A stretch of 64,000 bases of DNA from Acidithrix ferrooxidans (GTDB lineage Bacteria; Actinomycetota; Acidimicrobiia; Acidimicrobiales; Acidimicrobiaceae), in assembly GCF_000949295.1 (NCBI RefSeq), contig NZ_JXYS01000007.1, positions 1 through 64,000 of the forward strand, given 5' to 3'. Under the pieces are notes generated by a model that worked only from the letters and a program-made list of their open reading frames with translations, had not been told where the DNA came from and did not search any database. Shown here one piece after another: positions 1 to 64,000 of this stretch (position 1 is its first letter; the number at the start of each line of letters is the position of its first letter). Position numbers and translations under genes: made by a program.

Positions 1-2
1 TG

Positions 3-728
3 GACAACAAGATAAAGCAGATCCTATGTATCTCAGAGCGTCGCAGGGATAAAGAAGAGGCAATTGCTAGAGGTATGCAAACTAAGTTCCAGAGTGCATT
101 TGACAAACTAGCTGACTCAGTTAAGCGTGGTCAATATTCCAATGCCACAACTGTGGCTTCAAGAATAGGAAAGCTAAAGCAAGAGCATCGCTCTATTGCA
201 CGTCGCTATGAGATAGATGCCATAACTGGCGATGACCAAAAAGTCAAAGAGCTGGTTTTGACCGAGAAACCAAAAGTAAAAGAAGCAGCTGAGACTCTCT
301 ATGGTGCATATGTGATTGAGACCAATAGGAACGATCTAGAACCAGAAGAGATCTGGAAGCTCTATATGACCCTAACAAAGGTAGAGGATGCATTCAAAGC
401 CCTAAAGAGCAATCTTGGGATGAGACCGATCTATCACCAACTAGCTAGTCGTACCGCTGCTCATCTATTTATCTCAGTAGTTGCTTATCACCTCTATGGA
501 GCAATTGCACTTAGCTTATCTCAAGCCGGTGACAAAAGAAGTGTTCACAGCATTCTTGCTCAAGTGTCTACCCATAGCCGCTTGAACGTAACGATGTTAG
601 ATGATAACAAACGTCTACATAACCTTCGTATCTCCTCTACTCCAAACTCTACCCAAAAAGAGATCTACTCTATTCTTGGAGTAGTAGATACGCTAGCTCG
701 AACCAAGAAGGTGATTGCTCAACTGTAG
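3..728 (+). CDS. IS1634-like DDE transposase, C-terminal part cut by the left window edge
   Basis: The frame is open from base 3, so the true start lies outside the window; the first in-frame ATG at 75 is internal. The visible 241 residues match the C-terminal part of IS1634/IS4-group transposases: a V-E-D-A-F-K-A-L-K segment, giving the last catalytic Glu and the Lys after it, then L-G-M-R-P-I-Y-H and a hydrophobic A-H-L-F-I-S-V-V-A-Y-H stretch typical of this family. It ends with a normal TAG stop, so the C-terminus looks intact. It would cut and join DNA at the ends of its own insertion sequence. No terminal inverted repeat could be assigned after the stop because the other end is not in the window. 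Confidence 0.75.
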   Translation, partial: DNKIKQILCISERRRDKEEAIARGMQTKFQSAFDKLADSVKRGQYSNATTVASRIGKLKQEHRSIARRYEIDAITGDDQKVKELVLTEKPKVKEAAETLYGAYVIETNRNDLEPEEIWKLYMTLTKVEDAFKALKSNLGMRPIYHQLASRTAAHLFISVVAYHLYGAIALSLSQAGDKRSVHSILAQVSTHSRLNVTMLDDNKRLHNLRISSTPNSTQKEIYSILGVVDTLARTKKVIAQL

Positions 729-834
729 TGCCCAAATCCAGACACCAATATGGTCATTACCTGGGCTTTCATGGGGTGGTTGCCGAAAGTAGGGCTAGGC
801 GCCAGGGGAGTTGGTTGAAATTGAGACCTAGGTA

Positions 835-1653
835 CTAAATGCGCCTATAGGAGCGAATCGCCAAGGGGATAAATATTGCAATAATGACGATTAACCATAT
901 TACGCTTTTGATTCCACCTGAAAAGAGCGGTCCGCCCAGAGCCAAGGATCTCATCTCGTTGATGATGATTGTGACCGGTTGGTTTTTTGCGAATACTTGA
1001 AGCCAACTGGGCATTGAACTTACTGGGACGAATGCGGACGAGACAAATGTCAATGGAAATAACCATGCCAGCCCAAAGGACTGAACCGTCTCTTCGTTTT
1101 TTAGTGCCAATCCGCAAAAGGCCGATACGCAGCAGATAGCAATGCCAAAGGCGACGCCGAAGCCCAGCATTGCTATGCCAGCAGCGACACCATTGTGAAA
1201 TCTAAAACCTACGGCGTATCCAACTAGTAGAATTACTACAACCGTCACTAAGAGTCGAATTGAATCGGCTATTAGCCTTCCAAGTAGGACCGCTGACCTA
1301 GCCATAGGCATCGAGCGAAATCGGTCGATCACTCCGAGTTGGATTTCACGAGCAAGGCCAATTGCAGTTCCGAATGAAGCAAATGCTGCAGATTGAGCGA
1401 TTATCCCAGGCATCAAGTAGTCAACGTAGCCGCCTGGCACGTTGACCGAGATTGCCCCACCAAAGACATAACGAAACAGTAAGACGAACATTACGGGTTG
1501 GACTATAGCGAAAAATATGAACGCTGGAACCCGAAGCCAAACCAAAAGATCTCGTTTAGCGATAATAAGGGCATCGCTGATGCCATACCTAAGTTCCTCA
1601 AGTAAAGAGACATTGATTTCCGTTGGTCGATCCAATATCGGACGATTATTCAT
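835..1653 (-). CDS. ABC-2 type exporter permease (DrrB-like)
   Basis: A 272-residue integral membrane protein with about six hydrophobic segments: an N-terminal one after L-R-V-P-A-F, then segments around Y-L-M-P-G-I-I, L-L-V-T-V-V-V, A-G-I-A-M-L-G, L-A-W-L-F-P and a final V-I-W-L-I-V. This is the ABC-2 permease layout of daunorubicin/multidrug exporters. I chose the ATG at 1653, not the longer open frame to 1803, because it overlaps the end of the upstream ATPase gene by 8 bp, which implies translational coupling. With that ATPase it should form an efflux or lipid export pump in the inner membrane. The substrate cannot be read from the sequence. Confidence 0.85.
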   Translation of the reverse strand: MNNRPILDRPTEINVSLLEELRYGISDALIIAKRDLLVWLRVPAFIFFAIVQPVMFVLLFRYVFGGAISVNVPGGYVDYLMPGIIAQSAAFASFGTAIGLAREIQLGVIDRFRSMPMARSAVLLGRLIADSIRLLVTVVVILLVGYAVGFRFHNGVAAGIAMLGFGVAFGIAICCVSAFCGLALKNEETVQSFGLAWLFPLTFVSSAFVPVSSMPSWLQVFAKNQPVTIIINEMRSLALGGPLFSGGIKSVIWLIVIIAIFIPLAIRSYRRI

Positions 1654-2686
1654 TGGTTGTTCCCTCTCGAGCTTTAGAAGTTGTTCTTTTTGCCCTGCGG
1701 TTTTGACTTTTCTGGAGGTTTTCATCGACAGCGGTGCTGTAATGGCCAGTGATAGAGAGAAAGACATCATCGAGCGAAGGGCGATGCAGTGAGAGTTTCT
1801 CAATGTTTACACCAGCGGAGTCGAGGTTTAGGACCGCTTTGGCCAGCCCATTTGTTCCAAGGGCGCCAATTCCGACAGTTACCCTTGCTGAATCGTAGTT
1901 CACAACTGGTTCCTTCGATGATAGATCAGAGACGGCACGCTGTGCATCTTCGATTCGGCTTGGGTCGGTGACAGTAAATTCTATGACATCACCACCGACT
2001 TGGGCTTTTAGCTCGTTCGCCGTTCCAGCGGCAATAACTCTTCCTTGGTCAATTACGACTATCTTGTCCGCTAGGATGTCGGCCTCCTCTAGGTATTGCG
2101 TCGTAAGTACGAGTGTGGTTCCTTCTTCCACCAGCTCTTTAATTACGCTCCACATCCCGTTTCGAGCTCTTGGATCAAGGCCTGTCGTGGGCTCGTCCAA
2201 AAAGAGTACTGCGGGACGTCCAACAAGACTTGCCGCTAAGTCGAGGCGCCTTTGCATGCCACCTGAATACGTCTTAGCAGGGCGATCTCCGGCTTCAATG
2301 AGGTCAAATCGATTAAGGAGTTCGCTAGCTCTGGCCTGTGAGGTCTTTTTATTGAGATGATAAAGTCGCCCCATGATTTCGAGATTTTCTCGTCCGGTTA
2401 GCTCCTCTTGGATCGCCGCACTCTGTCCTGCTAATCCAATTAGCCTTCTTGCCTTTGCTGGGTTAGCTAGTACGTCGCAACCTTCAATAAATACTGAACC
2501 ACCATCTGGTCTCAAAAGCGTGGTAAGGATCTTTATCGCCGTGGTTTTCCCTGCACCATTGGGACCTAGAAGTCCGAGTACTGTTCCTCTTGTGACTGCA
2601 AAACTAACTCCAGATAGGGCCAAGACGCTACCAAAGTTCTTCTTCAAGTCGCGAACTTCAACCGCATCTTCCAATTGACTTTCCAT
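1646..2686 (-). CDS. ABC exporter ATP-binding subunit (DrrA-like)
   Basis: 346 residues from the ATG at 2686, which has AAAGGA six bases upstream; the open frame continues upstream to 2791, but that extension has no family likeness. Walker A is G-P-N-G-A-G-K-T-T, the ABC signature is Y-S-G-G-M-Q-R-R, and Walker B runs into D-E-P-T-T-G-L-D, followed by the L-T-T-Q-Y-L-E-E-A-D segment typical of DrrA/CcmA-type drug and polymer exporters. The C-terminal about 80 residues match the DrrA C-terminal extension. The gene is first in a two-gene operon with the permease, overlapping it by 8 bp. The pair is cytoplasmic motor plus membrane channel. Confidence 0.9.
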   Translation of the reverse strand: MESQLEDAVEVRDLKKNFGSVLALSGVSFAVTRGTVLGLLGPNGAGKTTAIKILTTLLRPDGGSVFIEGCDVLANPAKARRLIGLAGQSAAIQEELTGRENLEIMGRLYHLNKKTSQARASELLNRFDLIEAGDRPAKTYSGGMQRRLDLAASLVGRPAVLFLDEPTTGLDPRARNGMWSVIKELVEEGTTLVLTTQYLEEADILADKIVVIDQGRVIAAGTANELKAQVGGDVIEFTVTDPSRIEDAQRAVSDLSSKEPVVNYDSARVTVGIGALGTNGLAKAVLNLDSAGVNIEKLSLHRPSLDDVFLSITGHYSTAVDENLQKSQNRRAKRTTSKAREGTTNE

Positions 2687-2791
2687 GCTTATCCTTTGGT
2701 TTTCTTCAGGTAGGGTAGACAGGCTGAACTTCTTTATATCAACCAGACGACTTAGGGTTTCATTCGAGATCCTAGACACCTCTATGGCCAT

Positions 2792-3590
2792 TGGCTACCA
2801 GATACTTTGGAATTCGACGTACAATAAATAGGAACTTAGCCCATTCGGGCGCCCTTGCGCTGGTCTTTTAATTTGACGTGGTCGGTTAATGGTTTTCTAA
2901 ACCCAACTGCACGAAAAGCATATGACTCTACTGTCGACATGTTTCAATCCGCGCTCTTTCAACTTGTGTGTTTGGTCTGGCTGTGGGCCATCTCGGGATG
3001 GCTCATAGAGGTAGATAAATTTCCCAGATGTGATTTCTAAAATCGGTACGCTCTGGAGATAATCTTTAGTCAAATAGGGGTCGATCCTCCAAAGCAGCTT
3101 ATCTCTCTGGTTCATCTTGTTCGTCTTGCATGCACTCTGGAGTGAGCTGGTTCATTATGCAAATCAAATATGGTCGATTCGAGCCCGGCAGTGGTCGTTA
3201 TATAGTGAATGAATTTGGCCAATTGCAATAGTCAAACCGCTTATTTGAATGCTTATTAGAATAAGGTGGCTACTCGTTTGGTTCATCGACAACTTTAGTC
3301 CCTCTTTGCTAAAGAGAAATTGATGGTAGCTTTTACCTCTTGGAGGGTTGGGTAGCTGACCTTGGAGCCGGGATTCTCTTGGAGGTTTTTGAGAGAAGAG
3401 ACTTTTGTCTTGTCGCTATATCTCTTTAGATTTAGCTCTTTGGGAATTAAGCACGACTCTTGAATGAGGTGGTTTAAGATTCGCTGGGGAGCCAACTGGG
3501 TTTTTCCAATTTTGTTTTTAAGGTTTTCTTCGATGCCGTCGAAGATAGCAGTTGAGCATTGGTTCTTATTTACGTCTAAGAGCTAAAAGT
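2792..3590. other. Intergenic stretch without a supported gene
   Basis: This holds the upstream region of the DrrAB-like operon and short open frames on both strands (for example 2897-3115 and 3295-3495 minus). None has a convincing ribosome binding site, a recognisable motif or a family-like composition. I see nothing else to name here. Confidence 0.5.
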
Positions 3591-3656
3591 GCCCCAAAGA
3601 GTTCCAAAGAGCAAAAGATGAGAGTTTGTCTAGGAATTGCCTTTGGGGCATTTTTC
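3591..3656. terminator. Bidirectional Rho-independent terminator
   Basis: GCCCCAAAG (3591-3599) pairs perfectly with CTTTGGGGC (3641-3649), and AGTTCC inside the left arm can extend the stem with GGAATT. On the plus strand the hairpin is followed by ATTTTT; on the minus strand it is followed by ACTTTT. It sits 55 bases past the stop of the minus-strand small gene at 3704, so it most likely ends that transcript. Confidence 0.6.
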
Positions 3657-3703
3657 GTTGTGAATCTTGCCTGGCGCTTTAGGTTTTGTTTAGAACTATT
3701 TAG

Positions 3704-3895
3704 TTATCCGTAAACTGGTGCTCCTGACTTTAGCTGGGAAAGTGGTGAACCTCCAGTTGTGGCGGTGGCTCCTCCTTTTGCTGGTTCAACTCCTTTGTCT
3801 CCGTCACCATCTGGAGCCTTCGAAGTTGCTGATGCTGATTTTGAAGCGCCGCCCCCAGCCATTACAGGGGCTGCCGCTATTGCCGAAATGCTCAT
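3704..3895 (-). CDS. Small Gly/Ala/Ser-rich protein of unknown function (63 aa)
   Basis: The ATG at 3895 follows AAGGAGAG with a six-base gap, one of the best ribosome binding sites in the window. The product starts M-S-I-S-A-I-A-A-A-P-V, continues with a Gly-, Ser- and Lys-rich low-complexity middle holding an acidic D-G-D-G-D-K cluster, and ends S-G-A-P-V-Y-G. The frame is open upstream to a TTG at 4012, but that start lacks a well-spaced site. A hairpin with a T-run follows the stop. There is no membrane helix or clear signal peptide. I do not recognise the family; low-complexity composition makes a spurious ORF possible, but start site and terminator together favour a real gene. Confidence 0.5.
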   Translation of the reverse strand: MSISAIAAAPVMAGGGASKSASATSKAPDGDGDKGVEPAKGGATATTGGSPLSQLKSGAPVYG

Positions 3896-4387
3896 GATTC
3901 TCTCCTTATATTTCATGAATGAGCTGACCCAATCCTTATATAGGAATTGATCGACCGGGTTAGTTAATTCTTGAATTTGCCTCTTCAGGGAGTCTTCAGA
4001 TTTGGTCAGCAAAGTCCTGGATTCACCTTCGGTGAGCTTGGGGATGAATCCCTTTGTTGGTTCAGCTAGGCGCGATTAGGTCAGCTTCTTGCGGAGAACC
4101 CCCATTTCAATGGCTATACAATAGAATTTGATGCCCGGATTGCAAGACCTTGGTACAAAGTTGATTTTTAGATAAGGGTGCTTTGTGAGTTTTTAATTTT
4201 CATATGATTAGGGTAGAGCAAATCCCATTTTCAATCGAAGCTACATTGATGAATTGCGATCTTAAAAAGGAAGTTCGGATCATAGATGGTATTAATATCT
4301 TCAGAACTACCTTGGTATTGGGTGATATTTATTTCTAGAGTATCGGACTACAGGACGCGACAATCGGCTCGATTCGTATCAAAAGAG
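3896..4387. other. Gene-free stretch between the small protein gene and rarA
   Basis: It carries the upstream region of the 3704-3895 gene and lies downstream of rarA. No open frame, repeat or strong hairpin stood out. Confidence 0.5.
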
Positions 4388-5518
4388 CTACTCTCGATAG
4401 AAGGAGCCTCGTTGGGTTAATCGCTCTTCAATTTGTCCTGATATTCCTCTGAGGTGACTGGGGGTCGATCCAAGATTGGCGATATTTGAGATTGCACTAT
4501 CTATGGCATCGTAGGCAGCTCTAGATTTGGGGGCGTCTGCCATGTAAATTACCGCCTGAGAAAGGATTATTCGAGCTTCTGGCATACCAATGCGTTCGAC
4601 GGCATTGAGTGTCGATGTGGCAAGTACTATCGCCATTGGATCTGCGTTTCCAATATCTTCCGATGCGAAGATCGCGATCCTTCGTGCTATGAAACGAGGG
4701 TCTTCGCCTAGGTCTAAACTCTGCGCAAGGTATTGTATCGCATCATTTTTTTGGCCAGATCGCATCGATTTTATGAGTGCACTCGCTAGTTCAAAGTGGC
4801 TGTCGTTTGAGAGTCCTCGTCGGAAGTTGAATACTTCATCTTTGAGTTCCTCGAATTTTTCTAGCTGCTTGGCGCCTTGGAAAGTTCCTAATATCTCGGC
4901 AAAAGTCAAAGCGGAGCGTAGATCACCGTGGCAGGAGTCGGCAAGTGCTAGGACGATCTCCTCAACAAGCGGATTTTGAATGGACTTGTTTGAGCGTCGA
5001 ATTACCTCTGCCACCTCTTTCTTGGTCAGGGGAGCCAATGCTATGGTAAGCATTCTCGAAAGCAACGCGGAGCTAAGGCTAAATGAAGGATTTTCGGTAG
5101 TAGCTCCAATTATCTCCAATTTGCCACGCTCTAGAGGTTCCAAGAGAGCGTCTTGTTGAACTTTGGATAGTCTGTGTATTTCGTCGACAAATAAGACCAC
5201 ACGACCACCAAAAAGGGATCCACGGGCTGCTTTAGTGGCATCAATTGCTCGTTTGATCTCCTGGATCGAAAGAGTCGAGCCGGTATGAGCTAGCACCGTG
5301 GCGCCGATCTCTCTGAGTAGGTTCTCGGAGATGGTGGTCTTTCCACTTCCGGGGGGCCCATATAAAATTATCGATAATGTCCTATTTGAGGTCCGGAATG
5401 ATCCTATGAGGCCGCCTTGGCCAAGAAGTGTTTCATGGCCAACGATAGCATCGAATGACTGTGGGCGGATTGCTTGAGGAAGTGGGACTTGTGATCTATC
5501 GACATCGTTCTCAGACAT
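4388..5518 (-). CDS. rarA: Replication-associated recombination protein A (AAA+ ATPase)
   Basis: A 376-residue RarA/MgsA/Mgs1-family ATPase that acts at stalled replication forks. Residues 14-26 are the family start (Q-A-I-R-P-Q-S-F-D-A-I-V-G), Walker A G-P-P-G-S-G-K-T-T is at 54-62, Walker B V-L-F-V-D-E-I-H at 108-115, and sensor 1 G-A-T-T-E-N-P-S-F at 138-146, followed by the A-L-L-S-R arginine-finger region. It is shorter than the usual 430-450 residues: the C-terminal tetramerisation segment with the family's tyrosine- and proline-rich tail is trimmed to a few residues. It follows aspS by 42 bp on the same strand and is probably co-transcribed, an arrangement common in Actinobacteria. Confidence 0.92.
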   Translation of the reverse strand: MSENDVDRSQVPLPQAIRPQSFDAIVGHETLLGQGGLIGSFRTSNRTLSIILYGPPGSGKTTISENLLREIGATVLAHTGSTLSIQEIKRAIDATKAARGSLFGGRVVLFVDEIHRLSKVQQDALLEPLERGKLEIIGATTENPSFSLSSALLSRMLTIALAPLTKKEVAEVIRRSNKSIQNPLVEEIVLALADSCHGDLRSALTFAEILGTFQGAKQLEKFEELKDEVFNFRRGLSNDSHFELASALIKSMRSGQKNDAIQYLAQSLDLGEDPRFIARRIAIFASEDIGNADPMAIVLATSTLNAVERIGMPEARIILSQAVIYMADAPKSRAAYDAIDSAISNIANLGSTPSHLRGISGQIEERLTQRGSFYRE

Positions 5519-5560
5519 TTAAAATCCCGCCTTTAAAACCTACTTACTTTAATTTGATAT

Positions 5561-7336
5561 CTAATTGGATCCGGGTTTACTCGCCTTAGGTAATGTTCGC
5601 AGTCCGACTGTATCGAGTATCTTTTGCGAAACTGGTTTAGGTGCGTTCGTCATTGGATCTTGCCCCGATTGTGTCTTTGGAAAGGCGATCACCTCTCGAA
5701 TATTTTCTTCTCCCGCCATTATGGCCGCGATTCTGTCGATTCCAAAGGCAAAACCACCATGTGGCGGTGCTCCATATTTGAATGCTTCCAATAGGAAGCC
5801 AAATCTGGAATGAGCTTCTTCCTCTGAAATGCCAATGATCTCGAAGATCTTGGATTGGATCTCCGAACGGTGGATTCTTATGCTGCCACTGCCTAATTCC
5901 CAACCATTTAATACTAAATCGTAGGATTGGCTTCTAGTGGATAGTGGATCTGAATCCAGCAGGCCAAAGTCGTCATTATGTGGCATTGTAAAGGGGTGGT
6001 GAGCCGAGATTGGCCTGCCATTGTCGTCCAAACCTTCAAAAAGCGGAAAGTCGACGATCCATACGAACTTAAGATCGTCGTGGTTTAGGCCATTTCGTCC
6101 AAGCTCCAAGCGAATCGCGCCCAGCACCTCTACTGCTTTTTCCCATTTGTCAGCCACGATCAGGGCAAGGTCGCCGGCGACAAGATCTAATTTTTCAATG
6201 ATTTGGGCGGTTAGTTTTTCGTCTAGGAATTTTGCTAGCGGAGATTCGAAGGCTAGGTTGTCACCTTCTTGAATCACCTTGAAGTAGGCAAGACCGCCGG
6301 CTCCAAGGGATTTTGCCTTGGCTATTAGGGCGTCTAGTTTTGACCTGCTAGGCATCTCTGAGATAGGAGCCTTGATGCCCTTTACGCATTCAGCGCTAAA
6401 GGCGCGTATGCCCGAACTTCCAAGAATATCGGTGAGATCAACGAGTTTGGATCCAAATCTCATATCTGGTTTATCGACACCATATGAGTCCATAGCTTCG
6501 CGCCAGGTCATTTTGGGGAAATCGCCGATCTCTGTGCCCCTTGTTAGACTGACGATCTCTCGCATCGTTGATGATACGAACTCATGGATTTCATCCTGCG
6601 TTATGAAGGATGCTTCCAGGTCGAGTTGGGTAAATTCAAATTGGCGATCTGCTCTTAGATCTTCGTCTCGCATGCATCTTGCTATTTGATAGTATCTATC
6701 AAAACCGCCAACCATAAGTAGTTGCTTGGCTATCTGCGGGCTCTGGGGTAGAACATAGAAGCTTCCTGGCTGAAGCCGTGAAGGTACTAGGAACTCTCTA
6801 GCGCCCTCTGGAGTAGGCGTCCAAAGCATTGGTGTCTCAACTTCGGTAAAGCCTTGGTCTTCAAGTGACCGTCGAATGGCGCTATTTACCTTGGCTCTAA
6901 CTCGAAGATTTCGCTGCATCTTTTCTCGTCGAATGTCTAGATATCGAAAGCGAAGTCGGGTAATCTCCTCGACGTCACCTCTATCGTCCAGTGCAAAAGG
7001 AATAGGCGCCGCCTGTGATAGGACTTCTATCTCTACGTCTCGTATCTCGATGGTTCCAGTTGAGAGGTTTTCGTTTTCAGTACCTTCTGGACGAGGCGCT
7101 ACGGTCCCGCTGACGCGAATTACATACTCGGGCTTGATATCGGTAATTCTGTCGGTTGTAACTTGGACTATACCTGTATGGTCTCGCAGGTCGATGAAGC
7201 TTAGGTGCTCCCCGTGGTCTCGAATTCGCTGAACCCAACCGCATAGTGTTACGGAATTGCCTATCTCACTTGCGCTAACTTGACCGCAATAGAGACTCCT
7301 AAGGCCGACTGCTTGTCCCATTTTTGAGATGCCCAC
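5561..7336 (-). CDS. aspS: Aspartyl-tRNA synthetase, probably non-discriminating
   Basis: 591 residues, bacterial-type class II AspRS with N-terminal OB-fold anticodon-binding domain, catalytic core with the bacterial GAD insertion and C-terminal motif 3 (G-F-A-F-G-I-D-R). Motif 2 appears as F-R/C-M-R-D-E-D-L-R-A-D-R-Q. It charges tRNA-Asp with aspartate. Two specificity positions read as the non-discriminating form: His41 in R-D-H-G and Gly85 in R-P-E-G, matching the His/Gly pair known from Pseudomonas AspRS and not the Leu/Lys pair of E. coli. That would imply Asp-tRNA-Asn formation and GatCAB amidation. Start is a GTG at 7336 or an ATG at 7321; neither has a strong ribosome site. First gene of a likely aspS-rarA operon. 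Confidence 0.95.
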   Translation of the reverse strand: MGISKMGQAVGLRSLYCGQVSASEIGNSVTLCGWVQRIRDHGEHLSFIDLRDHTGIVQVTTDRITDIKPEYVIRVSGTVAPRPEGTENENLSTGTIEIRDVEIEVLSQAAPIPFALDDRGDVEEITRLRFRYLDIRREKMQRNLRVRAKVNSAIRRSLEDQGFTEVETPMLWTPTPEGAREFLVPSRLQPGSFYVLPQSPQIAKQLLMVGGFDRYYQIARCMRDEDLRADRQFEFTQLDLEASFITQDEIHEFVSSTMREIVSLTRGTEIGDFPKMTWREAMDSYGVDKPDMRFGSKLVDLTDILGSSGIRAFSAECVKGIKAPISEMPSRSKLDALIAKAKSLGAGGLAYFKVIQEGDNLAFESPLAKFLDEKLTAQIIEKLDLVAGDLALIVADKWEKAVEVLGAIRLELGRNGLNHDDLKFVWIVDFPLFEGLDDNGRPISAHHPFTMPHNDDFGLLDSDPLSTRSQSYDLVLNGWELGSGSIRIHRSEIQSKIFEIIGISEEEAHSRFGFLLEAFKYGAPPHGGFAFGIDRIAAIMAGEENIREVIAFPKTQSGQDPMTNAPKPVSQKILDTVGLRTLPKASKPGSN

Positions 7337-7926
7337 TTTTCATTGTAAATAGATCTGTCAGAAATTATCGATGCGATGCCTGGCCACAAAGAGCCGCCAC
7401 ACCGCATTTAACTGTAATAATCTGCGATTATAGCCTAAGTCCGCTTGACCTTTTCTTTGCCATATTACTTTGACAACCCTTTGATTTGCATGGCTGAAGG
7501 GGCTAATGATCGCTGGAGATCCATATACTTTGGTGCTTTTTGGCGTTCTTATGGTTTATGAGGCGAATGAATTTTTGTTGCAATAGCTCAGGCGTAATTC
7601 TAACAAGGGTGTCGCACTCGATCGAGGAGGATTGAGGAAGTGGCCTAAGGGTAGATCGTTCGTGAATCTTAGATTTAAAATGAAACACACTTGTAAAATG
7701 AAACAAACTTGGGTCTTTTGATTTTTGTTCGTTTTTTTGTCTCTGACCCATTGATAATTGACTATAGTTCTCGCTCTGTTTCAATATAACTCTGGCGCAT
7801 TTTCGGCCTCTGTCTTTAGCGCTGGATGAATCTACTCGACGACTCGTCGTGTCTGGTCTGGCTCAAATTTTCGCGGAAGTAATTTTTAGAGTTGTATAAC
7901 AACATCGGACTATTCCAACTAAGGGC
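7337..7926. other. Divergent intergenic region between aspS and alaS
   Basis: About 590 bp with the promoters of both synthetase genes. No T-box specifier structure, attenuator or leader ORF could be recognised. The short frames within (for example 7503-7784 minus) have no support. Confidence 0.5.
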
Positions 7927-7956
7927 ATGTCGCGTGCTGATAAGATATGCATTCAA

Positions 7957-10527
7957 ATGGAAGCAAATGAACTCAGAAAAGCCTTTACAGATTTCTTCGT
8001 AGAGCGCGGTCATACCTTGGTACCGTCAGCCTCGTTGATTCCTCACGATCCTACAGTATTATTTACAGTGGCAGGGATGGTTCCTTTTAAGCCGTATTTC
8101 CTCGGTGAAGAACAGCCTGCTTTCAGCCGAGCCACCTCGATTCAAAAATGTATGAGGGCTGGTGGCAAGCACAACGATCTAGATCAAATCGGCCGAACCG
8201 CCAGGCATTTAACTTTTTTTGAGATGTTGGGTAACTTTAGTTTTGGAGACTATTTCAAGAACGAAGCAATCCCCTATGCGTGGCAACTTGTCACCGAAGT
8301 CTTAGGGTTAGATCCGAACCGCCTTTGGGTCACCGTTCATTTGAGCGATGATGAGGCGGAAGCCATTTGGCGTGATAAAGTTGGCGTAAATCCCAAGAGA
8401 ATTCAGCGACTTGATGAAGACAACTGGTGGCAAATGGCCGATACTGGGCCGTGCGGGCCATGTTCGGAGATCTATTACGACAAGGGCGAGAGTTACGGTG
8501 CCGACGGCGGCCCCGCTTTTGGATCGGACGAGCGATTTCTGGAGATCTGGAACCTGGTCTTTATGCAATACGATAGGGCCGAAGACGGATCCTTGCACTT
8601 ACTGCCTAAGCCCTGTATTGATACTGGGGCAGGACTAGAGCGAATTCTTCCGGTTATTCAAGGTAAGGGTTCTGTCTATGAGACTGATTTGCTTTGGCCT
8701 ATATTGGCTGCAGGCGCGGCCTTGATTGGTGCTACCTATGGTCAAGATCCAGAAGTCGATGTGTCATTGCGGATCATGGCGGACCATGCGAGGTCAATGG
8801 CATTTTTAGTGGCGGACGGAGTGATACCTTCCAACGAAGGTAGAGGCTATGTACTGCGTCGGATCATAAGGCGGGCTGCGCTTCGAGCATGGCGAATAAA
8901 AGACGTAGAGTCTGTAATGATCACCCTCTTAGATGCAGTTATCGATAACTTGGGAGTCGCTTATCCGGAGTTGGTGACTGGAGCGGATTTCATAAAATCC
9001 GTGATCGACCGAGAAGAAAAGAGCTTCGCCAAGACGTTGAGAGCGGGATCTAACCTTTTAGATGCTGAACTTGAACGTGGTTTGCCGATCTCTGGGGAGG
9101 CGGCTTTTCGCCTTCACGACACCTATGGCTTTCCAATTGAATTGACTCAAGAGATTGCAATGGATCGAGGGGTCGAAGTCGACACTGCGGGTTTTGAAGT
9201 TGAAATGGACAAGCAGAGAACGCGTGCTCGTGCGGATCGTAAGGAAAAAGGCGGCGATAACGAGCTCAACGACCGTTATCGAGAGATTTTCGAGAGCTTT
9301 GGCCCCACTATCTTTAGCGGCTACTCCACATTGGGTGATCAGGGCCGAATTGTTGGGATTTTCAAGTCGGAAGGTCAAGACGATCTCTATGAGGTCTTTT
9401 TAGATCGAACTTCCTTCTATGGCGAGCAAGGTGGCCAGGTGGGTGATACTGGCGTAATCTCGACCGAGGGAGTTGTCGGTGAAGTTTTAGATACAAATTT
9501 CGCCTTCTCATCGTTGACAAGGCATATCGTTCGAATCCCAAGTGGTGAATTTCGAATTGGACAGAATGTTTCTATGAGCGTCGACCGGGCGCGACGAAAT
9601 GCAATTCGCAAGAATCATACAGCTACTCACCTTGTTCATAGCGCTCTTCGTTCGGTGCTAGGTGACCATGTAAAGCAACAGGGCTCTTTAGTGGCTCCAG
9701 ATCGTCTCCGATTTGATTTCTTTCACTGGGGTCCGCTTTTGCCAGATGAGATCATTAAAGTTGAAGAACTCGTCAATGAAGCCATATCGGCTAGTGAAAA
9801 GGTGGAGACCAAAGTAACCTCTAAATCTGAAGCCATGGAGATGGGTGCTATCGCCTTTTTCGGAGATAAGTATGGCGACTCAGTCCGCGTGGTGCGGGCG
9901 GGTTCAACGTCTATGGAGTTTTGCGGAGGAACTCACGTAGATGAATTGGGTGCGATAGGGCTCTTCGTGATCACACAAGAGACTTCTATCGGCGCTAACA
10001 CTCGGCGTATCGAGGCACTTACCGGTCTTGGTGCGCTTAGCTACCTAAAGGCCAAGGCTGCCTTGCTGGGTCAAGTTACAAGTGTTCTTGGCACCTCTGA
10101 GACCGAGGTTTTGTCCAGATTGGAACAGATGCGGATCAAAGAAAGAGAGTTAACGTCGACTCTCGCAGGCTACGAAAGAGAGCGACTTTCAAAACTTACA
10201 AAGGACCTTTTCTCTCGGATTGACGATGGTATCCTTATTGAACGCCTTGATGGACAGAATCCAAATGCTCTCAAAGAGATCTCCTCCATCTTGAAGTCGC
10301 ATGTGGGGTTGAAGTTTGTAGCTCTAATTTCACTCTTTGATGAAAATAAGGTTGCCTTGGTTGCGACGCGAGGCCCGGATTCGTCTATCGACGTCTCGAG
10401 CGCGGTTGCTGGCGCAGCAAAGGTTCTGGGTGGAGGAGTAGGCAGGAATGCAGATTTTGCTCAAACCGGAGGCAAGAATTATGAAAAGATCGACGAGGCC
10501 CTTCAAATCATTAAGAAGTCGATCTAA
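7957..10527 (+). CDS. alaS: Alanyl-tRNA synthetase
   Basis: An 856-residue class II AlaRS (866 if translated from the ATG at 7927). I prefer the ATG at 7957 because the protein then begins M-E-A-N-E-L-R, as in other AlaRS; neither start has an ideal ribosome site. The aminoacylation core shows R-T-A-R-H-L-T-F-F-E-M-L-G-N-F-S-F-G-D-Y-F. The editing domain has the zinc-binding H-T-A-T-H and F-C-G-G-T-H-V motifs for clearing Ser- and Gly-tRNA-Ala. The C-Ala domain ends with the G-G-G-V-G-R-N-A-D-F-A-Q-T-G-G glycine-rich motif. Length and motif order are complete. It opens the alaS-ruvX-mltG-aroE gene string common in Actinobacteria. Confidence 0.96.
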   Translation: MEANELRKAFTDFFVERGHTLVPSASLIPHDPTVLFTVAGMVPFKPYFLGEEQPAFSRATSIQKCMRAGGKHNDLDQIGRTARHLTFFEMLGNFSFGDYFKNEAIPYAWQLVTEVLGLDPNRLWVTVHLSDDEAEAIWRDKVGVNPKRIQRLDEDNWWQMADTGPCGPCSEIYYDKGESYGADGGPAFGSDERFLEIWNLVFMQYDRAEDGSLHLLPKPCIDTGAGLERILPVIQGKGSVYETDLLWPILAAGAALIGATYGQDPEVDVSLRIMADHARSMAFLVADGVIPSNEGRGYVLRRIIRRAALRAWRIKDVESVMITLLDAVIDNLGVAYPELVTGADFIKSVIDREEKSFAKTLRAGSNLLDAELERGLPISGEAAFRLHDTYGFPIELTQEIAMDRGVEVDTAGFEVEMDKQRTRARADRKEKGGDNELNDRYREIFESFGPTIFSGYSTLGDQGRIVGIFKSEGQDDLYEVFLDRTSFYGEQGGQVGDTGVISTEGVVGEVLDTNFAFSSLTRHIVRIPSGEFRIGQNVSMSVDRARRNAIRKNHTATHLVHSALRSVLGDHVKQQGSLVAPDRLRFDFFHWGPLLPDEIIKVEELVNEAISASEKVETKVTSKSEAMEMGAIAFFGDKYGDSVRVVRAGSTSMEFCGGTHVDELGAIGLFVITQETSIGANTRRIEALTGLGALSYLKAKAALLGQVTSVLGTSETEVLSRLEQMRIKERELTSTLAGYERERLSKLTKDLFSRIDDGILIERLDGQNPNALKEISSILKSHVGLKFVALISLFDENKVALVATRGPDSSIDVSSAVAGAAKVLGGGVGRNADFAQTGGKNYEKIDEALQIIKKSI

Positions 10528-10670
10528 CTAGTTGTTTCTGCAGGGGTTGAACATATTTGGCTTTAGATATAAAGCTCAAATAGCTGGCAATGAGCCTTGT
10601 TCAAGTAAATAAGATCGAATTGGTATCGTCAACTATTTGAGTCAACTCATTGTAACTTATAAGGTTTGAA

Positions 10671-11099
10671 GTGGCTAAGTATGTAGCGTTAGATCTAGGA
10701 AAGCGACGTGTAGGCGTCGCAGTTGGCAACAATTTGATTGGGGTAGCTGTTCCTAGCGAATCGTTCCTGGTGAGTGGCGATCTTATGTTAGAGATTGATA
10801 AGTTGGTGTCTCATCTGATGGATTACGATCCAAGCGTGATCGTAATCGGCGATCCTGTTTCTTTGAATGGAAGTAGTGGGATCGCTTCGAGCTGGGTACA
10901 TGAGATTGGTAATGAGATAGCTCGCGTTGGGAAAATAGAGATTGTCTATGTTGATGAGCGCTTGACCACCAGGTCGGCGACGAGGGAACTTGCTCAAACG
11001 GGCCAGAGAGGGAAAAAATTGCGTAGCCGAGTTGATTCAGCGAGTGCAGCTGTAATTCTTTCTTCTTATTTTGATACTATCAATGGTCACGATTCGTGA
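10671..11099 (+). CDS. ruvX: Holliday junction resolvase-like / 16S rRNA processing nuclease YqgF
   Basis: 142 residues of the YqgF/RuvX RNase H-fold family, thought to take part in 16S rRNA 5'-end processing and possibly recombination. The N-terminal A-L-D-L-G-K-R-R-V-G-V-A motif supplies the first catalytic Asp, I-G-D-P-V-S-L-N-G follows, and V-D-E-R-L-T-T with a C-terminal D-S-A-S-A-A-V-I-L supply the later acidic residues. The start is a GTG at 10671 with AAGG seven bases before it. Length is normal. It lies between alaS (143 bp upstream) and mltG, the usual neighbours. Confidence 0.92.
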   Translation: MAKYVALDLGKRRVGVAVGNNLIGVAVPSESFLVSGDLMLEIDKLVSHLMDYDPSVIVIGDPVSLNGSSGIASSWVHEIGNEIARVGKIEIVYVDERLTTRSATRELAQTGQRGKKLRSRVDSASAAVILSSYFDTINGHDS

Positions 11100-11190
11100 G
11101 TATGGGTTTGTCCGAGGTCTCCAAGGGTAGTTTGTTTATCTGTCCAGCAAGACGCTCTGTTAACTCTAGGTATTCAAGGGGAGTCTGATT

Positions 11191-12246
11191 TTGGTTGTAG
11201 AAGACCACGACCTTACTAAAAGGCGTCAAGTGACCCTTAGGGGTAAGGTCATCATTGGCATCCTCTCCATAGTGTTTATCGTGATAATTAGCGCTTTCCT
11301 AGCTTGGTCTTCTTACCAAAGAGGGATATCTGGAGCAATTAAAGGTTCGGTCGTGAATCTTTTGATAAAGAGCGGAGATAATTATTCTATTGTCGGACGT
11401 GAACTCGCAGGGTTAGGAGTGATTCGTTCTAGTTTTTATTTTGATATTTACCTGAAGCTAAATGCTCCTCCCTCCCTTCTTCCAGGTGAGTATACTTTTC
11501 ATAAGAATGAGTCGGCCAAAGCTGTAATTTCGGTCTTTCGAGGTGGCGCCAATGAGTATCGCCTGACCATCATTCCAGGGATGACCGTAGCTCAAATAGC
11601 ACATCAAGTTGCTAAAATTCCAGGTCATAGCCTCAAGAGTTTTGATAAAGCTCTATCGAAGGGCAACTTTAAAAGTCCATTTCTTCCTCCTGGTTCGACA
11701 AATTTGGAGGGTCTTTTGAGCCCTAACACATATTTTGTTCTTCCAAATGAGCCCGATAGTCAATTGATCCAAGAGATGCTGGATGAGACCACAAAAGTTG
11801 CTTCTCAGGCAGGTCTATCGCCAAGCACCAGGTTTGATTCCATCAGCGCCTATCAGGTTTTGATAGTCGCATCTTTGATTCAGCGTGAAGCTTTGTTGAG
11901 TGGGGACTACGCCAAGGTTGCTAGGGTGATATACAATCGGCTCGCTATACCGATGAACCTGCAGTTTGATTCGACTGTTCTCTATGGACTTGGCTTGACT
12001 GGTGGTTCGCCTACTTATCAACAACTTAAGATGGCTACCCGGTATAATACTTATTTGAATCCTGGATTGCCACCAACGCCCATCAGCGCTCCTGGAGAAA
12101 GCGCTATTCACGCAGCGCTAAATCCTGCAAGTGGGCCGTGGATATATTTCGTAACTGTTAGCTCAAATGGAGCAGAGGCATTTTCAACAACCTATAGTCA
12201 GCAGTTAGCTAATGAAGCTTTAGCTGGCCAGAGAGGGCTAGGATGA
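11191..12246 (+). CDS. mltG: Endolytic murein transglycosylase MltG
   Basis: 351 residues: a short cytoplasmic tail, one transmembrane helix at about residues 19-43 (V-I-I-G-I-L-S-I-V-F-I), a LysM-like region, then the YceG/MltG catalytic domain with Glu233 in L-I-Q-R-E-A and the downstream Y-N-R-L and N-T-Y motifs. It cleaves nascent glycan strands in the periplasm or at the outer membrane face and probably acts as a chain terminator for peptidoglycan synthesis. Start is a TTG at 11191 preceded by GGGGAG. The stop overlaps the aroE start by 4 bp (ATGA), so the two are translationally coupled. Confidence 0.92.
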   Translation: MVVEDHDLTKRRQVTLRGKVIIGILSIVFIVIISAFLAWSSYQRGISGAIKGSVVNLLIKSGDNYSIVGRELAGLGVIRSSFYFDIYLKLNAPPSLLPGEYTFHKNESAKAVISVFRGGANEYRLTIIPGMTVAQIAHQVAKIPGHSLKSFDKALSKGNFKSPFLPPGSTNLEGLLSPNTYFVLPNEPDSQLIQEMLDETTKVASQAGLSPSTRFDSISAYQVLIVASLIQREALLSGDYAKVARVIYNRLAIPMNLQFDSTVLYGLGLTGGSPTYQQLKMATRYNTYLNPGLPPTPISAPGESAIHAALNPASGPWIYFVTVSSNGAEAFSTTYSQQLANEALAGQRGLG

Positions 12247-13124
12247 CAAATTTTGAAGTTGAGGCTCACCTATCATCGTGGGCCTGGCCCACCGGAGCCA
12301 CTAAAGTTTTAGCCGTAATAGGTGACCCTGTGGATCATTCGCTTTCTCCGGTGATTCACAATGCAGCTATAAGACGCTTGGGTTTGGACATCGTATATGT
12401 GGGTTTTAAGGTCGCACGCCAAGATATAGAGAGCGCGATGGCGGCCGTGCGTATCTTTGGGATCCAGGGACTGTCGGTGACAATGCCTCTCAAGAAGGAG
12501 ATCATACCTTTTCTCGATTCGGTAACAGAGCGTGCTCGTTTACTGCAGAGTGTAAATGTGGTCTATCGAAAAGGTGATCAGCTCATTGGTGATTCTACCG
12601 ATGGCCCAGCTTTGGTCGAAGCTCTTCGAGAAGATCATGGTATTTCAGTTAAAGGCAAATCTGTGGCAGTGATCGGTAGCGGCGGTGCCGGACGGGCGAT
12701 CTGCCTAGCTCTAGGTGAGGCTGGGGTTGGTGAGGTATACGTGGTGTCGCGAAACCTCTCGACAGCTGCAGTTGCAGCAGAGCTAGCTGGATCAGTAGGC
12801 TTTGTGGGAGTCCCCGCCGATATTGCGCGAGCCGATATCGTAATCAATGCGACCCCGGTTGGAATGGCTGGTACTCAACTTAGTGGTTTGAGTCCTATCA
12901 CCCCTGACCAGCTTTCATCTGGTCAATTTGTCTACGACATAGTCTATTATCCGGTGCAGACACCCCTGATGGAAGTGGCTGCGTCCAAGCATTTAGAAGG
13001 TGGCTCAGGAGTCTCTATGTTGGTGCAACTTTCAAAGATAGCCTTTGAACTTTGGACGGGAGTTGAGCCGCCGCTTGAAGAGATGAGAGCTGCGGCCAAA
13101 GCCGAAACTCTGCGCCGAAGCTGA
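12243..13124 (+). CDS. aroE: Shikimate dehydrogenase (NADP)
   Basis: 293 residues. It reduces 3-dehydroshikimate to shikimate in aromatic amino acid synthesis. The substrate domain shows G-D-P-V-D-H-S-L-S-P near residue 28, Lys84 in S-V-T-M-P-L-K as the catalytic lysine and Asp120 in S-T-D-G as its partner. The nucleotide-binding loop is G-S-G-G-A-G-R-A at 145-152, and I-N-A-T-P-V-G-M follows. Translationally coupled to mltG through an ATGA overlap. A type IV pilus gene follows 55 bp later. Confidence 0.95.
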   Translation: MTNFEVEAHLSSWAWPTGATKVLAVIGDPVDHSLSPVIHNAAIRRLGLDIVYVGFKVARQDIESAMAAVRIFGIQGLSVTMPLKKEIIPFLDSVTERARLLQSVNVVYRKGDQLIGDSTDGPALVEALREDHGISVKGKSVAVIGSGGAGRAICLALGEAGVGEVYVVSRNLSTAAVAAELAGSVGFVGVPADIARADIVINATPVGMAGTQLSGLSPITPDQLSSGQFVYDIVYYPVQTPLMEVAASKHLEGGSGVSMLVQLSKIAFELWTGVEPPLEEMRAAAKAETLRRS

Positions 13125-13179
13125 GTATTCGCTTCGACTTCACAAATAGTGTTGAAGTTTTGGTTAGTAACTGACGAAA

Positions 13180-14940
13180 ATGAAGTTGATGACTTTCCCG
13201 GTCCCACCTTCAACGCAGTTAGAACGTAATCAAAGCGCTCGCCAGAGTGGGGTAGGTGGTATCCTTTCCCCCTTAGCTCGGTTTTTGCTTCAAGATGGCG
13301 TGGTCTCGGAGGAGAACCTTCACAAGGCTGCAGACGAACAGAGAAGGCGTAACGTACCCCTGTCACGGGTATTGATCGAGAACAACTTAGTCGACGAAGC
13401 CATTCTTGGAAAGATCCTAGCTACACGTTTGGGGCTAGAATTCGTAGATCTAAATAGAATATCCGTTGACCCAGCTGCTTCATCTTTGATAACACGTAAT
13501 CTTGCAGTCAAGCATGAGATGATTCCTATTTCATTTAGGGATGCGCGGGTGGTGGTGGCAGCGGCCGACCCCAACAATGTGCAGGGAATTGACGACTTTC
13601 GAGCATATATTCGTAGGGATATTGTCCTTGTTGTCGCCTCAAGAACTGCCGTGCTTTCAACTATCGATCGTATGGTTGGAATCGGAAATGAATCCGTAGA
13701 GGCAAATGCCATAGCGGCCGCTGAGGTTGCCGATTCGTCTAGTCATGAAAATGCCTCTGCACTCAAAGAGGTGGCCGAAGAAGGACCGATCGTAAAGTTA
13801 GTAAATGCGACAATTGCTCAAGCTGTAAACGATCGGGCTAGCGACGTTCATGTGGAGCCACAAGCAGATGGAGTTAGGCTTCGGCATCGTATTGATGGAG
13901 TGCTTCACGAAGTGTCGATGCTTCCAAAGAATCTGCAAGCAGGGATTATCTCACGCATCAAGATAATGGCGGATCTTAATATTGCCGAGCGGCGAGTGCC
14001 TCAGGATGGGCGGATTTCAGGAGTTATTGGGGGCCGATCGATTGATCTTCGAGTTGCTACCCTTCCAACCAATTATGGCGAGAAGGTAGTGCTTCGAATT
14101 TTAGAGAACGCTACTGCGATGATGGACTTGGCAGATCTGGGGTTTCTGTCGGACTCCTTGGCGCTCTATCAAGCCTCTTTCAAAAAGCCCTACGGAACAA
14201 TTTTAGTTACTGGACCTACCGGTTCTGGTAAGTCCACCACGTTATATGCAACGCTGAATGTCTTGAATTCGCCAGAGAAAAACTTGATTACGGTTGAGGA
14301 TCCGGTTGAGTATAGAATTCCAGGCATCAACCAGGTTCAAGTCAACTATAAGGCTGGCCTCAACTTTGCATCAGCCCTGAAATCGATTTTGCGTTCAGAT
14401 CCAGATATCGTCATGGTTGGCGAGATTCGAGACCAAGAGACTGCGGTTATCGCGACGGAGTTAGCGCTAACTGGCCACCTAGTTCTGTCCACTCTTCACA
14501 CAAATGATGCGGCATCCACTCCTGCTCGCTTGATTGAGATGGGCGTGGAGCCCTATCTGGTTTCAAGCGCACTTGACTGCATTGTGGCTCAACGTCTAGC
14601 GCGGCGTCTCTGTGATAATTGCAAAGTGGCCTATGCACCAACTAGAGCTGAGCTCGCTCCTCTTAATCTTGATCGCTGGGGGCTTGAAGTACCTCCGAAT
14701 TTGTACAAGGCCGAGGGATGTGGTGTTTGTTCTAATACGGGCTACAAGGGACGCTTTGCAATTCATGAAGTTCTCGTGGTAACTGATGACGTAGAGCGTC
14801 TTATTGCTGGGAATGGTAATAGCCATGATATTCGCGATTTGGCAATGGCCAAAGGAATGATACCCATGAAGGTTGCTGGATTGCGGCAGGTTTTAGGCGG
14901 AAATACAACTTTGGATGAGATATTTAGAGTTGTTTCATGA
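13180..14940 (+). CDS. pilB: Type IV pilus assembly ATPase PilB (GspE family)
   Basis: 586 residues. An N-terminal MshEN/T2SSE-N domain (about residues 25-165, with F-L-L-Q-D-G-V-V-S and L-G-L-E-F-V-D-L) precedes the secretion ATPase core. Walker A G-P-T-G-S-G-K-S is at 345-352; the Asp box and Walker B (D-P-D-I-V-M-V-G-E-I-R-D) follow, then a His box with T-G-H-L-V-L-S-T-L-H-T. A tetracysteine zinc motif is present (C-D-N-C and C-G-V-C). It powers pilin polymerisation from the cytoplasmic face. The MshEN domain in this family can bind c-di-GMP. The start ATG at 13180 lacks a good ribosome site; an ATG at 13189 is an alternative. pilT follows after 18 bp. Confidence 0.93.
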   Translation: MKLMTFPVPPSTQLERNQSARQSGVGGILSPLARFLLQDGVVSEENLHKAADEQRRRNVPLSRVLIENNLVDEAILGKILATRLGLEFVDLNRISVDPAASSLITRNLAVKHEMIPISFRDARVVVAAADPNNVQGIDDFRAYIRRDIVLVVASRTAVLSTIDRMVGIGNESVEANAIAAAEVADSSSHENASALKEVAEEGPIVKLVNATIAQAVNDRASDVHVEPQADGVRLRHRIDGVLHEVSMLPKNLQAGIISRIKIMADLNIAERRVPQDGRISGVIGGRSIDLRVATLPTNYGEKVVLRILENATAMMDLADLGFLSDSLALYQASFKKPYGTILVTGPTGSGKSTTLYATLNVLNSPEKNLITVEDPVEYRIPGINQVQVNYKAGLNFASALKSILRSDPDIVMVGEIRDQETAVIATELALTGHLVLSTLHTNDAASTPARLIEMGVEPYLVSSALDCIVAQRLARRLCDNCKVAYAPTRAELAPLNLDRWGLEVPPNLYKAEGCGVCSNTGYKGRFAIHEVLVVTDDVERLIAGNGNSHDIRDLAMAKGMIPMKVAGLRQVLGGNTTLDEIFRVVS

Positions 14941-14958
14941 GTCAAGGATTAGACCTAG

Positions 14959-16596
14959 GTGCTAGATAAGACAAAGGCGATTGCAGCATTAGTCCGGGAT
15001 GGGATCTCAGATCCGGATCGCTTGGAGGGGCTAACCAAAGATTCTTCGGGTGTGATTGAATTCGTAGACATTGTGGCTCGAGAATTTCAGTTGTCTCATG
15101 ATAATCTTTTGGCCACCGTCTCTGAATCCAACTCCGTAAAATATAGCGATGGACCTTCTGTGGTTCGATCTTCAATGGTGGATAAGCTCGCCTCTTTGGA
15201 GTTGTTTAAACGATTCTGGGTGGTCCCGTTCTTGGTCGTCGACGGGAGGCTGCAGATCTCGACTTTGGATCCTTACTCTGACGGTGTGATTTCGAAGCTC
15301 AAGAGTGCCTTGGTCGGCTATGGCATTGATATGGTCCAAGTATCTCGATCATCAATGGTGGAGATTGCCACCTCGATCTTTGGATCGGCGATATCTAAAG
15401 AGTTCGAGGAGTCAAATCCTCTTTCTCAAGGTGAATCCGATTCTAAATCAATTGGCGTTTCGGATCGTTTAGTATCGATGGCGCGGATGGATGCGTCGAT
15501 ACCCTCAATTGCTGAATTATTGCGAGTTACATCCGACCAAAGAGGATCAGACCTCCATTTGACCGTTGGGGCGAGTCCCACAATAAGGGTTGATGGTCGA
15601 CTGATAAGGCTCGATCAATATCCAATTCTAAAGCCGCAAACTATAAGGGAATTGATCTATTCCATACTCACTGATTCGCAGCGGGATCGCTTTGAAGCCA
15701 GCCGTGAGCTTGATGTTTCCTATGGCGTTGCGGGAATTGGGCGTTTTAGGGTAAATGTATTCATGCAGCGCTCCAGTCTGGGTGCAGTTATGCGATCGAT
15801 TCCCGACAAGATCGCCACTCTGGAAAGTTTGGGTTTACCTAAGGTCGTTTCTTCATTTGCGGATATCCCAAGGGGTTTGGTTTTGGTCACCGGCCCTACT
15901 GGCTCAGGCAAGTCAACTACACTTGCCTCGCTCGTTGATAGTATAAATGCATCCCGTGAGTGCCATATAGTGACGGTCGAGGATCCGATTGAGTTTTTGC
16001 ATAGCCACAAGAAGGCGTTGATCAATCAAAGAGAAGTTGGCGAGGACACCTTTGGCTTTGCGGAAGCGTTACGTCATGTATTACGTCAGGATCCCGATGT
16101 CATACTAGTTGGTGAGTTGCGCGATCATGAGACGATCTCAATGGCGCTCACTGCCGCTGAGACGGGTCATGCTGTATATGCGAGCCTTCACACTCAGGAC
16201 GCCCCACAGGCTATAGATCGAATTATAGATGTCTTTCCATCGCATCAGCAATCCCAAGTCAGAGTACAAGTTGCTTCGAGCCTTCAAGGGATCGTTACTC
16301 AGCAACTCTTACCGCTGGCAAGCGGGCATGGCCGGACGGTTGCAGCGGAGGTATTGGTAATTACTCCAGCTATACGCAATTTGATTCGAGAGGCAAAGAT
16401 CCACCAGATCTATTCATCCATGCAAGCCGGTGGAGCCTTTGGCATGCAGACCATGGAAGTGGCGCTCGCTCAGCTTGTAAGGGCTAGAACGGTAACGCCC
16501 GAAGCGGCACTGAGGGGCTCTTCGAACCCCGACGAACTCCGCAGGCTACTCTCTTCTTCCAACTCTTCCCCTTCTCAGCTACGCAGGGGCGCTTAA
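14959..16596 (+). CDS. pilT: Type IV pilus retraction ATPase PilT with N-terminal extension
   Basis: 545 residues from a GTG at 14959, against about 340-370 for a typical PilT. Residues 1 to about 180 form an extra domain resembling a degenerate MshEN/T2SSE-N module (residues V-V-P-F-L-V-V-D-G-R-L are typical). The PilT core follows: S-D-L-H-L near residue 200, Walker A G-P-T-G-S-G-K-S at 312-319, Walker B D-P-D-V-I-L-V-G-E-L-R-D, T-G-H-A-V-Y-A-S-L-H-T and the PilT hallmark A-I-R-N-L-I-R-E. It disassembles pili during retraction and twitching. It lies 18 bp after pilB, likely one transcript. Confidence 0.92.
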   Translation: MLDKTKAIAALVRDGISDPDRLEGLTKDSSGVIEFVDIVAREFQLSHDNLLATVSESNSVKYSDGPSVVRSSMVDKLASLELFKRFWVVPFLVVDGRLQISTLDPYSDGVISKLKSALVGYGIDMVQVSRSSMVEIATSIFGSAISKEFEESNPLSQGESDSKSIGVSDRLVSMARMDASIPSIAELLRVTSDQRGSDLHLTVGASPTIRVDGRLIRLDQYPILKPQTIRELIYSILTDSQRDRFEASRELDVSYGVAGIGRFRVNVFMQRSSLGAVMRSIPDKIATLESLGLPKVVSSFADIPRGLVLVTGPTGSGKSTTLASLVDSINASRECHIVTVEDPIEFLHSHKKALINQREVGEDTFGFAEALRHVLRQDPDVILVGELRDHETISMALTAAETGHAVYASLHTQDAPQAIDRIIDVFPSHQQSQVRVQVASSLQGIVTQQLLPLASGHGRTVAAEVLVITPAIRNLIREAKIHQIYSSMQAGGAFGMQTMEVALAQLVRARTVTPEAALRGSSNPDELRRLLSSSNSSPSQLRRGA

Positions 16597-17445
16597 GACC
16601 ATCTTGGCGCCTTTGGGTGGAAATGGCGTTTGACTCTAAGACGCGTCTTTAAAATCTGGGTACCCATCGGAGATAGGTAGGGGTTTGCACTAAGCATGTC
16701 AACGGGACCAGAAAGAGAGTCGATCGATAATATTTTGATCCTGTAGCGGAGGATCTTGCCTTGCTTGTCAAGTTGACTCCTTGTTTTGGTAGATAAGCCA
16801 CCTTCATTTTGCTCTGTTGGGTTGAGGAGCTGATCCGATGGCGTTGGTTTGAGTGGTTATGGATTTATAACATCACTGACACGAAGATTCGCATCTATCA
16901 AGTTACCCAAAATAGTCCAAGAATTCAGCCAAAGCTGATCTACCAAAGCGATATCAGGGGTGGTTGTCCGTCCCAAGACACAAGGCTGTCGTAACGTCGA
17001 TAGTGGCAATCTATGAGTGATAAAAAACTTTTCACTTTTGTCACAAGGACTACGGCTATATCTTGAAATCGCCGTGGTGACTCTTTTTGAGTGGTTATAG
17101 CATTTTCGAGGTGCCAAGCTTGACTTTTGGATCAGAAACGCTATTCCAGCGTTTTTCTCGCGGAGGAGTTGGATTATCTGTCTCTGGGGGGTTTTAGGTT
17201 GAGCGATAGCCTTAGTAAAAACGGGGGATCTAGCTGTCTCCACTAGAGCAACTGGCAGATTTTGGTTAAGATGACCTTTCTTGGAGATGCGAAAGCATAA
17301 ACGATTTTACAACGGTATTGATAGCGTCTATACGAATTTTTGAGATCCGTGGTGATGCGATTTCGGGTTTTTATTACAGGTTCACATTCCAAGCGGTCGA
17401 AAGAGTAAGTGTGGAATATTCCCCGAGATATTTGAAGGTGCGGTT
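16597..17445. other. 849-bp gap between pilT and pilC without a supported gene
   Basis: The pilus operon is broken here. Short open frames (16809-16994 plus, 16857-17243 minus) show no family motif and no good ribosome site. A terminator-like structure lies at 17040-17081, and GATCCT/AGGATC can form a small hairpin near 16738-16755. No c-di-GMP-I riboswitch core was recognised. Confidence 0.45.
17040..17081 (+). terminator. Terminator-like hairpin in the pilT-pilC gap
   Basis: An outer GTCAC/GTGAC stem and an inner ACGGC/GCCGT stem are separated by an unequal internal loop, and the structure is followed by CTTTTTG on the plus strand. It is about 440 bases past pilT, so it would end either a long pilT 3' untranslated region or an unannotated transcript. 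Confidence 0.35.
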
Positions 17446-18666
17446 GTGAAGACTTTTGAATACCAAGCACGTGATCGAAAGACCGGCGGAAAGATATCCG
17501 GTGTGATCGATGCAGAGAGTGAAGGCAGGGTAGCCGAACGCCTTCATGAGATGGGCTATCTTCCCGTTTCAGTCAAATCCAAGAATACGGTTGCTCTCTC
17601 GATGGAGATTCGGATTCCTGGTATCTCTGATCGTGTCAGTGCTGACGATTTAGCAACATTTTCCCGACAGTTTGCAACTATGATTTCAGCGGGCTTGCCG
17701 TTGGTGCGCTCGCTTGTAATTCTTTCAACTCAGGTTGAAAATAAGACACTAGCGACTGCTCTAGTCAAGATTCGACAGGAGATCGAGAGGGGTTCATCGC
17801 TCTCGGTTGCTTTGGCTATGCATCCAAAGATCTTCGATCGTCTCTTTGTGTCGATGGTGAGAAGCGGCGAAGTCGGTGGTGTTTTGGATCGCGTTCTTCT
17901 CGATCTGGCCACCACTTTAGAGAATGCAGCCTCGATTCGTCGCAAGATTAAATCGGCGATGACCTATCCTGTTGCGGTGTTGATCTTGGTTGTTTTGATT
18001 TTGACGGCGATGCTTCTGTTTGTAGTTCCTCAATTTAAGTCGATCTTTGCATCCTTGCATGGCACGCTTCCGACCCCAACATTGATATTGCTTGACATCT
18101 CCCATATCATGGTTTCCTACTTTTTGGAAGTGGCACTAGTTGTCGCTCTCCTCATATACCTATTACGTAGGTATATTCGCACCGAAAAGGGGCGGATTGT
18201 AAAGGATAAGTTGGTTCTGAAGGTGCCGATTTTCGGCAAACTTCTACATAAATCAGCGGTGGTTAGATTCTGTCGTACACTATCGTCGTTAGTTCGATCG
18301 GGAGTTCCGCTTCTGGAGGCACTCGATATCACCAAGGGAACAGCTAATAATACGCGTTTTGAATCCGCTATTTCTGCAATGCAAAACGGTGTGAAACAGG
18401 GAGTTTCACTTTCGACGACAATGGCTCAACATGATATATTTCCTCCTATGGTTACACAGATGGTGGCAGTAGGGGAAGAGACTGGCGAAGTTGATACAAT
18501 GTTGGCCAAAATAGGGAACTTTTACGCCGAGCAAGTCGAGGCGATGGTTGCATCACTTTCATCACTTTTGGAGCCGGTCCTGATTGTGGTCCTGGGAGGG
18601 GTCGTCGGTTCTATGGTGATCTCACTATATCTGCCAATGTTCAATGTCATCAAGCTTATAAAATAG
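17446..18666 (+). CDS. pilC: Type IV pilus inner-membrane platform protein PilC (GspF family)
   Basis: 406 residues from a GTG at 17446. Two GspF repeats are visible, each with the F-S-R-Q-F-A-T-M-I-S-A-G-L-P-L type motif (second copy near V-R-F-C-R-T-L-S-S-L-V-R-S-G-V-P-L). Three membrane helices follow the usual pattern: around A-V-L-I-L-V-V-L, the V-A-L-V-V-A-L-L segment, and a C-terminal V-L-I-V-V-L-G-G. PilC couples the PilB and PilT motors to the pilin fibre in the membrane. It lies 849 bp after pilT and no pilin or prepilin peptidase gene follows, so the rest of the machinery must be elsewhere. Confidence 0.93.
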   Translation: MKTFEYQARDRKTGGKISGVIDAESEGRVAERLHEMGYLPVSVKSKNTVALSMEIRIPGISDRVSADDLATFSRQFATMISAGLPLVRSLVILSTQVENKTLATALVKIRQEIERGSSLSVALAMHPKIFDRLFVSMVRSGEVGGVLDRVLLDLATTLENAASIRRKIKSAMTYPVAVLILVVLILTAMLLFVVPQFKSIFASLHGTLPTPTLILLDISHIMVSYFLEVALVVALLIYLLRRYIRTEKGRIVKDKLVLKVPIFGKLLHKSAVVRFCRTLSSLVRSGVPLLEALDITKGTANNTRFESAISAMQNGVKQGVSLSTTMAQHDIFPPMVTQMVAVGEETGEVDTMLAKIGNFYAEQVEAMVASLSSLLEPVLIVVLGGVVGSMVISLYLPMFNVIKLIK

Positions 18667-19241
18667 GATCCAGAAGCTGCTATTTTTCGGTTCTCCTGAT
18701 CGTTCTTTCTAGCTTGGCTTTTTTGGATCGATTGCTCGAATTTTCAATCTGTCGGATCAAAAAGCATATTTGTGTCAATTGCCTTGGATCAATGATTTAC
18801 AAAGCCAGCTTCGGTTGAAGCGTTTCAAAACGTCCTGAAGTATTATGGCTAGCGGCTTCTACTTCCATGATGGACCGAAACACTAAAGTCCCCTCCAATT
18901 AGAGCGTTGATCTAATTTTCTGATGAATAAGGATGATCTTCTTATGACGAATTGATTAGACCCACAGAGTTTGACTCCCCGACGAATCTTTATTGCAGTC
19001 GGAGCACGCCTCTTCTTGAGCCTCTTATTTTTAGCCATGTACCAAAAAACACCATCGGGGACGATGGGCGAAAAGGTGTCTCGACTCTTTGGAGTTTGCA
19101 ATGAGACCTCTTTTTATTACTCTCTTATTGAAGATTTGTTCGATGAACAGCAGCTTTGCTTGAGACCGATCGCAAAAGCGTGGTTTGCGTATGTGATGGT
19201 TGGTCTTTGAAACTTTTACGGACTCTTTTGGACTTCCCGTG
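18667..19241. other. Gene-free stretch between pilC and the Nudix gene
   Basis: Convergent 3' ends. Two overlapping open frames (18971-19210 plus, 19031-19408 minus) have no recognisable motif and are probably chance; a decayed gene cannot be excluded. Confidence 0.4.
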
Positions 19242-19979
19242 CTAGGTGTTGATTTCAGAGCGTAAAATTGGCGGGTGAAGGTGAGTTGCTGACCCCCGAA
19301 GATAAAGAGCAGCGGGCCTGCCTCCGCGGTTTCCTGGGACTCCTGCCTTGCCAGCAGGAAGGACAAACCCTTTGGTTGAGAGCACTTTGCGTCGAAAGTT
19401 GGCAACATCAGGAGCCTTGCCCCAAACTGCCTCGTAAACTCCTCGGATGTCGGCTAGTGAGAATGGCTCGTTTACGAATGCGGTCGCTAGTGTTGTGTAT
19501 TCCAATTTTGATCGAACGCGTTCGATAGCATCCGTGACAATAGTGTCATGATCGAAAGCCAGCGGGATCCTCTCTGCCTTGTCACCGCGTCCAAGTGCCA
19601 GTGAATCCACGGGCCAAAACTTTGCTTGAGACACATCTCCTCCGGCAACTGGTCGATCTAAGTTTGCCACAAGAGCCACGTGTGCTACTGAGACGACTCT
19701 CATCCTGGGATCACGCTTTGGGTTGCCGTAGGTTCCTAGTTGTTCGAGGTGCATTTCACTTGCGTCTAACCCAGTTTCTTCGGTGAGTTCGCGCCGGGCG
19801 GCATCTTCAACATCTTCTTCGGGAAGGACAAATCCACCTGGAAGTGCCCAGTAATTCGAGAAAGGATCCTCGCCTCTGCAAATTAAAAGCACACAGAGTT
19901 TTCCATAATTCACGGTAAAGATCGCCAGGTCGACCGTTAGTGCAAATTGGGGTTGATGGGTCTGATTTGTTCGGGTCAT
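19242..19979 (-). CDS. Nudix hydrolase with NrtR-like C-terminal winged helix
   Basis: 245 residues from the ATG at 19979; the open frame extends to 20168, but the upstream part is not family-like. A complete Nudix box runs from Gly49 to Leu71 (G-x5-E-x7-R-E-L-x-E-E-x-G-L), so the catalytic acidic residues for hydrolysing an ADP-ribose-type substrate are present. The C-terminal about 85 residues (from L-E-Y-T-T-L-A-T-A-F) have the winged-helix layout of NrtR regulators, which repress NAD metabolism genes and use ADP-ribose as effector. It may be a regulator, an active ADP-ribose pyrophosphatase or both. No NAD gene lies beside it. It is divergent from the DsbA-like gene. Confidence 0.8.
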   Translation of the reverse strand: MTRTNQTHQPQFALTVDLAIFTVNYGKLCVLLICRGEDPFSNYWALPGGFVLPEEDVEDAARRELTEETGLDASEMHLEQLGTYGNPKRDPRMRVVSVAHVALVANLDRPVAGGDVSQAKFWPVDSLALGRGDKAERIPLAFDHDTIVTDAIERVRSKLEYTTLATAFVNEPFSLADIRGVYEAVWGKAPDVANFRRKVLSTKGFVLPAGKAGVPGNRGGRPAALYLRGSATHLHPPILRSEINT

Positions 19980-20254
19980 TATCAATTCGTAAGGAATCTT
20001 GTAACGGTTGATTGCAATTGGTACCTTGATATCAGAGTTGACTATAGATCTACGAGTTGATTTTATCTCATTTTGTGAATCTTGACTAAAGAAAGTTCCA
20101 GACTCCCACCTCGCTTGGTGCCGTGACGGCTCTGAGTAATTTAATACTAGGGCAAGCGCGCTGAGCAACGATGATTATTTTGATCAATGGACTAAAAGAA
20201 CCATATGCTTAGTTATCTTTATTAGAAATAAGTATGACAATTATGGACGTGTAA

Positions 20255-20893
20255 ATGAAAATCGAGATCTTCGCAGATATAGTCTGTCCATGGTGTTTCG
20301 TTGGGCGTCGGCGACTAGATGAGGCGCTTACCTATTTCGACCATAGTGACGATGTCGTTATCTCCTATAGAAGCTTCGAGCTCGACCCAGGTGCGCAACT
20401 TTATTCAGGTGCATCGATTGTTGAGCTGATTTCGAAAAAGTACAACGTTACGCTCGAAGAGGCTAGGGGCTTCAATGAGAATCTTCTAAATATTGGCGTG
20501 GAACTTGGAATTGACTTCGACTTTGAGAAGATGTCGCCTACAAATAGCTTCGATGCTCACCGTCTGGTTCAGTTGGCCATCAAAAGTGGCCTTGGAGAAG
20601 AGATGGTGGAATCTTTGATGAAAGGATACTTCGAAGATGGTGCATTGATTTCGGATCATGAACAACTCGCTAGCATGGCCAGTCGCGCTGGAATGGACTT
20701 CTCGCGTGTGAGTGAAGTTTTAGGGAGCGATGAGTTTGCCATAGAGGTCCGACGAGACGAATCTTTTGCTGCCTCGATTGGTGTAAGCGGTGTGCCCTTC
20801 TATTTGATCGAAGATAAATATGCGATATCGGGTGCTCAGGATACTATGACTTTTGTCTCTGCTATGACGGCGGTATGGTCTAAGCTCAAATGA
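20255..20893 (+). CDS. DsbA-family (FrnE-like) thiol oxidoreductase
   Basis: 212 residues with a thioredoxin fold interrupted by a helical insertion, as in FrnE and 2-hydroxychromene-2-carboxylate isomerase relatives. The redox motif C-P-W-C is at residues 11-14 and the cis-proline loop G-V-S-G-V-P-F near residue 180. There is no signal peptide, so the protein is cytoplasmic, as is usual for FrnE. Substrate unknown; members assist polyketide tailoring or disulfide handling under stress. It is divergently transcribed from the Nudix/NrtR-like gene with about 275 bp between starts. Confidence 0.85.
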   Translation: MKIEIFADIVCPWCFVGRRRLDEALTYFDHSDDVVISYRSFELDPGAQLYSGASIVELISKKYNVTLEEARGFNENLLNIGVELGIDFDFEKMSPTNSFDAHRLVQLAIKSGLGEEMVESLMKGYFEDGALISDHEQLASMASRAGMDFSRVSEVLGSDEFAIEVRRDESFAASIGVSGVPFYLIEDKYAISGAQDTMTFVSAMTAVWSKLK

Positions 20894-21355
20894 CTCCAAA
20901 TTTGGAGATACTTTGCCACATGGATATAGCCCTAGCTCGAACACTATTTCGACTTGAAGGCCGTTTTAGCCATCATTGAGATCACAAATGTTGCCTTTTG
21001 CTTGAGGTCCAAAGTCTAGGGTGGCTGATTTGTTCGAGTGGTTGGAAATTATTGGCGCTAGCTCTTTCTTCCTACGATCGAACATTGGCACAGCCTAGAG
21101 GAGTTGGCCGTTTTTTTTGGATTAAATTTGCCTTGTCTTGATTTGGGGTCGGCAGTTTTTTGATTACGCGCTTGATTCTGAATTACGCACTAGTGATTTT
21201 GCCTTTGATACAGGGATGTCATGGTTATGTAATCTTTCTCTGTAACTTTTCTTCTTGAGATCTCCTAACTAATTTGATCGAATTCAGATTTACCCAAACG
21301 AACCTTTGTGTTGGTTGTATGCTTCGATCTGTAAGAGACTGATATATCCGGGGTA
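20894..21355. other. Gene-free stretch upstream of an acyl-CoA dehydrogenase
   Basis: 462 bp with no supported ORF. It should hold the promoter of the acyl-CoA dehydrogenase gene. A run of eight T follows GGCCG near 21110, but no clear stem precedes it. Confidence 0.4.
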
Positions 21356-22567
21356 ATGACTATGGATTTTGAATATAGCCCGAAGGCAAAGGACCTACAA
21401 AATCGTCTTTTGGCCTTCATGGACGAAGCTGTATACCCAGCTGAAGAGGTGTACGAGGAGCAAATGAGAAGCTCTGGTGATCCTCATTTTTATCCTCCGA
21501 TAATTGAAGATTTGAAGAGCCAAGCTCGCTCGCGAGGTCTGTGGAACTTGTTTTTGCCACACAAGACTGAATGGACCGAGGGACTCTCTAATCTCGACTA
21601 TGCGCCACTTGCGGAGATTTCAGGGCGTAGCCATTTGGCACCAGAAGCGATCAATTGTGCCGCTCCAGACACGGGGAATATGGAAATCCTCACAATGTTT
21701 GGAACAGAGGAACAGAAGGAAGAGTGGTTGAGGCCACTGCTTCATGGCGAGATCCGATCGTGTTTTTCTATGACCGAACCAGCGGTAGCCTCGAGTGATG
21801 CTTCCAATATCGAATGTTCGATTACCCGAGATGGTGACGAATACGTTATAAATGGGCGCAAGTGGTGGTCTTCTGGAGCCTCATCGTCGCGTTGTAAAGT
21901 GGCAATAGTTATGGGTAAGACCGATCCCAAGGCCTCTCCTTATCAGCAGCAATCTATGATTTTGGTACCTCTGGATACCCCTGGGGTTAAGTTGATCAGA
22001 GACCTGACAGTATTTGGCTATACCGACAGGGAGGGCCACGGAGAGATTCACTACGACAACGTCCGGGTTCCAATATCGAATCTTCTTGGAGAAGAGGGTA
22101 GCGGTTTCGCAATTGCTCAAGCTCGTTTAGGACCAGGGCGCATCCATCACACGATGCGTTCCATAGGTGCCGCAGAGAGAGCCTTAGCACTTATGTGCAA
22201 GCGAGCACGAAGCAGAGTGGCCTTTGGTAAAACTTTGGCAGAGCAAGGCACAATTCAGACTTGGATTGCGGATTCTAGAATAGAGATTGACCAAGCTAGG
22301 CTTTTGACATTGTATGCAGCTTGGCTGATGGATACCGTTGGAAATAAAGGGGCGCGAACCGAAGTCTCTGAGATCAAAGTGGTCGCACCTAATGTTGCTC
22401 TTAGGGTGATTGACCGTGCTATTCAAGTTTACGGGGGCGCTGGCGTTAGCGAAGATACTCCGTTGGCAAGGATGTACGCCGGTCAAAGGACATTGAGGCT
22501 GGCCGATGGTCCAGACGAGGTGCATCGCATGACTATCGCCCGCCGAGAGCTTAGAAAACACGAATAG
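21356..22567 (+). CDS. Acyl-CoA dehydrogenase (ACAD10/11-like)
   Basis: 403 residues, full-length flavin-dependent acyl-CoA dehydrogenase. It has an N-terminal helical domain, a middle beta domain with [13 protein letters not shown] and G-R-K-W-W-S-S-G-A (FAD-binding), and a C-terminal helical domain with [12 protein letters not shown] and L-A-D-G-P-D-E-V-H at the position of the catalytic Glu. The W-W-S and D-G-P-D-E-V-H signatures fit the ACAD10/ACAD11-like group, which prefers long or unusual acyl chains. It is a single-gene transcript, followed by a strong hairpin at 22605-22654. A second ATG at 21362 is an alternative start. Confidence 0.9.
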
Positions 22568-22604
22568 TATCCCTAGCTTTTGATATCTGGTTGCCTTGAT
22601 AATG

Positions 22605-22654
22605 CGCCCAACGTTGACTAAGCCGTAATGATTCGGCGAGGTCAGCGTTGGGCG
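22605..22654 (+). terminator. Strong nested hairpin after the acyl-CoA dehydrogenase
   Basis: A 14-bp outer stem (22605-22618 with 22641-22654, one G-T wobble) encloses a second GCCG/CGGC stem. It sits 38 bases past the stop. No T-run follows, so it is either a U-less terminator or an mRNA 3' stabiliser. Confidence 0.5.
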
Positions 22655-22930
22655 TAGATTATTGTCCCTTAGCGCGTTTCTCGTTATGAATCGGCGGCTT
22701 TCTCAGTTGAAGCCTTTTGTAATAAAAGTTCCTGATAGTTCAGCTTTGGAAAGATAACAGATTTTGGGTAAATTTTATGATCTCACAAGGTGGCGTCTTT
22801 GAACCTTCTAACCAAGTCATAGTCTTACTTGATTCTGGTTTTGTGCCCCTTTATCCAGGAGAAGACAAGTAGGGCCAATTGTTCTGGTGGCGCTTCAACT
22901 AAACTTCCTACATATGCTTTTAATGAGCAA

Positions 22931-24106
22931 ATGTTTAGGCGGATAAGGTGGGAAATCGTTTTGGGCAAGGCAGAACCACGATCTCAAGATAACGAGACCA
23001 GCAAAGTTGATCCAGAGTTTTCCAGCGAGAGGGTGCAGGGATATCTCGCGGAAGCTGTAGCGATTACAAATGAAAGCACCGAAACGGCCGAGGCGCTCGC
23101 ATTCGTGGAGGAGATGCAGGCTAAGATCGATTCCCGCGTAAAAACCCTTAGAGCCTCTGGCGCATATCCACCTTCTCTTTTGGCTCGCGTAAATGGCTAC
23201 TATGAGTCGCTAAAGCCAATTGGAAGTGGGCACTCTAAAGCGGACTTCGAAAAGATACTTCTTATCACCGATCGTGTTGCCTACATGGATGTAGATGTGC
23301 CCACTGGATCGTCTAAGCCGGGAGTTTCCTATGTAAAAAAGGTATTACGTATGGCAATGGCCTGGTACCTCAATTACATGGCACAACAATTCAATAATTT
23401 TACATCGAATTTAATGCGGCTTTTGACGGTAGTCGATCATCGTTTGACTGCGTTAGAGGAAAAGGCCGTTACCATTGAATCGCCCAAGCTCGATATCGTC
23501 GGAGTAACCGCATCATTGGTCTTACATGCGTCATTGGTTGATGAGATTGTGGGCGAACTCACAAACGTCAATGGTCGAATCCTGGTAGCCGAATTTGGAA
23601 GAGCGCAAGTGCTTGAGGCACTTGCCTCTGAGAAGAAGGATTTTTATGGGATCGAGACTAGGACGGAGTTCTTGGATCTAGGCGAGTTGGCTTCTTATGA
23701 TGTTCGCCAAAGTAGCATCCTTGAGCACCTCTTGGCAGTCGGCAATTCATCTCTTGATGGGTTGGTGGTAAGCGGAATTGTAGATAGGGGATCAATTCAA
23801 GAAAAGACCGCTTTGCTTTTTGGAGCGAAAAGAGTGTTAAATCAAGGGTCCAAATTGATTCTCGTGAGTTCAACGATGGAGCACTTTTCCAAAGTCGAGA
23901 ACCATATGGAGTTTGATCTGTCTATCGGTCGCCCATTTTCTAGTTCGACTTGGACCTCGATCTTGACCAAACTCGGGTTTTCTCACGTGAAGGTCGTGGA
24001 AGCAAAGGATGGCTGTGGCTATTTAGTGATTGCGAATAATACTAAAGTCTCGCCTTTATCTTCGTTGGCGGATTTTGGTATCAAAGAGAACAAGCCCGAT
24101 AATTAG
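22931..24106 (+). CDS. Putative SAM-dependent methyltransferase-like protein, glycosyltransferase neighbour
   Basis: About 391 residues from the ATG at 22931; the frame is open from a TTG at 22829, with neither start well supported. The N-terminal 200 residues are mostly helical, with V-E-E-M-Q-A-K-I and M-A-M-A-W-Y-L-N-Y-M-A-Q-Q-F segments. The C-terminal half looks like a Rossmann methyltransferase: R-I-L-V-A-E-F-G-R at strand 1, an acidic turn in Y-G-I-E-T-R, L-D-G-L-V-V-S-G-I-V at strand 4 and V-L-N-Q-G-S-K-L-I-L-V at strand 5. The glycine-rich loop is poor, so cofactor binding is uncertain. Two GT4 genes follow in the same direction, suggesting a role in glycan or glycolipid modification. 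Confidence 0.5.
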   Translation: MFRRIRWEIVLGKAEPRSQDNETSKVDPEFSSERVQGYLAEAVAITNESTETAEALAFVEEMQAKIDSRVKTLRASGAYPPSLLARVNGYYESLKPIGSGHSKADFEKILLITDRVAYMDVDVPTGSSKPGVSYVKKVLRMAMAWYLNYMAQQFNNFTSNLMRLLTVVDHRLTALEEKAVTIESPKLDIVGVTASLVLHASLVDEIVGELTNVNGRILVAEFGRAQVLEALASEKKDFYGIETRTEFLDLGELASYDVRQSSILEHLLAVGNSSLDGLVVSGIVDRGSIQEKTALLFGAKRVLNQGSKLILVSSTMEHFSKVENHMEFDLSIGRPFSSSTWTSILTKLGFSHVKVVEAKDGCGYLVIANNTKVSPLSSLADFGIKENKPDN

Positions 24107-24261
24107 TTTGCGTCTCGCCAGCGTAAGGTGCGTAGTGTTTTACTTACCCTATGGATTTTGGTTCCGTTGTTTTTATAAGGAGCTAGTTAGCTTTTGATTG
24201 CTTCCTGGCAATTATTAATAAGTTTTAGTTGGCAGATGATTTTGGATTGTAGGACCCAGTA

Positions 24262-25446
24262 GTGGCGGGAATTCATCAATTTATACCAGTTCTATCGCGG
24301 GGCGATGGCACCTCTAACAATGCGTTAGCGATCACACGACGTATTCGGGAAGTTGGCATTGACTCTAGGATCTATCTCGTTGAAAATTTTTCAGGTGAGG
24401 AAGGTTATTTCTATAGCGACTATCTGAAGGTGATGGATCCCCAAGATATACTCATCTATCACCTAGCTACTTCTTCACCGATTCCTATATTTTTGGATTC
24501 GCTGCCCAATAGGGTTGTGGTTCTATATCAAAATTTGACTCCCGCCTCCTATTTTGCGCCTTACGATCTCCTTGGGGCGGTTGGGCAGGAGCAAGCTCGC
24601 GCAGAGCTCTCTTTGCTCGCTCGAAGATCGACAATGGGAATTGCTCCTTCCCGCTTCAATGGCAACGATATGATTGAATGCGGATACGCAAATGTAGAAC
24701 AGGTTCCTATAATCTTTGACACCTCTGATTTTATGGGTGAACGAGACCCAGCAGTTGAGCGGATGCTTTGGGATATCAATCAGAGGGGTTTTTCTAATTG
24801 GTTATTTGTGGGAAGAATCGTTCCCAATAAGGCACAAGAACACCTAATAATGGCTCTTGGTGCACATAGAGAAATCTATGGTGACAATGCGATGCTGCAC
24901 ATTGTCGGTCGTCCAACATATCCAGCCTATTTGGACTCTCTCTATCGCCTCGCCGTCGAATTGGGGCTAGACAAAAGGGTAAACTTTGTCCTTGGTGTAT
25001 CACCTAAAGAGCTAGCGAGCTTTTATGCAATGGCGGATTTGTTTATATCTGCTTCTGAACACGAGGGGTTTGGCATGCCGCTCGTGGAGGCAATGTTTCA
25101 TGGATTGCCAGTTCTAGCTTATGGTAAGGCGGCGGTTCCAGAGACTGTGGGCAAGGGTGGCATTGTCCTAGATACTCGGGATCCGATAGTAGTTGCTTCT
25201 TGGGCGCATGAGATCACCAACTCATATTCTCTTTCGAGCGCGATGGCTGAACTTGGTCGAAGTCGCCTTATGGAGCTTGCTCCTTCTGAGACTGTAGCTA
25301 TCTTGGATAAAGTTTTAGAGAAGTTACTTTCGGAATGTGGTCTTGATGGGCTAGGAGATTTTTCAAGACCATCTTCGCTCATAGCCGATAAAGGCTCCAA
25401 TGGTATTTTAGGCTCGCAACCATTGGTCAACTCGAGTAGAGATTGA
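24262..25446 (+). CDS. Glycosyltransferase family 4
   Basis: 394 residues, GT-B fold, from a GTG at 24262. The N-terminal half starts with Q-F-I-P-V-L-S-R-G-D-G-T-S-N-N-A, a GT4-type acceptor-domain loop. The donor half has W-L-F-V-G-R-I-V-P-N-K, the strand V-N-F-V-L-G-V-S and the GT4 signature S-E-H-E-G-F-G-M-P-L-V-E-A-M, with the E-x7-E pair contacting the nucleotide sugar. It transfers a sugar from a nucleotide donor; sugar and acceptor are unknown. It ends 3 bp before the next GT4 gene, so the two are coupled. Confidence 0.88.
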   Translation: MAGIHQFIPVLSRGDGTSNNALAITRRIREVGIDSRIYLVENFSGEEGYFYSDYLKVMDPQDILIYHLATSSPIPIFLDSLPNRVVVLYQNLTPASYFAPYDLLGAVGQEQARAELSLLARRSTMGIAPSRFNGNDMIECGYANVEQVPIIFDTSDFMGERDPAVERMLWDINQRGFSNWLFVGRIVPNKAQEHLIMALGAHREIYGDNAMLHIVGRPTYPAYLDSLYRLAVELGLDKRVNFVLGVSPKELASFYAMADLFISASEHEGFGMPLVEAMFHGLPVLAYGKAAVPETVGKGGIVLDTRDPIVVASWAHEITNSYSLSSAMAELGRSRLMELAPSETVAILDKVLEKLLSECGLDGLGDFSRPSSLIADKGSNGILGSQPLVNSSRD

Positions 25447-25449
25447 TCG

Positions 25450-26640
25450 ATGCATTCGTCGAAGTTTAGAGTAACTTTTGTAGTTCCACGTTATGGCAAA
25501 GAAGTATTTGGCGGAGCAGAAAATGCGGCTCGGATGTTGGCTGAAGCCTTGGCAACACGCGAAGAGCTAGAGGTAAATGTCCTTACTACCACGGCTTTAT
25601 CTCATCTTGATTGGTCGAATAACCTTCCCCCGGGATCGTCGTTGCTAAACAATGTCTCCATTGAACGATTCTCCATCGATGCTGGCCGTAGAAGCGACTT
25701 TGAATATATTTCGCGAAGGATGCTGTCAGCGCCTAAGTCTTTTAGCCGACAAGAATCATTGGATTTGATCAATTGGCAAGGGCCAGTATCAAATCAACTT
25801 ATTGAGTCGATAGCAACCTGTGACTCTGATGTTGTAGTTTTTTATCCCTACCTCTACCATACAACGGTACAGGGAGTACTCAGTTGTCCAGTACCCAGCG
25901 TCCTTCATCCTGCAGCTCACGATGAGCCGATTATAGATCTAGCTATCTACAGAGATGTATTCGCTAAGGTTCAGGGTCTTGTTTATCATACTTATGCCGA
26001 GCGCGCCATCGTCGAGCGGCGATTTGGAGTCGCCTCCAAGAAGAGTATCGATCTTGGCATGGGTTTTCGGACTTATGAAGGTCTCAGGGGTAATGTGTGT
26101 GAGCGGTCTGGATTGAACGGGAAGGAGTTCATCCTTTGTTTGGGGCGCGTGGAAGCGAAAAAGGGATCGGTGCTTCTGGCAAGACTCTTTCATGAATACA
26201 AGGTTCGCAACCGAAGTGGAGTGCAACTTGTGTTCGCGGGTGCGATTTCAGAGGCCGGTCCGGAATTTGTGGATGTGAGATACTTGGGAGAGGTTTCGGA
26301 AGCGGACAAGGCGGAGCTGTTGGAAAAGGCCACGATTGTGATATCTCCATCAGCATATGAGTCATTTGGTATTGTCCTTCTTGAAGCTTGGAATGCATCC
26401 AAGGCTGTAATTGTCAATAGGGATTGTGCTGCAACTTACGAACTGGCTCGTTCTTCAAGGGGTGCATTGTCTTTTGAGGATTATGGGACATTCGAGGAAT
26501 CTCTTCATGTTTTGTTGGAGAATAGAAAATATCGCGACCTCTTGGCGAAAAATGGCAAGCGTTATATACGGCAAAACTTCTCCTGGGACGTCCTCGCTAA
26601 GCGGTACTTGGATTTTTTGCGTTCGGTCGCAAGGGTATGA
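25450..26640 (+). CDS. Glycosyltransferase family 4
   Basis: 396 residues, GT-B fold. It starts with V-P-R-Y-G-K-E-V-F-G-G-A-E, a typical N-terminal glycine loop. The C-terminal donor domain has L-C-L-G-R-V-E-A-K-K-G and the signature S-A-Y-E-S-F-G-I-V-L-L-E-A-W-N with the E-x7-E pair. It is cytoplasmic or peripheral at the membrane, acting on a lipid-linked or glycan acceptor not identifiable from the sequence. It begins 3 bp after the previous GT4 gene and is the last gene of the methyltransferase-GT4-GT4 cluster; a long AT-rich gap follows. Confidence 0.9.
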   Translation: MHSSKFRVTFVVPRYGKEVFGGAENAARMLAEALATREELEVNVLTTTALSHLDWSNNLPPGSSLLNNVSIERFSIDAGRRSDFEYISRRMLSAPKSFSRQESLDLINWQGPVSNQLIESIATCDSDVVVFYPYLYHTTVQGVLSCPVPSVLHPAAHDEPIIDLAIYRDVFAKVQGLVYHTYAERAIVERRFGVASKKSIDLGMGFRTYEGLRGNVCERSGLNGKEFILCLGRVEAKKGSVLLARLFHEYKVRNRSGVQLVFAGAISEAGPEFVDVRYLGEVSEADKAELLEKATIVISPSAYESFGIVLLEAWNASKAVIVNRDCAATYELARSSRGALSFEDYGTFEESLHVLLENRKYRDLLAKNGKRYIRQNFSWDVLAKRYLDFLRSVARV

Positions 26641-27147
26641 TTAGATATTTAAATATTTAAGATAATGTAGATCGATCCTTTATGATCTATTGATTATTAC
26701 TAAAGTTGCTTATTCAAAGAGAATCGCGGACAACTACTCTTTTGCGAAATTGTCATGTTTTTTCTGGGTTAGTTTCTGTCGTTTTACACACTCCTTGATG
26801 AGGATGGACTAATTAATTAGGTTGGAAAATCATAATTAGTGCTGTCATTTTGGGTGAAGTTGTCAATTTAAAGTTTGTTGGCGTCAGGCCCATCTATGGA
26901 CATCGCAGATATGATTGCATGATTTTTGCCTTTAGTTTTTCTGATTGCCGTTCGGTGGATTTTAAATATGACGCTATTTTTGATAAAAAGATCGATTAAT
27001 GATGCATATTTTTAAGGCTGTAATTGTTTCCATGACTGTTTGGAATCTTACTGAAGGAAGACCTTTGTCTTGGATTCGATCCTGATTTTAGATTCTTTTT
27101 CGTCCAGTTTGACCCGTTTTGTCGAATCAATGGTTTGGATATTTCTT

Positions 27148-27177
27148 TTGGACTGGTCGCAACGATGACTTTATGCT
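27148..27177 (+). promoter_or_regulatory. Candidate sigma70-type promoter
   Basis: TTGGAC at 27148-27153 and TATGCT at 27172-27177 with an 18-base spacer. It would start a transcript near 27184 that carries the leader ORF at 27215 and the enoyl-CoA-hydratase-like gene. Prediction by eye only. Confidence 0.3.
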
Positions 27178-27214
27178 ATCTTACCCGTTGGATTATTTAT
27201 TTGCGGAGATACCT

Positions 27215-27280
27215 ATGATCGAAGTTCAATTGCAGATATGGTTTAAGACCTCCATCGATGATATCTATCTCTGGTTCTAA
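27215..27280 (+). CDS. Possible 21-residue leader peptide
   Basis: ATG at 27215 is preceded by GCGGAG with a seven-base gap. The product is M-I-E-V-Q-L-Q-I-W-F-K-T-S-I-D-D-I-Y-L-W-F, rich in aromatic and Ile residues. It sits between the promoter candidate and the gene at 27356. Such a short frame may be chance; no attenuator hairpin pair was found with confidence. Confidence 0.22.
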   Translation: MIEVQLQIWFKTSIDDIYLWF

Positions 27281-27355
27281 GTGTTCTATTAATTATGGGT
27301 TAGCGATGTTCATCTCGCAGACAACTATAGAGTTCTAAAGTAAGGTTGAGGTTTT

Positions 27356-28153
27356 ATGTATTTTTCGAAGTATGAGTATCTTTTATTCGAACGAAAAGAA
27401 AATGGAGTACTGTTAATAACTATAAATAGACCTGAGAAATTTAACGCTACTAATGAAATTGGCCACGGTGAGCTAGCGCGAATATGGCGGGATGTTTCTG
27501 AGGATCATTTAACAAAAGTTGCAGTTATTACTGGATCGGGAAAGGCTTTTAGCGCCGGAGGCGATCTGGATATGGTCTTGAATATGGCCGGTAACTATGA
27601 GAGAGTAAATCACATGTTGCGTGAGATGAGCGATATGGTTTACAACATAATCAACTGCGAGAAGCCCATAATATCGGCCATAAATGGAGTGGCAGTCGGT
27701 GCCGGTGCAGTGGTTGCACTCTTGGCTGATATCTCAATCTGTGCTCTAGATGCCAAGATAGGTGATGGACACGTGAAGCTCGGCGTGGCGGCGGGAGATC
27801 ATGCATCAATTTTGTGGCCATTGCTTGGAGGGATAGCAAGAGCGCGTTACTACCTTCTTACAGGAGAGATGATCACGGGTGAGGAGGCGGAGAGGATTGG
27901 AATGGTCTCCAAAGCGCTTCCAAAACAAGAGGTCCTAGATGAGGCGTTACGCGTCGCCGATGGGTTGGCTAAGGGCTCGCAAGATGCGATTAGGTTGACC
28001 AAGAAAGCAATAAATGGATGGTTGCGTAATGCGGGTCAGATCTTTGATACCTCTGCTGCATATGAGATGTTGACCTTTATGGGTCCGGATGTCGTAGAAG
28101 GTGTGGCGGCGTTGCGCGAAAAGCGCGCTCCATCATTTCCTTCATCTATATAG
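27356..28153 (+). CDS. Enoyl-CoA hydratase/isomerase-family protein with atypical active site
   Basis: 265 residues of the crotonase fold. The CoA/oxyanion motif F-S-A-G-G-D-L is at 65-71 and the second one is G-V-A-V-G-A-G-A. By eye alignment to rat mitochondrial hydratase, the two catalytic glutamates are replaced: Val119 where Glu144 stands (G-x-G-C-E becomes G-A-G-A-V) and His139 where Glu164 stands. It is therefore probably not a plain hydratase; the crotonase family also includes isomerases, decarboxylases and hydrolases. It lies 122 bp upstream of an acyl-CoA dehydrogenase on the same strand, suggesting a shared acyl-CoA pathway. The ATG at 27356 follows AAGGTTGAGG. Confidence 0.82.
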   Translation: MYFSKYEYLLFERKENGVLLITINRPEKFNATNEIGHGELARIWRDVSEDHLTKVAVITGSGKAFSAGGDLDMVLNMAGNYERVNHMLREMSDMVYNIINCEKPIISAINGVAVGAGAVVALLADISICALDAKIGDGHVKLGVAAGDHASILWPLLGGIARARYYLLTGEMITGEEAERIGMVSKALPKQEVLDEALRVADGLAKGSQDAIRLTKKAINGWLRNAGQIFDTSAAYEMLTFMGPDVVEGVAALREKRAPSFPSSI

Positions 28154-28275
28154 TTAAAAGCTTTTATGAAGGCTCCTATCAAAGCTAGGGTTGCTACCAA
28201 AGGGTCGAAACCTAAAAGGAACTGAACAGCTTCGATCGCAATTGTCATTCCCATGATTGGATTTAGAGGATTGAA

Positions 28276-29430
28276 ATGAAGAATAATTCAAATGTCGACT
28301 ATGACGCTGAGCACGAGGCGTTTGGTGAGATCGTTGAGGTATTTATAGCTCGAAGTGTTGAGCCGCACTATCAAAGATGGGAGCAGCAAGGTATAATCGA
28401 CCGAACTCTCTTTTTGGAGGCAGGCCGGCAGGGTTTATTGGCTTTTGGTGTCGGAGAGGAGTATGGTGGCGCGGGAGTCAATGACTTTCGCTACAACGCA
28501 ATCTTGAATCGTGGCCTTTCAAATGGAGGTTATGCCGGGGTTGCACTCGCTTTGAGCCTTCAAAATGATGTCGTCCTACCATATTTTACAGATCTAACCA
28601 ATGATGAACAAAAGGAGCGGTGGCTGCCATCTATCGTGGCTGGTGAGTCGGTGATAGCAATAGCAATGACGGAACCCAACACAGGTAGTGATTTGTCGGG
28701 AATTTCGACTAGCGCTCATAGGGACGGGGACTACTTTATCCTAAATGGTGCAAAGACCTTTATCTCCAATGGTCAAAATGCTGATTTGATAGTCGTGGCT
28801 GTACGAACGTCGCCGGATCCACATAGAGGGCTTTCGCTTTTGGTCGTTGAATCAGCCACGCCGGGTTTTTTTCGCGGTAGGAATTTGGACAAGATAGGAC
28901 TTCATTCCCAAGATACCAGCGAGCTCTCTTTTGTGGATGCACGAGTGCCCGCTAAGAATTTACTCGGAGAGGTCAATAGGGGATTTTATTATTTGGTGCG
29001 GAATCTGCCACAAGAGCGGCTTTCTCTCGCCCTTGGAGCCGTGGGAGCAGCCGAAGGCGTTTTTGATTTGACGCTCGCTTATACCAAGGAACGTTTTGCA
29101 TTTGGACAAGCCATAGGCAGCTTTCAGAGTTCGAAGTTTACGTTAGCTGAGCTTGCCACTGATATTGACGTTGGTAGGACCTATGTTGAAGATTGTTTAT
29201 TTAGCCATTTGAGGGGCGCGCTGTCCCCAGGTAGAGCAGCCAAGGTGAAGCTTTGGACTACTGAGATGCAACTGCGAGTCGTCGATCGAGCGGTTCAGTT
29301 GTTTGGTGGATATGGTTATATGCGTGAATTTCCAGTAGCCCGCGCATATGTAGATGCCCGAGTTCAGACAATCTACGGCGGTACTTCTGAGATTATGAAA
29401 GAGATCATTGCTAAAGATCTCGGACTTTGA
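28276..29430 (+). CDS. Acyl-CoA dehydrogenase
   Basis: 384 residues, complete. FAD and substrate motifs are A-M-T-E-P-N-T-G-S-D-L in the middle domain and N-G-A-K-T-F-I-S-N-G just after. The C-terminal domain has L-F-G-G-Y-G-Y-M and ends with I-Y-G-G-T-S-E-I-M-K, where Glu is the catalytic base of short/medium-chain type enzymes. It introduces the alpha-beta double bond into an acyl-CoA, passing electrons to ETF. ATG at 28276 has GGATTG upstream. It pairs with the crotonase-like gene before it and converges on the msmK-type gene; a strong hairpin lies between them. Confidence 0.93.
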   Translation: MKNNSNVDYDAEHEAFGEIVEVFIARSVEPHYQRWEQQGIIDRTLFLEAGRQGLLAFGVGEEYGGAGVNDFRYNAILNRGLSNGGYAGVALALSLQNDVVLPYFTDLTNDEQKERWLPSIVAGESVIAIAMTEPNTGSDLSGISTSAHRDGDYFILNGAKTFISNGQNADLIVVAVRTSPDPHRGLSLLVVESATPGFFRGRNLDKIGLHSQDTSELSFVDARVPAKNLLGEVNRGFYYLVRNLPQERLSLALGAVGAAEGVFDLTLAYTKERFAFGQAIGSFQSSKFTLAELATDIDVGRTYVEDCLFSHLRGALSPGRAAKVKLWTTEMQLRVVDRAVQLFGGYGYMREFPVARAYVDARVQTIYGGTSEIMKEIIAKDLGL

Positions 29431-29627
29431 GACTGGTTCGCCATGGCATTACTCACCCATGTTCAAAAATGCCCTTTAAGTCGCGAGCAAGAATTAGGTT
29501 GCAATTCATGGGCAACAGCATTTTTTCGCATTTTAACGCAGTTGGGTGCAAAATGCGGATATCAAGGGAGATCTATGGCAATCTAAATGATTGATGCTGT
29601 AACTTGGTGTTGATCGAGATATTTTTT

Positions 29628-29659
29628 CGTGGCCGGCCTATGTCGTGGCCGGCCTATGG
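29628..29659. repeat. Tandem 16-bp repeat with GGCCGGCC core
   Basis: Two adjacent copies of CGTGGCCGGCCTATG(T/G), 15 of 16 bases identical, directly before the hairpin at 29658-29700. Each copy holds the 8-bp palindrome GGCCGGCC. Confidence 0.75.
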
Positions 29660-29700
29660 CCACTTGGTGTTGGAATTGACATTTCCAACACCAAGTGGCC
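29658..29700. terminator. Perfect 18-bp hairpin between convergent genes
   Basis: 29658-29675 pairs without mismatch with 29683-29700 across a seven-base loop. It lies between the convergent ends of the acyl-CoA dehydrogenase (plus) and the sugar ABC ATPase (minus, ends 29707), so it can end or protect both transcripts. There is no T-run on either side. Confidence 0.65.
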
Positions 29701-29706
29701 GTGCGG

Positions 29707-30885
29707 CTAGATTGCATCCCCTGAATCTGGGTCAAAGAAGTGGAGTTTTTCTATATTGACGGTAAGGTCGATATAGCTTCCCGCAGTAACGTCCAAGTCG
29801 GGTGAAAGCCGAGCGACTCCTCGAGCGTATTTATTGCCCGGGTTGTCGAGTTGAATTTCATCTAATTTATCTTCTTCTGGGGTCTCGCCCTCCACCTTGA
29901 CGGATGTCGCCTCTATCTGAAAGTGGGCGAGTATCTCCGAGCCGAGAACTTCAGATATGTCAACTTTGACCCGAAGGCGGTTGGTTGCTTCTTGACTACT
30001 CGAATTCAGCGCGAGATCCTCCGGGCGGATTCCAACTATTACTTTACGATCGCGGTACTCCGTCAACGTGGAATGTTTCTTCAAAAGGCCAGGAGAAAGT
30101 GCTAGCTTCTGTGATCCAATCGTCAGGTTTGTTAGGTCTCCTGCGATAGTTGCGTGGTAGAGGTTCATGGATGGTGAGCCGATAAAAGCAGCTACAAATA
30201 AGTTTTTTGGAGAGTTGTATAGGGCAGAAGGCGTATCAATCTGCTGGAGGATGCCGCCGTTCATAACAGCAACCCTGTCGCCCATTGTCATTGCTTCCAC
30301 CTGGTCGTGGGTTACATAGATAGTAGCAGTACCAAGGGCACGTTGTATTCTAGAGACCTCTGCTCTCATCTGAACCCGCAATTTTGCATCCAGATTCGAT
30401 AGGGGCTCATCCATTAGGAAGACTGCAGGATCTCTGACAAGGGCTCGTCCCATTGCAACTCTTTGGCGTTGACCCCCTGAGAGTTGAGCGGGCTTTCGAT
30501 CTAGATACTCTGTCAGACTCAACTTGGCGGCTGCTTCTTTGACTTTCGCCTCTATCTGGTCCTTGGAGAGCTTTTGAAGTTTGAGCGCAAAGCCGATGTT
30601 TTCGGCTACGGTCATATGGGGATATAGCGCGTAGTTCTGAAAGACCATCGCAATGTTGCGCTCTTTGGGTGATGTTTCGTTGACTCGCTTGCCACCTACC
30701 CTTAATTCGCCCGAAGTTATCGTCTCAAGTCCTGCGACCATTCGTAGTGCTGTGGTCTTACCGCAGCCAGAGGGTCCAACAAGAATTAGAAATTCACCAT
30801 CAGACACCTCGAGATTGAGCTCGCGGACGGCAACATATCCGTTTGCGTACGTTTTTGAGAGCCGATCGAGAGTTACGTTGGCCAA
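29707..30885 (-). CDS. msmK: Sugar ABC transporter ATP-binding protein (MsmK/UgpC/MalK type)
   Basis: 392 residues. Walker A G-P-S-G-C-G-K-T-T is at 37-45, the Q-loop is V-F-Q-N-Y-A-L-Y-P-H-M, the signature is L-S-G-G-Q-R-Q-R-V-A-M-G-R-A-L and Walker B leads to D-E-P-L-S-N-L-D-A-K-L-R. The C-terminal third is the TOBE/MalK regulatory domain (V-G-I-R-P-E-D-L). Such ATPases energise one or several CUT1 sugar importers. It is separated from the binding protein and permeases by about 5 kb and reads the other way, but is the only ATPase near them. The product is a cytoplasmic dimer on the permease pair. Confidence 0.93.
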   Translation of the reverse strand: MANVTLDRLSKTYANGYVAVRELNLEVSDGEFLILVGPSGCGKTTALRMVAGLETITSGELRVGGKRVNETSPKERNIAMVFQNYALYPHMTVAENIGFALKLQKLSKDQIEAKVKEAAAKLSLTEYLDRKPAQLSGGQRQRVAMGRALVRDPAVFLMDEPLSNLDAKLRVQMRAEVSRIQRALGTATIYVTHDQVEAMTMGDRVAVMNGGILQQIDTPSALYNSPKNLFVAAFIGSPSMNLYHATIAGDLTNLTIGSQKLALSPGLLKKHSTLTEYRDRKVIVGIRPEDLALNSSSQEATNRLRVKVDISEVLGSEILAHFQIEATSVKVEGETPEEDKLDEIQLDNPGNKYARGVARLSPDLDVTAGSYIDLTVNIEKLHFFDPDSGDAI

Positions 30886-31631
30886 GGCCTTCCCCTTCCA
30901 TGTGCATGGTTAGATATCTTTACATAGGTTTAAGGCGCTTGAAATGAAGTAGGGCTGCGTGGAAAATATGGATCCAGCCATCTCATCCTTTAAATTTATC
31001 ACATTTTGAGCGTGCATGGGCGAAGTTTTGGAAAGTTTTTACGTTATATGGGTGGCTCATCTTCAAGGCGACTGAAAGCCCCCAAGAACAATCTCTTAAA
31101 GTTGATACGTTAATGTGGTCGAGATGGTCGAGTGTCTAGTGTTACAAAGCTCTAGGAGACAATTGCAAAAGTAGATCTTTAGCTGTTTTGGATTTAAAGC
31201 TCCGCACTTAATGCTAAATAAGGCATAGCAACCCCACTCCGAGTCAAAAATACCTCCCGAAAGAGTTGATTTCCGAATCGTGCGATTTTCTCCTAGGGGA
31301 GTCATTCTGGCCAAGATCAGCCTTTTTTAGGAGATTGGCCAGAATGATTGAGGCGAGAAGATAGACCATAAGCTGGCGACATTGTTTCATGGCGTTTGAA
31401 TCGCTAGTTAAAGCTGGGCTATTCAAGTCAAATGCCCTTCGAAGGTCCTCTTCGAAGTTGAGCGGCCAACTTTCGGCGGGTTCACGAACAGCGCAATAGG
31501 GTTAGATCAAAGGGAGCTTCAATTGCGTGCCTGGGTGATTTTTTCGAAGTTGCATTCGCCTCTTGGGTCGAAAATTTAGGTAAGGCGAAAATGGAATCAA
31601 AATCGTTTATTTTGCCATCGGCAATACTCTT
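30886..31631. other. Gene-free stretch between galE and the msmK-type gene
   Basis: 746 bp. It holds the promoter region of the ATPase gene and the hairpin at 31302-31347. The short frames on the minus strand (31096-31314, 31244-31426) lack ribosome sites and motifs. Confidence 0.5.
31302..31347. terminator. Perfect 13-bp hairpin downstream of galE
   Basis: TCATTCTGGCCAA (31302-31314) and its exact complement (31335-31347) enclose a 20-base loop that contains TTTTTT. It is about 285 bases past the galE stop on the minus strand. It could be a late terminator or an isolated structured element. Confidence 0.4.
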
Positions 31632-32585
31632 TTAGTGACGGTTTTCGAAGTTCCAAAGATCTAAGATCATCTCCTCTAGGTCGGGCTTAGTGGGAACCCA
31701 TCCGAGCTCTTGTCTTATTTTTTTGCTTGAGGCGACAAGGCTCGGTGCATCGCCCTGGCGACGAGGTGCAAACTCAACCTTTGGAGTCTTTCCTGTCACA
31801 TTTTTTATTGCATCGATGACCTCGAGATTGGAGAATCCATCACCATTGCCTAGGTTGAAGATGTTATGGTTCGAGCTTTTCATCTTCTCTAGTGCCAGTT
31901 TGGCGGCAAGTGCCAAGTCGACGACGTGAATGTAGTCCCTAATGCAGGTGCCGTCTGGGGTTGGATAGTCCGACCCAAAGATTTTGATAACCCTTCCTTC
32001 GACTATTGATTTAAGGGCCGTTGGTATCAGGTGGGTCTCTGGGTTATGCCTCTCACCGGCACCACGATAAGCACCAGTTACATTAAAGAAACGCAAGCTA
32101 GCTGCACTTAATCCGTGAGCTTGGGCCTCGGAGGCGATAGCCATGTCCATAGTAAGTTTTGTCATACCGTAGGTGTTGAGCGGATTGGGAGGGGTATCCT
32201 CGGTGATTGGGCTCTGGCCTGCCCTGCCATATACCGCAGCTGTGGATGCAAAGACTAATTTTGGAATCTCTAATTTTCGCATTCCATCTAGTAACTTGAT
32301 TGTTCCGATCACATTGTTGTGCCAATAGAGTTCGGGATTAGAGACCGACTCTTCAACCCTAGAGTGAGCAGCCATGTGAACTACGGCGTCGAATTGGTTG
32401 GTTTCGGTAAAATATTTAGGCAAATCGGATATTTCACCCTGTACAAAGATAGCACCTTGAGGCACTGCATCTAAATAACCACGTGATAGGTTGTCTAAGA
32501 CAGTGACAGTGTCACCTTGGTCAAGGAAGTAGCGAGCCATTACGCTTCCGATATAACCGGCTCCGCCAGTAACCAGAATTTTCAT
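31632..32585 (-). CDS. galE: UDP-glucose 4-epimerase
   Basis: 317 residues, extended short-chain dehydrogenase. It interconverts UDP-galactose and UDP-glucose, closing the Leloir pathway. The NAD-binding motif G-G-A-G-Y-I-G-S is at 7-14, the S-T-A-A-V-Y-G strand is at 114-120, and the catalytic Tyr139 and Lys143 appear in Y-G-M-T-K. The substrate-side R-Y-F/R-F-F-N-V-T-G-A-Y motif is present. Length is slightly below the usual 330. It sits in the galactose island with galT, galK and two galactosidases, on the minus strand with galM and the alpha-galactosidase upstream. Confidence 0.93.
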   Translation of the reverse strand: MKILVTGGAGYIGSVMARYFLDQGDTVTVLDNLSRGYLDAVPQGAIFVQGEISDLPKYFTETNQFDAVVHMAAHSRVEESVSNPELYWHNNVIGTIKLLDGMRKLEIPKLVFASTAAVYGRAGQSPITEDTPPNPLNTYGMTKLTMDMAIASEAQAHGLSAASLRFFNVTGAYRGAGERHNPETHLIPTALKSIVEGRVIKIFGSDYPTPDGTCIRDYIHVVDLALAAKLALEKMKSSNHNIFNLGNGDGFSNLEVIDAIKNVTGKTPKVEFAPRRQGDAPSLVASSKKIRQELGWVPTKPDLEEMILDLWNFENRH

Positions 32586-32955
32586 CTTTTAGTACCTCGT
32601 TTTGAATTAGCTTGGCCCGATGTGCCAATTGGAATTGTTTCGACGCCCATAATTTATTGATCTAGAGGTTGAATTATGGGTGTTACTGGTGCTTGAGACT
32701 GGCACTTGGGCGCTAAGGATATCTTCGCGTGGGCAATGCTAGCCAGCAACGCTTATCTTAGGAGTTTTTGAAAGGTTGGATAGTAGATTTCCGCTCCTCA
32801 ATAGGCAAGCCGAAACAGCTAAGCACCAGCTCTTGATTGATCTTGGGAGCTCAATTAGGAGCTGGTGCTTGTCGACTGTCATGAGGCTGGTTTGAATCTT
32901 TGGCCCGAGGCATTTCGGACGTTTACTCATAAGTAACGAAGAACTCCTTTTAGGC
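32586..32955. other. Intergenic stretch between the aldose 1-epimerase gene and galE
   Basis: 370 bp with the galE promoter region and the hairpin at 32821-32870. No supported ORF. Confidence 0.45.
32821..32870 (-). terminator. Perfect 12-bp hairpin after the aldose 1-epimerase gene
   Basis: AAGCACCAGCTC (32821-32832) pairs with GAGCTGGTGCTT (32859-32870); TTGA/TCAA inside the loop can add a short second stem. It lies about 85 bases past the stop of the minus-strand gene at 32956. No T-run. Confidence 0.5.
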
Positions 32956-33888
32956 TCAGCTCTTTATGAGATTGGGTTCAATGCCCCATGTGAAACTCTT
33001 GGTCTCTTCTGGTTCAAGTTTTATCAAATCTACGCCGGAGTTAAAGGCATCCGGTGGTGCGCTCATTGGTTCAATCGCTATTGAGTGGCGGCGTCTCTTT
33101 GCATCAGGCAGGGTGTCGCCACTGTAGAGTTGCAGATATTGGTAGGACTCGTCCATCCAAAGTGTTGTCTTGGAGTCAGTATCGTTTGAAAGAGTAATCC
33201 TTGCTAACCCATCTTTGTCGCGATCAATATCGCTAAAGGTGTGGTCCAAGGCCACCGATGCGATCTTTTTATTTTTCCTGAAGTCATAGATGGTATCTTC
33301 CACCTCTTTCTTTGCGATTGGAATCGCCTGATCGTCCTTTTCAAAGTAGGAGTGTGCAGGGCTTTGTAGCTTCAATTGGTCGATTTTTTCACCAAATAAT
33401 GATATATATGGATGTGCTCCGGTGGCTAGTGGCGCCGGGGTGTCGCCTATATTTTTGATTGTCGTTTCTACTCTAAGGCCAGCTTCTCCTATGTCGTATC
33501 TGATTTGACATAGCAACATGAATGGCCACGATGTCGTTGGAGGCAGGAATAACTCGTATGTAACCGATTCTTGGGTTGAACGAACTAATTCGAAGTTTTG
33601 CCAACGGGTGAGGCCGTGGATCGCATTGTTATTTCGTGCCTCACTCAAGTCGAGCTGGTAGGCTTTGCCGGCCCAATGATAGCGCGCCCCACGGATCCGA
33701 TTTGGCCATGGGATCATGGTTTGGCCTCGTGTACTGTCTGCTATCGAGTTTTCTTCGAAGCCCTCGACTACCTCAGTCTCATCTTTTGTATATCTTCTAA
33801 GGCCACCTCCGACCGAAGTGGTTGTGACCTTTTGATCACCGAATGATATCGTGGCTTGATTGCCTGATGGTGGACGCATTTTAGTCAT
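32956..33888 (-). CDS. galM: Aldose 1-epimerase (galactose mutarotase) family protein
   Basis: 310 residues from the ATG at 33888, which has AAGGAA five bases upstream; the open frame to 33927 is less likely. The beta-sandwich epimerase family is visible: N-A-I-H-G-L near residue 90, T-G-A-H-P-Y with the catalytic His in the middle and I-A-I-E-P-M-S-A-P-P-D-A-F near the C-terminus with the catalytic Glu. It converts beta- to alpha-galactose for galactokinase. It is 118 bp downstream of the alpha-galactosidase on the same strand and likely in one transcript. The gene symbol is by family; related members act on glucose-6-phosphate or other sugars. Confidence 0.85.
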   Translation of the reverse strand: MTKMRPPSGNQATISFGDQKVTTTSVGGGLRRYTKDETEVVEGFEENSIADSTRGQTMIPWPNRIRGARYHWAGKAYQLDLSEARNNNAIHGLTRWQNFELVRSTQESVTYELFLPPTTSWPFMLLCQIRYDIGEAGLRVETTIKNIGDTPAPLATGAHPYISLFGEKIDQLKLQSPAHSYFEKDDQAIPIAKKEVEDTIYDFRKNKKIASVALDHTFSDIDRDKDGLARITLSNDTDSKTTLWMDESYQYLQLYSGDTLPDAKRRRHSIAIEPMSAPPDAFNSGVDLIKLEPEETKSFTWGIEPNLIKS

Positions 33889-34006
33889 GGTGTTCCTTGT
33901 CTTTTTAGCCAGGGCGATCGCACTCAATTAGCATAATTTGTTAGTCTCAAAGCTATTTCAAAGATTCAATTCTCGCATGTGAAGTGCTGGGGCGAAATAT
34001 TGGTGC

Positions 34007-35389
34007 TTATTGGACTTGTTGTGAAATATATTGAACTGAAGCAACTCGAGGAGATGGAACCGCTGGAGCCGTCTCTGCTGGAGTAATCAACTCGCGCACC
34101 TTGGCGATAGCCCATTCGTCCAATGACGATATTGGGTCAGAAAAGGTGCGTAATCCGTTGGTGGAGGCGACGGCATCAGCTATCAATTCTCGATTTTCGA
34201 TTGAGGGCCGCAAAAGAAGGCAGTCCGGGTCGTTTACCCAGAATCTACCATGTAGTGCTCGGCGAGCCCGGCTGTTGAGAATCGCCGCGCGAGATCCGGG
34301 TTGGCTTAGGTCTTGTTCGGGTGGGTCCCATAGCGGAGAGATATCGGGCGAGATCCTCATGGCGTCTACCAACCCGACGCTCGAGAGTATTGGTGCGCCA
34401 CAACCGACTATGGTGGCTTCATCACCGACACATTCCCTTATGGAAGCCATTGCTTGACGATATGCAACTTCACTAGGGATATCTCGATTGCGGTTACCTT
34501 CCATAGCGCCGGCATAGAGGAAGTCAAGTTTAAAGTAGGTGACACCTAACTCCTTTAACATCGTGAAGGTCTCTAGAAGGTAGTCCATCGCGCCGTTTGC
34601 AGTCGTGTCAAGGGCTAATAGCGACTGGTTCCAGTTGAAGCCTGCATCAGCGCCCCCTAGAATCCAACTCGGGTTTTTTTCGGCCAACTGGGAGTTGGCC
34701 CCGACCAAAAATGGCGCGAGCCAAATGCCGGATTCTTTGCCGGCCTCCTTGATCGTGGCTATAGTGCTTTTTAGATCGCCAAAGCGTTTTGATATGGTCC
34801 AGTCACCTATTGCTTCTTGCCACCCATCGTCGATTTGAATTGTGGTTATGGGTAGTTGTGCCCTGGTGATGTCGCCTAGCGCTCCGACGATGTCGTTTTG
34901 TGTGACGTTGAACCAGTAGCAATACCATGAACACCATGCGGGTGCAATTGCCTTTAGCGGTTGGAGTTCCATCTTTGAAAGAATCAATTCAGCCCACCCG
35001 CTAAGGGCATCTTCGATCGTTACGGCGCTTGGCCAACTTCGAGCTTCAATTGGTAGATTGGATGAAATGACCAGGTGTTTATTACCTTTGGGCGTTGCTA
35101 ATATGTGGGGGATTTGACCCTGTATGTCTGCCACGCCGAAGCTAACGATCGGCCTTCCATCTCCAGGGTTGACAATAAGCACCCCGTCGCTTTGAAAGCA
35201 ATTTGAGGGGTCAACGAATTCAGGGCGATATGCCATCGCTTGCCATATTTTTTTGAGCGGTCGCGGTGATGTTGACTTGAAAGAATATGACCCCGATGGA
35301 CTCCAGGATTGCCAACCGAGTTCGTAAACTAAGGCACGGTCGGGGTCGATTTCGATATCGGCAATCTCGTCAAAGTGCAAAGAAACCAT
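34007..35389 (-). CDS. Alpha-galactosidase, glycoside hydrolase family 36
   Basis: 460 residues, shorter than the 700-plus of classical GH36 enzymes because the N-terminal beta-sandwich is reduced. The TIM-barrel shows W-C-S-W-Y near 152, I-D-D-G-W-Q at 186, the nucleophile Asp289 in Y-F-K-L-D-F and the acid/base Asp349 in R-I-S-P-D. It has no signal peptide, so it acts in the cytoplasm on imported alpha-galactosides such as melibiose or raffinose-type sugars. First gene of the minus-strand set running to galM; divergent from the sugar-binding lipoprotein gene with 471 bp between starts, so the two transcripts probably share control. Confidence 0.9.
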   Translation of the reverse strand: MVSLHFDEIADIEIDPDRALVYELGWQSWSPSGSYSFKSTSPRPLKKIWQAMAYRPEFVDPSNCFQSDGVLIVNPGDGRPIVSFGVADIQGQIPHILATPKGNKHLVISSNLPIEARSWPSAVTIEDALSGWAELILSKMELQPLKAIAPAWCSWYCYWFNVTQNDIVGALGDITRAQLPITTIQIDDGWQEAIGDWTISKRFGDLKSTIATIKEAGKESGIWLAPFLVGANSQLAEKNPSWILGGADAGFNWNQSLLALDTTANGAMDYLLETFTMLKELGVTYFKLDFLYAGAMEGNRNRDIPSEVAYRQAMASIRECVGDEATIVGCGAPILSSVGLVDAMRISPDISPLWDPPEQDLSQPGSRAAILNSRARRALHGRFWVNDPDCLLLRPSIENRELIADAVASTNGLRTFSDPISSLDEWAIAKVRELITPAETAPAVPSPRVASVQYISQQVQ

Positions 35390-35502
35390 GTGATCTAGAA
35401 CTCCCTATGCTGCTGGGCCAAATATAACAGTTGTTCCACTTATTATGGTAGTTTTTGTTAGATTTTAAAAATCTTATATGCTGGTCAACTTTTGCTGTGT
35501 AT

Positions 35503-35531
35503 TGCCTGATAGTTAGAATGAAAATCAGGCA
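35503..35531. promoter_or_regulatory. Inverted repeat, possible operator
   Basis: TGCCTGAT (35503-35510) and ATCAGGCA (35524-35531) are perfect inverted copies 13 bases apart, centred in the divergent promoter region. It could bind the DeoR-type regulator encoded at 41290 or form an mRNA hairpin. Binding is inferred from location only. Confidence 0.35.
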
Positions 35532-35742
35532 TTTTACAATAAAAAATATCGAAAAAAGACTACATATGTATTTCTATTGTGGGGTATCTCGATTCTATGG
35601 CGACTATTGACTAGGGGGGCGTGGGGATATATCGCTATTTGCGTTGGTTGCTTGAGATCTTTTAGGCAGCGATAAGAAAATATTTTAAATTTTTTGCTGC
35701 TCATTGGCAATAATTTTGCGATAAATGAGATTTTTTGTTAAC

Positions 35743-35772
35743 TTGATGTTGCATTGATGTTTCGGATATGTT
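35743..35772 (+). promoter_or_regulatory. Candidate promoter of the sugar transporter operon
   Basis: TTGATG at 35743-35748 and TATGTT at 35767-35772 with an 18-base spacer, about 90 bases before the binding-protein start. Read by eye; low certainty. Confidence 0.3.
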
Positions 35773-35860
35773 AGTTTTTGTTTGGAAGCAAGAGCTTCCG
35801 TGGGGTCCGTTGCTCGAAACAATGTTTGGGTAACGGGAAAAATACAAGGGGGACAACACC

Positions 35861-37210
35861 ATGAGCTACAAGAGCTCAATCAAGCGATTCCTTACTAAGA
35901 GCGGAAAAGGAGTAGCCCTTTCGCTCTCTGTGGCTACATTGGCGGCAGCTTGTGGCTCGACGACGGCTAGCAGTTCCACCACTGCGGCTCCAGCGACGAC
36001 CCAAGCAGGCGTGGTTCACCTGACCTTTTGGTCTTGGGTACCTGGCCTTCAAACGTCGGTCAATCTTTGGAACAAATCGCATCCAAATATTCAAGTCAAA
36101 CTAGACGAAGTTACTTCAGGCGCAGCTGGAACCTATGCCAAGATGTTTAGTGCCTTGCAAGCTGGTACTGCACCAGATCTTGGTCAGGTTGAATATCCGG
36201 TTATTCCCAACTTTGAGCACGTAGGTGGCTTGGTAAATCTTGCAAACTATGGTGCAGCATCTTACAAGAGCAAGTTTGTGCCATGGACCTGGAATCAGGT
36301 AAGCCAGGGGTCTGCGGTCTATGCTATTCCTCAAGATACCGGTCCTATGGGTCTTTTCTATCGTGCAGATCTCTTCACAAAATACGGTTTGACGGTTCCA
36401 ACTACATGGGCTCAATATCTCGCTGATGCTCAGAAGCTTCACGCCGCCAATCCAAATGCCTATATCGCGGCCTTCCCGGCATCGGATTCAGCATGGTTCT
36501 CGGCACTTGCGTGGCAAGCGGGCGCGAAGTGGTTTTCCACTAAGGGTAATTCATGGGTTGTAAATATGGCAGACCCGGCAACTCTACAAGTGGCGAAATT
36601 GTGGCAGACTATGGTTGCGGATCATCTTGTCAAAGTTGAGCCGGACTTTGCAACTGGCTGGTATAAGGACTTGTCAGATGGCACAATTTTGACTTGGCCA
36701 ACTGCAGTATGGGGTCAAAATACCATCGCCACCAACGCTTCAACGACTTCAGGAGATTGGCGAGTTGCTCCAATGCCAAACTGGACCTCCACTCCTAGCA
36801 ATGGTAACTGGGGTGGCTCAACTACCGCAGTCTTCAAGGGAACAAAGTATCCAGCACAAGCGGCACAGTTCGCTGAGTGGCTAAATACAAACAGCGGAAG
36901 TCTTAACAATATGATCACAACGGGTGGCCTTTATCCAGCTGATATCGCTGGACAGTCCCTGCCTGCTGATAATTCGCCCGTTGCATTCTATGGTGGTCAA
37001 AATATCTGGAAAGTATTCAAGGCTGGATCTGCGATCGTAAACACCAACTTCCTCTGGGGACCATTGATGAGCACGACCTTTACTCAGTTGAATGATGCCT
37101 TTGCTAAGGCGACGACTGGAACCGGTACTATCGGATCTGCGGTCTCATCTGCTCAGGCATCTACAGTAACATCCATGAAGCAGCAAGGCTTCTCGGTTAT
37201 CACCGGTTAG
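35861..37210 (+). CDS. Sugar ABC transporter substrate-binding lipoprotein
   Basis: 449 residues. The signal peptide has K-R near the start, a hydrophobic core V-A-L-S-L-S-V-A-T and a lipobox L-A-A-A-C with Cys31 as lipidation site, followed by a Ser/Thr/Ala linker. The rest is a family 1 solute-binding protein (F-W-S-W-V-P-G, F-S-A-L-Q-A-G-T-A-P-D-L, G-G-S-T-T-A-V-F). It captures an oligosaccharide outside the membrane; the galactosidases nearby suggest a galactoside. The ATG has AAGGGGG eight bases upstream, a very strong site. An intercistronic hairpin at 37229-37282 probably keeps this product more abundant than the permeases. Confidence 0.93.
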   Translation: MSYKSSIKRFLTKSGKGVALSLSVATLAAACGSTTASSSTTAAPATTQAGVVHLTFWSWVPGLQTSVNLWNKSHPNIQVKLDEVTSGAAGTYAKMFSALQAGTAPDLGQVEYPVIPNFEHVGGLVNLANYGAASYKSKFVPWTWNQVSQGSAVYAIPQDTGPMGLFYRADLFTKYGLTVPTTWAQYLADAQKLHAANPNAYIAAFPASDSAWFSALAWQAGAKWFSTKGNSWVVNMADPATLQVAKLWQTMVADHLVKVEPDFATGWYKDLSDGTILTWPTAVWGQNTIATNASTTSGDWRVAPMPNWTSTPSNGNWGGSTTAVFKGTKYPAQAAQFAEWLNTNSGSLNNMITTGGLYPADIAGQSLPADNSPVAFYGGQNIWKVFKAGSAIVNTNFLWGPLMSTTFTQLNDAFAKATTGTGTIGSAVSSAQASTVTSMKQQGFSVITG

Positions 37211-37228
37211 GAAGTACCAAAAGGATCG

Positions 37229-37282
37229 GATTAGGTTGTGGTAGTTCACTTTTAGGCGCTGTGAACCACCCACAACCTAATC
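37229..37282 (+). terminator. Intercistronic hairpin after the binding-protein gene
   Basis: GATTAGGTTGTGG (37229-37241) pairs exactly with 37270-37282, and TTCAC/GTGAA forms an inner stem. It lies 18 bases past the stop, with no T-run, between the binding protein and the first permease. This is the usual place for an attenuating or mRNA-stabilising hairpin in sugar ABC operons. Confidence 0.65.
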
Positions 37283-37330
37283 TGTGGAAACTTTGGTAGC
37301 CTTTGGACAAGTTAAGGAGTTAGCTCTAGG

Positions 37331-38299
37331 GTGGTTTTAAGTTCTGCTCCGCCAAAGGGACAAGCAGATGTCCCTCAGCGACGTCGCATAAAAGATAAAT
37401 CTTCGAAGATGGGGGCCCCTCTGGCATTTATGAGTCCCTTTTTACTTCTATTTGCTATCTTCTTTCTGCTGCCAATTGGGTATGCAATCTATGAGAGCTT
37501 GCTGCAAATAAAGGTTTCGGGCCTTGGGATAGGTCCCAATTCCACAACTACTCAATTCGCCGGATTAGCCAACTACGCAAAAGTTCTTGCAAACGCCTCC
37601 TTTATCTCCGGGGTTGGACGCGTTTTAGAGTTTGGGATCGTACAGGTTCCCATAATGCTCATCTTGGCCACGACCTTGGCACTGCTGTTAGATTCGGCAT
37701 CTGTCTATCTAAAGAGGTTCTTTCGGCTGGTCTTTTTCTTGCCATACGGAATTCCTGGAGTAATAGCGGCAATTCTTTGGTCTTTTCTTTACCTACCTGG
37801 ATTGAGCCCAATTGTTTCAATATTGAAAGGTGTTGGCTTTGGGTCGATCAATTTTCTTGGAATTCACTCTGTCTTGTGGTCGATTGCAAATATCGTAACT
37901 TGGGAGTATACCGGTTACAATATGCTCATTATCTATGCCGGTCTTCAAGCGATTCCTCAGAGCTTATATGAGGCTGCGCGCATAGATGGAGCGAGCGAAA
38001 TCCAGGTGGCCTTTAGGATAAAGATTCCGCTGGTCGTCTCTTCCCTGGTTCTTACCGCAGTATTTTCAATCATTGGAACCCTTCAGCTCTTTAGTGAGCC
38101 TCAGGTTCTAAGGTCTGTTACGACTAACATCAGTTCTTCATTTACTCCAAACCTTCTGGCTTATACAAAAGCCTTCGTCGAGAATAATCCAAATTTCGCG
38201 GCCGCAGCTGCTGTAGTTTTGGCGGTCGGAACATTCATCCTCTCGTTTGGATTTTTGAAATTGGTTCAGCGTCGAGCTCTAAGTGAGGTTGAAGTATGA
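37331..38299 (+). CDS. Sugar ABC transporter permease (MsmF/UgpA type)
   Basis: 322 residues from a GTG at 37331. Six membrane segments are expected; the first is around P-F-L-L-L-F-A-I-F-F-L-L and the later ones surround the EAA loop E-A-A-R-I-D-G-A-S-E-I-Q, which docks the ATPase. The Arg/Lys-rich cytoplasmic N-terminus with P-Q-R-R-R-I-K-D-K is typical. It pairs with the next permease, overlapping it by 4 bp (ATGA). It forms half of the channel for the sugar bound by the lipoprotein at 35861. Confidence 0.92.
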   Translation: MVLSSAPPKGQADVPQRRRIKDKSSKMGAPLAFMSPFLLLFAIFFLLPIGYAIYESLLQIKVSGLGIGPNSTTTQFAGLANYAKVLANASFISGVGRVLEFGIVQVPIMLILATTLALLLDSASVYLKRFFRLVFFLPYGIPGVIAAILWSFLYLPGLSPIVSILKGVGFGSINFLGIHSVLWSIANIVTWEYTGYNMLIIYAGLQAIPQSLYEAARIDGASEIQVAFRIKIPLVVSSLVLTAVFSIIGTLQLFSEPQVLRSVTTNISSSFTPNLLAYTKAFVENNPNFAAAAAVVLAVGTFILSFGFLKLVQRRALSEVEV

Positions 38300-39174
38300 G
38301 TATCGCTCCACCAATTGCACCTGAGCGCCAGAGGGCGCCTTTTCGCAAGAGTTCAATTTTGGCAATGGCCTTTATGTTTGTGATGGCTACCTACTTTTTG
38401 CTTCCCGCTTATTGGCTGGTAATTTCATCGACCAAGGGGCCTACTCAGCTATATGCCTCGCAAGGTCTTTGGATTAGTGGCTTCAAGCTGTTCTCCAACT
38501 TGAGCGGTCTGTTTAGTTACAATGGTGGGATCTATCTACAATGGATAATTAATACCGTTTTATATGCTGGAATCGGTGCGGCGGTCGCAACGCTGATCTC
38601 TGCGCTTGCCGGGTATGGCCTCTCTAAATACAACTTTAAAGGTAAAGAGCTGATCTTTTCCATAATTTTGGGAGGAGTGTTGGTGCCAGGTACCGCATTG
38701 GCTTTGCCGCTGTATCTCTTGCTTGCGAAGGTGCATCTGACCAATACTTACTGGTCCGTCTTGATTCCAGCCTTTGTCTCTCCATTTGGAGTATTTTTGG
38801 CAAGAGTCTATGCCGGAGCAGCTATCCCTAATGAACTTATTGAAGCCGGAAGAATAGATGGAGCGAGCGAATTTAAGATCTTTCGAACTATTGCATTTCG
38901 AATTATGTCGCCTGCGCTTGTAACGATCTTTCTCTTTCAATTTGTTGCTATTTGGAATAACTTCTTTTTGCCACTTGTGATGCTCTCCAATCAGAAGCTA
39001 TACCCAGTAACATTGGGGCTCTATAGCTGGGACAACCAATACGGCCAGGCTCCTCAGTTGATAAGCTATGTGGTTTTGGGTTCGTTGATCTCGGTGATCC
39101 CCCTGGTAATAGCATTTCTATCACTGCAGCGCTTTTGGCGATCTGGGCTTACTGCGGGGAGTGTGAAGCTTTGA
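38296..39174 (+). CDS. Sugar ABC transporter permease (MsmG/UgpE type)
   Basis: 292 residues with six predicted membrane helices and the EAA loop E-A-G-R-I-D-G-A-S-E-F-K-I-F. The N-terminus has the C-type permease pattern L-P-A-Y-W-L-V-I-S-S-T-K. It starts inside the stop of the first permease and its own stop overlaps the TTG start of the beta-galactosidase by 4 bp, so three genes are translationally linked. Confidence 0.92.
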   Translation: MSIAPPIAPERQRAPFRKSSILAMAFMFVMATYFLLPAYWLVISSTKGPTQLYASQGLWISGFKLFSNLSGLFSYNGGIYLQWIINTVLYAGIGAAVATLISALAGYGLSKYNFKGKELIFSIILGGVLVPGTALALPLYLLLAKVHLTNTYWSVLIPAFVSPFGVFLARVYAGAAIPNELIEAGRIDGASEFKIFRTIAFRIMSPALVTIFLFQFVAIWNNFFLPLVMLSNQKLYPVTLGLYSWDNQYGQAPQLISYVVLGSLISVIPLVIAFLSLQRFWRSGLTAGSVKL

Positions 39175-41192
39175 CGGTCTATAGCGAGAGGCTTTCTCTT
39201 CCCTTGGGACGTCCCCTCTACTTTGGTGGCGATTACAATCCAGAGCAGTGGTCGCGAGATGTTTGGCAACAAGACGTCGAGATGATGGTTGAGGCCGGAG
39301 TAAATCTGGTAACTTTAGGGGTATTCTCCTGGTCGCGCCTTCAGAGTGCTCCTGGGAAGTTCGATTTTGGGTGGATGGATGAGATCTTTGAACTCTTAAG
39401 TTCAAACGGAATTATGGTGGATTTGGCGACTGCTACAGCGTCCCCGCCGCCATGGTTAGTCCATGCACACCCTGAAATCCTCCCAAGGGATTTTTCGGGG
39501 CGGACTTTGAGTTTTGGTTCGCGTCAGTCGTATTGTCCCAATTCTAGACCATACCGTGATGCGGCGGCGGAGTTGGTCCATGCGCTAGCGCAAAGGTATG
39601 GTAGCCATAGTGCGCTAGAGATGTGGCATATCAACAACGAATACGGTTGCCATGTGACCTCATGCTACTGCGATGTCTGTGAGGTAGCCTTTAGAGAGTG
39701 GCTTGTGAAGCGATATGTCGATATCGCTGGTCTGAATTTCGCATGGGGCACGACTTTTTGGAGCCAGATCTATACCGATTGGAACCAAGTAACCCCTCCA
39801 AGGATTGCTCCTACCTTTTCAAACCCTACCCAGCAGTTGGACTACGCGCGATTTAGTTCGGACTCTCTCTTGGATTGCCTCTTGGAGGAGCGCGCTATTT
39901 TGCGTGAGGTTACACCGCAGATCCCCGTTACAACGAACTTCATGGGATTCTTCAAAGGGGTAGACCAGTTCAAATGGGCAGAGGCTCTAGATTTCTGTGC
40001 TGTTGACAATTATCCTGATCCAGCTAGTCCAACGAGTTCTTTAATCTCGGGCGCCGTTGGTGATTTGACTAGATCGGTAGGTCAAGGGCGTCCGTGGATT
40101 CTTATGGAGCAAGCTCCTAGCGCGGTGAACTGGCGTGAGATCAATGCACCAAAGGCTCCTGGACAAAATCGAGCTTTGAGTATGTCATCTATAGCTCGTG
40201 GGGCCAATGGAGTTATGTATTTTCAGTGGAGAGCTGCTAAGGCGGGTGCTGAGAAATTTCATAGTGCGATGGTTCCGCATTCGGGTCGCAATTCCCGTGT
40301 ATGGCGTGAGACCGTTCGCCTCGGAAATGATTTAAAGGCGCTTGGCAGCCTTGGATCATCTCAAACTCTTGTCGATGTTGCTATTTTATTTGACTGGGAT
40401 AATTGGTGGGCGATAGAACTCGATTCGCATCCGAGTACGAAGTTGTCTTACCCACTTGGGATTTTGGACCTTTATAGATCGTTCGCTCGGGCCGGTCGGG
40501 TAGTCGATTTTGTTCACCCAGGCTCTGATCTCTCAAGGTACAAGGTCGTTGTGGCTGCTAATTTGTATTTGGTCAAAGAGGACGCTAGCTGCGCTTTCGT
40601 CGAGTATGTTCAAAATGGCGGAGTAGGCGTTGTTACATACTTTTCTGGAATCGTAGATGAGAATGACCATGTTTATTTGGGAGGCTACCCCGGATTGTGG
40701 CGAGAGCTTCTAGGTATAGAGATTGAGGAATTTTCGCCCTTGGCTATCGGTGAATCGGTGAGCCTAAAGGGCGAGTTTCTTCAATTGCATGGCGGAAGTG
40801 GTCAGCAATGGAGCGATTCGATTAATCTTGTTGGCGCCGAGGTGCTAGTCAGCTTTGGAAGTGGTCGACTTGAGGGCATGCCGGCAATTACAAAGAATGC
40901 ATTTGGTTCAGGGAAGGCATACTATGTGTCAACTTCCTTGGATCCAGATACATGGGGATTGGTTTTGACAGATGCCCTAAGTGGTCATGAAGAAATAGCC
41001 ATTAGGCCATCCAGCGAAGATGTAGAGATTGTAAATCGAGGCAATCTCGTCTTTATCATTAACCATGGGTTGAAGACGAATCTTTCGCTGGAGGGAGACT
41101 GGATTGACGTGCTTACCAAATGCGAAGTTAGCGGTGAGCTCAGCCTTGAGCAATACGACGTTTATGTTCTCTATCGGTTAATTAGGGAATAG
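39171..41192 (+). CDS. Beta-galactosidase, glycoside hydrolase family 42
   Basis: 673 residues from a TTG at 39171 that overlaps the permease stop; GGGGAG lies upstream. The protein then begins near the typical R-P-L-Y-F-G-G-D-Y-N-P-E-Q-W. Catalytic residues are Glu157 (acid/base, in H-I-N-N-E-Y-G) and Glu313 (nucleophile, in L-M-E-Q-A-P). Four cysteines at 122, 165, 167 and 170 match the zinc site of Thermus GH42 enzymes. The trimerisation domain and C-terminal beta domain follow. No signal peptide: it hydrolyses imported beta-galactosides in the cytoplasm. Unlike lacZ enzymes, GH42 members often prefer plant- or oligosaccharide-derived galactosides over lactose. Confidence 0.93.
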   Translation: MTVYSERLSLPLGRPLYFGGDYNPEQWSRDVWQQDVEMMVEAGVNLVTLGVFSWSRLQSAPGKFDFGWMDEIFELLSSNGIMVDLATATASPPPWLVHAHPEILPRDFSGRTLSFGSRQSYCPNSRPYRDAAAELVHALAQRYGSHSALEMWHINNEYGCHVTSCYCDVCEVAFREWLVKRYVDIAGLNFAWGTTFWSQIYTDWNQVTPPRIAPTFSNPTQQLDYARFSSDSLLDCLLEERAILREVTPQIPVTTNFMGFFKGVDQFKWAEALDFCAVDNYPDPASPTSSLISGAVGDLTRSVGQGRPWILMEQAPSAVNWREINAPKAPGQNRALSMSSIARGANGVMYFQWRAAKAGAEKFHSAMVPHSGRNSRVWRETVRLGNDLKALGSLGSSQTLVDVAILFDWDNWWAIELDSHPSTKLSYPLGILDLYRSFARAGRVVDFVHPGSDLSRYKVVVAANLYLVKEDASCAFVEYVQNGGVGVVTYFSGIVDENDHVYLGGYPGLWRELLGIEIEEFSPLAIGESVSLKGEFLQLHGGSGQQWSDSINLVGAEVLVSFGSGRLEGMPAITKNAFGSGKAYYVSTSLDPDTWGLVLTDALSGHEEIAIRPSSEDVEIVNRGNLVFIINHGLKTNLSLEGDWIDVLTKCEVSGELSLEQYDVYVLYRLIRE

Positions 41193-41289
41193 AGATTTTG
41201 ATCTACCCTGAGCAGGATTGAGTTTTGCTGGTATAACGATGAATGGTAAATCTAATTTTTTCGGACATACGAGGGAGGGTAGTTTCAGG

Positions 41290-42087
41290 GTGATAGCAAG
41301 TCAGCGCCGGTCGCGCATCTTCGAAGAGTTGCGAAATCGTGGTTCGGTTAGAGTTGTTGAGTTGGCAGGTCTCTTGGATGTTTCGGAGATGACCGTTCGA
41401 CGTGATCTTGAAGTGCTTCAGGAGTCGGGTGTCCTGACCAAGGTGCACGGCGGTGCTATTGCTGTGGGCAAGAGTGCCGAGGAGCCCGGTTTCGAGGCAA
41501 AGATCTCTCAATGCGCCGACGAGAAGATGGCCATAGCGGGTGAGGCGGTCAAGTTGGTAGCGCCCGGATCCTCAGTCGCGATTTCTGGTGGAACTACTAC
41601 TTGGGCGTTAGCGAGACTACTTCCATTGGTGCCTCAAGTAACAGTCGTTACGAATTCTTTGAGCCTAGGGGTAGAGCTCCATGCGAAACACCCTTCTCTC
41701 CCGCTGATACTCACAGGTGGAATACCGACTCCTTCGGGAGCGCTGGTTGGCTTGGTAGCGGATCTGGCTATTGAATCTCTGTATGTGGATGTGTTGTTTC
41801 TAGGGGTTCACGGGATGGACCCGGATGCTGGTTTTACAACACCTAATTTGGCTGAGGCTCAAACCAATCGAACCCTTATCCGTAGCGCTCGTCGGGTAGT
41901 TGTGCTTGCTGATCATACTAAATGGAGGACAATCGGTATGACCCGGATAGCTCCGTTTTCGGCTGCTGACATACTAGTTACTGACGACGGTATATGTCAA
42001 GAGGGCCGTCGTAGCCTGAGCGATACGGTTGGTGAATTAATTATCGCCCCCGTTGTCCATGGCCTCGATGGAGTTGGGTATGTATAG
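41290..42087 (+). CDS. DeoR-family transcriptional regulator
   Basis: 265 residues from the GTG at 41290, where the product starts like other DeoR proteins (V-I-A-S-Q-R-R-S-R-I-F) and has GGGAGGG upstream; ATG 41239 and TTG 41218 are longer alternatives. The helix-turn-helix is V-V-E-L-A-G-L-L-D-V-S-E-M-T-V-R-R-D-L. The C-terminal DeoRC sugar-phosphate sensor has S-G-G-T-T-T and D-H-T-K-W. Members repress sugar operons and are released by a phosphorylated intermediate. Position between the beta-galactosidase and galTK genes suggests galactose-1-phosphate or tagatose-type effector control of this locus; that is inference. Confidence 0.88.
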   Translation: MIASQRRSRIFEELRNRGSVRVVELAGLLDVSEMTVRRDLEVLQESGVLTKVHGGAIAVGKSAEEPGFEAKISQCADEKMAIAGEAVKLVAPGSSVAISGGTTTWALARLLPLVPQVTVVTNSLSLGVELHAKHPSLPLILTGGIPTPSGALVGLVADLAIESLYVDVLFLGVHGMDPDAGFTTPNLAEAQTNRTLIRSARRVVVLADHTKWRTIGMTRIAPFSAADILVTDDGICQEGRRSLSDTVGELIIAPVVHGLDGVGYV

Positions 42088-42202
42088 AAAACTAGGTGAT
42101 CCTAGTTTTCTAAGATCGGCACTAGTTGAGTGAATTGAGTGTGGTAGCCGAGTTCGGATGGTCTTTAAATGAATTTGATGAGATATTTTGACGGGAGTGA
42201 TG

Positions 42203-42370
42203 ATGACTAAGAATCCGACTAATGCAACTGACGCCTTTGATTATGGCGATGAGGTTGTTGTGAGAGTGCACACTAGTGATGGTACGAGTATTTTACTGCG
42301 ACATGTCGATGCTATGGCGGATGCGCGGAGGATCACTTTTTATAGACAAGTAAAAGTTGAGATCGCGTAA
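42203..42370 (+). CDS. Small conserved-looking protein coupled to galT (55 aa)
   Basis: ATG at 42203 follows GGGAG with a five-base gap (ATG 42200 is adjacent). The product has a strand-like middle (E-V-V-V-R-V-H-T, then S-I-L-L-R) and ends V-K-V-E-I-A. Its TAA overlaps the galT ATG by one base, so translation is probably coupled. No known motif was recognised. It may be a small accessory protein or a short leader cistron that sets galT translation. Confidence 0.5.
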   Translation: MTKNPTNATDAFDYGDEVVVRVHTSDGTSILLRHVDAMADARRITFYRQVKVEIA

Positions 42371-43356
42371 TGACCGAACGAAGATATGATCCGACTTCAG
42401 GCGAGTGGGTAACTTTTGCAACTCACCGTCAGAATCGGACCTACAAGCCAAAAGATGACTTCTGCCCCCTTTGTCCCACCAAGGACGAGTCGGCACCCAC
42501 TGAGATTCCAAGCGAGCATTTTGAGATAGTTACCTTCGATAATCGCTTTCCGGCCTATTCGATAGATGCGCCGGTTCCTGATGTTGCTGATAGCTCCTTT
42601 TATCGAGTTCTTCCGGCTTCAGGCAGGTGTGAGGTAATTGTTTATTCCGATGACCATTCCTTGACGTTCGCGGATCTACCTTTGAGTCGTCTGCGAATGC
42701 TGGTCGAGGTGTGGATAGACCGATGGAAGATATTGGGAGAGGAGGCGGAGGTCTCCTATGTGATGCCCTTTGAGAATAAGGGTGAAGTGGTTGGCACAAC
42801 CTTGTCACATCCACACGGACAGATATATGGATATCCTAACGTTCCACCACGCGCCCAGAGGGAGCTAGAAGCCGCAGCACAGTACTTACAAGATACGGGT
42901 AGGTGTGTCGAATGCGACGTTATTGCAGCTGAGTTGGAGGGCGGAGATAGAGTTATCTATTCCAACGGATCCTGGCTAGCTTGGGTTCCTTTCTGGGCCC
43001 GATTTCCATACGAGGTACATGTGGCGCCTAAGTTGCATCGTCCAAGCCTAGTTGATCTAACAATGGATGAAAGAGCTGATTTTGCAGATATCCTTTCCGT
43101 GGTTGCTAAGAGCTATGATTGTCTCTTTGGTTTTTCGCTTCCTTATATAATGGCATTTCATCAGCGGCCCACCGACTCGGCTCAGGATTGGGATCCGATA
43201 TCTCACTTTCACGTGGAATTCGCGCCCCCTCATCGAAGTTCCGACAAGTTGAAGTATCTAGCTGGCTCAGAGTTGGCTGGTGGTGCATTTATTACCGATG
43301 TTGTTCCAGAGATGGCGGCGGAGCGGATTCGTAAAGCGGGAGCTTTGATTAAGTGA
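42370..43356 (+). CDS. galT: Galactose-1-phosphate uridylyltransferase
   Basis: 328 residues. It swaps UMP from UDP-glucose to galactose-1-phosphate. The active-site motif H-P-H-G-Q is at 147-151, with His149 as the uridylylated nucleophile. Zinc ligand candidates are Cys32 and Cys35 (F-C-P-L-C), His96 and His147, matching E. coli GalT. The C-terminal F-H-V-E-F motif is present. It starts one base into the stop of the small ORF and overlaps galK by 4 bp (GTGA). Confidence 0.95.
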   Translation: MTERRYDPTSGEWVTFATHRQNRTYKPKDDFCPLCPTKDESAPTEIPSEHFEIVTFDNRFPAYSIDAPVPDVADSSFYRVLPASGRCEVIVYSDDHSLTFADLPLSRLRMLVEVWIDRWKILGEEAEVSYVMPFENKGEVVGTTLSHPHGQIYGYPNVPPRAQRELEAAAQYLQDTGRCVECDVIAAELEGGDRVIYSNGSWLAWVPFWARFPYEVHVAPKLHRPSLVDLTMDERADFADILSVVAKSYDCLFGFSLPYIMAFHQRPTDSAQDWDPISHFHVEFAPPHRSSDKLKYLAGSELAGGAFITDVVPEMAAERIRKAGALIK

Positions 43357-44471
43357 ACCTCACATCCGTATTGGGTAAACTCTTCGACGAAAATTTCAAT
43401 CGTTCAGCTGAGGTGATTATCCGTTCGCCTGGTCGTGTGAATTTGATTGGCGAGCACACCGATTACAACGGGGGACTTTCGCTTCCGTTTGCGATCGATC
43501 GATATGTTATGGTTGGGATTTCCCGACGGGTAGACGGCCAAATCAGGTTGCTTTCAAATGATCAGAATGGAATTTTTGAGATCTCTATTGAAGATCTACT
43601 AAAGTCCCCCGCTCTAGGTGGTTGGGTGAGATATCCCCTTGGTGTCTTTCAGACCTTAATCGCTAGAGGTTTGCCCTTGGGTGGTTGCGACGTAGGAGTT
43701 GTCTCCGACTTACCCATGGGAGCTGGCCTTTCTTCGAGTGCCGCTCTTTTAGCGGGCGTTGGTCTGGCATTGATGGAGTCTTTTGGATTTGAACTTAGCA
43801 AGTCAGAGTTAGTCGAGGTCATCCACTTTGCTGAAAGTCACTACGGTGGATCCCCTGTGGGGTACTTGGACCAAATGGCAATAGTTCAAAGTAAAGCGAA
43901 TCATGCTCTCCGCATTGATTTTTCGGATAAATCGACCTTGGACGTGGGGTTACCCTTTGGCGAAGTGGCCATTTTTGATTCAAGGGTCAAACACTCTATT
44001 AGCGCTGGAGGATATGGACTTCGTCGTCGCGAATGCGAAGAAGCAGCCCAACGCCTTGGAGTGGCTAGCTTGAGTTTAGCTTCGCTAAGTGATGCCTACG
44101 ATAAATTGGATGATCTGCACTATAGACGGACGCGTCATGTTCTTAATGAAAATAGTCGTGTTTCAAGGGTGGTGGATTCTCTTCGAAAGGGCCTTGACGT
44201 CGGTATCTATTTGACGGCCTCTCACGCCTCTCTGCGTGATGACTTTGAGGTCTCCTGTAAGGAGTTGGACTTAATCGTGGACGAGGCCTTACATTTTGGT
44301 GCCAGTGGCGCAAGGATGGTCGGCGGTGGCTTTGGAGGTTCTGTGCTAGTTTTAGGAGGTGATTGGGAGGCACTTTCTAGATCGCTAGAGGTTAAATTTA
44401 ATGCGATGTCGCTGGTTGAACCAAAGGTGTTGATCGTCTCAACTACTGGGACACTCCAAAGGGTCGCTTGA
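43353..44471 (+). CDS. galK: Galactokinase
   Basis: 372 residues, GHMP kinase. It phosphorylates galactose with ATP. Motif 1 is G-R-V-N-L-I-G-E-H-T-D-Y-N-G-G (from residue 28), motif 2 the ATP loop P-M-G-A-G-L-S-S-S-A-A-L, and motif 3 the C-terminal G-G-G-F-G-G-S-V. The base Asp is expected in Y-L-D-Q-M-A. GTG start overlaps the galT stop. Last gene of the plus-strand galactoside set; two mutually exclusive hairpins follow at 44524-44557. Confidence 0.95.
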   Translation: MNLTSVLGKLFDENFNRSAEVIIRSPGRVNLIGEHTDYNGGLSLPFAIDRYVMVGISRRVDGQIRLLSNDQNGIFEISIEDLLKSPALGGWVRYPLGVFQTLIARGLPLGGCDVGVVSDLPMGAGLSSSAALLAGVGLALMESFGFELSKSELVEVIHFAESHYGGSPVGYLDQMAIVQSKANHALRIDFSDKSTLDVGLPFGEVAIFDSRVKHSISAGGYGLRRRECEEAAQRLGVASLSLASLSDAYDKLDDLHYRRTRHVLNENSRVSRVVDSLRKGLDVGIYLTASHASLRDDFEVSCKELDLIVDEALHFGASGARMVGGGFGGSVLVLGGDWEALSRSLEVKFNAMSLVEPKVLIVSTTGTLQRVA

Positions 44472-44830
44472 GAGTCCAAATATAGGAGTGTTGAGATCTC
44501 ACTTTGGCTGAGATCGATTGAGTTCAACCTATGGGTTGACCTTGCTTTTATAGGTCAGGTTCTAGGCCCTCGGAGCAGCTAGATTTTGCTTTCTTCTGCC
44601 CCAAGATACTCAAGTTTTTCTAATACATAGATCACTTGTAGTATTTTGCCGAGGAGCTTATAGGTCAACCTTTAAAGGCGATTTCAACTGCGTTGGTACC
44701 CCTAGCTTTCATAATGGTTTCGAGTTGGGATAAGTTGCCAATAGAGCTCATTCTGGGAGATCTCCCAATTGTGGTAGGTTGCGGCTTTTGCACCATCGCC
44801 CAAAAGAAGAGAGGAAAAGCTTGGTTATTT
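44472..44830. other. Intergenic stretch between convergent galK and the GT2 gene
   Basis: 359 bp. It holds overlapping hairpins at 44524-44557: TCAACC/GGTTGA with a four-base loop, or TGACCT/AGGTCA. Either may end galK transcripts. The 44693-44908 frame has no support. Confidence 0.45.
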
Positions 44831-46789
44831 TTAGTTTTTAGTCCAGTTTTCTTCAGTGACGTGATTAGCTGTCGGTGGATATGCAGTCTCGTTGGTAAGA
44901 TTTCTTAATCTCCAACGAGCATCGTCGATGAGCGGAAGTGTAAATAGAGCCTCAATGCCTATGAACCGTTTGAGTAGTGAATATAAAAAGACTGTTGGCA
45001 GCCATGGCAATCGCCGAATGTTGTCATAACGTATTACCAATACCATTAAGACCGAGAGGGTAATTCCCCCAGATATGCCAAATGCGATTAGCGCTCCCTC
45101 TCTGGTAGTGGCGGTGCCTCTGGAAAATATTGATGCGAGTATCCAAAGCGGCACAACTCCTCTCGCTAGTGAGAGGGCTCTCATCGAGAGCATCTTTGGA
45201 TAGAAAAACCAAGCCCTGGGGCCAACTAAGCCTGCGTAAAAGGGGCTATGGCGAGACCAGGTATGGAGGACCGCTCTTGTCCATCGCACCCTTTGTTCAC
45301 GGAATGATGCTATGTCGGAGGGGACGTCTTCTTTGATTTTGATGGAAGTGTCAACGACTGCCCTAAAGCCCAGTCGTGATATCTGCATTGTAAAGTCTGC
45401 ATCTTCGCCATTCATCCCGAAGGCGAAGCCAGACACTCTCAGCGCGGCACTCCTTCGAAACGCCACAAAGGTGCCTGGAATGCAATTTATTGAATTTACC
45501 CTGCTTTGTGCCAAGAGGTTAAAGCCAAAGGTCTTGATCTCTTCCAATCGACGCATGTGGTCGAACCAGGTGACTCCTTCGTCGCTACGTGGTGAGGGAA
45601 GCGTCCCAACCAAACCGATTTCTGGGTTGGCGAACCACCCAGGGAGCGGAAGAAATGCGTCAGAGTCAATAATAGTGTCGGCATCGATTCTTATTACGAT
45701 CTCTGTCGACGTTTCGGCAAGTGCAGAATTGAGCGCGAATGCTTTGCCGGCATGGCCTAAGCTGAGTACTCTTACTTTGACCCATCGGCATTGTGATGCG
45801 ACCGATAGCGCCTGATCTCTTGTATCGTCCATGGATCCATCATCGGCGATGATGATCGATACAGGGCCGCCATATGTGAGTGCCCCCGCATCGATTGCTT
45901 TAATCATTGATGCAATTGATGCACTCTCGTTATAGGCCGGAGTGATTATCTCAAGTGGAGGGGAGCTATTTCGGGGTAGGCCGGGCCGGACCTTAGGAGT
46001 AACGGCGATTATCAATAGCGACGACAAGGTGTAAAAGGCAGGATATGCCGTAATTCCAATTACTGTAAGGCTTGCAAGTGTCATCTTGAAGATTGATGCC
46101 AGTGAGAACAGTCCCATTCCGAGAATCAGCAATAGACCAGTCACAATGCTGAGAACCCGGATTGTATCGGAGCAGTTTTTGGCTCCTTCTCTTTTAACCG
46201 ATGTAACTCCCGGTAGGACGAATGTGGAATGCAGGAACCTCAGGTAGATCACTGTTGACAGAAAGAGAGTCAGCAGGGTGCCTTCAATTGAAAATGGACC
46301 CACCGCCAGGCCAGTGGTACTTGAGATGATCATCTCAATTGCGTCTAAGGAGATAGTGAGGATAAGGTAGATGATTGCGTTCGACGCTATGGCTAACCTT
46401 CGAACCAATCGAGCACGAATAAATAGGGCGATTAAAGGATAGTCCAGAGCAATTAAGACTCGGATTGCTATTGGAATCTCACCGGTAGAGACAATCCTAT
46501 GAGCACTTGGCGAATTGAAGGCGATCAAGACTACAGCCAAAGTGGCAAATTTATAGAGCCGGGCAACTTGGTGAAGGTCAATGAGCACGAAAGATGTGGC
46601 AAATATGATTGTAACCATCAGCATTGCGGGGCGTCTCCAATCACCCTTGGCCGATTTAGGGATTATTACTAGGTCCTTGCCATTGCCAAGATCGAATTTC
46701 GACGGTGAAAATAGTGGAAGAACACCAGCGCCAAGTGCTGCTAATGCGACGGTTACTACAGCTCCAAGTCCAAAGTAGTTGATTGTCAT
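44831..46789 (-). CDS. Membrane glycosyltransferase family 2, polysaccharide synthase-like
   Basis: 652 residues from the ATG at 46789, which has AGAGGAAA four bases upstream (the frame is open to 46840). Several N-terminal membrane helices precede a GT2 domain: I-T-P-A-Y-N-E-S, I-A-D-D-G-S-M-D-D-T, the metal-binding R-I-D-A-D-T, the acceptor motif G-E-D-A-D-F and the processive-synthase motif Q-R-V-R-W. C-terminal helices follow. This is the layout of PgaC, cellulose or hyaluronan synthase-like enzymes that polymerise and export a glycan. The sugar is not predictable. It is 168 bp downstream of the HlyD-like gene, and the two probably form an operon. Confidence 0.85.
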   Translation of the reverse strand: MTINYFGLGAVVTVALAALGAGVLPLFSPSKFDLGNGKDLVIIPKSAKGDWRRPAMLMVTIIFATSFVLIDLHQVARLYKFATLAVVLIAFNSPSAHRIVSTGEIPIAIRVLIALDYPLIALFIRARLVRRLAIASNAIIYLILTISLDAIEMIISSTTGLAVGPFSIEGTLLTLFLSTVIYLRFLHSTFVLPGVTSVKREGAKNCSDTIRVLSIVTGLLLILGMGLFSLASIFKMTLASLTVIGITAYPAFYTLSSLLIIAVTPKVRPGLPRNSSPPLEIITPAYNESASIASMIKAIDAGALTYGGPVSIIIADDGSMDDTRDQALSVASQCRWVKVRVLSLGHAGKAFALNSALAETSTEIVIRIDADTIIDSDAFLPLPGWFANPEIGLVGTLPSPRSDEGVTWFDHMRRLEEIKTFGFNLLAQSRVNSINCIPGTFVAFRRSAALRVSGFAFGMNGEDADFTMQISRLGFRAVVDTSIKIKEDVPSDIASFREQRVRWTRAVLHTWSRHSPFYAGLVGPRAWFFYPKMLSMRALSLARGVVPLWILASIFSRGTATTREGALIAFGISGGITLSVLMVLVIRYDNIRRLPWLPTVFLYSLLKRFIGIEALFTLPLIDDARWRLRNLTNETAYPPTANHVTEENWTKN

Positions 46790-46957
46790 CGTTTCCTCTT
46801 TGTCAAAATCTAAGTTACAGACAAGGTAGCACTTTGCCACTTTTGCAGCACTGCTTGTTGGTAGGCGCTAGATCGAAAAGGCTTCAATGTCTTTATCTAA
46901 ATCGCTATATAGAGCTAGTTGCAAGGTAAAACTCCGGTTCATAGCGGTTTTAGTTAG

Positions 46958-48679
46958 CTAATTTGGAGTTGCGCTTCCAACCATCCCTTGGATTATTCCC
47001 TTCGGCATTCCACCCACTTCTTTGGCGGTTATTTCGAAGAGGATCTGACCACCCTGAACTACTTCGATGGGCGAAGCATTTGAAATGACGCCGTAAAAGG
47101 TCTTTGTAGGGTTTCCCGAGAAGGTGATCGTTACCTTTTTACCGGAGTGAAATTTAGACAGACTATTTTGAGGAATTAGCAGCTGCACCTTCCAATTATT
47201 TCGATCGCTAAGTACTATGAACGGAAGCTGCGTTGCCGAAGGACTAGATCCTGAGCCGGAGGCCGCGGATTGAAATAGCGTGTTTGATGATCCAGTTGGA
47301 AGATTTGGTCCATTTGTATAGTTGACAGTTCCAGATGCTCCGGCCAATTGTCCCACCGCACCATTGACCTGCTCGACTATGCCTGAGATGGGGGCAGTTA
47401 TCGCGGTAAGTAGCTTTGCTCGTTGGTCGGATTGGAGTTGTGAGAGATCTTTTTGTAGCTGTGCGTTAGCTGCGCTGATCTGACTCGAACTTCCTATGTT
47501 TGAGGGAGTGCCTAGCTTTATCTTAGCTTTGCTAAGAGCCGCATTGGCTTGTGCAAGGTTTAACTTGTCTTGGTCGACCTGGGCAACTGACGATGCATTT
47601 ACACTGCTCAATGTGGATTGTGCTACGGAAAGATTTCGTTGGTCTTTGTTGGTCTGTTGATAAAGTGAGAGACATTCTTGGTAATAAGCGATTTGATTCT
47701 GTGGGATGGAGACTTGGGATGATCCGTATCCGGCGGGCTCCACTAAGCCGTTTGGACACGTGGTTTGGTATAGCTTTTGATCAGAACTTAGGAGAGAAAG
47801 CGAAACGTTGTATTGACTTTGGTCAGCAACAATAAGTGCGTTGTCTGTGTTGATTGTGTCTTGCAGGGTGGCTTGGTTTTGTGAGACCGCTGCCTGAGCG
47901 GCATTAACGTCTTGTATTAGGAGTTGATTGGCGCTGTTCTGCGAGGTCGGACTGCTTATTTGCGCGATCGTTGCTTTGTCGGCTGCAATTGCCGCGTTAT
48001 CTGAGGCTATTTTGGCGTTATAACTCGAAGAATCTTGTGTTGCAAGGGTTTGACCTTGCTTTACATACTGCCCTGGAGTCACATCTATAGTGGTGACGTT
48101 TGCCGTAGTTGGAAAGTTGAGGTCGACCTGCTTTGCCGGTGCAGCAATTGCGACGACGGGGTGCTTGGTTAGTGCTATTGCTTTGATTACCACCACCAAG
48201 AGGGCTATGCAAAGCAAGATTGCCAAAAGAGTAGCGATTATTGTTCTAGATCGATCCCTTGTGTTTCGCCTTAAATCCGGGGCGGTTAACCTGTCATTTA
48301 GCGGGGCCCAAACGTCCATGAGGGCAGGGGATACTGGAGAACCAGACCATCTTGTTGCGCTAAGAGGTCGATCCTGTACTTGCGCGATCGCAGAGGCATT
48401 AGTTACTCCTTCAATCGGCCCACTTTTCATGGGCATTAGACCTTCTTGTGAGAAACTATCAGTTGATGGTTGTGTTGACTCTCCAGATTGATTGTTTTTA
48501 CTATCGCCACTGTGATTGTTACGCAGGATGGCAGATTTTGATTCTAGGGTTGGCTTGTCTAGATGTTCCTCTATGAAGGACCAGAAGAAACTATCGTTTT
48601 CATTCGATCTGTTTAGACCAATATCACCAACGTCAGGTGTATTTTTAGATTCAACATCGTGGCAGCTGTTCTCGTCCAT
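46958..48679 (-). CDS. HlyD-like membrane fusion / polysaccharide export protein
   Basis: 573 residues. Residues 1-145 are a polar, Ser/Asn-rich cytoplasmic region with an N-N-H-S-G-D-S / N-N-Q-S-G-E-S imperfect repeat; one membrane helix lies at about 146-170. A lipoyl-like strand pair (V-T-T-I-D-V-T-P-G-Q-Y-V-K-Q-G-Q) follows, then a long coiled coil rich in Ala, Gln and Asp, a second lipoyl half and a beta-barrel ending I-I-Q-G-M-V-G. This is the adaptor fold of HlyD/Alg44-type exporters. With the GT2 gene after it, it likely guides a glycan outward. In an actinobacterium without an outer membrane it would span into the wall. Confidence 0.8.
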   Translation of the reverse strand: MDENSCHDVESKNTPDVGDIGLNRSNENDSFFWSFIEEHLDKPTLESKSAILRNNHSGDSKNNQSGESTQPSTDSFSQEGLMPMKSGPIEGVTNASAIAQVQDRPLSATRWSGSPVSPALMDVWAPLNDRLTAPDLRRNTRDRSRTIIATLLAILLCIALLVVVIKAIALTKHPVVAIAAPAKQVDLNFPTTANVTTIDVTPGQYVKQGQTLATQDSSSYNAKIASDNAAIAADKATIAQISSPTSQNSANQLLIQDVNAAQAAVSQNQATLQDTINTDNALIVADQSQYNVSLSLLSSDQKLYQTTCPNGLVEPAGYGSSQVSIPQNQIAYYQECLSLYQQTNKDQRNLSVAQSTLSSVNASSVAQVDQDKLNLAQANAALSKAKIKLGTPSNIGSSSQISAANAQLQKDLSQLQSDQRAKLLTAITAPISGIVEQVNGAVGQLAGASGTVNYTNGPNLPTGSSNTLFQSAASGSGSSPSATQLPFIVLSDRNNWKVQLLIPQNSLSKFHSGKKVTITFSGNPTKTFYGVISNASPIEVVQGGQILFEITAKEVGGMPKGIIQGMVGSATPN

Positions 48680-49162
48680 AAGAGCTCCTAAGTCGACAAA
48701 TTTTCGATCCGGTATCGTTAGGTTTTATTTTTTTCAATTCGTTTGACTTTGCGCGGATAATTGAATCTATTAGAAGGTAAGGATAGAAAATTCGATTGAT
48801 AAGTTTTAGGTAGTATTAAAATATAACATAATCTAAAGTAGCCAATGCATTATCTCAATTGGATTTTTTAATAAGTTGTCAGATCGTATTTTCGTTGTGT
48901 TGTTTGCGATACTATTTGGGAACAGTTCCAGTATGGCAGTCTATTACATTTTGTGTAATCTAATGGATTTCTAAACATTTCGTGAGTGGCCTTTGTGTCA
49001 CTTGAGCGATAAGCAGTTGGGGTATTTGTCGCTGGTCTTGTTGGTAAAAGTCGACCTGAGTGGCTATCGGGTGGCCATTGGCGAAATTGAATCTATCTAG
49101 ATCATCATTGGTGTTCTGTGGAACTCGCTGATTTTCTTTTTGGTCTTGCCCTTGCCGAGGAC

Positions 49163-49190
49163 ATCCATCCATCCATCCATCCATCCATCC
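49163..49190. repeat. (ATCC)7 tetranucleotide microsatellite
   Basis: Seven perfect copies of ATCC. Read on the minus strand (GGAT repeats) it falls in an open frame from a TTG at 49202 to 48960 that gives W-M-D-G repeats. Because the unit is four bases, a change in copy number shifts the frame, the mechanism known from phase-variable genes. Whether that frame is a gene is unproven. Confidence 0.9.
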
Positions 49191-49865
49191 TGTTTGAATC
49201 AAGGGTTTATGGGAAGAGAAAGAGCCGAAGGTATCGGGGATTTTTAAAGGTTTAACACCTTCGACTTTGAGATATTTTCGATCATAGGGTTGCTGTAAAA
49301 ACTTATGATCGAGATTTTGGGTGAGTTGACTCCAATGTGGTGTTAAAAAAATTCGATTCTATCAATTAGGTTTGAATAATTTTAGACATCTATGGCTGGT
49401 AGTTGGAGCAAGGATTACTTTGTTATTATATTATCATTAATTTTAGATCTGGGTTAGCATGCAATATAATTAGTCAAGTGGACTGTAAAATTATTATATT
49501 GATTTTGCGCTATCCTGAGGTCGATTTTGAAGATCATGAGTTTTGATATTGATGATAAGGCATTACTATTGCCCGCTTTGTTGGATTGGTATTCAATTTT
49601 GTGCAAGTAATGATGTCATGATAAGTGCGCTCATTCTTGACCAGTCGATTTTAATTTAAGTTTTGGATTCTTTTAAATATTTCTCTCTTGAATGCGCGAT
49701 ACCGAGCGAAGAGCCTTTGGCTGGGGTGCTTTTTTAGCAAGTGGGGATTGTGTAAAGTTGGCTTGTCGGGTCGGTTGTTAGGGGTGGAGCACGATCTGTG
49801 CGTCGAGGAACACTCGTTTATGGTTGTGGAATCTAATTCCTTGATCTTGCTTATTATTATTATTA

Positions 49866-49913
49866 GTTGGAATCACAACGCCATATTGGTACTTCTAGCG
49901 TTTTGATTCCAAC
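49866..49913. terminator. Isolated 16-bp hairpin in the gene-free region
   Basis: 49866-49881 pairs with 49898-49913 (15 of 16 positions) around a 16-base loop. It follows a (TTA) run at about 49849-49864. No annotated gene ends nearby, so it may end an unrecognised RNA or be a mobile-element remnant. Confidence 0.4.
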
Positions 49914-50278
49914 AGCCGAGATTGGCTACTTCACGGCAACGGGCCTCTTTTTTTTGAGAAACATTCAAGCCATTTGGCGCGCAAGTTTTGCTCACGATCA
50001 CAAGTTTCAAATAATTGGATGAGACTTTAGTGTCAATTACACTCGTTTCTTGAACGATATGGCGAATTTGAAGTCCGCTTTTGTGTTGTAGTTGCCCAAA
50101 GGAATAATTTGTTCCAATTGTGTTATTTGCTATTTGCTTTGCATCATATAGTGATAGTGATTAGTAGATTTGGCAGTGATTGTCGTATTTATTTTTAAAG
50201 ATCACACTGAGTAGCCTAAATTTTGGTGGCTATCTCTATATACTTCGGAGTATACGTTGAACAAATTACGTGCTGGTC

Positions 50279-50323
50279 TTTGACATCGTCAAGTTCCTTC
50301 AATTGGGTAGTTTAGATGTCAAA
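50279..50323. repeat. Inverted repeat with 9-bp arms
   Basis: TTTGACATC (50279-50287) and GATGTCAAA (50315-50323), perfect arms 27 bases apart. Function unknown. Confidence 0.35.
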
Positions 50324-51053
50324 TCGAACTATCAGTAATGGGAAGTTTCAACTATTTGTCTATTTGCTTATAGCTTGGAGGCCGTGTGAATAGGGTATCT
50401 TGTTCGCGAAACGGGCAGTTGGCCATTTCGCGACCACGTTCGTAGGGCCAATGGTGATAGCCATTTTGGAATAATTGGTCCAAAGAGTTACTCGTCAAAG
50501 ATTTGAGTTTGCTAGACATAGCGTTACCATTACGCAACTTGAGGATAACTTCGGTGCGGATGCTAATGTTGTTCCTAGCTTTGGACTGCATAGCTTGGTT
50601 TTGAGCTGCATAGCTTGCCAAGATGATAGAGAATTCTTTCGGCGAATGGGGCCACGAGATCACCTGATGGTGATTGACGGCCTGACAACGGCTACTGCTC
50701 TTATGGTGAAGGTCAGATAGCTTAGGATTCGCATTTTGAGCGAGCAACCGCCCGCTCTAATGGCTGTGAAGGGGCGTATTGCATCCTTTATGGGTGTCAA
50801 CCAAATCGGAGAGGTTTATCCAAAAACAGCAAAATGAATGCCGACCCTTGTCGAGGGGTAAGTTGTCCGTAGCTCTTTGAAAGCTTAGATTTGTATTTGA
50901 AGACCTTTCTCGGTCCTTTGAGGTCTCTTTGGCTTGTGTCAACAAAGGAGTGGTGACGGTCCGGGTATCTGCTCCCAAAAACCTGAGCATAATTGCTCAA
51001 AGCCGTTGGGCTTATCCGCACATGGTTGATAAGAGATTTGGGTCTCTTGCAAC

Positions 51054-52384
51054 TCATGCCCCTTGACGCATCGTTGCGCCGGATGAACGAGCTAGTAAGA
51101 TACGTCGAACTTCCCTATGAGGGGTATAGAGAGTTATCTCATGATCGAAGTATCTATGTCGCAGGTTCAAAGCAGCGTTGAAATCAGCCTGGAGAACATC
51201 CCCGTTTGCACAGTGAAACTTATCCCCCACACGCTTACCTTCCAGTAGATGTGTGTTGGAGTCCATTTGCGATGTATAGGCCGCATTCACGAGAACATTT
51301 CTCGCTTTAGCCTGTTGTGTTGTAGATTCAAGGGCTTCTGCTAGTGTGCCTTTGGCCCATGCTGAACATTTTCCTGTTGTACTTCTTCCGGGGCTTCTTC
51401 TTGGCGATAGGACGGCTTAGGTCTTCGGAGATAACGAGGCTGGCCTTGTCTACTACCGAATGGGCTGCCTTGAAAGCAATGTTCCTGATTCGTTCCTGTG
51501 CCTTATTCTTGCGAGCGTTGATCTTCTTTGTCCCAAGGTTGTTGGTCTTGATACGGTCAGCCTTAGATGTGTGTCCGGCTTCTCTGTGCTTTTTTTCTAG
51601 GGCGTGTAGCTTGTTGCGAGCCTTGCCAGTTTTACTAGCCTTGCCACTGTACTCGGTCATGATTTTGCCAAGCCCCATGCCGTGCGTGTCTCCATCTGAG
51701 TCCACGAACGCTTCGGTGTATCCTTTGTCAACGGCGATAACATCGGCCCCGACTGGGCGGCCTGGTGGTTTCTTGAATGCGTAATGGATCTCGATAACGT
51801 CGTCCTTGACTATGATCCTGAGGTTCTTGCAAGATAAGATCAACATTCTTGCCATTGGTAGTTGTGACTAGACGGATGGGTTGTCCGTATTTGGCTGCGA
51901 TGTTGATGACCACGACGACTTTGCCATCAACAATCTCGGTATGGTGTCTGTCTGAACGGACTACGAATTGGTTGTTGACCTTGGAATGTCCGTGCTTGAA
52001 ATGCTTTCGCATCTGGCGGTGTCGGAAGTTGTCTTTGGTCCACTCGCCCTGCAAGAGTGTGTAGAGGCGAGCGAGTTCTTCTTTGTCGTCTTTGGCTCGG
52101 GCATAGATAGCCCTACGTACCTGCTTGCGAGCGGCAGCTCGATAAAGGAAGACATCATTAACAATATCTTTCGTGCTCTCGTTAGGGATGGTGCCATCTA
52201 TTGGCAAGTTAAAATAGAGGGCGAGACTGCTGATTTCGTTACGAATATCGTTAGAGCTTTTGCCAACCGTCTTTCGTCCACCGTATCTTCGCCAGATGTC
52301 CGCTCTTATGTAGCCAACGGCCTTAGCTATCGGCAGTAGCTCTTTGGGTGTGTCGGCGTAGATGATGCGAGTGCTAGTTGTCAC
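51054..52384 (-). pseudogene. tnpB: IS607 tnpB (RNA-guided nuclease family), two frameshifts
   Basis: The product is spread over three frames: 52384 to about 51840 (N-terminal helical part starting at a GTG), about 51840 to 51360, and about 51355 to 51054. One extra base near 51841 (N-G-K-N-V continuing into I-L-S-C-K-N) and one near 51357 (within GGAAAATG) would restore a single frame. RuvC acidic residues remain: Asp in A-V-D-K-G-Y-T-E, Glu in L-V-I-S-E-D-L and Asp in L-Q-A-D-F-N-A-A. The C-terminal part lacks the usual four-Cys zinc ribbon and reads Y-T-S-Q-M-D-S-N-T, as in a known TnpB subgroup. It starts inside the end of tnpA. Confidence 0.82.
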
Positions 52385-52997
52385 TGAGTACCTGAATCTT
52401 GTGTTTGGGATACTCGGCCTGGAGCTGTTGCTTGTATTTCCTCACGCCATAAAGCCGACAGCTAAAAGTGTGGACGATAGCGAGCATATCTTCGACCATC
52501 TCCTGTTCTGGTGAACACGATGGTTGATTGACTACTACTATCTCGCATCCCGATTCTTCAGCTATGTGGGCGATAAGATCGAATCCAAACCTAACGAGTC
52601 TGTCTTTATGAGCGATTATTAATCGTTCAATCTCTCCGTGCTGTATACGATCCATAAGCGCTAGGAACTTCTTGCGTTTGAAGTTCATACCTCCGCCGAT
52701 TTCCTAAGTCCACTCATCTACAGCTATACCAGCGTTAAGACAGTAGATCTCCATAGCTTTAACCTGTGATACCAGGTCATCTTTTTGCCCTGAACCACTC
52801 ACTCGGCGCTAGACGACAGTGACTCGACTAACAGGAGCGCCGCCCAGCATAGCTCGTACATCAGACTCATCGAAGTAGCGATGCCCGCTAGGGAGCCTTT
52901 TGGGCGTGATCTTGCCCTCTTGCTCCCATCGCCGTACCGTACTTGGACTACGCCCAATCCGTCGTGCGAACTCACCAATGCTGTAAGTATTAGCCAT
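52374..52997 (-). pseudogene. tnpA: IS607 tnpA serine recombinase with two amber stops
   Basis: A MerR-like helix-turn-helix N-terminus (Y-S-I-G-E-F-A-R-R-I-G-R-S, then W-E-Q-E-G-K-I) leads to a resolvase domain in the same frame. Two TAG codons interrupt it: one replaces the Tyr before the catalytic R-V-S motif (V-V-stop-R-R-V-S-G), the other precedes E-I-G-G-G-M-N-F. The rest, to E-Q-E-M-V-E-D-M-L-A-I-V and R-L-Y-G, is intact. The ATG at 52997 gives the usual start. Insertion activity is presumably lost. Confidence 0.82.
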
Positions 52998-53155
52998 TAC
53001 AGTTAAGTATCGCAAGTGTTGGATAGAAAAATGTCAACTGTTGTTTGCTCCTAAGGCGCTAGAGATCTTCACAAGCAATACGTGATGCCCATAAAACCAT
53101 TGCGCAACCTATGGCTATGCATCTAGATAGATTTGTGTAAAGGTCAAGGTTGTAG

Positions 53156-53193
53156 CGGAGTCCTTCATGGAAACTTTTCAATGAAGGACTCCG
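53156..53193 (-). terminator. Perfect 13-bp hairpin after pspA
   Basis: CGGAGTCCTTCAT (53156-53168) pairs exactly with 53181-53193 around a 12-base loop, 13 bases past the pspA stop. No T-run follows on the minus strand. Confidence 0.6.
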
Positions 53194-53206
53194 TCGCGAA
53201 AGGGAG

Positions 53207-54280
53207 CTACATATCGAATAGCTTCTTTGCCTCGTCGATGGTCATGTCACCACTTGGGACTACTAGATCAGAGACAGCCATTGTCTCATCTGCCAGAAGT
53301 GCTCCAGAGCTGACGATAAGATTATTCAATTGTCGGGCGCAGTTTGCAAAACCCTTTTCGTCGCTATGGGAAATAGCGGTTTCCATGGCTGTATCGAGAG
53401 CATCGAGCTGCGGCTTAATCGTTATTGGAACCTGATAGACCGATTCCCCAGCGATCCTGATCGTCAATACCTCTCCCAACGGAGCCGTTGTGTGTGGGGT
53501 TGGTACTGCAATAGGTGGTGCAATCGGTGTTGGTGTGGGCATGGTTGGAAGCTGGGCGACCGGGGCTGGCGCTGCCGTTAACCCCAATTCGGCTTTCATC
53601 GCCTCAAGCTCTAGATCCACGCCAGTGCTTGAGGTGGCTGAACGCAGTTGACGCTCGATGTCATCGTTCCCACCGCCAATTGCCAGGGAATCAAGCACTC
53701 CAGAGTCCGCCAGTTCGCCAACGGCTGAAGAACGTGCCTGGTATTGAGTGATCTTTTCTTGAGCGCGATCAAGCATTAGATTTACATCCGTCATATGCTC
53801 GGAAAGACCGCTTAGGTTTTCAACGGCTTCACTTGAAGCTTTGGCTGCTGTGTACTGAGCCTTCATTGTTTCGCGCTGTGTTCTGAAGACCTCGATCTTG
53901 GCTTGAAGCTTGCGCCCCGTATCCTCTAGAGCTTGCTCTTGTGTACGTAGCTGGTCGATCTGAGGGTTGAGGGCATCCACTTGACTCTTGACTACCCTTG
54001 CCCTTTCAAGGGCAGTTTTGGCTAAATCTTCTTGCCCTTGTTGGAGTGCTTGGCGGGCTTGTCCTTGTAGTTTTTCAAACTGACTGTTGAGCTGTGCTCG
54101 TTGAGCCTCTAATCTCTTTTGTGATGTAAGGACATCGGCAATCGATCGCCTTACTTGCTGGAGATTCTCCATCATCTTGGTATAAGACAGGTCAAGTGCT
54201 TGGGTTGGGTCTTCAACCTTATCAAGAGCTGCATTGGCTTTTTGTTGAAAGACCTGCGAGAGCCGCTTAAAGACGCTCAT
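53207..54280 (-). CDS. pspA: PspA/IM30-family membrane stress protein fused to a PspAA domain
   Basis: 357 residues. Residues 1 to about 225 are the PspA/Vipp1 coiled coil (start M-S-V-F-K-R-L-S-Q-V-F, then long Gln/Ala-rich helices), which assembles on stressed membranes. A Pro-rich linker (about 235-265, A-P-A-P-V and P-T-P-T-P-I) joins it to a C-terminal segment of about 90 residues matching the PspAA domain: L-T-I-R-I-A-G-E-S-V-Y, L-D-A-L-D-T-A and D-L-V-V-P-S-G-D-M-T-I-D-E. In many Actinobacteria PspAA is a separate neighbouring protein, so this is a fusion. ATG at 54280 has GGAT upstream. No PspM, PspN or clgR-like partner is adjacent. Confidence 0.88.
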   Translation of the reverse strand: MSVFKRLSQVFQQKANAALDKVEDPTQALDLSYTKMMENLQQVRRSIADVLTSQKRLEAQRAQLNSQFEKLQGQARQALQQGQEDLAKTALERARVVKSQVDALNPQIDQLRTQEQALEDTGRKLQAKIEVFRTQRETMKAQYTAAKASSEAVENLSGLSEHMTDVNLMLDRAQEKITQYQARSSAVGELADSGVLDSLAIGGGNDDIERQLRSATSSTGVDLELEAMKAELGLTAAPAPVAQLPTMPTPTPIAPPIAVPTPHTTAPLGEVLTIRIAGESVYQVPITIKPQLDALDTAMETAISHSDEKGFANCARQLNNLIVSSGALLADETMAVSDLVVPSGDMTIDEAKKLFDM

Positions 54281-54966
54281 CTTTTATCCATTCCCTCTCT
54301 AGCGCTTTAGCTAGTAGCGCCGTTGACTTAAGTTGCACACGTGCAAACCTTTGGCAATCTGATCGGCCAAAAAACTAGCATAGTAATAACTGTAGTTTGT
54401 GGTGGCTAGGAATTCACTTAGAGATGCGTCAAATTTTGTAACCTTGTGGAATGATTTTTATTTCTCGATGGGAAAGAACAGGTTTCGAGCCCCGTTATCT
54501 GCCAGCGCGAAGTGGCGGGAGTACTTGATATCCTGAGCTGACGCTCCATTTCTCGGAGTCCGAAATGGTATCTGCTGGAGACTAGTTTCAAGGAGGCCAC
54601 GAGAGACACTATGTGACTTTGAAGTGGGCAATGACCTGAATTTGGCATTTTTCTTTGAATATTTCGCGGCTGTAGGTGTGTCGATTGCACCCTTGAGCAC
54701 GCAGTGTTTAGCGTTAAAATTTACCTCTCTCTAGGAGACACACCGATTGGTTCTAGTGAGATATAGATTGGTTCGGATTTTCTTTTGCATGGGTTGTTAG
54801 CTAGAAGCTTTGCCCAAGATATTGTTTTGGGTTTTGTCGAGGTGACTCGGGTTGACTGGCGTCAATCGCTAAAATTTGATTTAGGGGTTAAGCTTGGATC
54901 CGAGCATCAGGACAAGATTACGATGGATACACCCTAACTATGACTATTTGTCAGGATCAGTGAAAA
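54281..54966. other. Divergent intergenic region between pspA and rodA
   Basis: 686 bp with the promoters of both genes. Two overlapping minus-strand frames (54418-54690, 54458-54700) have no family likeness. Nothing else stood out. Confidence 0.45.
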
Positions 54967-56154
54967 ATGACGACATTTTCGATGTTTGCAACCCGGAAAC
55001 GAGTGGCGAAAGAGAGCCTTTTGCACTTTGACTATTCGCTCGTGATCGCAACGCTTGCCTTGGCACTCGTGGGCGTTGTTATGGTCTATAGCGCAACGAA
55101 GGGAAAACTCCAAAGTGGAGGTTTGAACCCCAAATATTATTTGGAGCGCCAAGCGATCTGGGTCGTCTTGGGTTTTATCGCAATGATCGTAACGGTTCTG
55201 ATCGACTATCGTCATATTCGTCGCTTGGCTTACGTGGTCTATGGCGGGGTATGTCTAGGACTTCTGGCGGTCCTTTCTCCTATTGGCCATAGCGCACTAG
55301 GCGCTCAACGTTGGTTCCAACTTGGTCCACTTCAACTCCAGCCATCGGAGTTCGCAACCCTAGCAGTTCTTTTAAGTGCGGCCTTTTTTCTGAGGGATGG
55401 CGAAGGACCAATACCGATCGGAAGATTGATAGGGGTTTTGGCCCTGGCTGGGCTACCTATGGCACTCGTCATCAAGCAACCTGATATCGGTACAGCCATC
55501 ATCATCGGCGTGGTCTTTCTGTGCCAGTTGGTCGTTGCTCGAGTCCGTCTGGTTCATTTGGTGGTATTGGCCATGTTGGCGGTATTTGGTATTTACGTCG
55601 TGATTCATCTTCATATATTGCAGAAATATCAGCTCAACAGGTTGACTTCATTCGTAAATCCTCATGCAAATAATGCTACGACGGGCTACAATTTGGCGCA
55701 ATCCAAGATCGCCATTGGTTCCGGTGGACTCTATGGCAAAGGATTGTTCCATGGGACTCAAACAAATCTGTCATACGTACCCGAGCAGCAGACAGACTTT
55801 ATTTTTACCGCAGTTGGGGAGCAGTTTGGCTTTATCGGAGGGAGCCTCGTAATCTTAGGATTCGGCTTTATATGCTGGAGAGTTTGGCATGTGATGTCGA
55901 TCGCTAGAGACAGACTTGGTCGCCTCTTGGCTGCTGGTGTTTTGGGGCTGTTGTCCTTTTCGATCTTCCAGAATGTAGCGATGACTATGGGGATTATGCC
56001 CATTACTGGGATACCGCTTCCATTTATGAGCTATGGTGGATCTGCTGCACTCTCCTTTTTCACAGCTGTGGGTGTAGCATTGGGGATTGGGATGCGAAAC
56101 TCTAGATATGTACCGGATGATAAACGCCAATTTGCCGCTCAAATGAACGAATAG
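54967..56154 (+). CDS. rodA: SEDS peptidoglycan glycosyltransferase RodA
   Basis: 395 residues with about ten membrane helices. SEDS motifs are present: L-Q-P-S-E-F-A near residue 125, K-Q-P-D-I-G-T-A, P-E-Q-Q-T-D-F-I-F-T-A-V-G-E with the essential Asp, and the C-terminal G-I-P-L-P-F-M-S-Y-G-G-S. It polymerises glycan strands from lipid II for elongation with a class B PBP. The closeness to RodA rather than FtsW is judged from H-A-N-N-A-T-T-G-Y-N-L and the absence of FtsW-type tail; moderately sure. AGGA lies upstream of the ATG. The DUF151 gene follows after 32 bp and may be co-transcribed. Confidence 0.9.
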   Translation: MTTFSMFATRKRVAKESLLHFDYSLVIATLALALVGVVMVYSATKGKLQSGGLNPKYYLERQAIWVVLGFIAMIVTVLIDYRHIRRLAYVVYGGVCLGLLAVLSPIGHSALGAQRWFQLGPLQLQPSEFATLAVLLSAAFFLRDGEGPIPIGRLIGVLALAGLPMALVIKQPDIGTAIIIGVVFLCQLVVARVRLVHLVVLAMLAVFGIYVVIHLHILQKYQLNRLTSFVNPHANNATTGYNLAQSKIAIGSGGLYGKGLFHGTQTNLSYVPEQQTDFIFTAVGEQFGFIGGSLVILGFGFICWRVWHVMSIARDRLGRLLAAGVLGLLSFSIFQNVAMTMGIMPITGIPLPFMSYGGSAALSFFTAVGVALGIGMRNSRYVPDDKRQFAAQMNE

Positions 56155-56186
56155 CCCTCGACTGGGTTTAGATTCGAAGGCTAGGA

Positions 56187-56852
56187 ATGGGGCCTGGCCC
56201 TAGGAAGACGAAGCTACCTGAGTTGGAAAGACAAGAAATACCGCAAGTGGAAGAATTGAATGGCAAAGTTCAGTCTGAGACCCTTGACGATTCTCCATTC
56301 GTACCATCGGGCACTTCTCACGAAGATGTTTCACCCAAGGAGTTGCTCGAGGTCGATTCATCGCTCGATGAATTAGATTTTTCACATCCAAAAGTTGATA
56401 CTATCGACGAAGAGTGCGTGTCATCTGGCTTTGATGAAACCGTTCTTCGATTGTCCAGTCGCAGGCGTAGCCGTGTTGTGGACGTTGGCGTCGCGTTACC
56501 AGACACCTTTGGCCATGTGATCATAGAAGAGACGGATGAGCCCAATAGACGGCTTTCGGTTCCGATATCTCTAGATCAGGCGTCTATGATAGCAGCGGCA
56601 TTGCTCCATCTTCCGAGAAGGCGACCCTTGCTCGCCGATGTGGTGTCAGACCTTTTTGATCAATTTTCCATGACTATCGCAATGATTTCAATCACTGGGC
56701 GTCAAGGGGGTGTCTTCTTGGCGGAGGTTACCGTTGTCGATAGCCGTGGTCAACAAAGGACCGTTCCCTCTCGGCTTAGTGACGCTATTTTGTTGGGTCT
56801 AGCCTCTCCCATCATGCCCCCATTGATGGTTTCAGAGACGCTATTTGGATAA
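56187..56852 (+). CDS. DUF151 / bifunctional nuclease-family protein with acidic N-terminal extension
   Basis: 221 residues. Residues 1 to about 90 are low-complexity and acidic (D-D-S-P-F, S-L-D-E-L-D-F). The DUF151/BFN domain follows: V-P-I-S-L-D-Q-A-S-M-I, R-R-P-L-L-A-D-V-V-S-D-L and the R-L-S-D-A-I-L-L-G-L signature. Plant relatives have RNase/DNase activity in defence; bacterial ones are of uncertain function. The ordinary bacterial protein is about 130-160 residues, so the acidic part is extra. It follows rodA closely. Confidence 0.75.
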   Translation: MGPGPRKTKLPELERQEIPQVEELNGKVQSETLDDSPFVPSGTSHEDVSPKELLEVDSSLDELDFSHPKVDTIDEECVSSGFDETVLRLSSRRRSRVVDVGVALPDTFGHVIIEETDEPNRRLSVPISLDQASMIAAALLHLPRRRPLLADVVSDLFDQFSMTIAMISITGRQGGVFLAEVTVVDSRGQQRTVPSRLSDAILLGLASPIMPPLMVSETLFG

Positions 56853-56865
56853 GGACTTCTGTGGC

Positions 56866-56922
56866 TGGGCCATTTTGATTTTCGTGTGAGTGACGAGCTT
56901 GCTCATGAATCTAAATGGCCCA
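56866..56922. terminator. Long hairpin between convergent genes
   Basis: TGGGCCATTT (from 56866) pairs with AAATGGCCCA (to 56922), extended inward by GATT/AATC with one mismatch. It separates the DUF151 gene from the minus-strand dehydrogenase gene and can end both transcripts. No strong T-run. Confidence 0.5.
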
Positions 56923-56987
56923 TATCATTGCCCGGCATCTTTTTCCTAGATCTCTCATTGCCTTTAGGGGCCTGCGACCTCTAAAGA

Positions 56988-57893
56988 TCAGTAAGAACCT
57001 TCGATAACATTTTTTGGGGTCTCTCCCCTTGAAATTCTGGCAAGGTTGTCCTCTAAAAGTTCGGTTGCTTTTATGTAGAACGATTTGGTTGCTCCTCCAA
57101 CATGGGGAGTTATGACCACATTTTCACACTCCCAGAGCGGGTGGCTGGGATCTAATGGTTCTGGATCGGTAACATCTATGCCAGCTGATATCCTCCCAGA
57201 GGAGACTTCTTTGTAGAGGTCCGCAGTTACCACTACCTCTCCTCGTGCAACGTTGATCAAGAGTGAATTATTGGGCATCATGGCTAAGAAGTTTGCGTCT
57301 ATGAGGCCTTTGGTCTCCGATGTGAGCGGCACGACGACAACGACTATATCTGAGTTGCGTACAACTTCTTCGCACACGTTGAATGCTATCGTGTCGTTGT
57401 GGCCGCCCTTAGACACGAGCGTTGGAAGACCTCCAAAGGCTGTGATTAGGGTCGCTATTCGTCTTCCGATCGATCCAGCTCCTATTATTGTGACTTTGGC
57501 GCCGAAGATACTGGGACGTGTTTTTCGGGTGCTCCAGCCTTGGTTCTTTGCCCGGATGGTTGCGTCGATGCCTCGCAGTCTGGTTAGAATCAGGGCTATC
57601 GTCAACTCGGCCGTTGCATCGTCATGTACCCCTTTGGCATTGCAAAGGGTGACGCCTTCCCTCATAAAGGGTAAAGCGCGGTCGATTCCCGCAGTGAGCA
57701 ATTGGAGCCATTTCAGTCTCGGCATCTTGTCGATAGCATTGTAGATCCCGTCGCCGCCCATGTAAGAAGGGACATAGATCTCGATCTCATCTAGGTTGGG
57801 AGGAAGTTCATCAACGTCGCCATCGAATATCGTTGCGGAGATGCCGTTGGGTAATTTGATGTGAGAAAATGCGTGTGGAATCAATATCTGCAT
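56988..57893 (-). CDS. D-2-hydroxyacid dehydrogenase family protein
   Basis: 301 residues. The NAD-binding loop is G-A-G-S-I-G-R-R-I-A in the middle; catalytic residues are Arg in N-V-A-R-G-E-V-V, Glu in D-V-T-D-P-E-P-L and His in T-P-H-V-G-G. It reduces a 2-keto acid to the D-hydroxy acid, or the reverse. It is slightly shorter than classical enzymes of about 320 residues. The substrate is not deducible; glyoxylate/hydroxypyruvate and phenyllactate-type enzymes look alike at this level. Transcribed alone. Confidence 0.88.
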   Translation of the reverse strand: MQILIPHAFSHIKLPNGISATIFDGDVDELPPNLDEIEIYVPSYMGGDGIYNAIDKMPRLKWLQLLTAGIDRALPFMREGVTLCNAKGVHDDATAELTIALILTRLRGIDATIRAKNQGWSTRKTRPSIFGAKVTIIGAGSIGRRIATLITAFGGLPTLVSKGGHNDTIAFNVCEEVVRNSDIVVVVVPLTSETKGLIDANFLAMMPNNSLLINVARGEVVVTADLYKEVSSGRISAGIDVTDPEPLDPSHPLWECENVVITPHVGGATKSFYIKATELLEDNLARISRGETPKNVIEGSY

Positions 57894-58172
57894 ATCAAAA
57901 TCCTACAATCTCAAAGACTATCTCGATCTTGGATGAATCGAAAAAGCCCACCATGTTCCTCGTGCTAGTCCTAGAGGTCCAAGTGAGATTGAACTGTTTC
58001 AAAGATAAAATAAAAGTCAGGTAGGTCGAACCTGGGGATAAAAGCTGCAAAATTGGCTGCGAAGCGGTCCTTGGTCGAAAGGTTTTCTTAGGGTCTATTC
58101 ACTTTTGACAATTGGGACTTTAGCCATGGGTGACTTGAATCACTATGCGTAGATCGTGTAGGGTAATCGGCC

Positions 58173-58730
58173 ATGAATGCAAGATTTTTTCAACTTTTGA
58201 GCGGTTATGTATCGCCAGGCGTAGCCTCTAGTGTCTCTTTGGCGGCCGATGGCGAGCGAGTTGTAGTGATTGATCCAGGGATGGTCTCCAATAAGGAACT
58301 GATCATCTCGGCCATCCAATCGGTTGGGTATTCCGCACCGGAAGTTACAGATGTGATTGTGTCGCATCTACATCTGGACCACACGATGAACGTAGCTTTG
58401 TTTTCGAATGCGACGGTTCACGACTTTATGGCGAGTTATAAGGATGATTCATGGGAAAACCACGAGGAGAATTTTTCAATCACTGAAAATATCACTGTCG
58501 TCTCAACGCCTGGACATACCCGGGAGGATGTTTCAACTTTTGTCAAGGCCGACTCCGGATTGGTAGTCTGCACTCACCTTTGGTGGTCGAGTAGCGGACC
58601 GGAGGTTGACCCTTATTCGCACGATCAGAGAACTTTGGAGTCTTCTCGTTCAATGGTTTTACAGAGGAAGCCGGATTTGATTGTACCGGGCCATGGGCCC
58701 TCCTTCAAGGTAAGCGAACTAAGGCTTTGA
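58173..58730 (+). CDS. Metallo-beta-lactamase-fold hydrolase (MBLAC1-like)
   Basis: 185 residues. The metal site motif H-L-H-L-D-H is at 65-70; further ligands are His in S-T-P-G-H-T near 113, the Cys-Thr-His segment V-C-T-H-L and His in V-P-G-H-G-P near the C-terminus. The compact size and V-V-I-D-P-G start match MBLAC1-type hydrolases, which act as nucleases or thioesterase-like enzymes in other organisms. Substrate unknown here. No signal peptide. Confidence 0.82.
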   Translation: MNARFFQLLSGYVSPGVASSVSLAADGERVVVIDPGMVSNKELIISAIQSVGYSAPEVTDVIVSHLHLDHTMNVALFSNATVHDFMASYKDDSWENHEENFSITENITVVSTPGHTREDVSTFVKADSGLVVCTHLWWSSSGPEVDPYSHDQRTLESSRSMVLQRKPDLIVPGHGPSFKVSELRL

Positions 58731-58919
58731 GCGCTGCCTCGTTTGGAAATTTAAGGTGATTGTCTTGGAGCGGCCTGGGTGGTTAGAGAGATAGTCTCTG
58801 GCGCTTCAGAGGCTTCGTAAATGACTTAATTGAAGTTATTGCAGCCAAACGATCGAGATCTCTCGAAGTCGTGATGGCTGGACCCCCTAAAATACTTTGG
58901 GAGATTTAGGTGAGATCTT

Positions 58920-61139
58920 TTGGAGGTCAGTCGAGTCAAATTGAATTCAAATCAGCCTAGGCCGACAAAAACTAGCGGAAATGAGAGTCTGTCAATCTCG
59001 GGAACCGTTGAGAGGGTAACCTTCCATTCCGAAGAGTCGGGATTTTGTGTTCTAAAGGTGGTCGTTCCGGCGGTTAGGGAAGAGATAACTGTCGTCGGCA
59101 CCATTGCCCAGGTCTCTCCGGGTGAATATGTGGAGGCAGAGGGTTTCTGGAGGATTGACTCGAACTACGGTAAGCAGTTCCAAGCCACCCGTCTCGTCTG
59201 TTCCACTCCGACCTCTTTAGAGGGCATTGAGAGATACTTGGGATCGAAGATGGTCAAAGGGGTTGGCCCACACTTTGCCAAGCTCTTGGTGGAGCGCTTT
59301 GGATCTGAGATCTTTAATGTGATTGAAAGCGATCCAAAGGTCTTGGGCGAGATTCGGGGAATCGGCGAAAAGCGGATCGCAAAGATTACTGCGAGCTGGC
59401 ATGCACAGGTGCGGATTCGCGAAATCATGGTGTTTCTGCATTCACATGGTGTTGGAACTGCTCGTGCCGTTCGCATTTACAAGACCTACGGGGATGAGGC
59501 GATCGAGGTGGTAAGGGCAAATCCCTACCGGCTTGCTAGCGAGATCCGGGGGATTGGCTTCAAAACGGCTGACTTATTGGCTAAAAGCCTGGGAATAGCA
59601 AGCGATTCAGCCCTACGCGCTAGAGCAGGGGTCAGCTATGTCCTGTCAGAGTTATCTAATAAGGGCCATTGCGGCGCCGAGGTAAAGACGATTTTGGAGC
59701 TGGGCGAGAAGCTTCTTGAGATTGATCAGTTGATTTTAAGGGATGCCATCGATCTTGAAATAGGTGAAGGCTCCTTGATCCCATGGGAGGTAGATGGCGT
59801 CGAACTTATCTATCTGTCGCCGCTCTATTACGCAGAGTTAGGCGTGGCGACGAATATAGCCAGATTGATGAGAGCACCCTCGCCATGGCGTGAGATCGTA
59901 GCTGAACGAGCGATTGCTTGGATCGAAAAGAAAAATTCTATCTCACTTTCGCTTTCGCAAAGAGAGGCAATTGAGTTAGGAGTGAAGTCGAAAGTCCTGG
60001 TAATTACCGGAGGACCGGGAGTTGGGAAGACGACCCTTTTGAACAGCTTGATTGCAATAATCTCAGCCCGTCACCAAAGAGTGCTCTTGACTGCGCCGAC
60101 AGGACGTGCGGCAAAGCGAATGAGCGAAGCGACAGGGGAGTTAGCAAAGACGATACATCGTACTTTGGACTTTGATCCAGCTACGTTAGGATTTCGCTTC
60201 AATCAAGATAATCGTCTCGAATGTGATTATTTGGTAATTGATGAAGTCTCAATGATCGATGTCGTTTTGATGAACAAACTTCTGTCTGCGCTCCCAGAGC
60301 ACGCAGGAGTAGTCTTTGTTGGAGACGTCGACCAGTTACCATCCCTTGGACCAGGTGCTGTTTTGTCTGACATAATTGAGTCGCATGTGGTTCCTACTGT
60401 GCGTCTCACGGAGGTATTTAGGCAGGCCGGCGAGTCCATGATCGTTAGAAATGCTCATAGGATCAATTCTGGCCTTTTGCCAATTTTGGACGATCCAGGC
60501 CCGAAAAATGATTTTTATTTTATTGAAGCTCAAGATCCAGCAGCGATAGTAGAACGAGTAGTTCGTGTGGTAACCTCTCGAATTCCATCGCGATTTCACT
60601 TGGATCCGATCTCGCAAGTACAAGTTCTTACTCCTATGAATCGTGGAGGGACGGGTGCCCGCGCTTTAAATGAGTCCTTAGCTGCAGTTCTTAGTTCGAA
60701 TTCAAATCGCATTACAAAATTCGGAAACTCTTTTTCAGTAGGGGACAAGGTTCTTCAAGTTGTGAACAACTACGATAAGGACGTCTTCAATGGAGATATA
60801 GGGATCATACAAGAGATAGACCTCGACGAAGAAGTATTGTCGATAGATTTTGAGAACCGCCGCGTTGCCTATGACTTTGGTGATTTGGACGAGATCGTTT
60901 TGGCCTATGCCACATCTATCCATAAATCACAAGGCTCTGAATATCCATGTGTGGTAATTCCGCTTTCAATGTCACACTATTCCATGCTTGATCGCAACAT
61001 CTTGTATACAGCGCTAACCCGCGCAAAGTCGTTAGCCGTCATTGTGGGGGATAAAAGAGCACTTGCTATTGCAGTCTCGAATCGAAGTTCATCAAAGCGC
61101 TTGAGTGGCCTCAGACAGCAACTTACCCGGGCTATTTAG
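58920..61139 (+). CDS. recD2: RecD2-type ATP-dependent 5'-3' DNA helicase
   Basis: 739 residues from a TTG at 58920 with AGGTGA seven bases upstream. The N-terminal OB-like and helix-hairpin-helix part (G-T-V-E-R-V-T-F-H; G-V-G-P-H-F-A; I-R-G-I-G-E-K-R) marks the RecD2/YrrC group, which works without RecBC. The helicase core has Walker A G-G-P-G-V-G-K-T-T near 365, D-E-V-S-M-I-D Walker B, G-D-V-D-Q-L-P-S motif III, and the C-terminal Y-A-T-S-I-H-K-S-Q-G-S-E motif V plus Y-T-A-L-T-R-A motif VI. It unwinds DNA in repair. A peroxiredoxin gene follows. Confidence 0.93.
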   Translation: MEVSRVKLNSNQPRPTKTSGNESLSISGTVERVTFHSEESGFCVLKVVVPAVREEITVVGTIAQVSPGEYVEAEGFWRIDSNYGKQFQATRLVCSTPTSLEGIERYLGSKMVKGVGPHFAKLLVERFGSEIFNVIESDPKVLGEIRGIGEKRIAKITASWHAQVRIREIMVFLHSHGVGTARAVRIYKTYGDEAIEVVRANPYRLASEIRGIGFKTADLLAKSLGIASDSALRARAGVSYVLSELSNKGHCGAEVKTILELGEKLLEIDQLILRDAIDLEIGEGSLIPWEVDGVELIYLSPLYYAELGVATNIARLMRAPSPWREIVAERAIAWIEKKNSISLSLSQREAIELGVKSKVLVITGGPGVGKTTLLNSLIAIISARHQRVLLTAPTGRAAKRMSEATGELAKTIHRTLDFDPATLGFRFNQDNRLECDYLVIDEVSMIDVVLMNKLLSALPEHAGVVFVGDVDQLPSLGPGAVLSDIIESHVVPTVRLTEVFRQAGESMIVRNAHRINSGLLPILDDPGPKNDFYFIEAQDPAAIVERVVRVVTSRIPSRFHLDPISQVQVLTPMNRGGTGARALNESLAAVLSSNSNRITKFGNSFSVGDKVLQVVNNYDKDVFNGDIGIIQEIDLDEEVLSIDFENRRVAYDFGDLDEIVLAYATSIHKSQGSEYPCVVIPLSMSHYSMLDRNILYTALTRAKSLAVIVGDKRALAIAVSNRSSSKRLSGLRQQLTRAI

Positions 61140-61333
61140 GCACTGTTGGCACATGACTCGGTTTTGGGTACCTATTGGCCTTATAGCCGAAGTCGCTTTT
61201 TAAGGTAGATTTTGTGGCTCGATGGTCTTTGGCGGAATACAAAAGGTGGCTTTGGTGGTTTTTGAGAGTGGCCTCTCTAAATACAGAGAGAGCTTTGGTC
61301 GAAGTGGATCAAAATAGCATTGTGGAGTTTTAT

Positions 61334-61816
61334 ATGGCAATAGCTGTCGGCGACAAGATTCCTGATCTTAACGTGGCTGTGACTATCGGCGACAAAACGG
61401 AATCTGCCTCTAGTGCGGATCTTTTGGGTAGCGGGAAGGTGGTGCTTTTCGCAGTACCGGGAGCTTTCACCCCCACCTGTTCTGACTATCATCTTCCTGG
61501 GTTTGTTATTCGTGCAGAAGATATCAAAGCCAAGAACGTTGGCAAGATTGCATGTATATCTGTAAATGATTCATTCGTGATGGGTGCATGGGGAAAGTCT
61601 CAAAATGTTGGTGATGAGGTTATTATGATTGCCGATGGAAATGGCGATTTCACCAAGGCTGTGGGTCTCGAGCTAGATGGCCGTGGCTTCGGGATGGGAA
61701 TTCGCTCCCAGCGATATGCGATGATCATTGAAGATGGAATTGTTACTTCACTTGAGGTAGAGCCAGGTGGTGGACTGGATGTCAGTTCAGCCGAGGCTAT
61801 CTTGGCTAAGCTATAA
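61334..61816 (+). CDS. Peroxiredoxin, Prx5 type
   Basis: 160 residues from the ATG at 61334, chosen because GGAG lies six bases upstream and the product then has normal Prx5 length; the frame is open to 61214. The peroxidatic Cys49 is in the motif P-G-A-F-T-P-T-C-S, with Thr46 placed to activate it; G-R-G-F-G-M follows toward the C-terminus. It reduces peroxides, probably with a glutaredoxin- or mycothiol-type partner. Cytoplasmic. A hairpin follows at 61875. Confidence 0.92.
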   Translation: MAIAVGDKIPDLNVAVTIGDKTESASSADLLGSGKVVLFAVPGAFTPTCSDYHLPGFVIRAEDIKAKNVGKIACISVNDSFVMGAWGKSQNVGDEVIMIADGNGDFTKAVGLELDGRGFGMGIRSQRYAMIIEDGIVTSLEVEPGGGLDVSSAEAILAKL

Positions 61817-61874
61817 GACCAAATCCATCTCGATTGCTGCTCATTTGGTTGTTCGAATCCGCCAACCAATGGTT

Positions 61875-61915
61875 ACCCCAGCCATCACAATTGGAAAAGC
61901 AGTTGTGGCTGGGGT
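61875..61915 (+). terminator. Hairpin after the peroxiredoxin gene
   Basis: ACCCCAGCCA at 61875 pairs with TGGCTGGGGT ending at 61915; a three-base bulge continues into CACAA/TTGTG. 58 bases past the stop; no T-run. Confidence 0.5.
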
Positions 61916-61999
61916 GAGAAGTTCAGTGAACCTCCACGCCCTTACAGACGGGGCTTCTGGCCTCGTCTGTTTGGTTGGGGTTCCCTAACATCGCTTCCA

Positions 62000-62460
62000 T
62001 CACGCCACCGGGACCGACTGGTCTGGTGCTAATGAATTAGCACTGGTAGATGAGTTTGCTAGTTTCGGCTTGCCTGTCTGAGATATCTCAGACAAGGCCC
62101 GGTTCTGGGCACTACTTCGGGCTCTGGCCTTAGGGCACTGCACCTTTTGGTGTGTCTTGCGTTGATTGAGTGACCAATGTTTTTCAGCTCGAAGATACGT
62201 GACTAAGATTGTTGTATCTAGTCCAATTGGAGAGTGCTCTGCGTATATCGCCTTCTGGAGAATGTTTATTGCTCCTAGGGCGTCTCGATGACAGCTGAAC
62301 CCACAGATAGGGCTCTTGCATCGGTAGTGCCGACCTGATGGTCGGTTGCGTCTTAAGCACGCTGGACAAGTTTGGCTAGAATATGACTCGTTTAGGGGTT
62401 CTATCTCTAAGTTAGTTTTCTCATTGAGGTATTGCTCTTGAGGGCCTCTTGACCACTGCG
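62000..62460 (-). pseudogene. tnpB: TnpB (IS605/IS1341-type) C-terminal remnant
   Basis: On the minus strand one frame gives L-N-E-S-Y-S-S-Q-T-C-P-A-C, a second C-x-C-type pair (Y-R-C-K-S-P-I-C) and H-R-D-A-L-G-A-I-N-I-L, that is, the TnpB zinc ribbon and the third RuvC Asp, followed by a tail to a TGA at 62002. The upstream part is missing or shifted: a K-Y-T-D-G-Y-R-S-G segment in another frame borders it near 62450. It is too short to be active. Unlike the IS607 copy at 51054 it has the four cysteines, so it is a different element. Confidence 0.7.
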
Positions 62461-62500
62461 GTAACCGTCAGTGTATTTGCTGGAAGTAACTGTTATATAT

Positions 62501-62537
62501 CTTAGTTGCTATCCACTCGACCGGGGTAGCAACTAAG
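62501..62537 (-). terminator. 14-bp hairpin after the zinc-ribbon gene
   Basis: 62501-62514 pairs with 62524-62537, one G-T wobble. It begins 15 bases past the stop of the gene at 62553, so it is a good candidate for its transcript end; no T-run. Confidence 0.45.
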
Positions 62538-62552
62538 TCAACTATCCCCGAT

Positions 62553-62915
62553 TTATTTTCTTGCTTGTGTCAACTCCTCCCCAAGTAGATCGGTAATGGA
62601 GATTGGTTCGTCACAGGAGGGACAATATCCCCCTATTCCTACTCGAGCCATAAAGGTATTACACTCTAAGCAGCGTTGTTCTCCGAGGGATCGTTCACCA
62701 CAACACCTACACTCATAGACGGTGAAGCCTCGATGTGACTTTGACCCTGGAACTGTGACTGGAAGAATGCTACCTATATCGTGACGTCGTCGATAAGCAA
62801 GAGCCCGACAAGCATCTGAGCAGTAGGTTCTCCTCCCTGACAAGGGGAAGTTGCCTCCACAGACAGGGCACGCTATCGTGACGCTATCGTGACGCAACGG
62901 AGGTCTGGCACTCAT
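62553..62915 (-). CDS. Small multi-zinc-ribbon protein of unknown function (120 aa)
   Basis: Four cysteine clusters: C-P-V-C, Y-C-S-D-A-C (MYM/FCS-like, followed by R-A-L-A-Y-R-R-R-H), C-R-C-C with C-L-E-C, and Y-C-P-S-C. The R-R-R-H patch could bind nucleic acid. Proteins of this composition are scattered in Actinobacteria near insertion sequences. An 11-bp tandem duplication (62871-62892) lies inside the N-terminal coding part. ATG at 62915 has no strong ribosome site. It sits between a tnpB remnant and an interrupted IS3 transposase; a passenger of one of them is possible. Confidence 0.55.
   Translation of the reverse strand: MSARPPLRHDSVTIACPVCGGNFPLSGRRTYCSDACRALAYRRRHDIGSILPVTVPGSKSHRGFTVYECRCCGERSLGEQRCLECNTFMARVGIGGYCPSCDEPISITDLLGEELTQARK
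62871..62892. repeat. 11-bp tandem duplication
   Basis: CGCTATCGTGA occurs twice in a row inside the start of the zinc-ribbon gene. The unit is not a multiple of three, so the duplication changes which upstream codons are in frame. Confidence 0.8.
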
Positions 62916-63025
62916 GGCAGACTCGTTAGGTTCAAATCAGACAATGCATCAGACGCTGCAGTGGTGGACTTTGATGCTGTCGTTGTCTGGTTTGTTGGAA
63001 CAAGTGACGTAGAGACAACTGGCTT

Positions 63026-63307
63026 TCAGTTCCGGGTGTTGGCATTGATCCATCGTTTTGGATTCTTGGCTTTGGCCTCCTCGTAGACCTTGACTCGCTT
63101 GGCGAGGATCATGACATCTTCGCCGTTATGTTTTTGGTTTGGGGTCACAAAGTTCAAGCCAGAGTGATGGTGCTCCTCGTTGTAGAACTGGACGAATCCC
63201 TCGATCCAGACCCTTGCCGCCATGAGGGAGGCAAAGCCATCGTGGGGATAGCTCGCACAGTACTTGACTGTGCGAAACATCGATTCCATGTGAGCATTGT
63301 CATTCGA
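63026..63307 (-). pseudogene. IS3-family orfB transposase, C-terminal part, split by an insertion
   Basis: The frame reads S-N-D-N-A-H-M-E-S-M-F-R-T-V-K-Y-C, Y-N-E-E-H-H-H-S-G-L, then V-T-P-N-Q and ends with a stop. This is the last part of an IS3-type integrase core with the final Glu in M-E-S-M-F. An in-frame TAA at 63308 marks the junction with the element at 63308-63813. The central part resumes at 63814. Confidence 0.75.
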
Positions 63308-63813
63308 TTAACCGGCTAATCCTGTTCCAAACAATCTATGGACTTTTGAAGATTTCAAGTCGCCGGTCGTCGGTAACGATCTTCTCTGCTGAGACGTCGA
63401 ATCTGTTCTTCATGACGACGAACATTGTCTGCTAGAACTTCGACTGCAGTGCGTAGGTGACTGATTTCGGCAGATAATCCCAAAAAGGTGTGTACATCTC
63501 GACTGACTTACTCTTCTCCGACGAGGTGCCAAAGACGAGCTTTGCGAGAGTCGTCACCCTCTCGGTGAGTGCGCCAATCTGGCCTTCGAGCTCACTAACC
63601 CGTGCTCGAAGTTCGGCGTTCTCCGCCTGAAGACGGGCATTATCGCCAGCGAGGCGTTCTGCCTCCGCCTTCCAGTACGCTGACTCGGTTGTATGCAAAC
63701 TGTCCATGACTACCAGTTAACACTATCTAGCGCTTCGTGTCCGGTCCTGTTTTCGTCAGGGGTGGTACGGGTTCACCGAACGTTTACGAAATGAGATCCT
63801 ATTAGCCGGTTAA
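63308..63813. mobile_element. 506-bp internally deleted IS66-like element inside the IS3 orfB
   Basis: TTAACCGGCTAAT at 63308-63320 and its exact inverted copy at 63801-63813 bound the segment. Inside is the start of an IS66 TnpC and a short tail with no complete transposase, so it is a MITE-like deletion product that would need help in trans. IS3 orfB sequence flanks it on both sides. No target-site duplication could be identified. Confidence 0.6.
63432..63707 (-). pseudogene. IS66 TnpC N-terminal fragment
   Basis: Residues 1-68 match IS66 TnpC starts: an Arg/Glu/Ala coiled coil (A-E-N-A-E-L-R-A-R-V-S-E-L-E-G-Q) followed by L-A-K-L-V-F-G-T-S-S-E-K-S-K. The rest of the transposase is missing; after S-K-S about 20 residues continue in frame and end. 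Confidence 0.7.
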
Positions 63814-63906
63814 CAGTGAACTCCTGGGACGTGAGTAGGAGGCAGCTGTATCAAGTAGGTAACACAGTGCCACTAGGGTTATCCCCTTCATAGGCGAACC
63901 GTTGTC
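63814..63906 (-). pseudogene. IS3-family orfB transposase, central part, split by an insertion
   Basis: Reads D-N-G-S-P-M-K-G-I-T and A-A-S-Y-S-R-P-R, the second catalytic Asp region of IS3-type integrase cores. It ends at the inverted repeat of the inserted element. Upstream toward the window edge the frame is open but no longer family-like, so the gene is degenerate or frameshifted there. Confidence 0.65.
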
Positions 63907-64000
63907 GCTAGTTGAGTACTTGTATGAGCTAGATGTAAATATATCGAGGTCACGGCTTTTCGGTATCAAATGATAATGCAGAGAGTCTCTGCGCTCTTCA

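Follow-up and report, generated by a model that had tools for sequence, protein, structure and literature searches.

The YjfB_motility family (PF14070) comprises putative motility proteins of the Bacillus YjfB type, and in Bacillus YjfB is controlled by the flagellar sigma factor. A precedent of a different kind is provided by the calcium-binding loops of EF-hand, dockerin and similar proteins, in which the aspartates are spaced as in DxDxDG; many small proteins with the motif DxDGDxDG are probably present in Proteobacteria. A passage of PMC11607428 describes YjfB as an uncharacterised small protein and assigns it to a gene sub-module that includes sigma-28. In the library searched, nothing was identified on yjfB in connection with the SigD regulon, and no paper contains the letters DGDGDHG. 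The gene described here comes from a 64,000-nucleotide stretch of the genome of Acidithrix ferrooxidans (contig NZ_JXYS01000007.1, positions 1 to 64,000; hereafter, the window). Given that the promoters of several orthologues are flagellin-like and that the carriers mainly possess flagellar genes, it is best interpreted, with a probability of roughly 0.55, as encoding a small, largely disordered protein that is transcribed alone within the late flagellar (sigma-28/FliA) regulon.

The coding sequence (3704..3895, minus strand, stop codon included), delineated by the open reading frame, the homologues and the dN/dS ratios, extends from an ATG at 3895 to a TAA at 3706-3704. The product, MSISAIAAAPVMAGGGASKSASATSKAPDGDGDKGVEPAKGGATATTGGSPLSQLKSGAPVYG, consists of 63 residues, as proposed in an earlier note that gave no strand. 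An alternative in-frame TTG upstream would extend the protein to 102 residues; the homologues begin at the position of the ATG. The ribosome-binding site, AAGGAGAG (3900..3907, minus strand), is present as noted earlier but lies four bases ahead of the ATG rather than six, and TAAGGAGAG is retained ahead of the start codon in three congeners. Taken alone, this site is weak evidence for a gene because the pattern is found 4-8 bases 5' of an ATG in 8 rows (7 places) genome-wide, compared with 4 for the reversed pattern. The gene is single-copy in the genome (the sole other row, with E 0.04, falls within a 506-residue frame). Scans of the protein against Pfam, NCBIfam and PHROGs yield no match, and neither do Pfam and NCBIfam scans of its homologues, apart from the YjfB match of one Alicyclobacillus copy; there is no Rfam match at the window locus or in a set of eight loci, and a sigma-70 promoter scan detects 0 sites with 3.0 expected.

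Downstream of the gene, a hairpin (3590..3650, unstranded; main stem at about 3650-3590) starts about 53 bases past the stop codon. Its minus-strand fold (-25.6 kcal/mol, z -5.6) is equalled by none of 200 shuffles, so that the hairpin reported in the earlier note is recovered as a structure far stronger than shuffled sequence. It makes a mediocre minus-strand terminator because the stem is long and interrupted and the tail contains four U. On the plus strand, the fold reaches -31.7 kcal/mol (z -5.2) and the U tail, with five U, is better; the only site that the terminator scan reports at the hairpin is on this strand, so that the hairpin may terminate transcription both ways. Viewed over 3580-3665 of the window, the structure is nearly symmetric, with the better fold and the longer U tail on the plus strand. 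Clean GC-rich hairpins follow the copies in two congeners (G007 and G001). The view of the locus as a self-contained transcription unit, also put forward in the note, holds.

Comparison of the homologues points to purifying selection, with dN/dS of 0.04-0.20 within two clades (dS up to 2.4), 0.28 between the window and its congener G009 (dS 2.5), and 0.34 between G050 and G138; an excess of synonymous over nonsynonymous change, which the earlier note had named as the expected support for the gene, is thus observed. Two segments of the protein stand out in the alignments: the core DGDGDKGVEP (residues 29-38; codons at 3782..3811, minus strand) and, in the first alignment, the C-terminal tail LSQLKSGAPVYG (residues 52-63; codons at 3707..3742, minus strand). 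The strongest conservation is that of the central DGDGD(H/K)G(I/V)E, within the stretch that had been described as a low-complexity middle; the tail, previously considered the conserved part, keeps its tyrosine in almost every sequence of the first alignment but is second to the core. In the 13 aligned members, Met1 and D-x-DGD-x-G-x-E are invariant, with a proline after the glutamate in most. The other core positions vary once each (histidine replaces the first glycine in G571, and lysine replaces histidine in the window), and the G242 copy has asparagine at the histidine position. Most members start with M(S/N)(I/V)S or a close variant, and the spacers, rich in Ala, Ser, Gly and Gln, vary in length. 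Tails in the family of the window contain Leu-x-x-Leu, then Gly, with Tyr in the last or next-to-last position; four of the five Bacillota copies end in KGQH(I/V)N plus three residues. An AlphaFold2 model built from seven sequences is of low confidence (mean pLDDT 57.7, pTM 0.15), with a sole short helix at residues 51-55. The core DGDGD(H/K)G has the aspartate spacing of the DxDxDG calcium loops but, unlike these, shows no Pfam match to such a family and no confident fold; models of EF-hand and other Ca2+-loop families in Pfam and NCBIfam match neither the window protein nor its homologues. The acidic core probably binds a divalent cation.

A search with profile A3, several rows of which derive from the very genomes that it finds, detects the gene in 11 of 60 genomes (that of the window organism and 59 relatives) at E<1e-11; the next match has E 0.034, and the 7 further genomes matched (E 0.034-0.093) are not counted. 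A single-sequence search, with matches in the genus and the family, retrieves 20 of the 60 genomes at E<=0.1, and the 11 that were kept are the same 11. Across the order, the gene is present in 6 of 298 genomes (E<=3.8e-6); 11 reach E<=0.01, among which G078 (2.3e-5), G103, G119 and G053 were dropped after inspection of the frames and G060 was dropped unread. A core-peptide scan of the genome_contigs collection returns 510 stretches, 8 of which encode relatives: three known congeners (G007, G008 and G009, recurring as L036, L037 and L040), two Bacillota MAGs, Alicyclobacillus tolerans, one Proteobacteria MAG and one Acetobacteraceae MAG. The G008 copy is truncated by a contig end and, together with a second fragment at another contig end (L030), is counted once; A. 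tolerans possesses a second copy. Two of 299 genomes in a sample of the class of A. tolerans are carriers, that is, one beyond A. tolerans itself, as is one of 299 in the order of the Acetobacteraceae MAG; G411 and G836, which have long frames and no short ORF seen to contain the core, are excluded from these counts. The family is thinly scattered across three phyla. Phage or plasmid cargo was considered and rejected given that two viral-contig scans (92 and 113 pattern stretches) contain 0 relatives, and tblastn of four queries against plasmids gives nothing at E<=10, a search in which the low-complexity filter possibly masks such queries.

The connection with sigma-28 was assessed using a promoter model trained only on flagellin upstream regions of the window's family (30 loci yielded 28 upstream regions, of which 24 were used, with three from outside the family and one too short omitted), with the consensus CTAAAG-N15-GCCGATGC. 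The model scored the 160 bases preceding each small gene as well as those preceding 90 control ORFs. Of the 10 small-gene upstream regions in the window's family, 5 outscore all 90 controls (best control 13.4), with 19 bits for G019, G029 and G032, 16.1 for G013 and 13.6 for G007; this control set is conservative because it includes the window organism's own flagellin upstream region (13.1). The other scores in the family are 10.8 for G025 (6% of controls as good), 9.3 for G001 (10%), 8.7 for G009 (11%) and 7.7 for G008 (17%). In the window, a putative sigma-28-type -10 box, GTCGATCA (3948..3955, minus strand), and -35 box, TTCAAG (3970..3975, minus strand), score 9.3 bits, a value equalled by 10% of controls and 8% of shuffles, so that this match is not significant alone. 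The window and the distant congener G009 (dS 2.5) share TTCAAG-N14-GTCGATC at an identical 52-base offset, in upstream regions with an overall identity of 58/150; none of 2000 shuffles gave 13/13 in that layout, for a box that was picked after being seen. The nine copies tested from other families, namely three in f16 and six in Bacillota and Proteobacteria, do not stand out, their scores being reached by 17-62% of controls; the G323 copy was left out of the test. Combined with one value per clade, the test gives p 5e-4, based on clade values chosen by the analyst (medians, floor 1/91). Thus, several orthologues carry the pattern learned from flagellin promoters, whereas the window site is a weaker match and the copies tested outside the family have no such site.

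Two other upstream elements were observed in these comparisons. In another family of the order, three copies (G050, G138 and G242, at L016, L047 and L048) share, by eye, a box of the approximate form AAG(G/T)T..GGT(A/T)AAG, which does not resemble a sigma-28 site and is possibly a regulatory site of another kind. The flagellin leader, from the sigma-28-type promoter to the start codon, is strongly conserved in five genomes of the genus with a mean column identity of 86% (L083:1390-1488, L089:1390-1488 and L090:233-331, all on the plus strand, and the corresponding position in L086 and L080). It contains the stem-loop GGUGAC...UCUUGCCGCAAGA...GUCACC; L083, L089 and L090 show no Rfam match, and the fold z-scores of three leaders are modest, from -1.0 to -2.4. 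The leader may act as a regulatory RNA for flagellin.

Of the 19 carriers, 17 have FlhA or flagellin; the two misses are G032 (76% complete) and G323 (a 2.2 Mb MAG). FlhA is present in 13 of the 15 carriers searched; the remaining four (G001, G007, G008 and G009) have flagellin, and G009 also has FlhA. In the order, FlhA is encoded by 6 of 6 carriers, three in each of two families, against 64 of 298 genomes (Fisher p 8e-5, with kin treated as independent). Among the 60 genomes, 8 of 11 carriers have flagellin, compared with 23 of 49 non-carriers (p 0.11); within the genus, the figures are 5 of 5 carriers and 3 of 7 non-carriers (p 0.07), so that flagellin presence alone is not decisive in separating the two groups. 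Many flagellated relatives lack the gene, which therefore encodes a flagellar accessory at most. The promoters and this distribution, considered together, make it probable that the gene belongs to the flagellar regulon. Identity with FlgM was rejected because there is no Pfam match.

Several alternatives have to be weighed against a flagellar-regulon gene. A spurious ORF, located over a conserved RNA or open by chance, would account for the low-complexity composition (84% of the residues are A, G, S, T, P, K, D, E or Q); it is hardly credible, however, in view of the purifying selection on the protein despite high synonymous change, the retained start and ribosome-binding site, and the lack of an Rfam match. 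The earlier note had held the frame to be a real protein with no recognised family and had named missing homologues or broken frames as grounds against it; the homologues detected are conserved and intact, and the 63-residue product almost certainly represents a genuine, previously unannotated family of small proteins. The note also raised the possibility of a bacteriocin-like precursor, and a secreted peptide of this kind, bacteriocin or signal, would fit a small, Gly/Ala-rich product encoded upstream of same-strand ABC ATPase and ABC-2 permease genes that might export it. In the congener G007, however, rarA and aspS are upstream of the gene, just as they are in the window, yet on the other flank pirin takes the place of the transporter; in the other eight neighborhoods read, the ORFs look unrelated by eye, with no transport gene in common. 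A bacteriocin with a dedicated exporter thereby loses its main support, the transporter not being kept beside the gene, and no conserved double-glycine leader with its cleavage site is seen by eye in the alignments. A precursor exported in this manner is accordingly very improbable, and the bacteriocin identity was rejected. The broader suggestion of a secreted or structural peptide is possible, in a flagellar setting that the note had not proposed. None of the nine neighborhoods read contains, by eye, a flagellar cluster around the gene, which is solitary in all of them.

Of the known families, YjfB comes closest, being likewise short, mostly solitary and found in flagellar company, and the protein could in principle be a true but divergent member, in which the helical stretch of the middle was lost and the DGDGD module acquired. 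Bacillota tails such as EPGKGQHIN (EP-x-KGQH(I/V)N in four of five copies) resemble YjfB tails such as EPGKGQNVD, EPGKGQNVDIRI and HPxLGxxID, and the second copy of A. tolerans reaches 27.5 bits against YjfB_motility (cut-off 27). This match is borderline because the same copy falls below the cut-off in a six-frame search, with 24.1 bits; the other 12 of the 13 aligned members do not match the model, and the window protein gives no match at E<=10. An hhalign comparison with YjfB is weak for the Bacillota set (21% over 12 columns) and nil for the set from the order (0.4%). These two sets match each other at 98%, which is no independent proof of kinship because it rests on the core by which both were found. 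The window protein starts with MSIS, not MD(I/V), and has neither the helical segment in its middle nor the Gly...Asp close to its end (the 12 YjfB proteins of alignment A4 have invariant Pro, Gly and Asp toward the C-terminus, whereas the window tail has no Asp after Gly). YjfB itself is present in 28 of 101 genomes of the Alicyclobacillus class, 19 of them over the cut-off, and the DGDGD core is absent from the 27 YjfB proteins read other than the A. tolerans copy (28 of the 30 listed loci). True membership in YjfB is therefore improbable; the window protein may act like YjfB and may share descent with it but is not filed as a member. One of the two A. tolerans copies (L126, G322:C105, about 33300-33480) joins a YjfB-like middle to the DGDGD core and is possibly an intermediate form. 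The most substantial competitor, possible though rather unlikely, is that the gene encodes a small protein for metal binding or acid stress in bacteria that live in acid, metal-rich settings, with an incidental flagellar link because the carrier lineages happen to be motile. Such a role is compatible with the thin scatter across three phyla, with carriers outside the order that include A. tolerans and the Acetobacteraceae MAG, with the DxDGD core, and with the nine copies outside the family that lack a sigma-28-like site. It is harder to reconcile with the flagellin-like promoters of several orthologues and with FlhA in most of the carriers searched, and the acid-mine origin of the MAGs is read from isolate codes only, the record titles being silent.

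Under the favored interpretation, as a gene of the late flagellar regulon, the small protein would be made together with flagellin and might serve as a flagellar accessory comparable to the YjfB-type small motility proteins. Its disordered start, M(S/N)(I/V)S, resembles that of flagellar export substrates. Together with the probable binding of a divalent cation by the DGDGD core, this resemblance suggests, as the likeliest mechanism, that the protein passes through the flagellar export apparatus or binds to it, although this mechanism is tentative, as is a cation-binding accessory or export role in general. More speculatively still, the family might represent an undescribed component of the flagellar regulon across three phyla, a disordered protein of 50-80 residues with an invariant cation-binding DxDGD core that is exported through or docks on the export apparatus, where metal loading would tune flagellar assembly in acid, metal-rich water; such a protein could stand in for YjfB, to which the Alicyclobacillus intermediate would tie it. 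Because they are short, disordered and missing from family libraries, small accessory proteins of the flagellum easily escape detection. The one described here is directly amenable to experiment, owing to its conserved core, its testable promoter and its occurrence in three phyla, and the DxDGD core offers a concrete proposal, cation binding, for a protein class that lacks a known mechanism.
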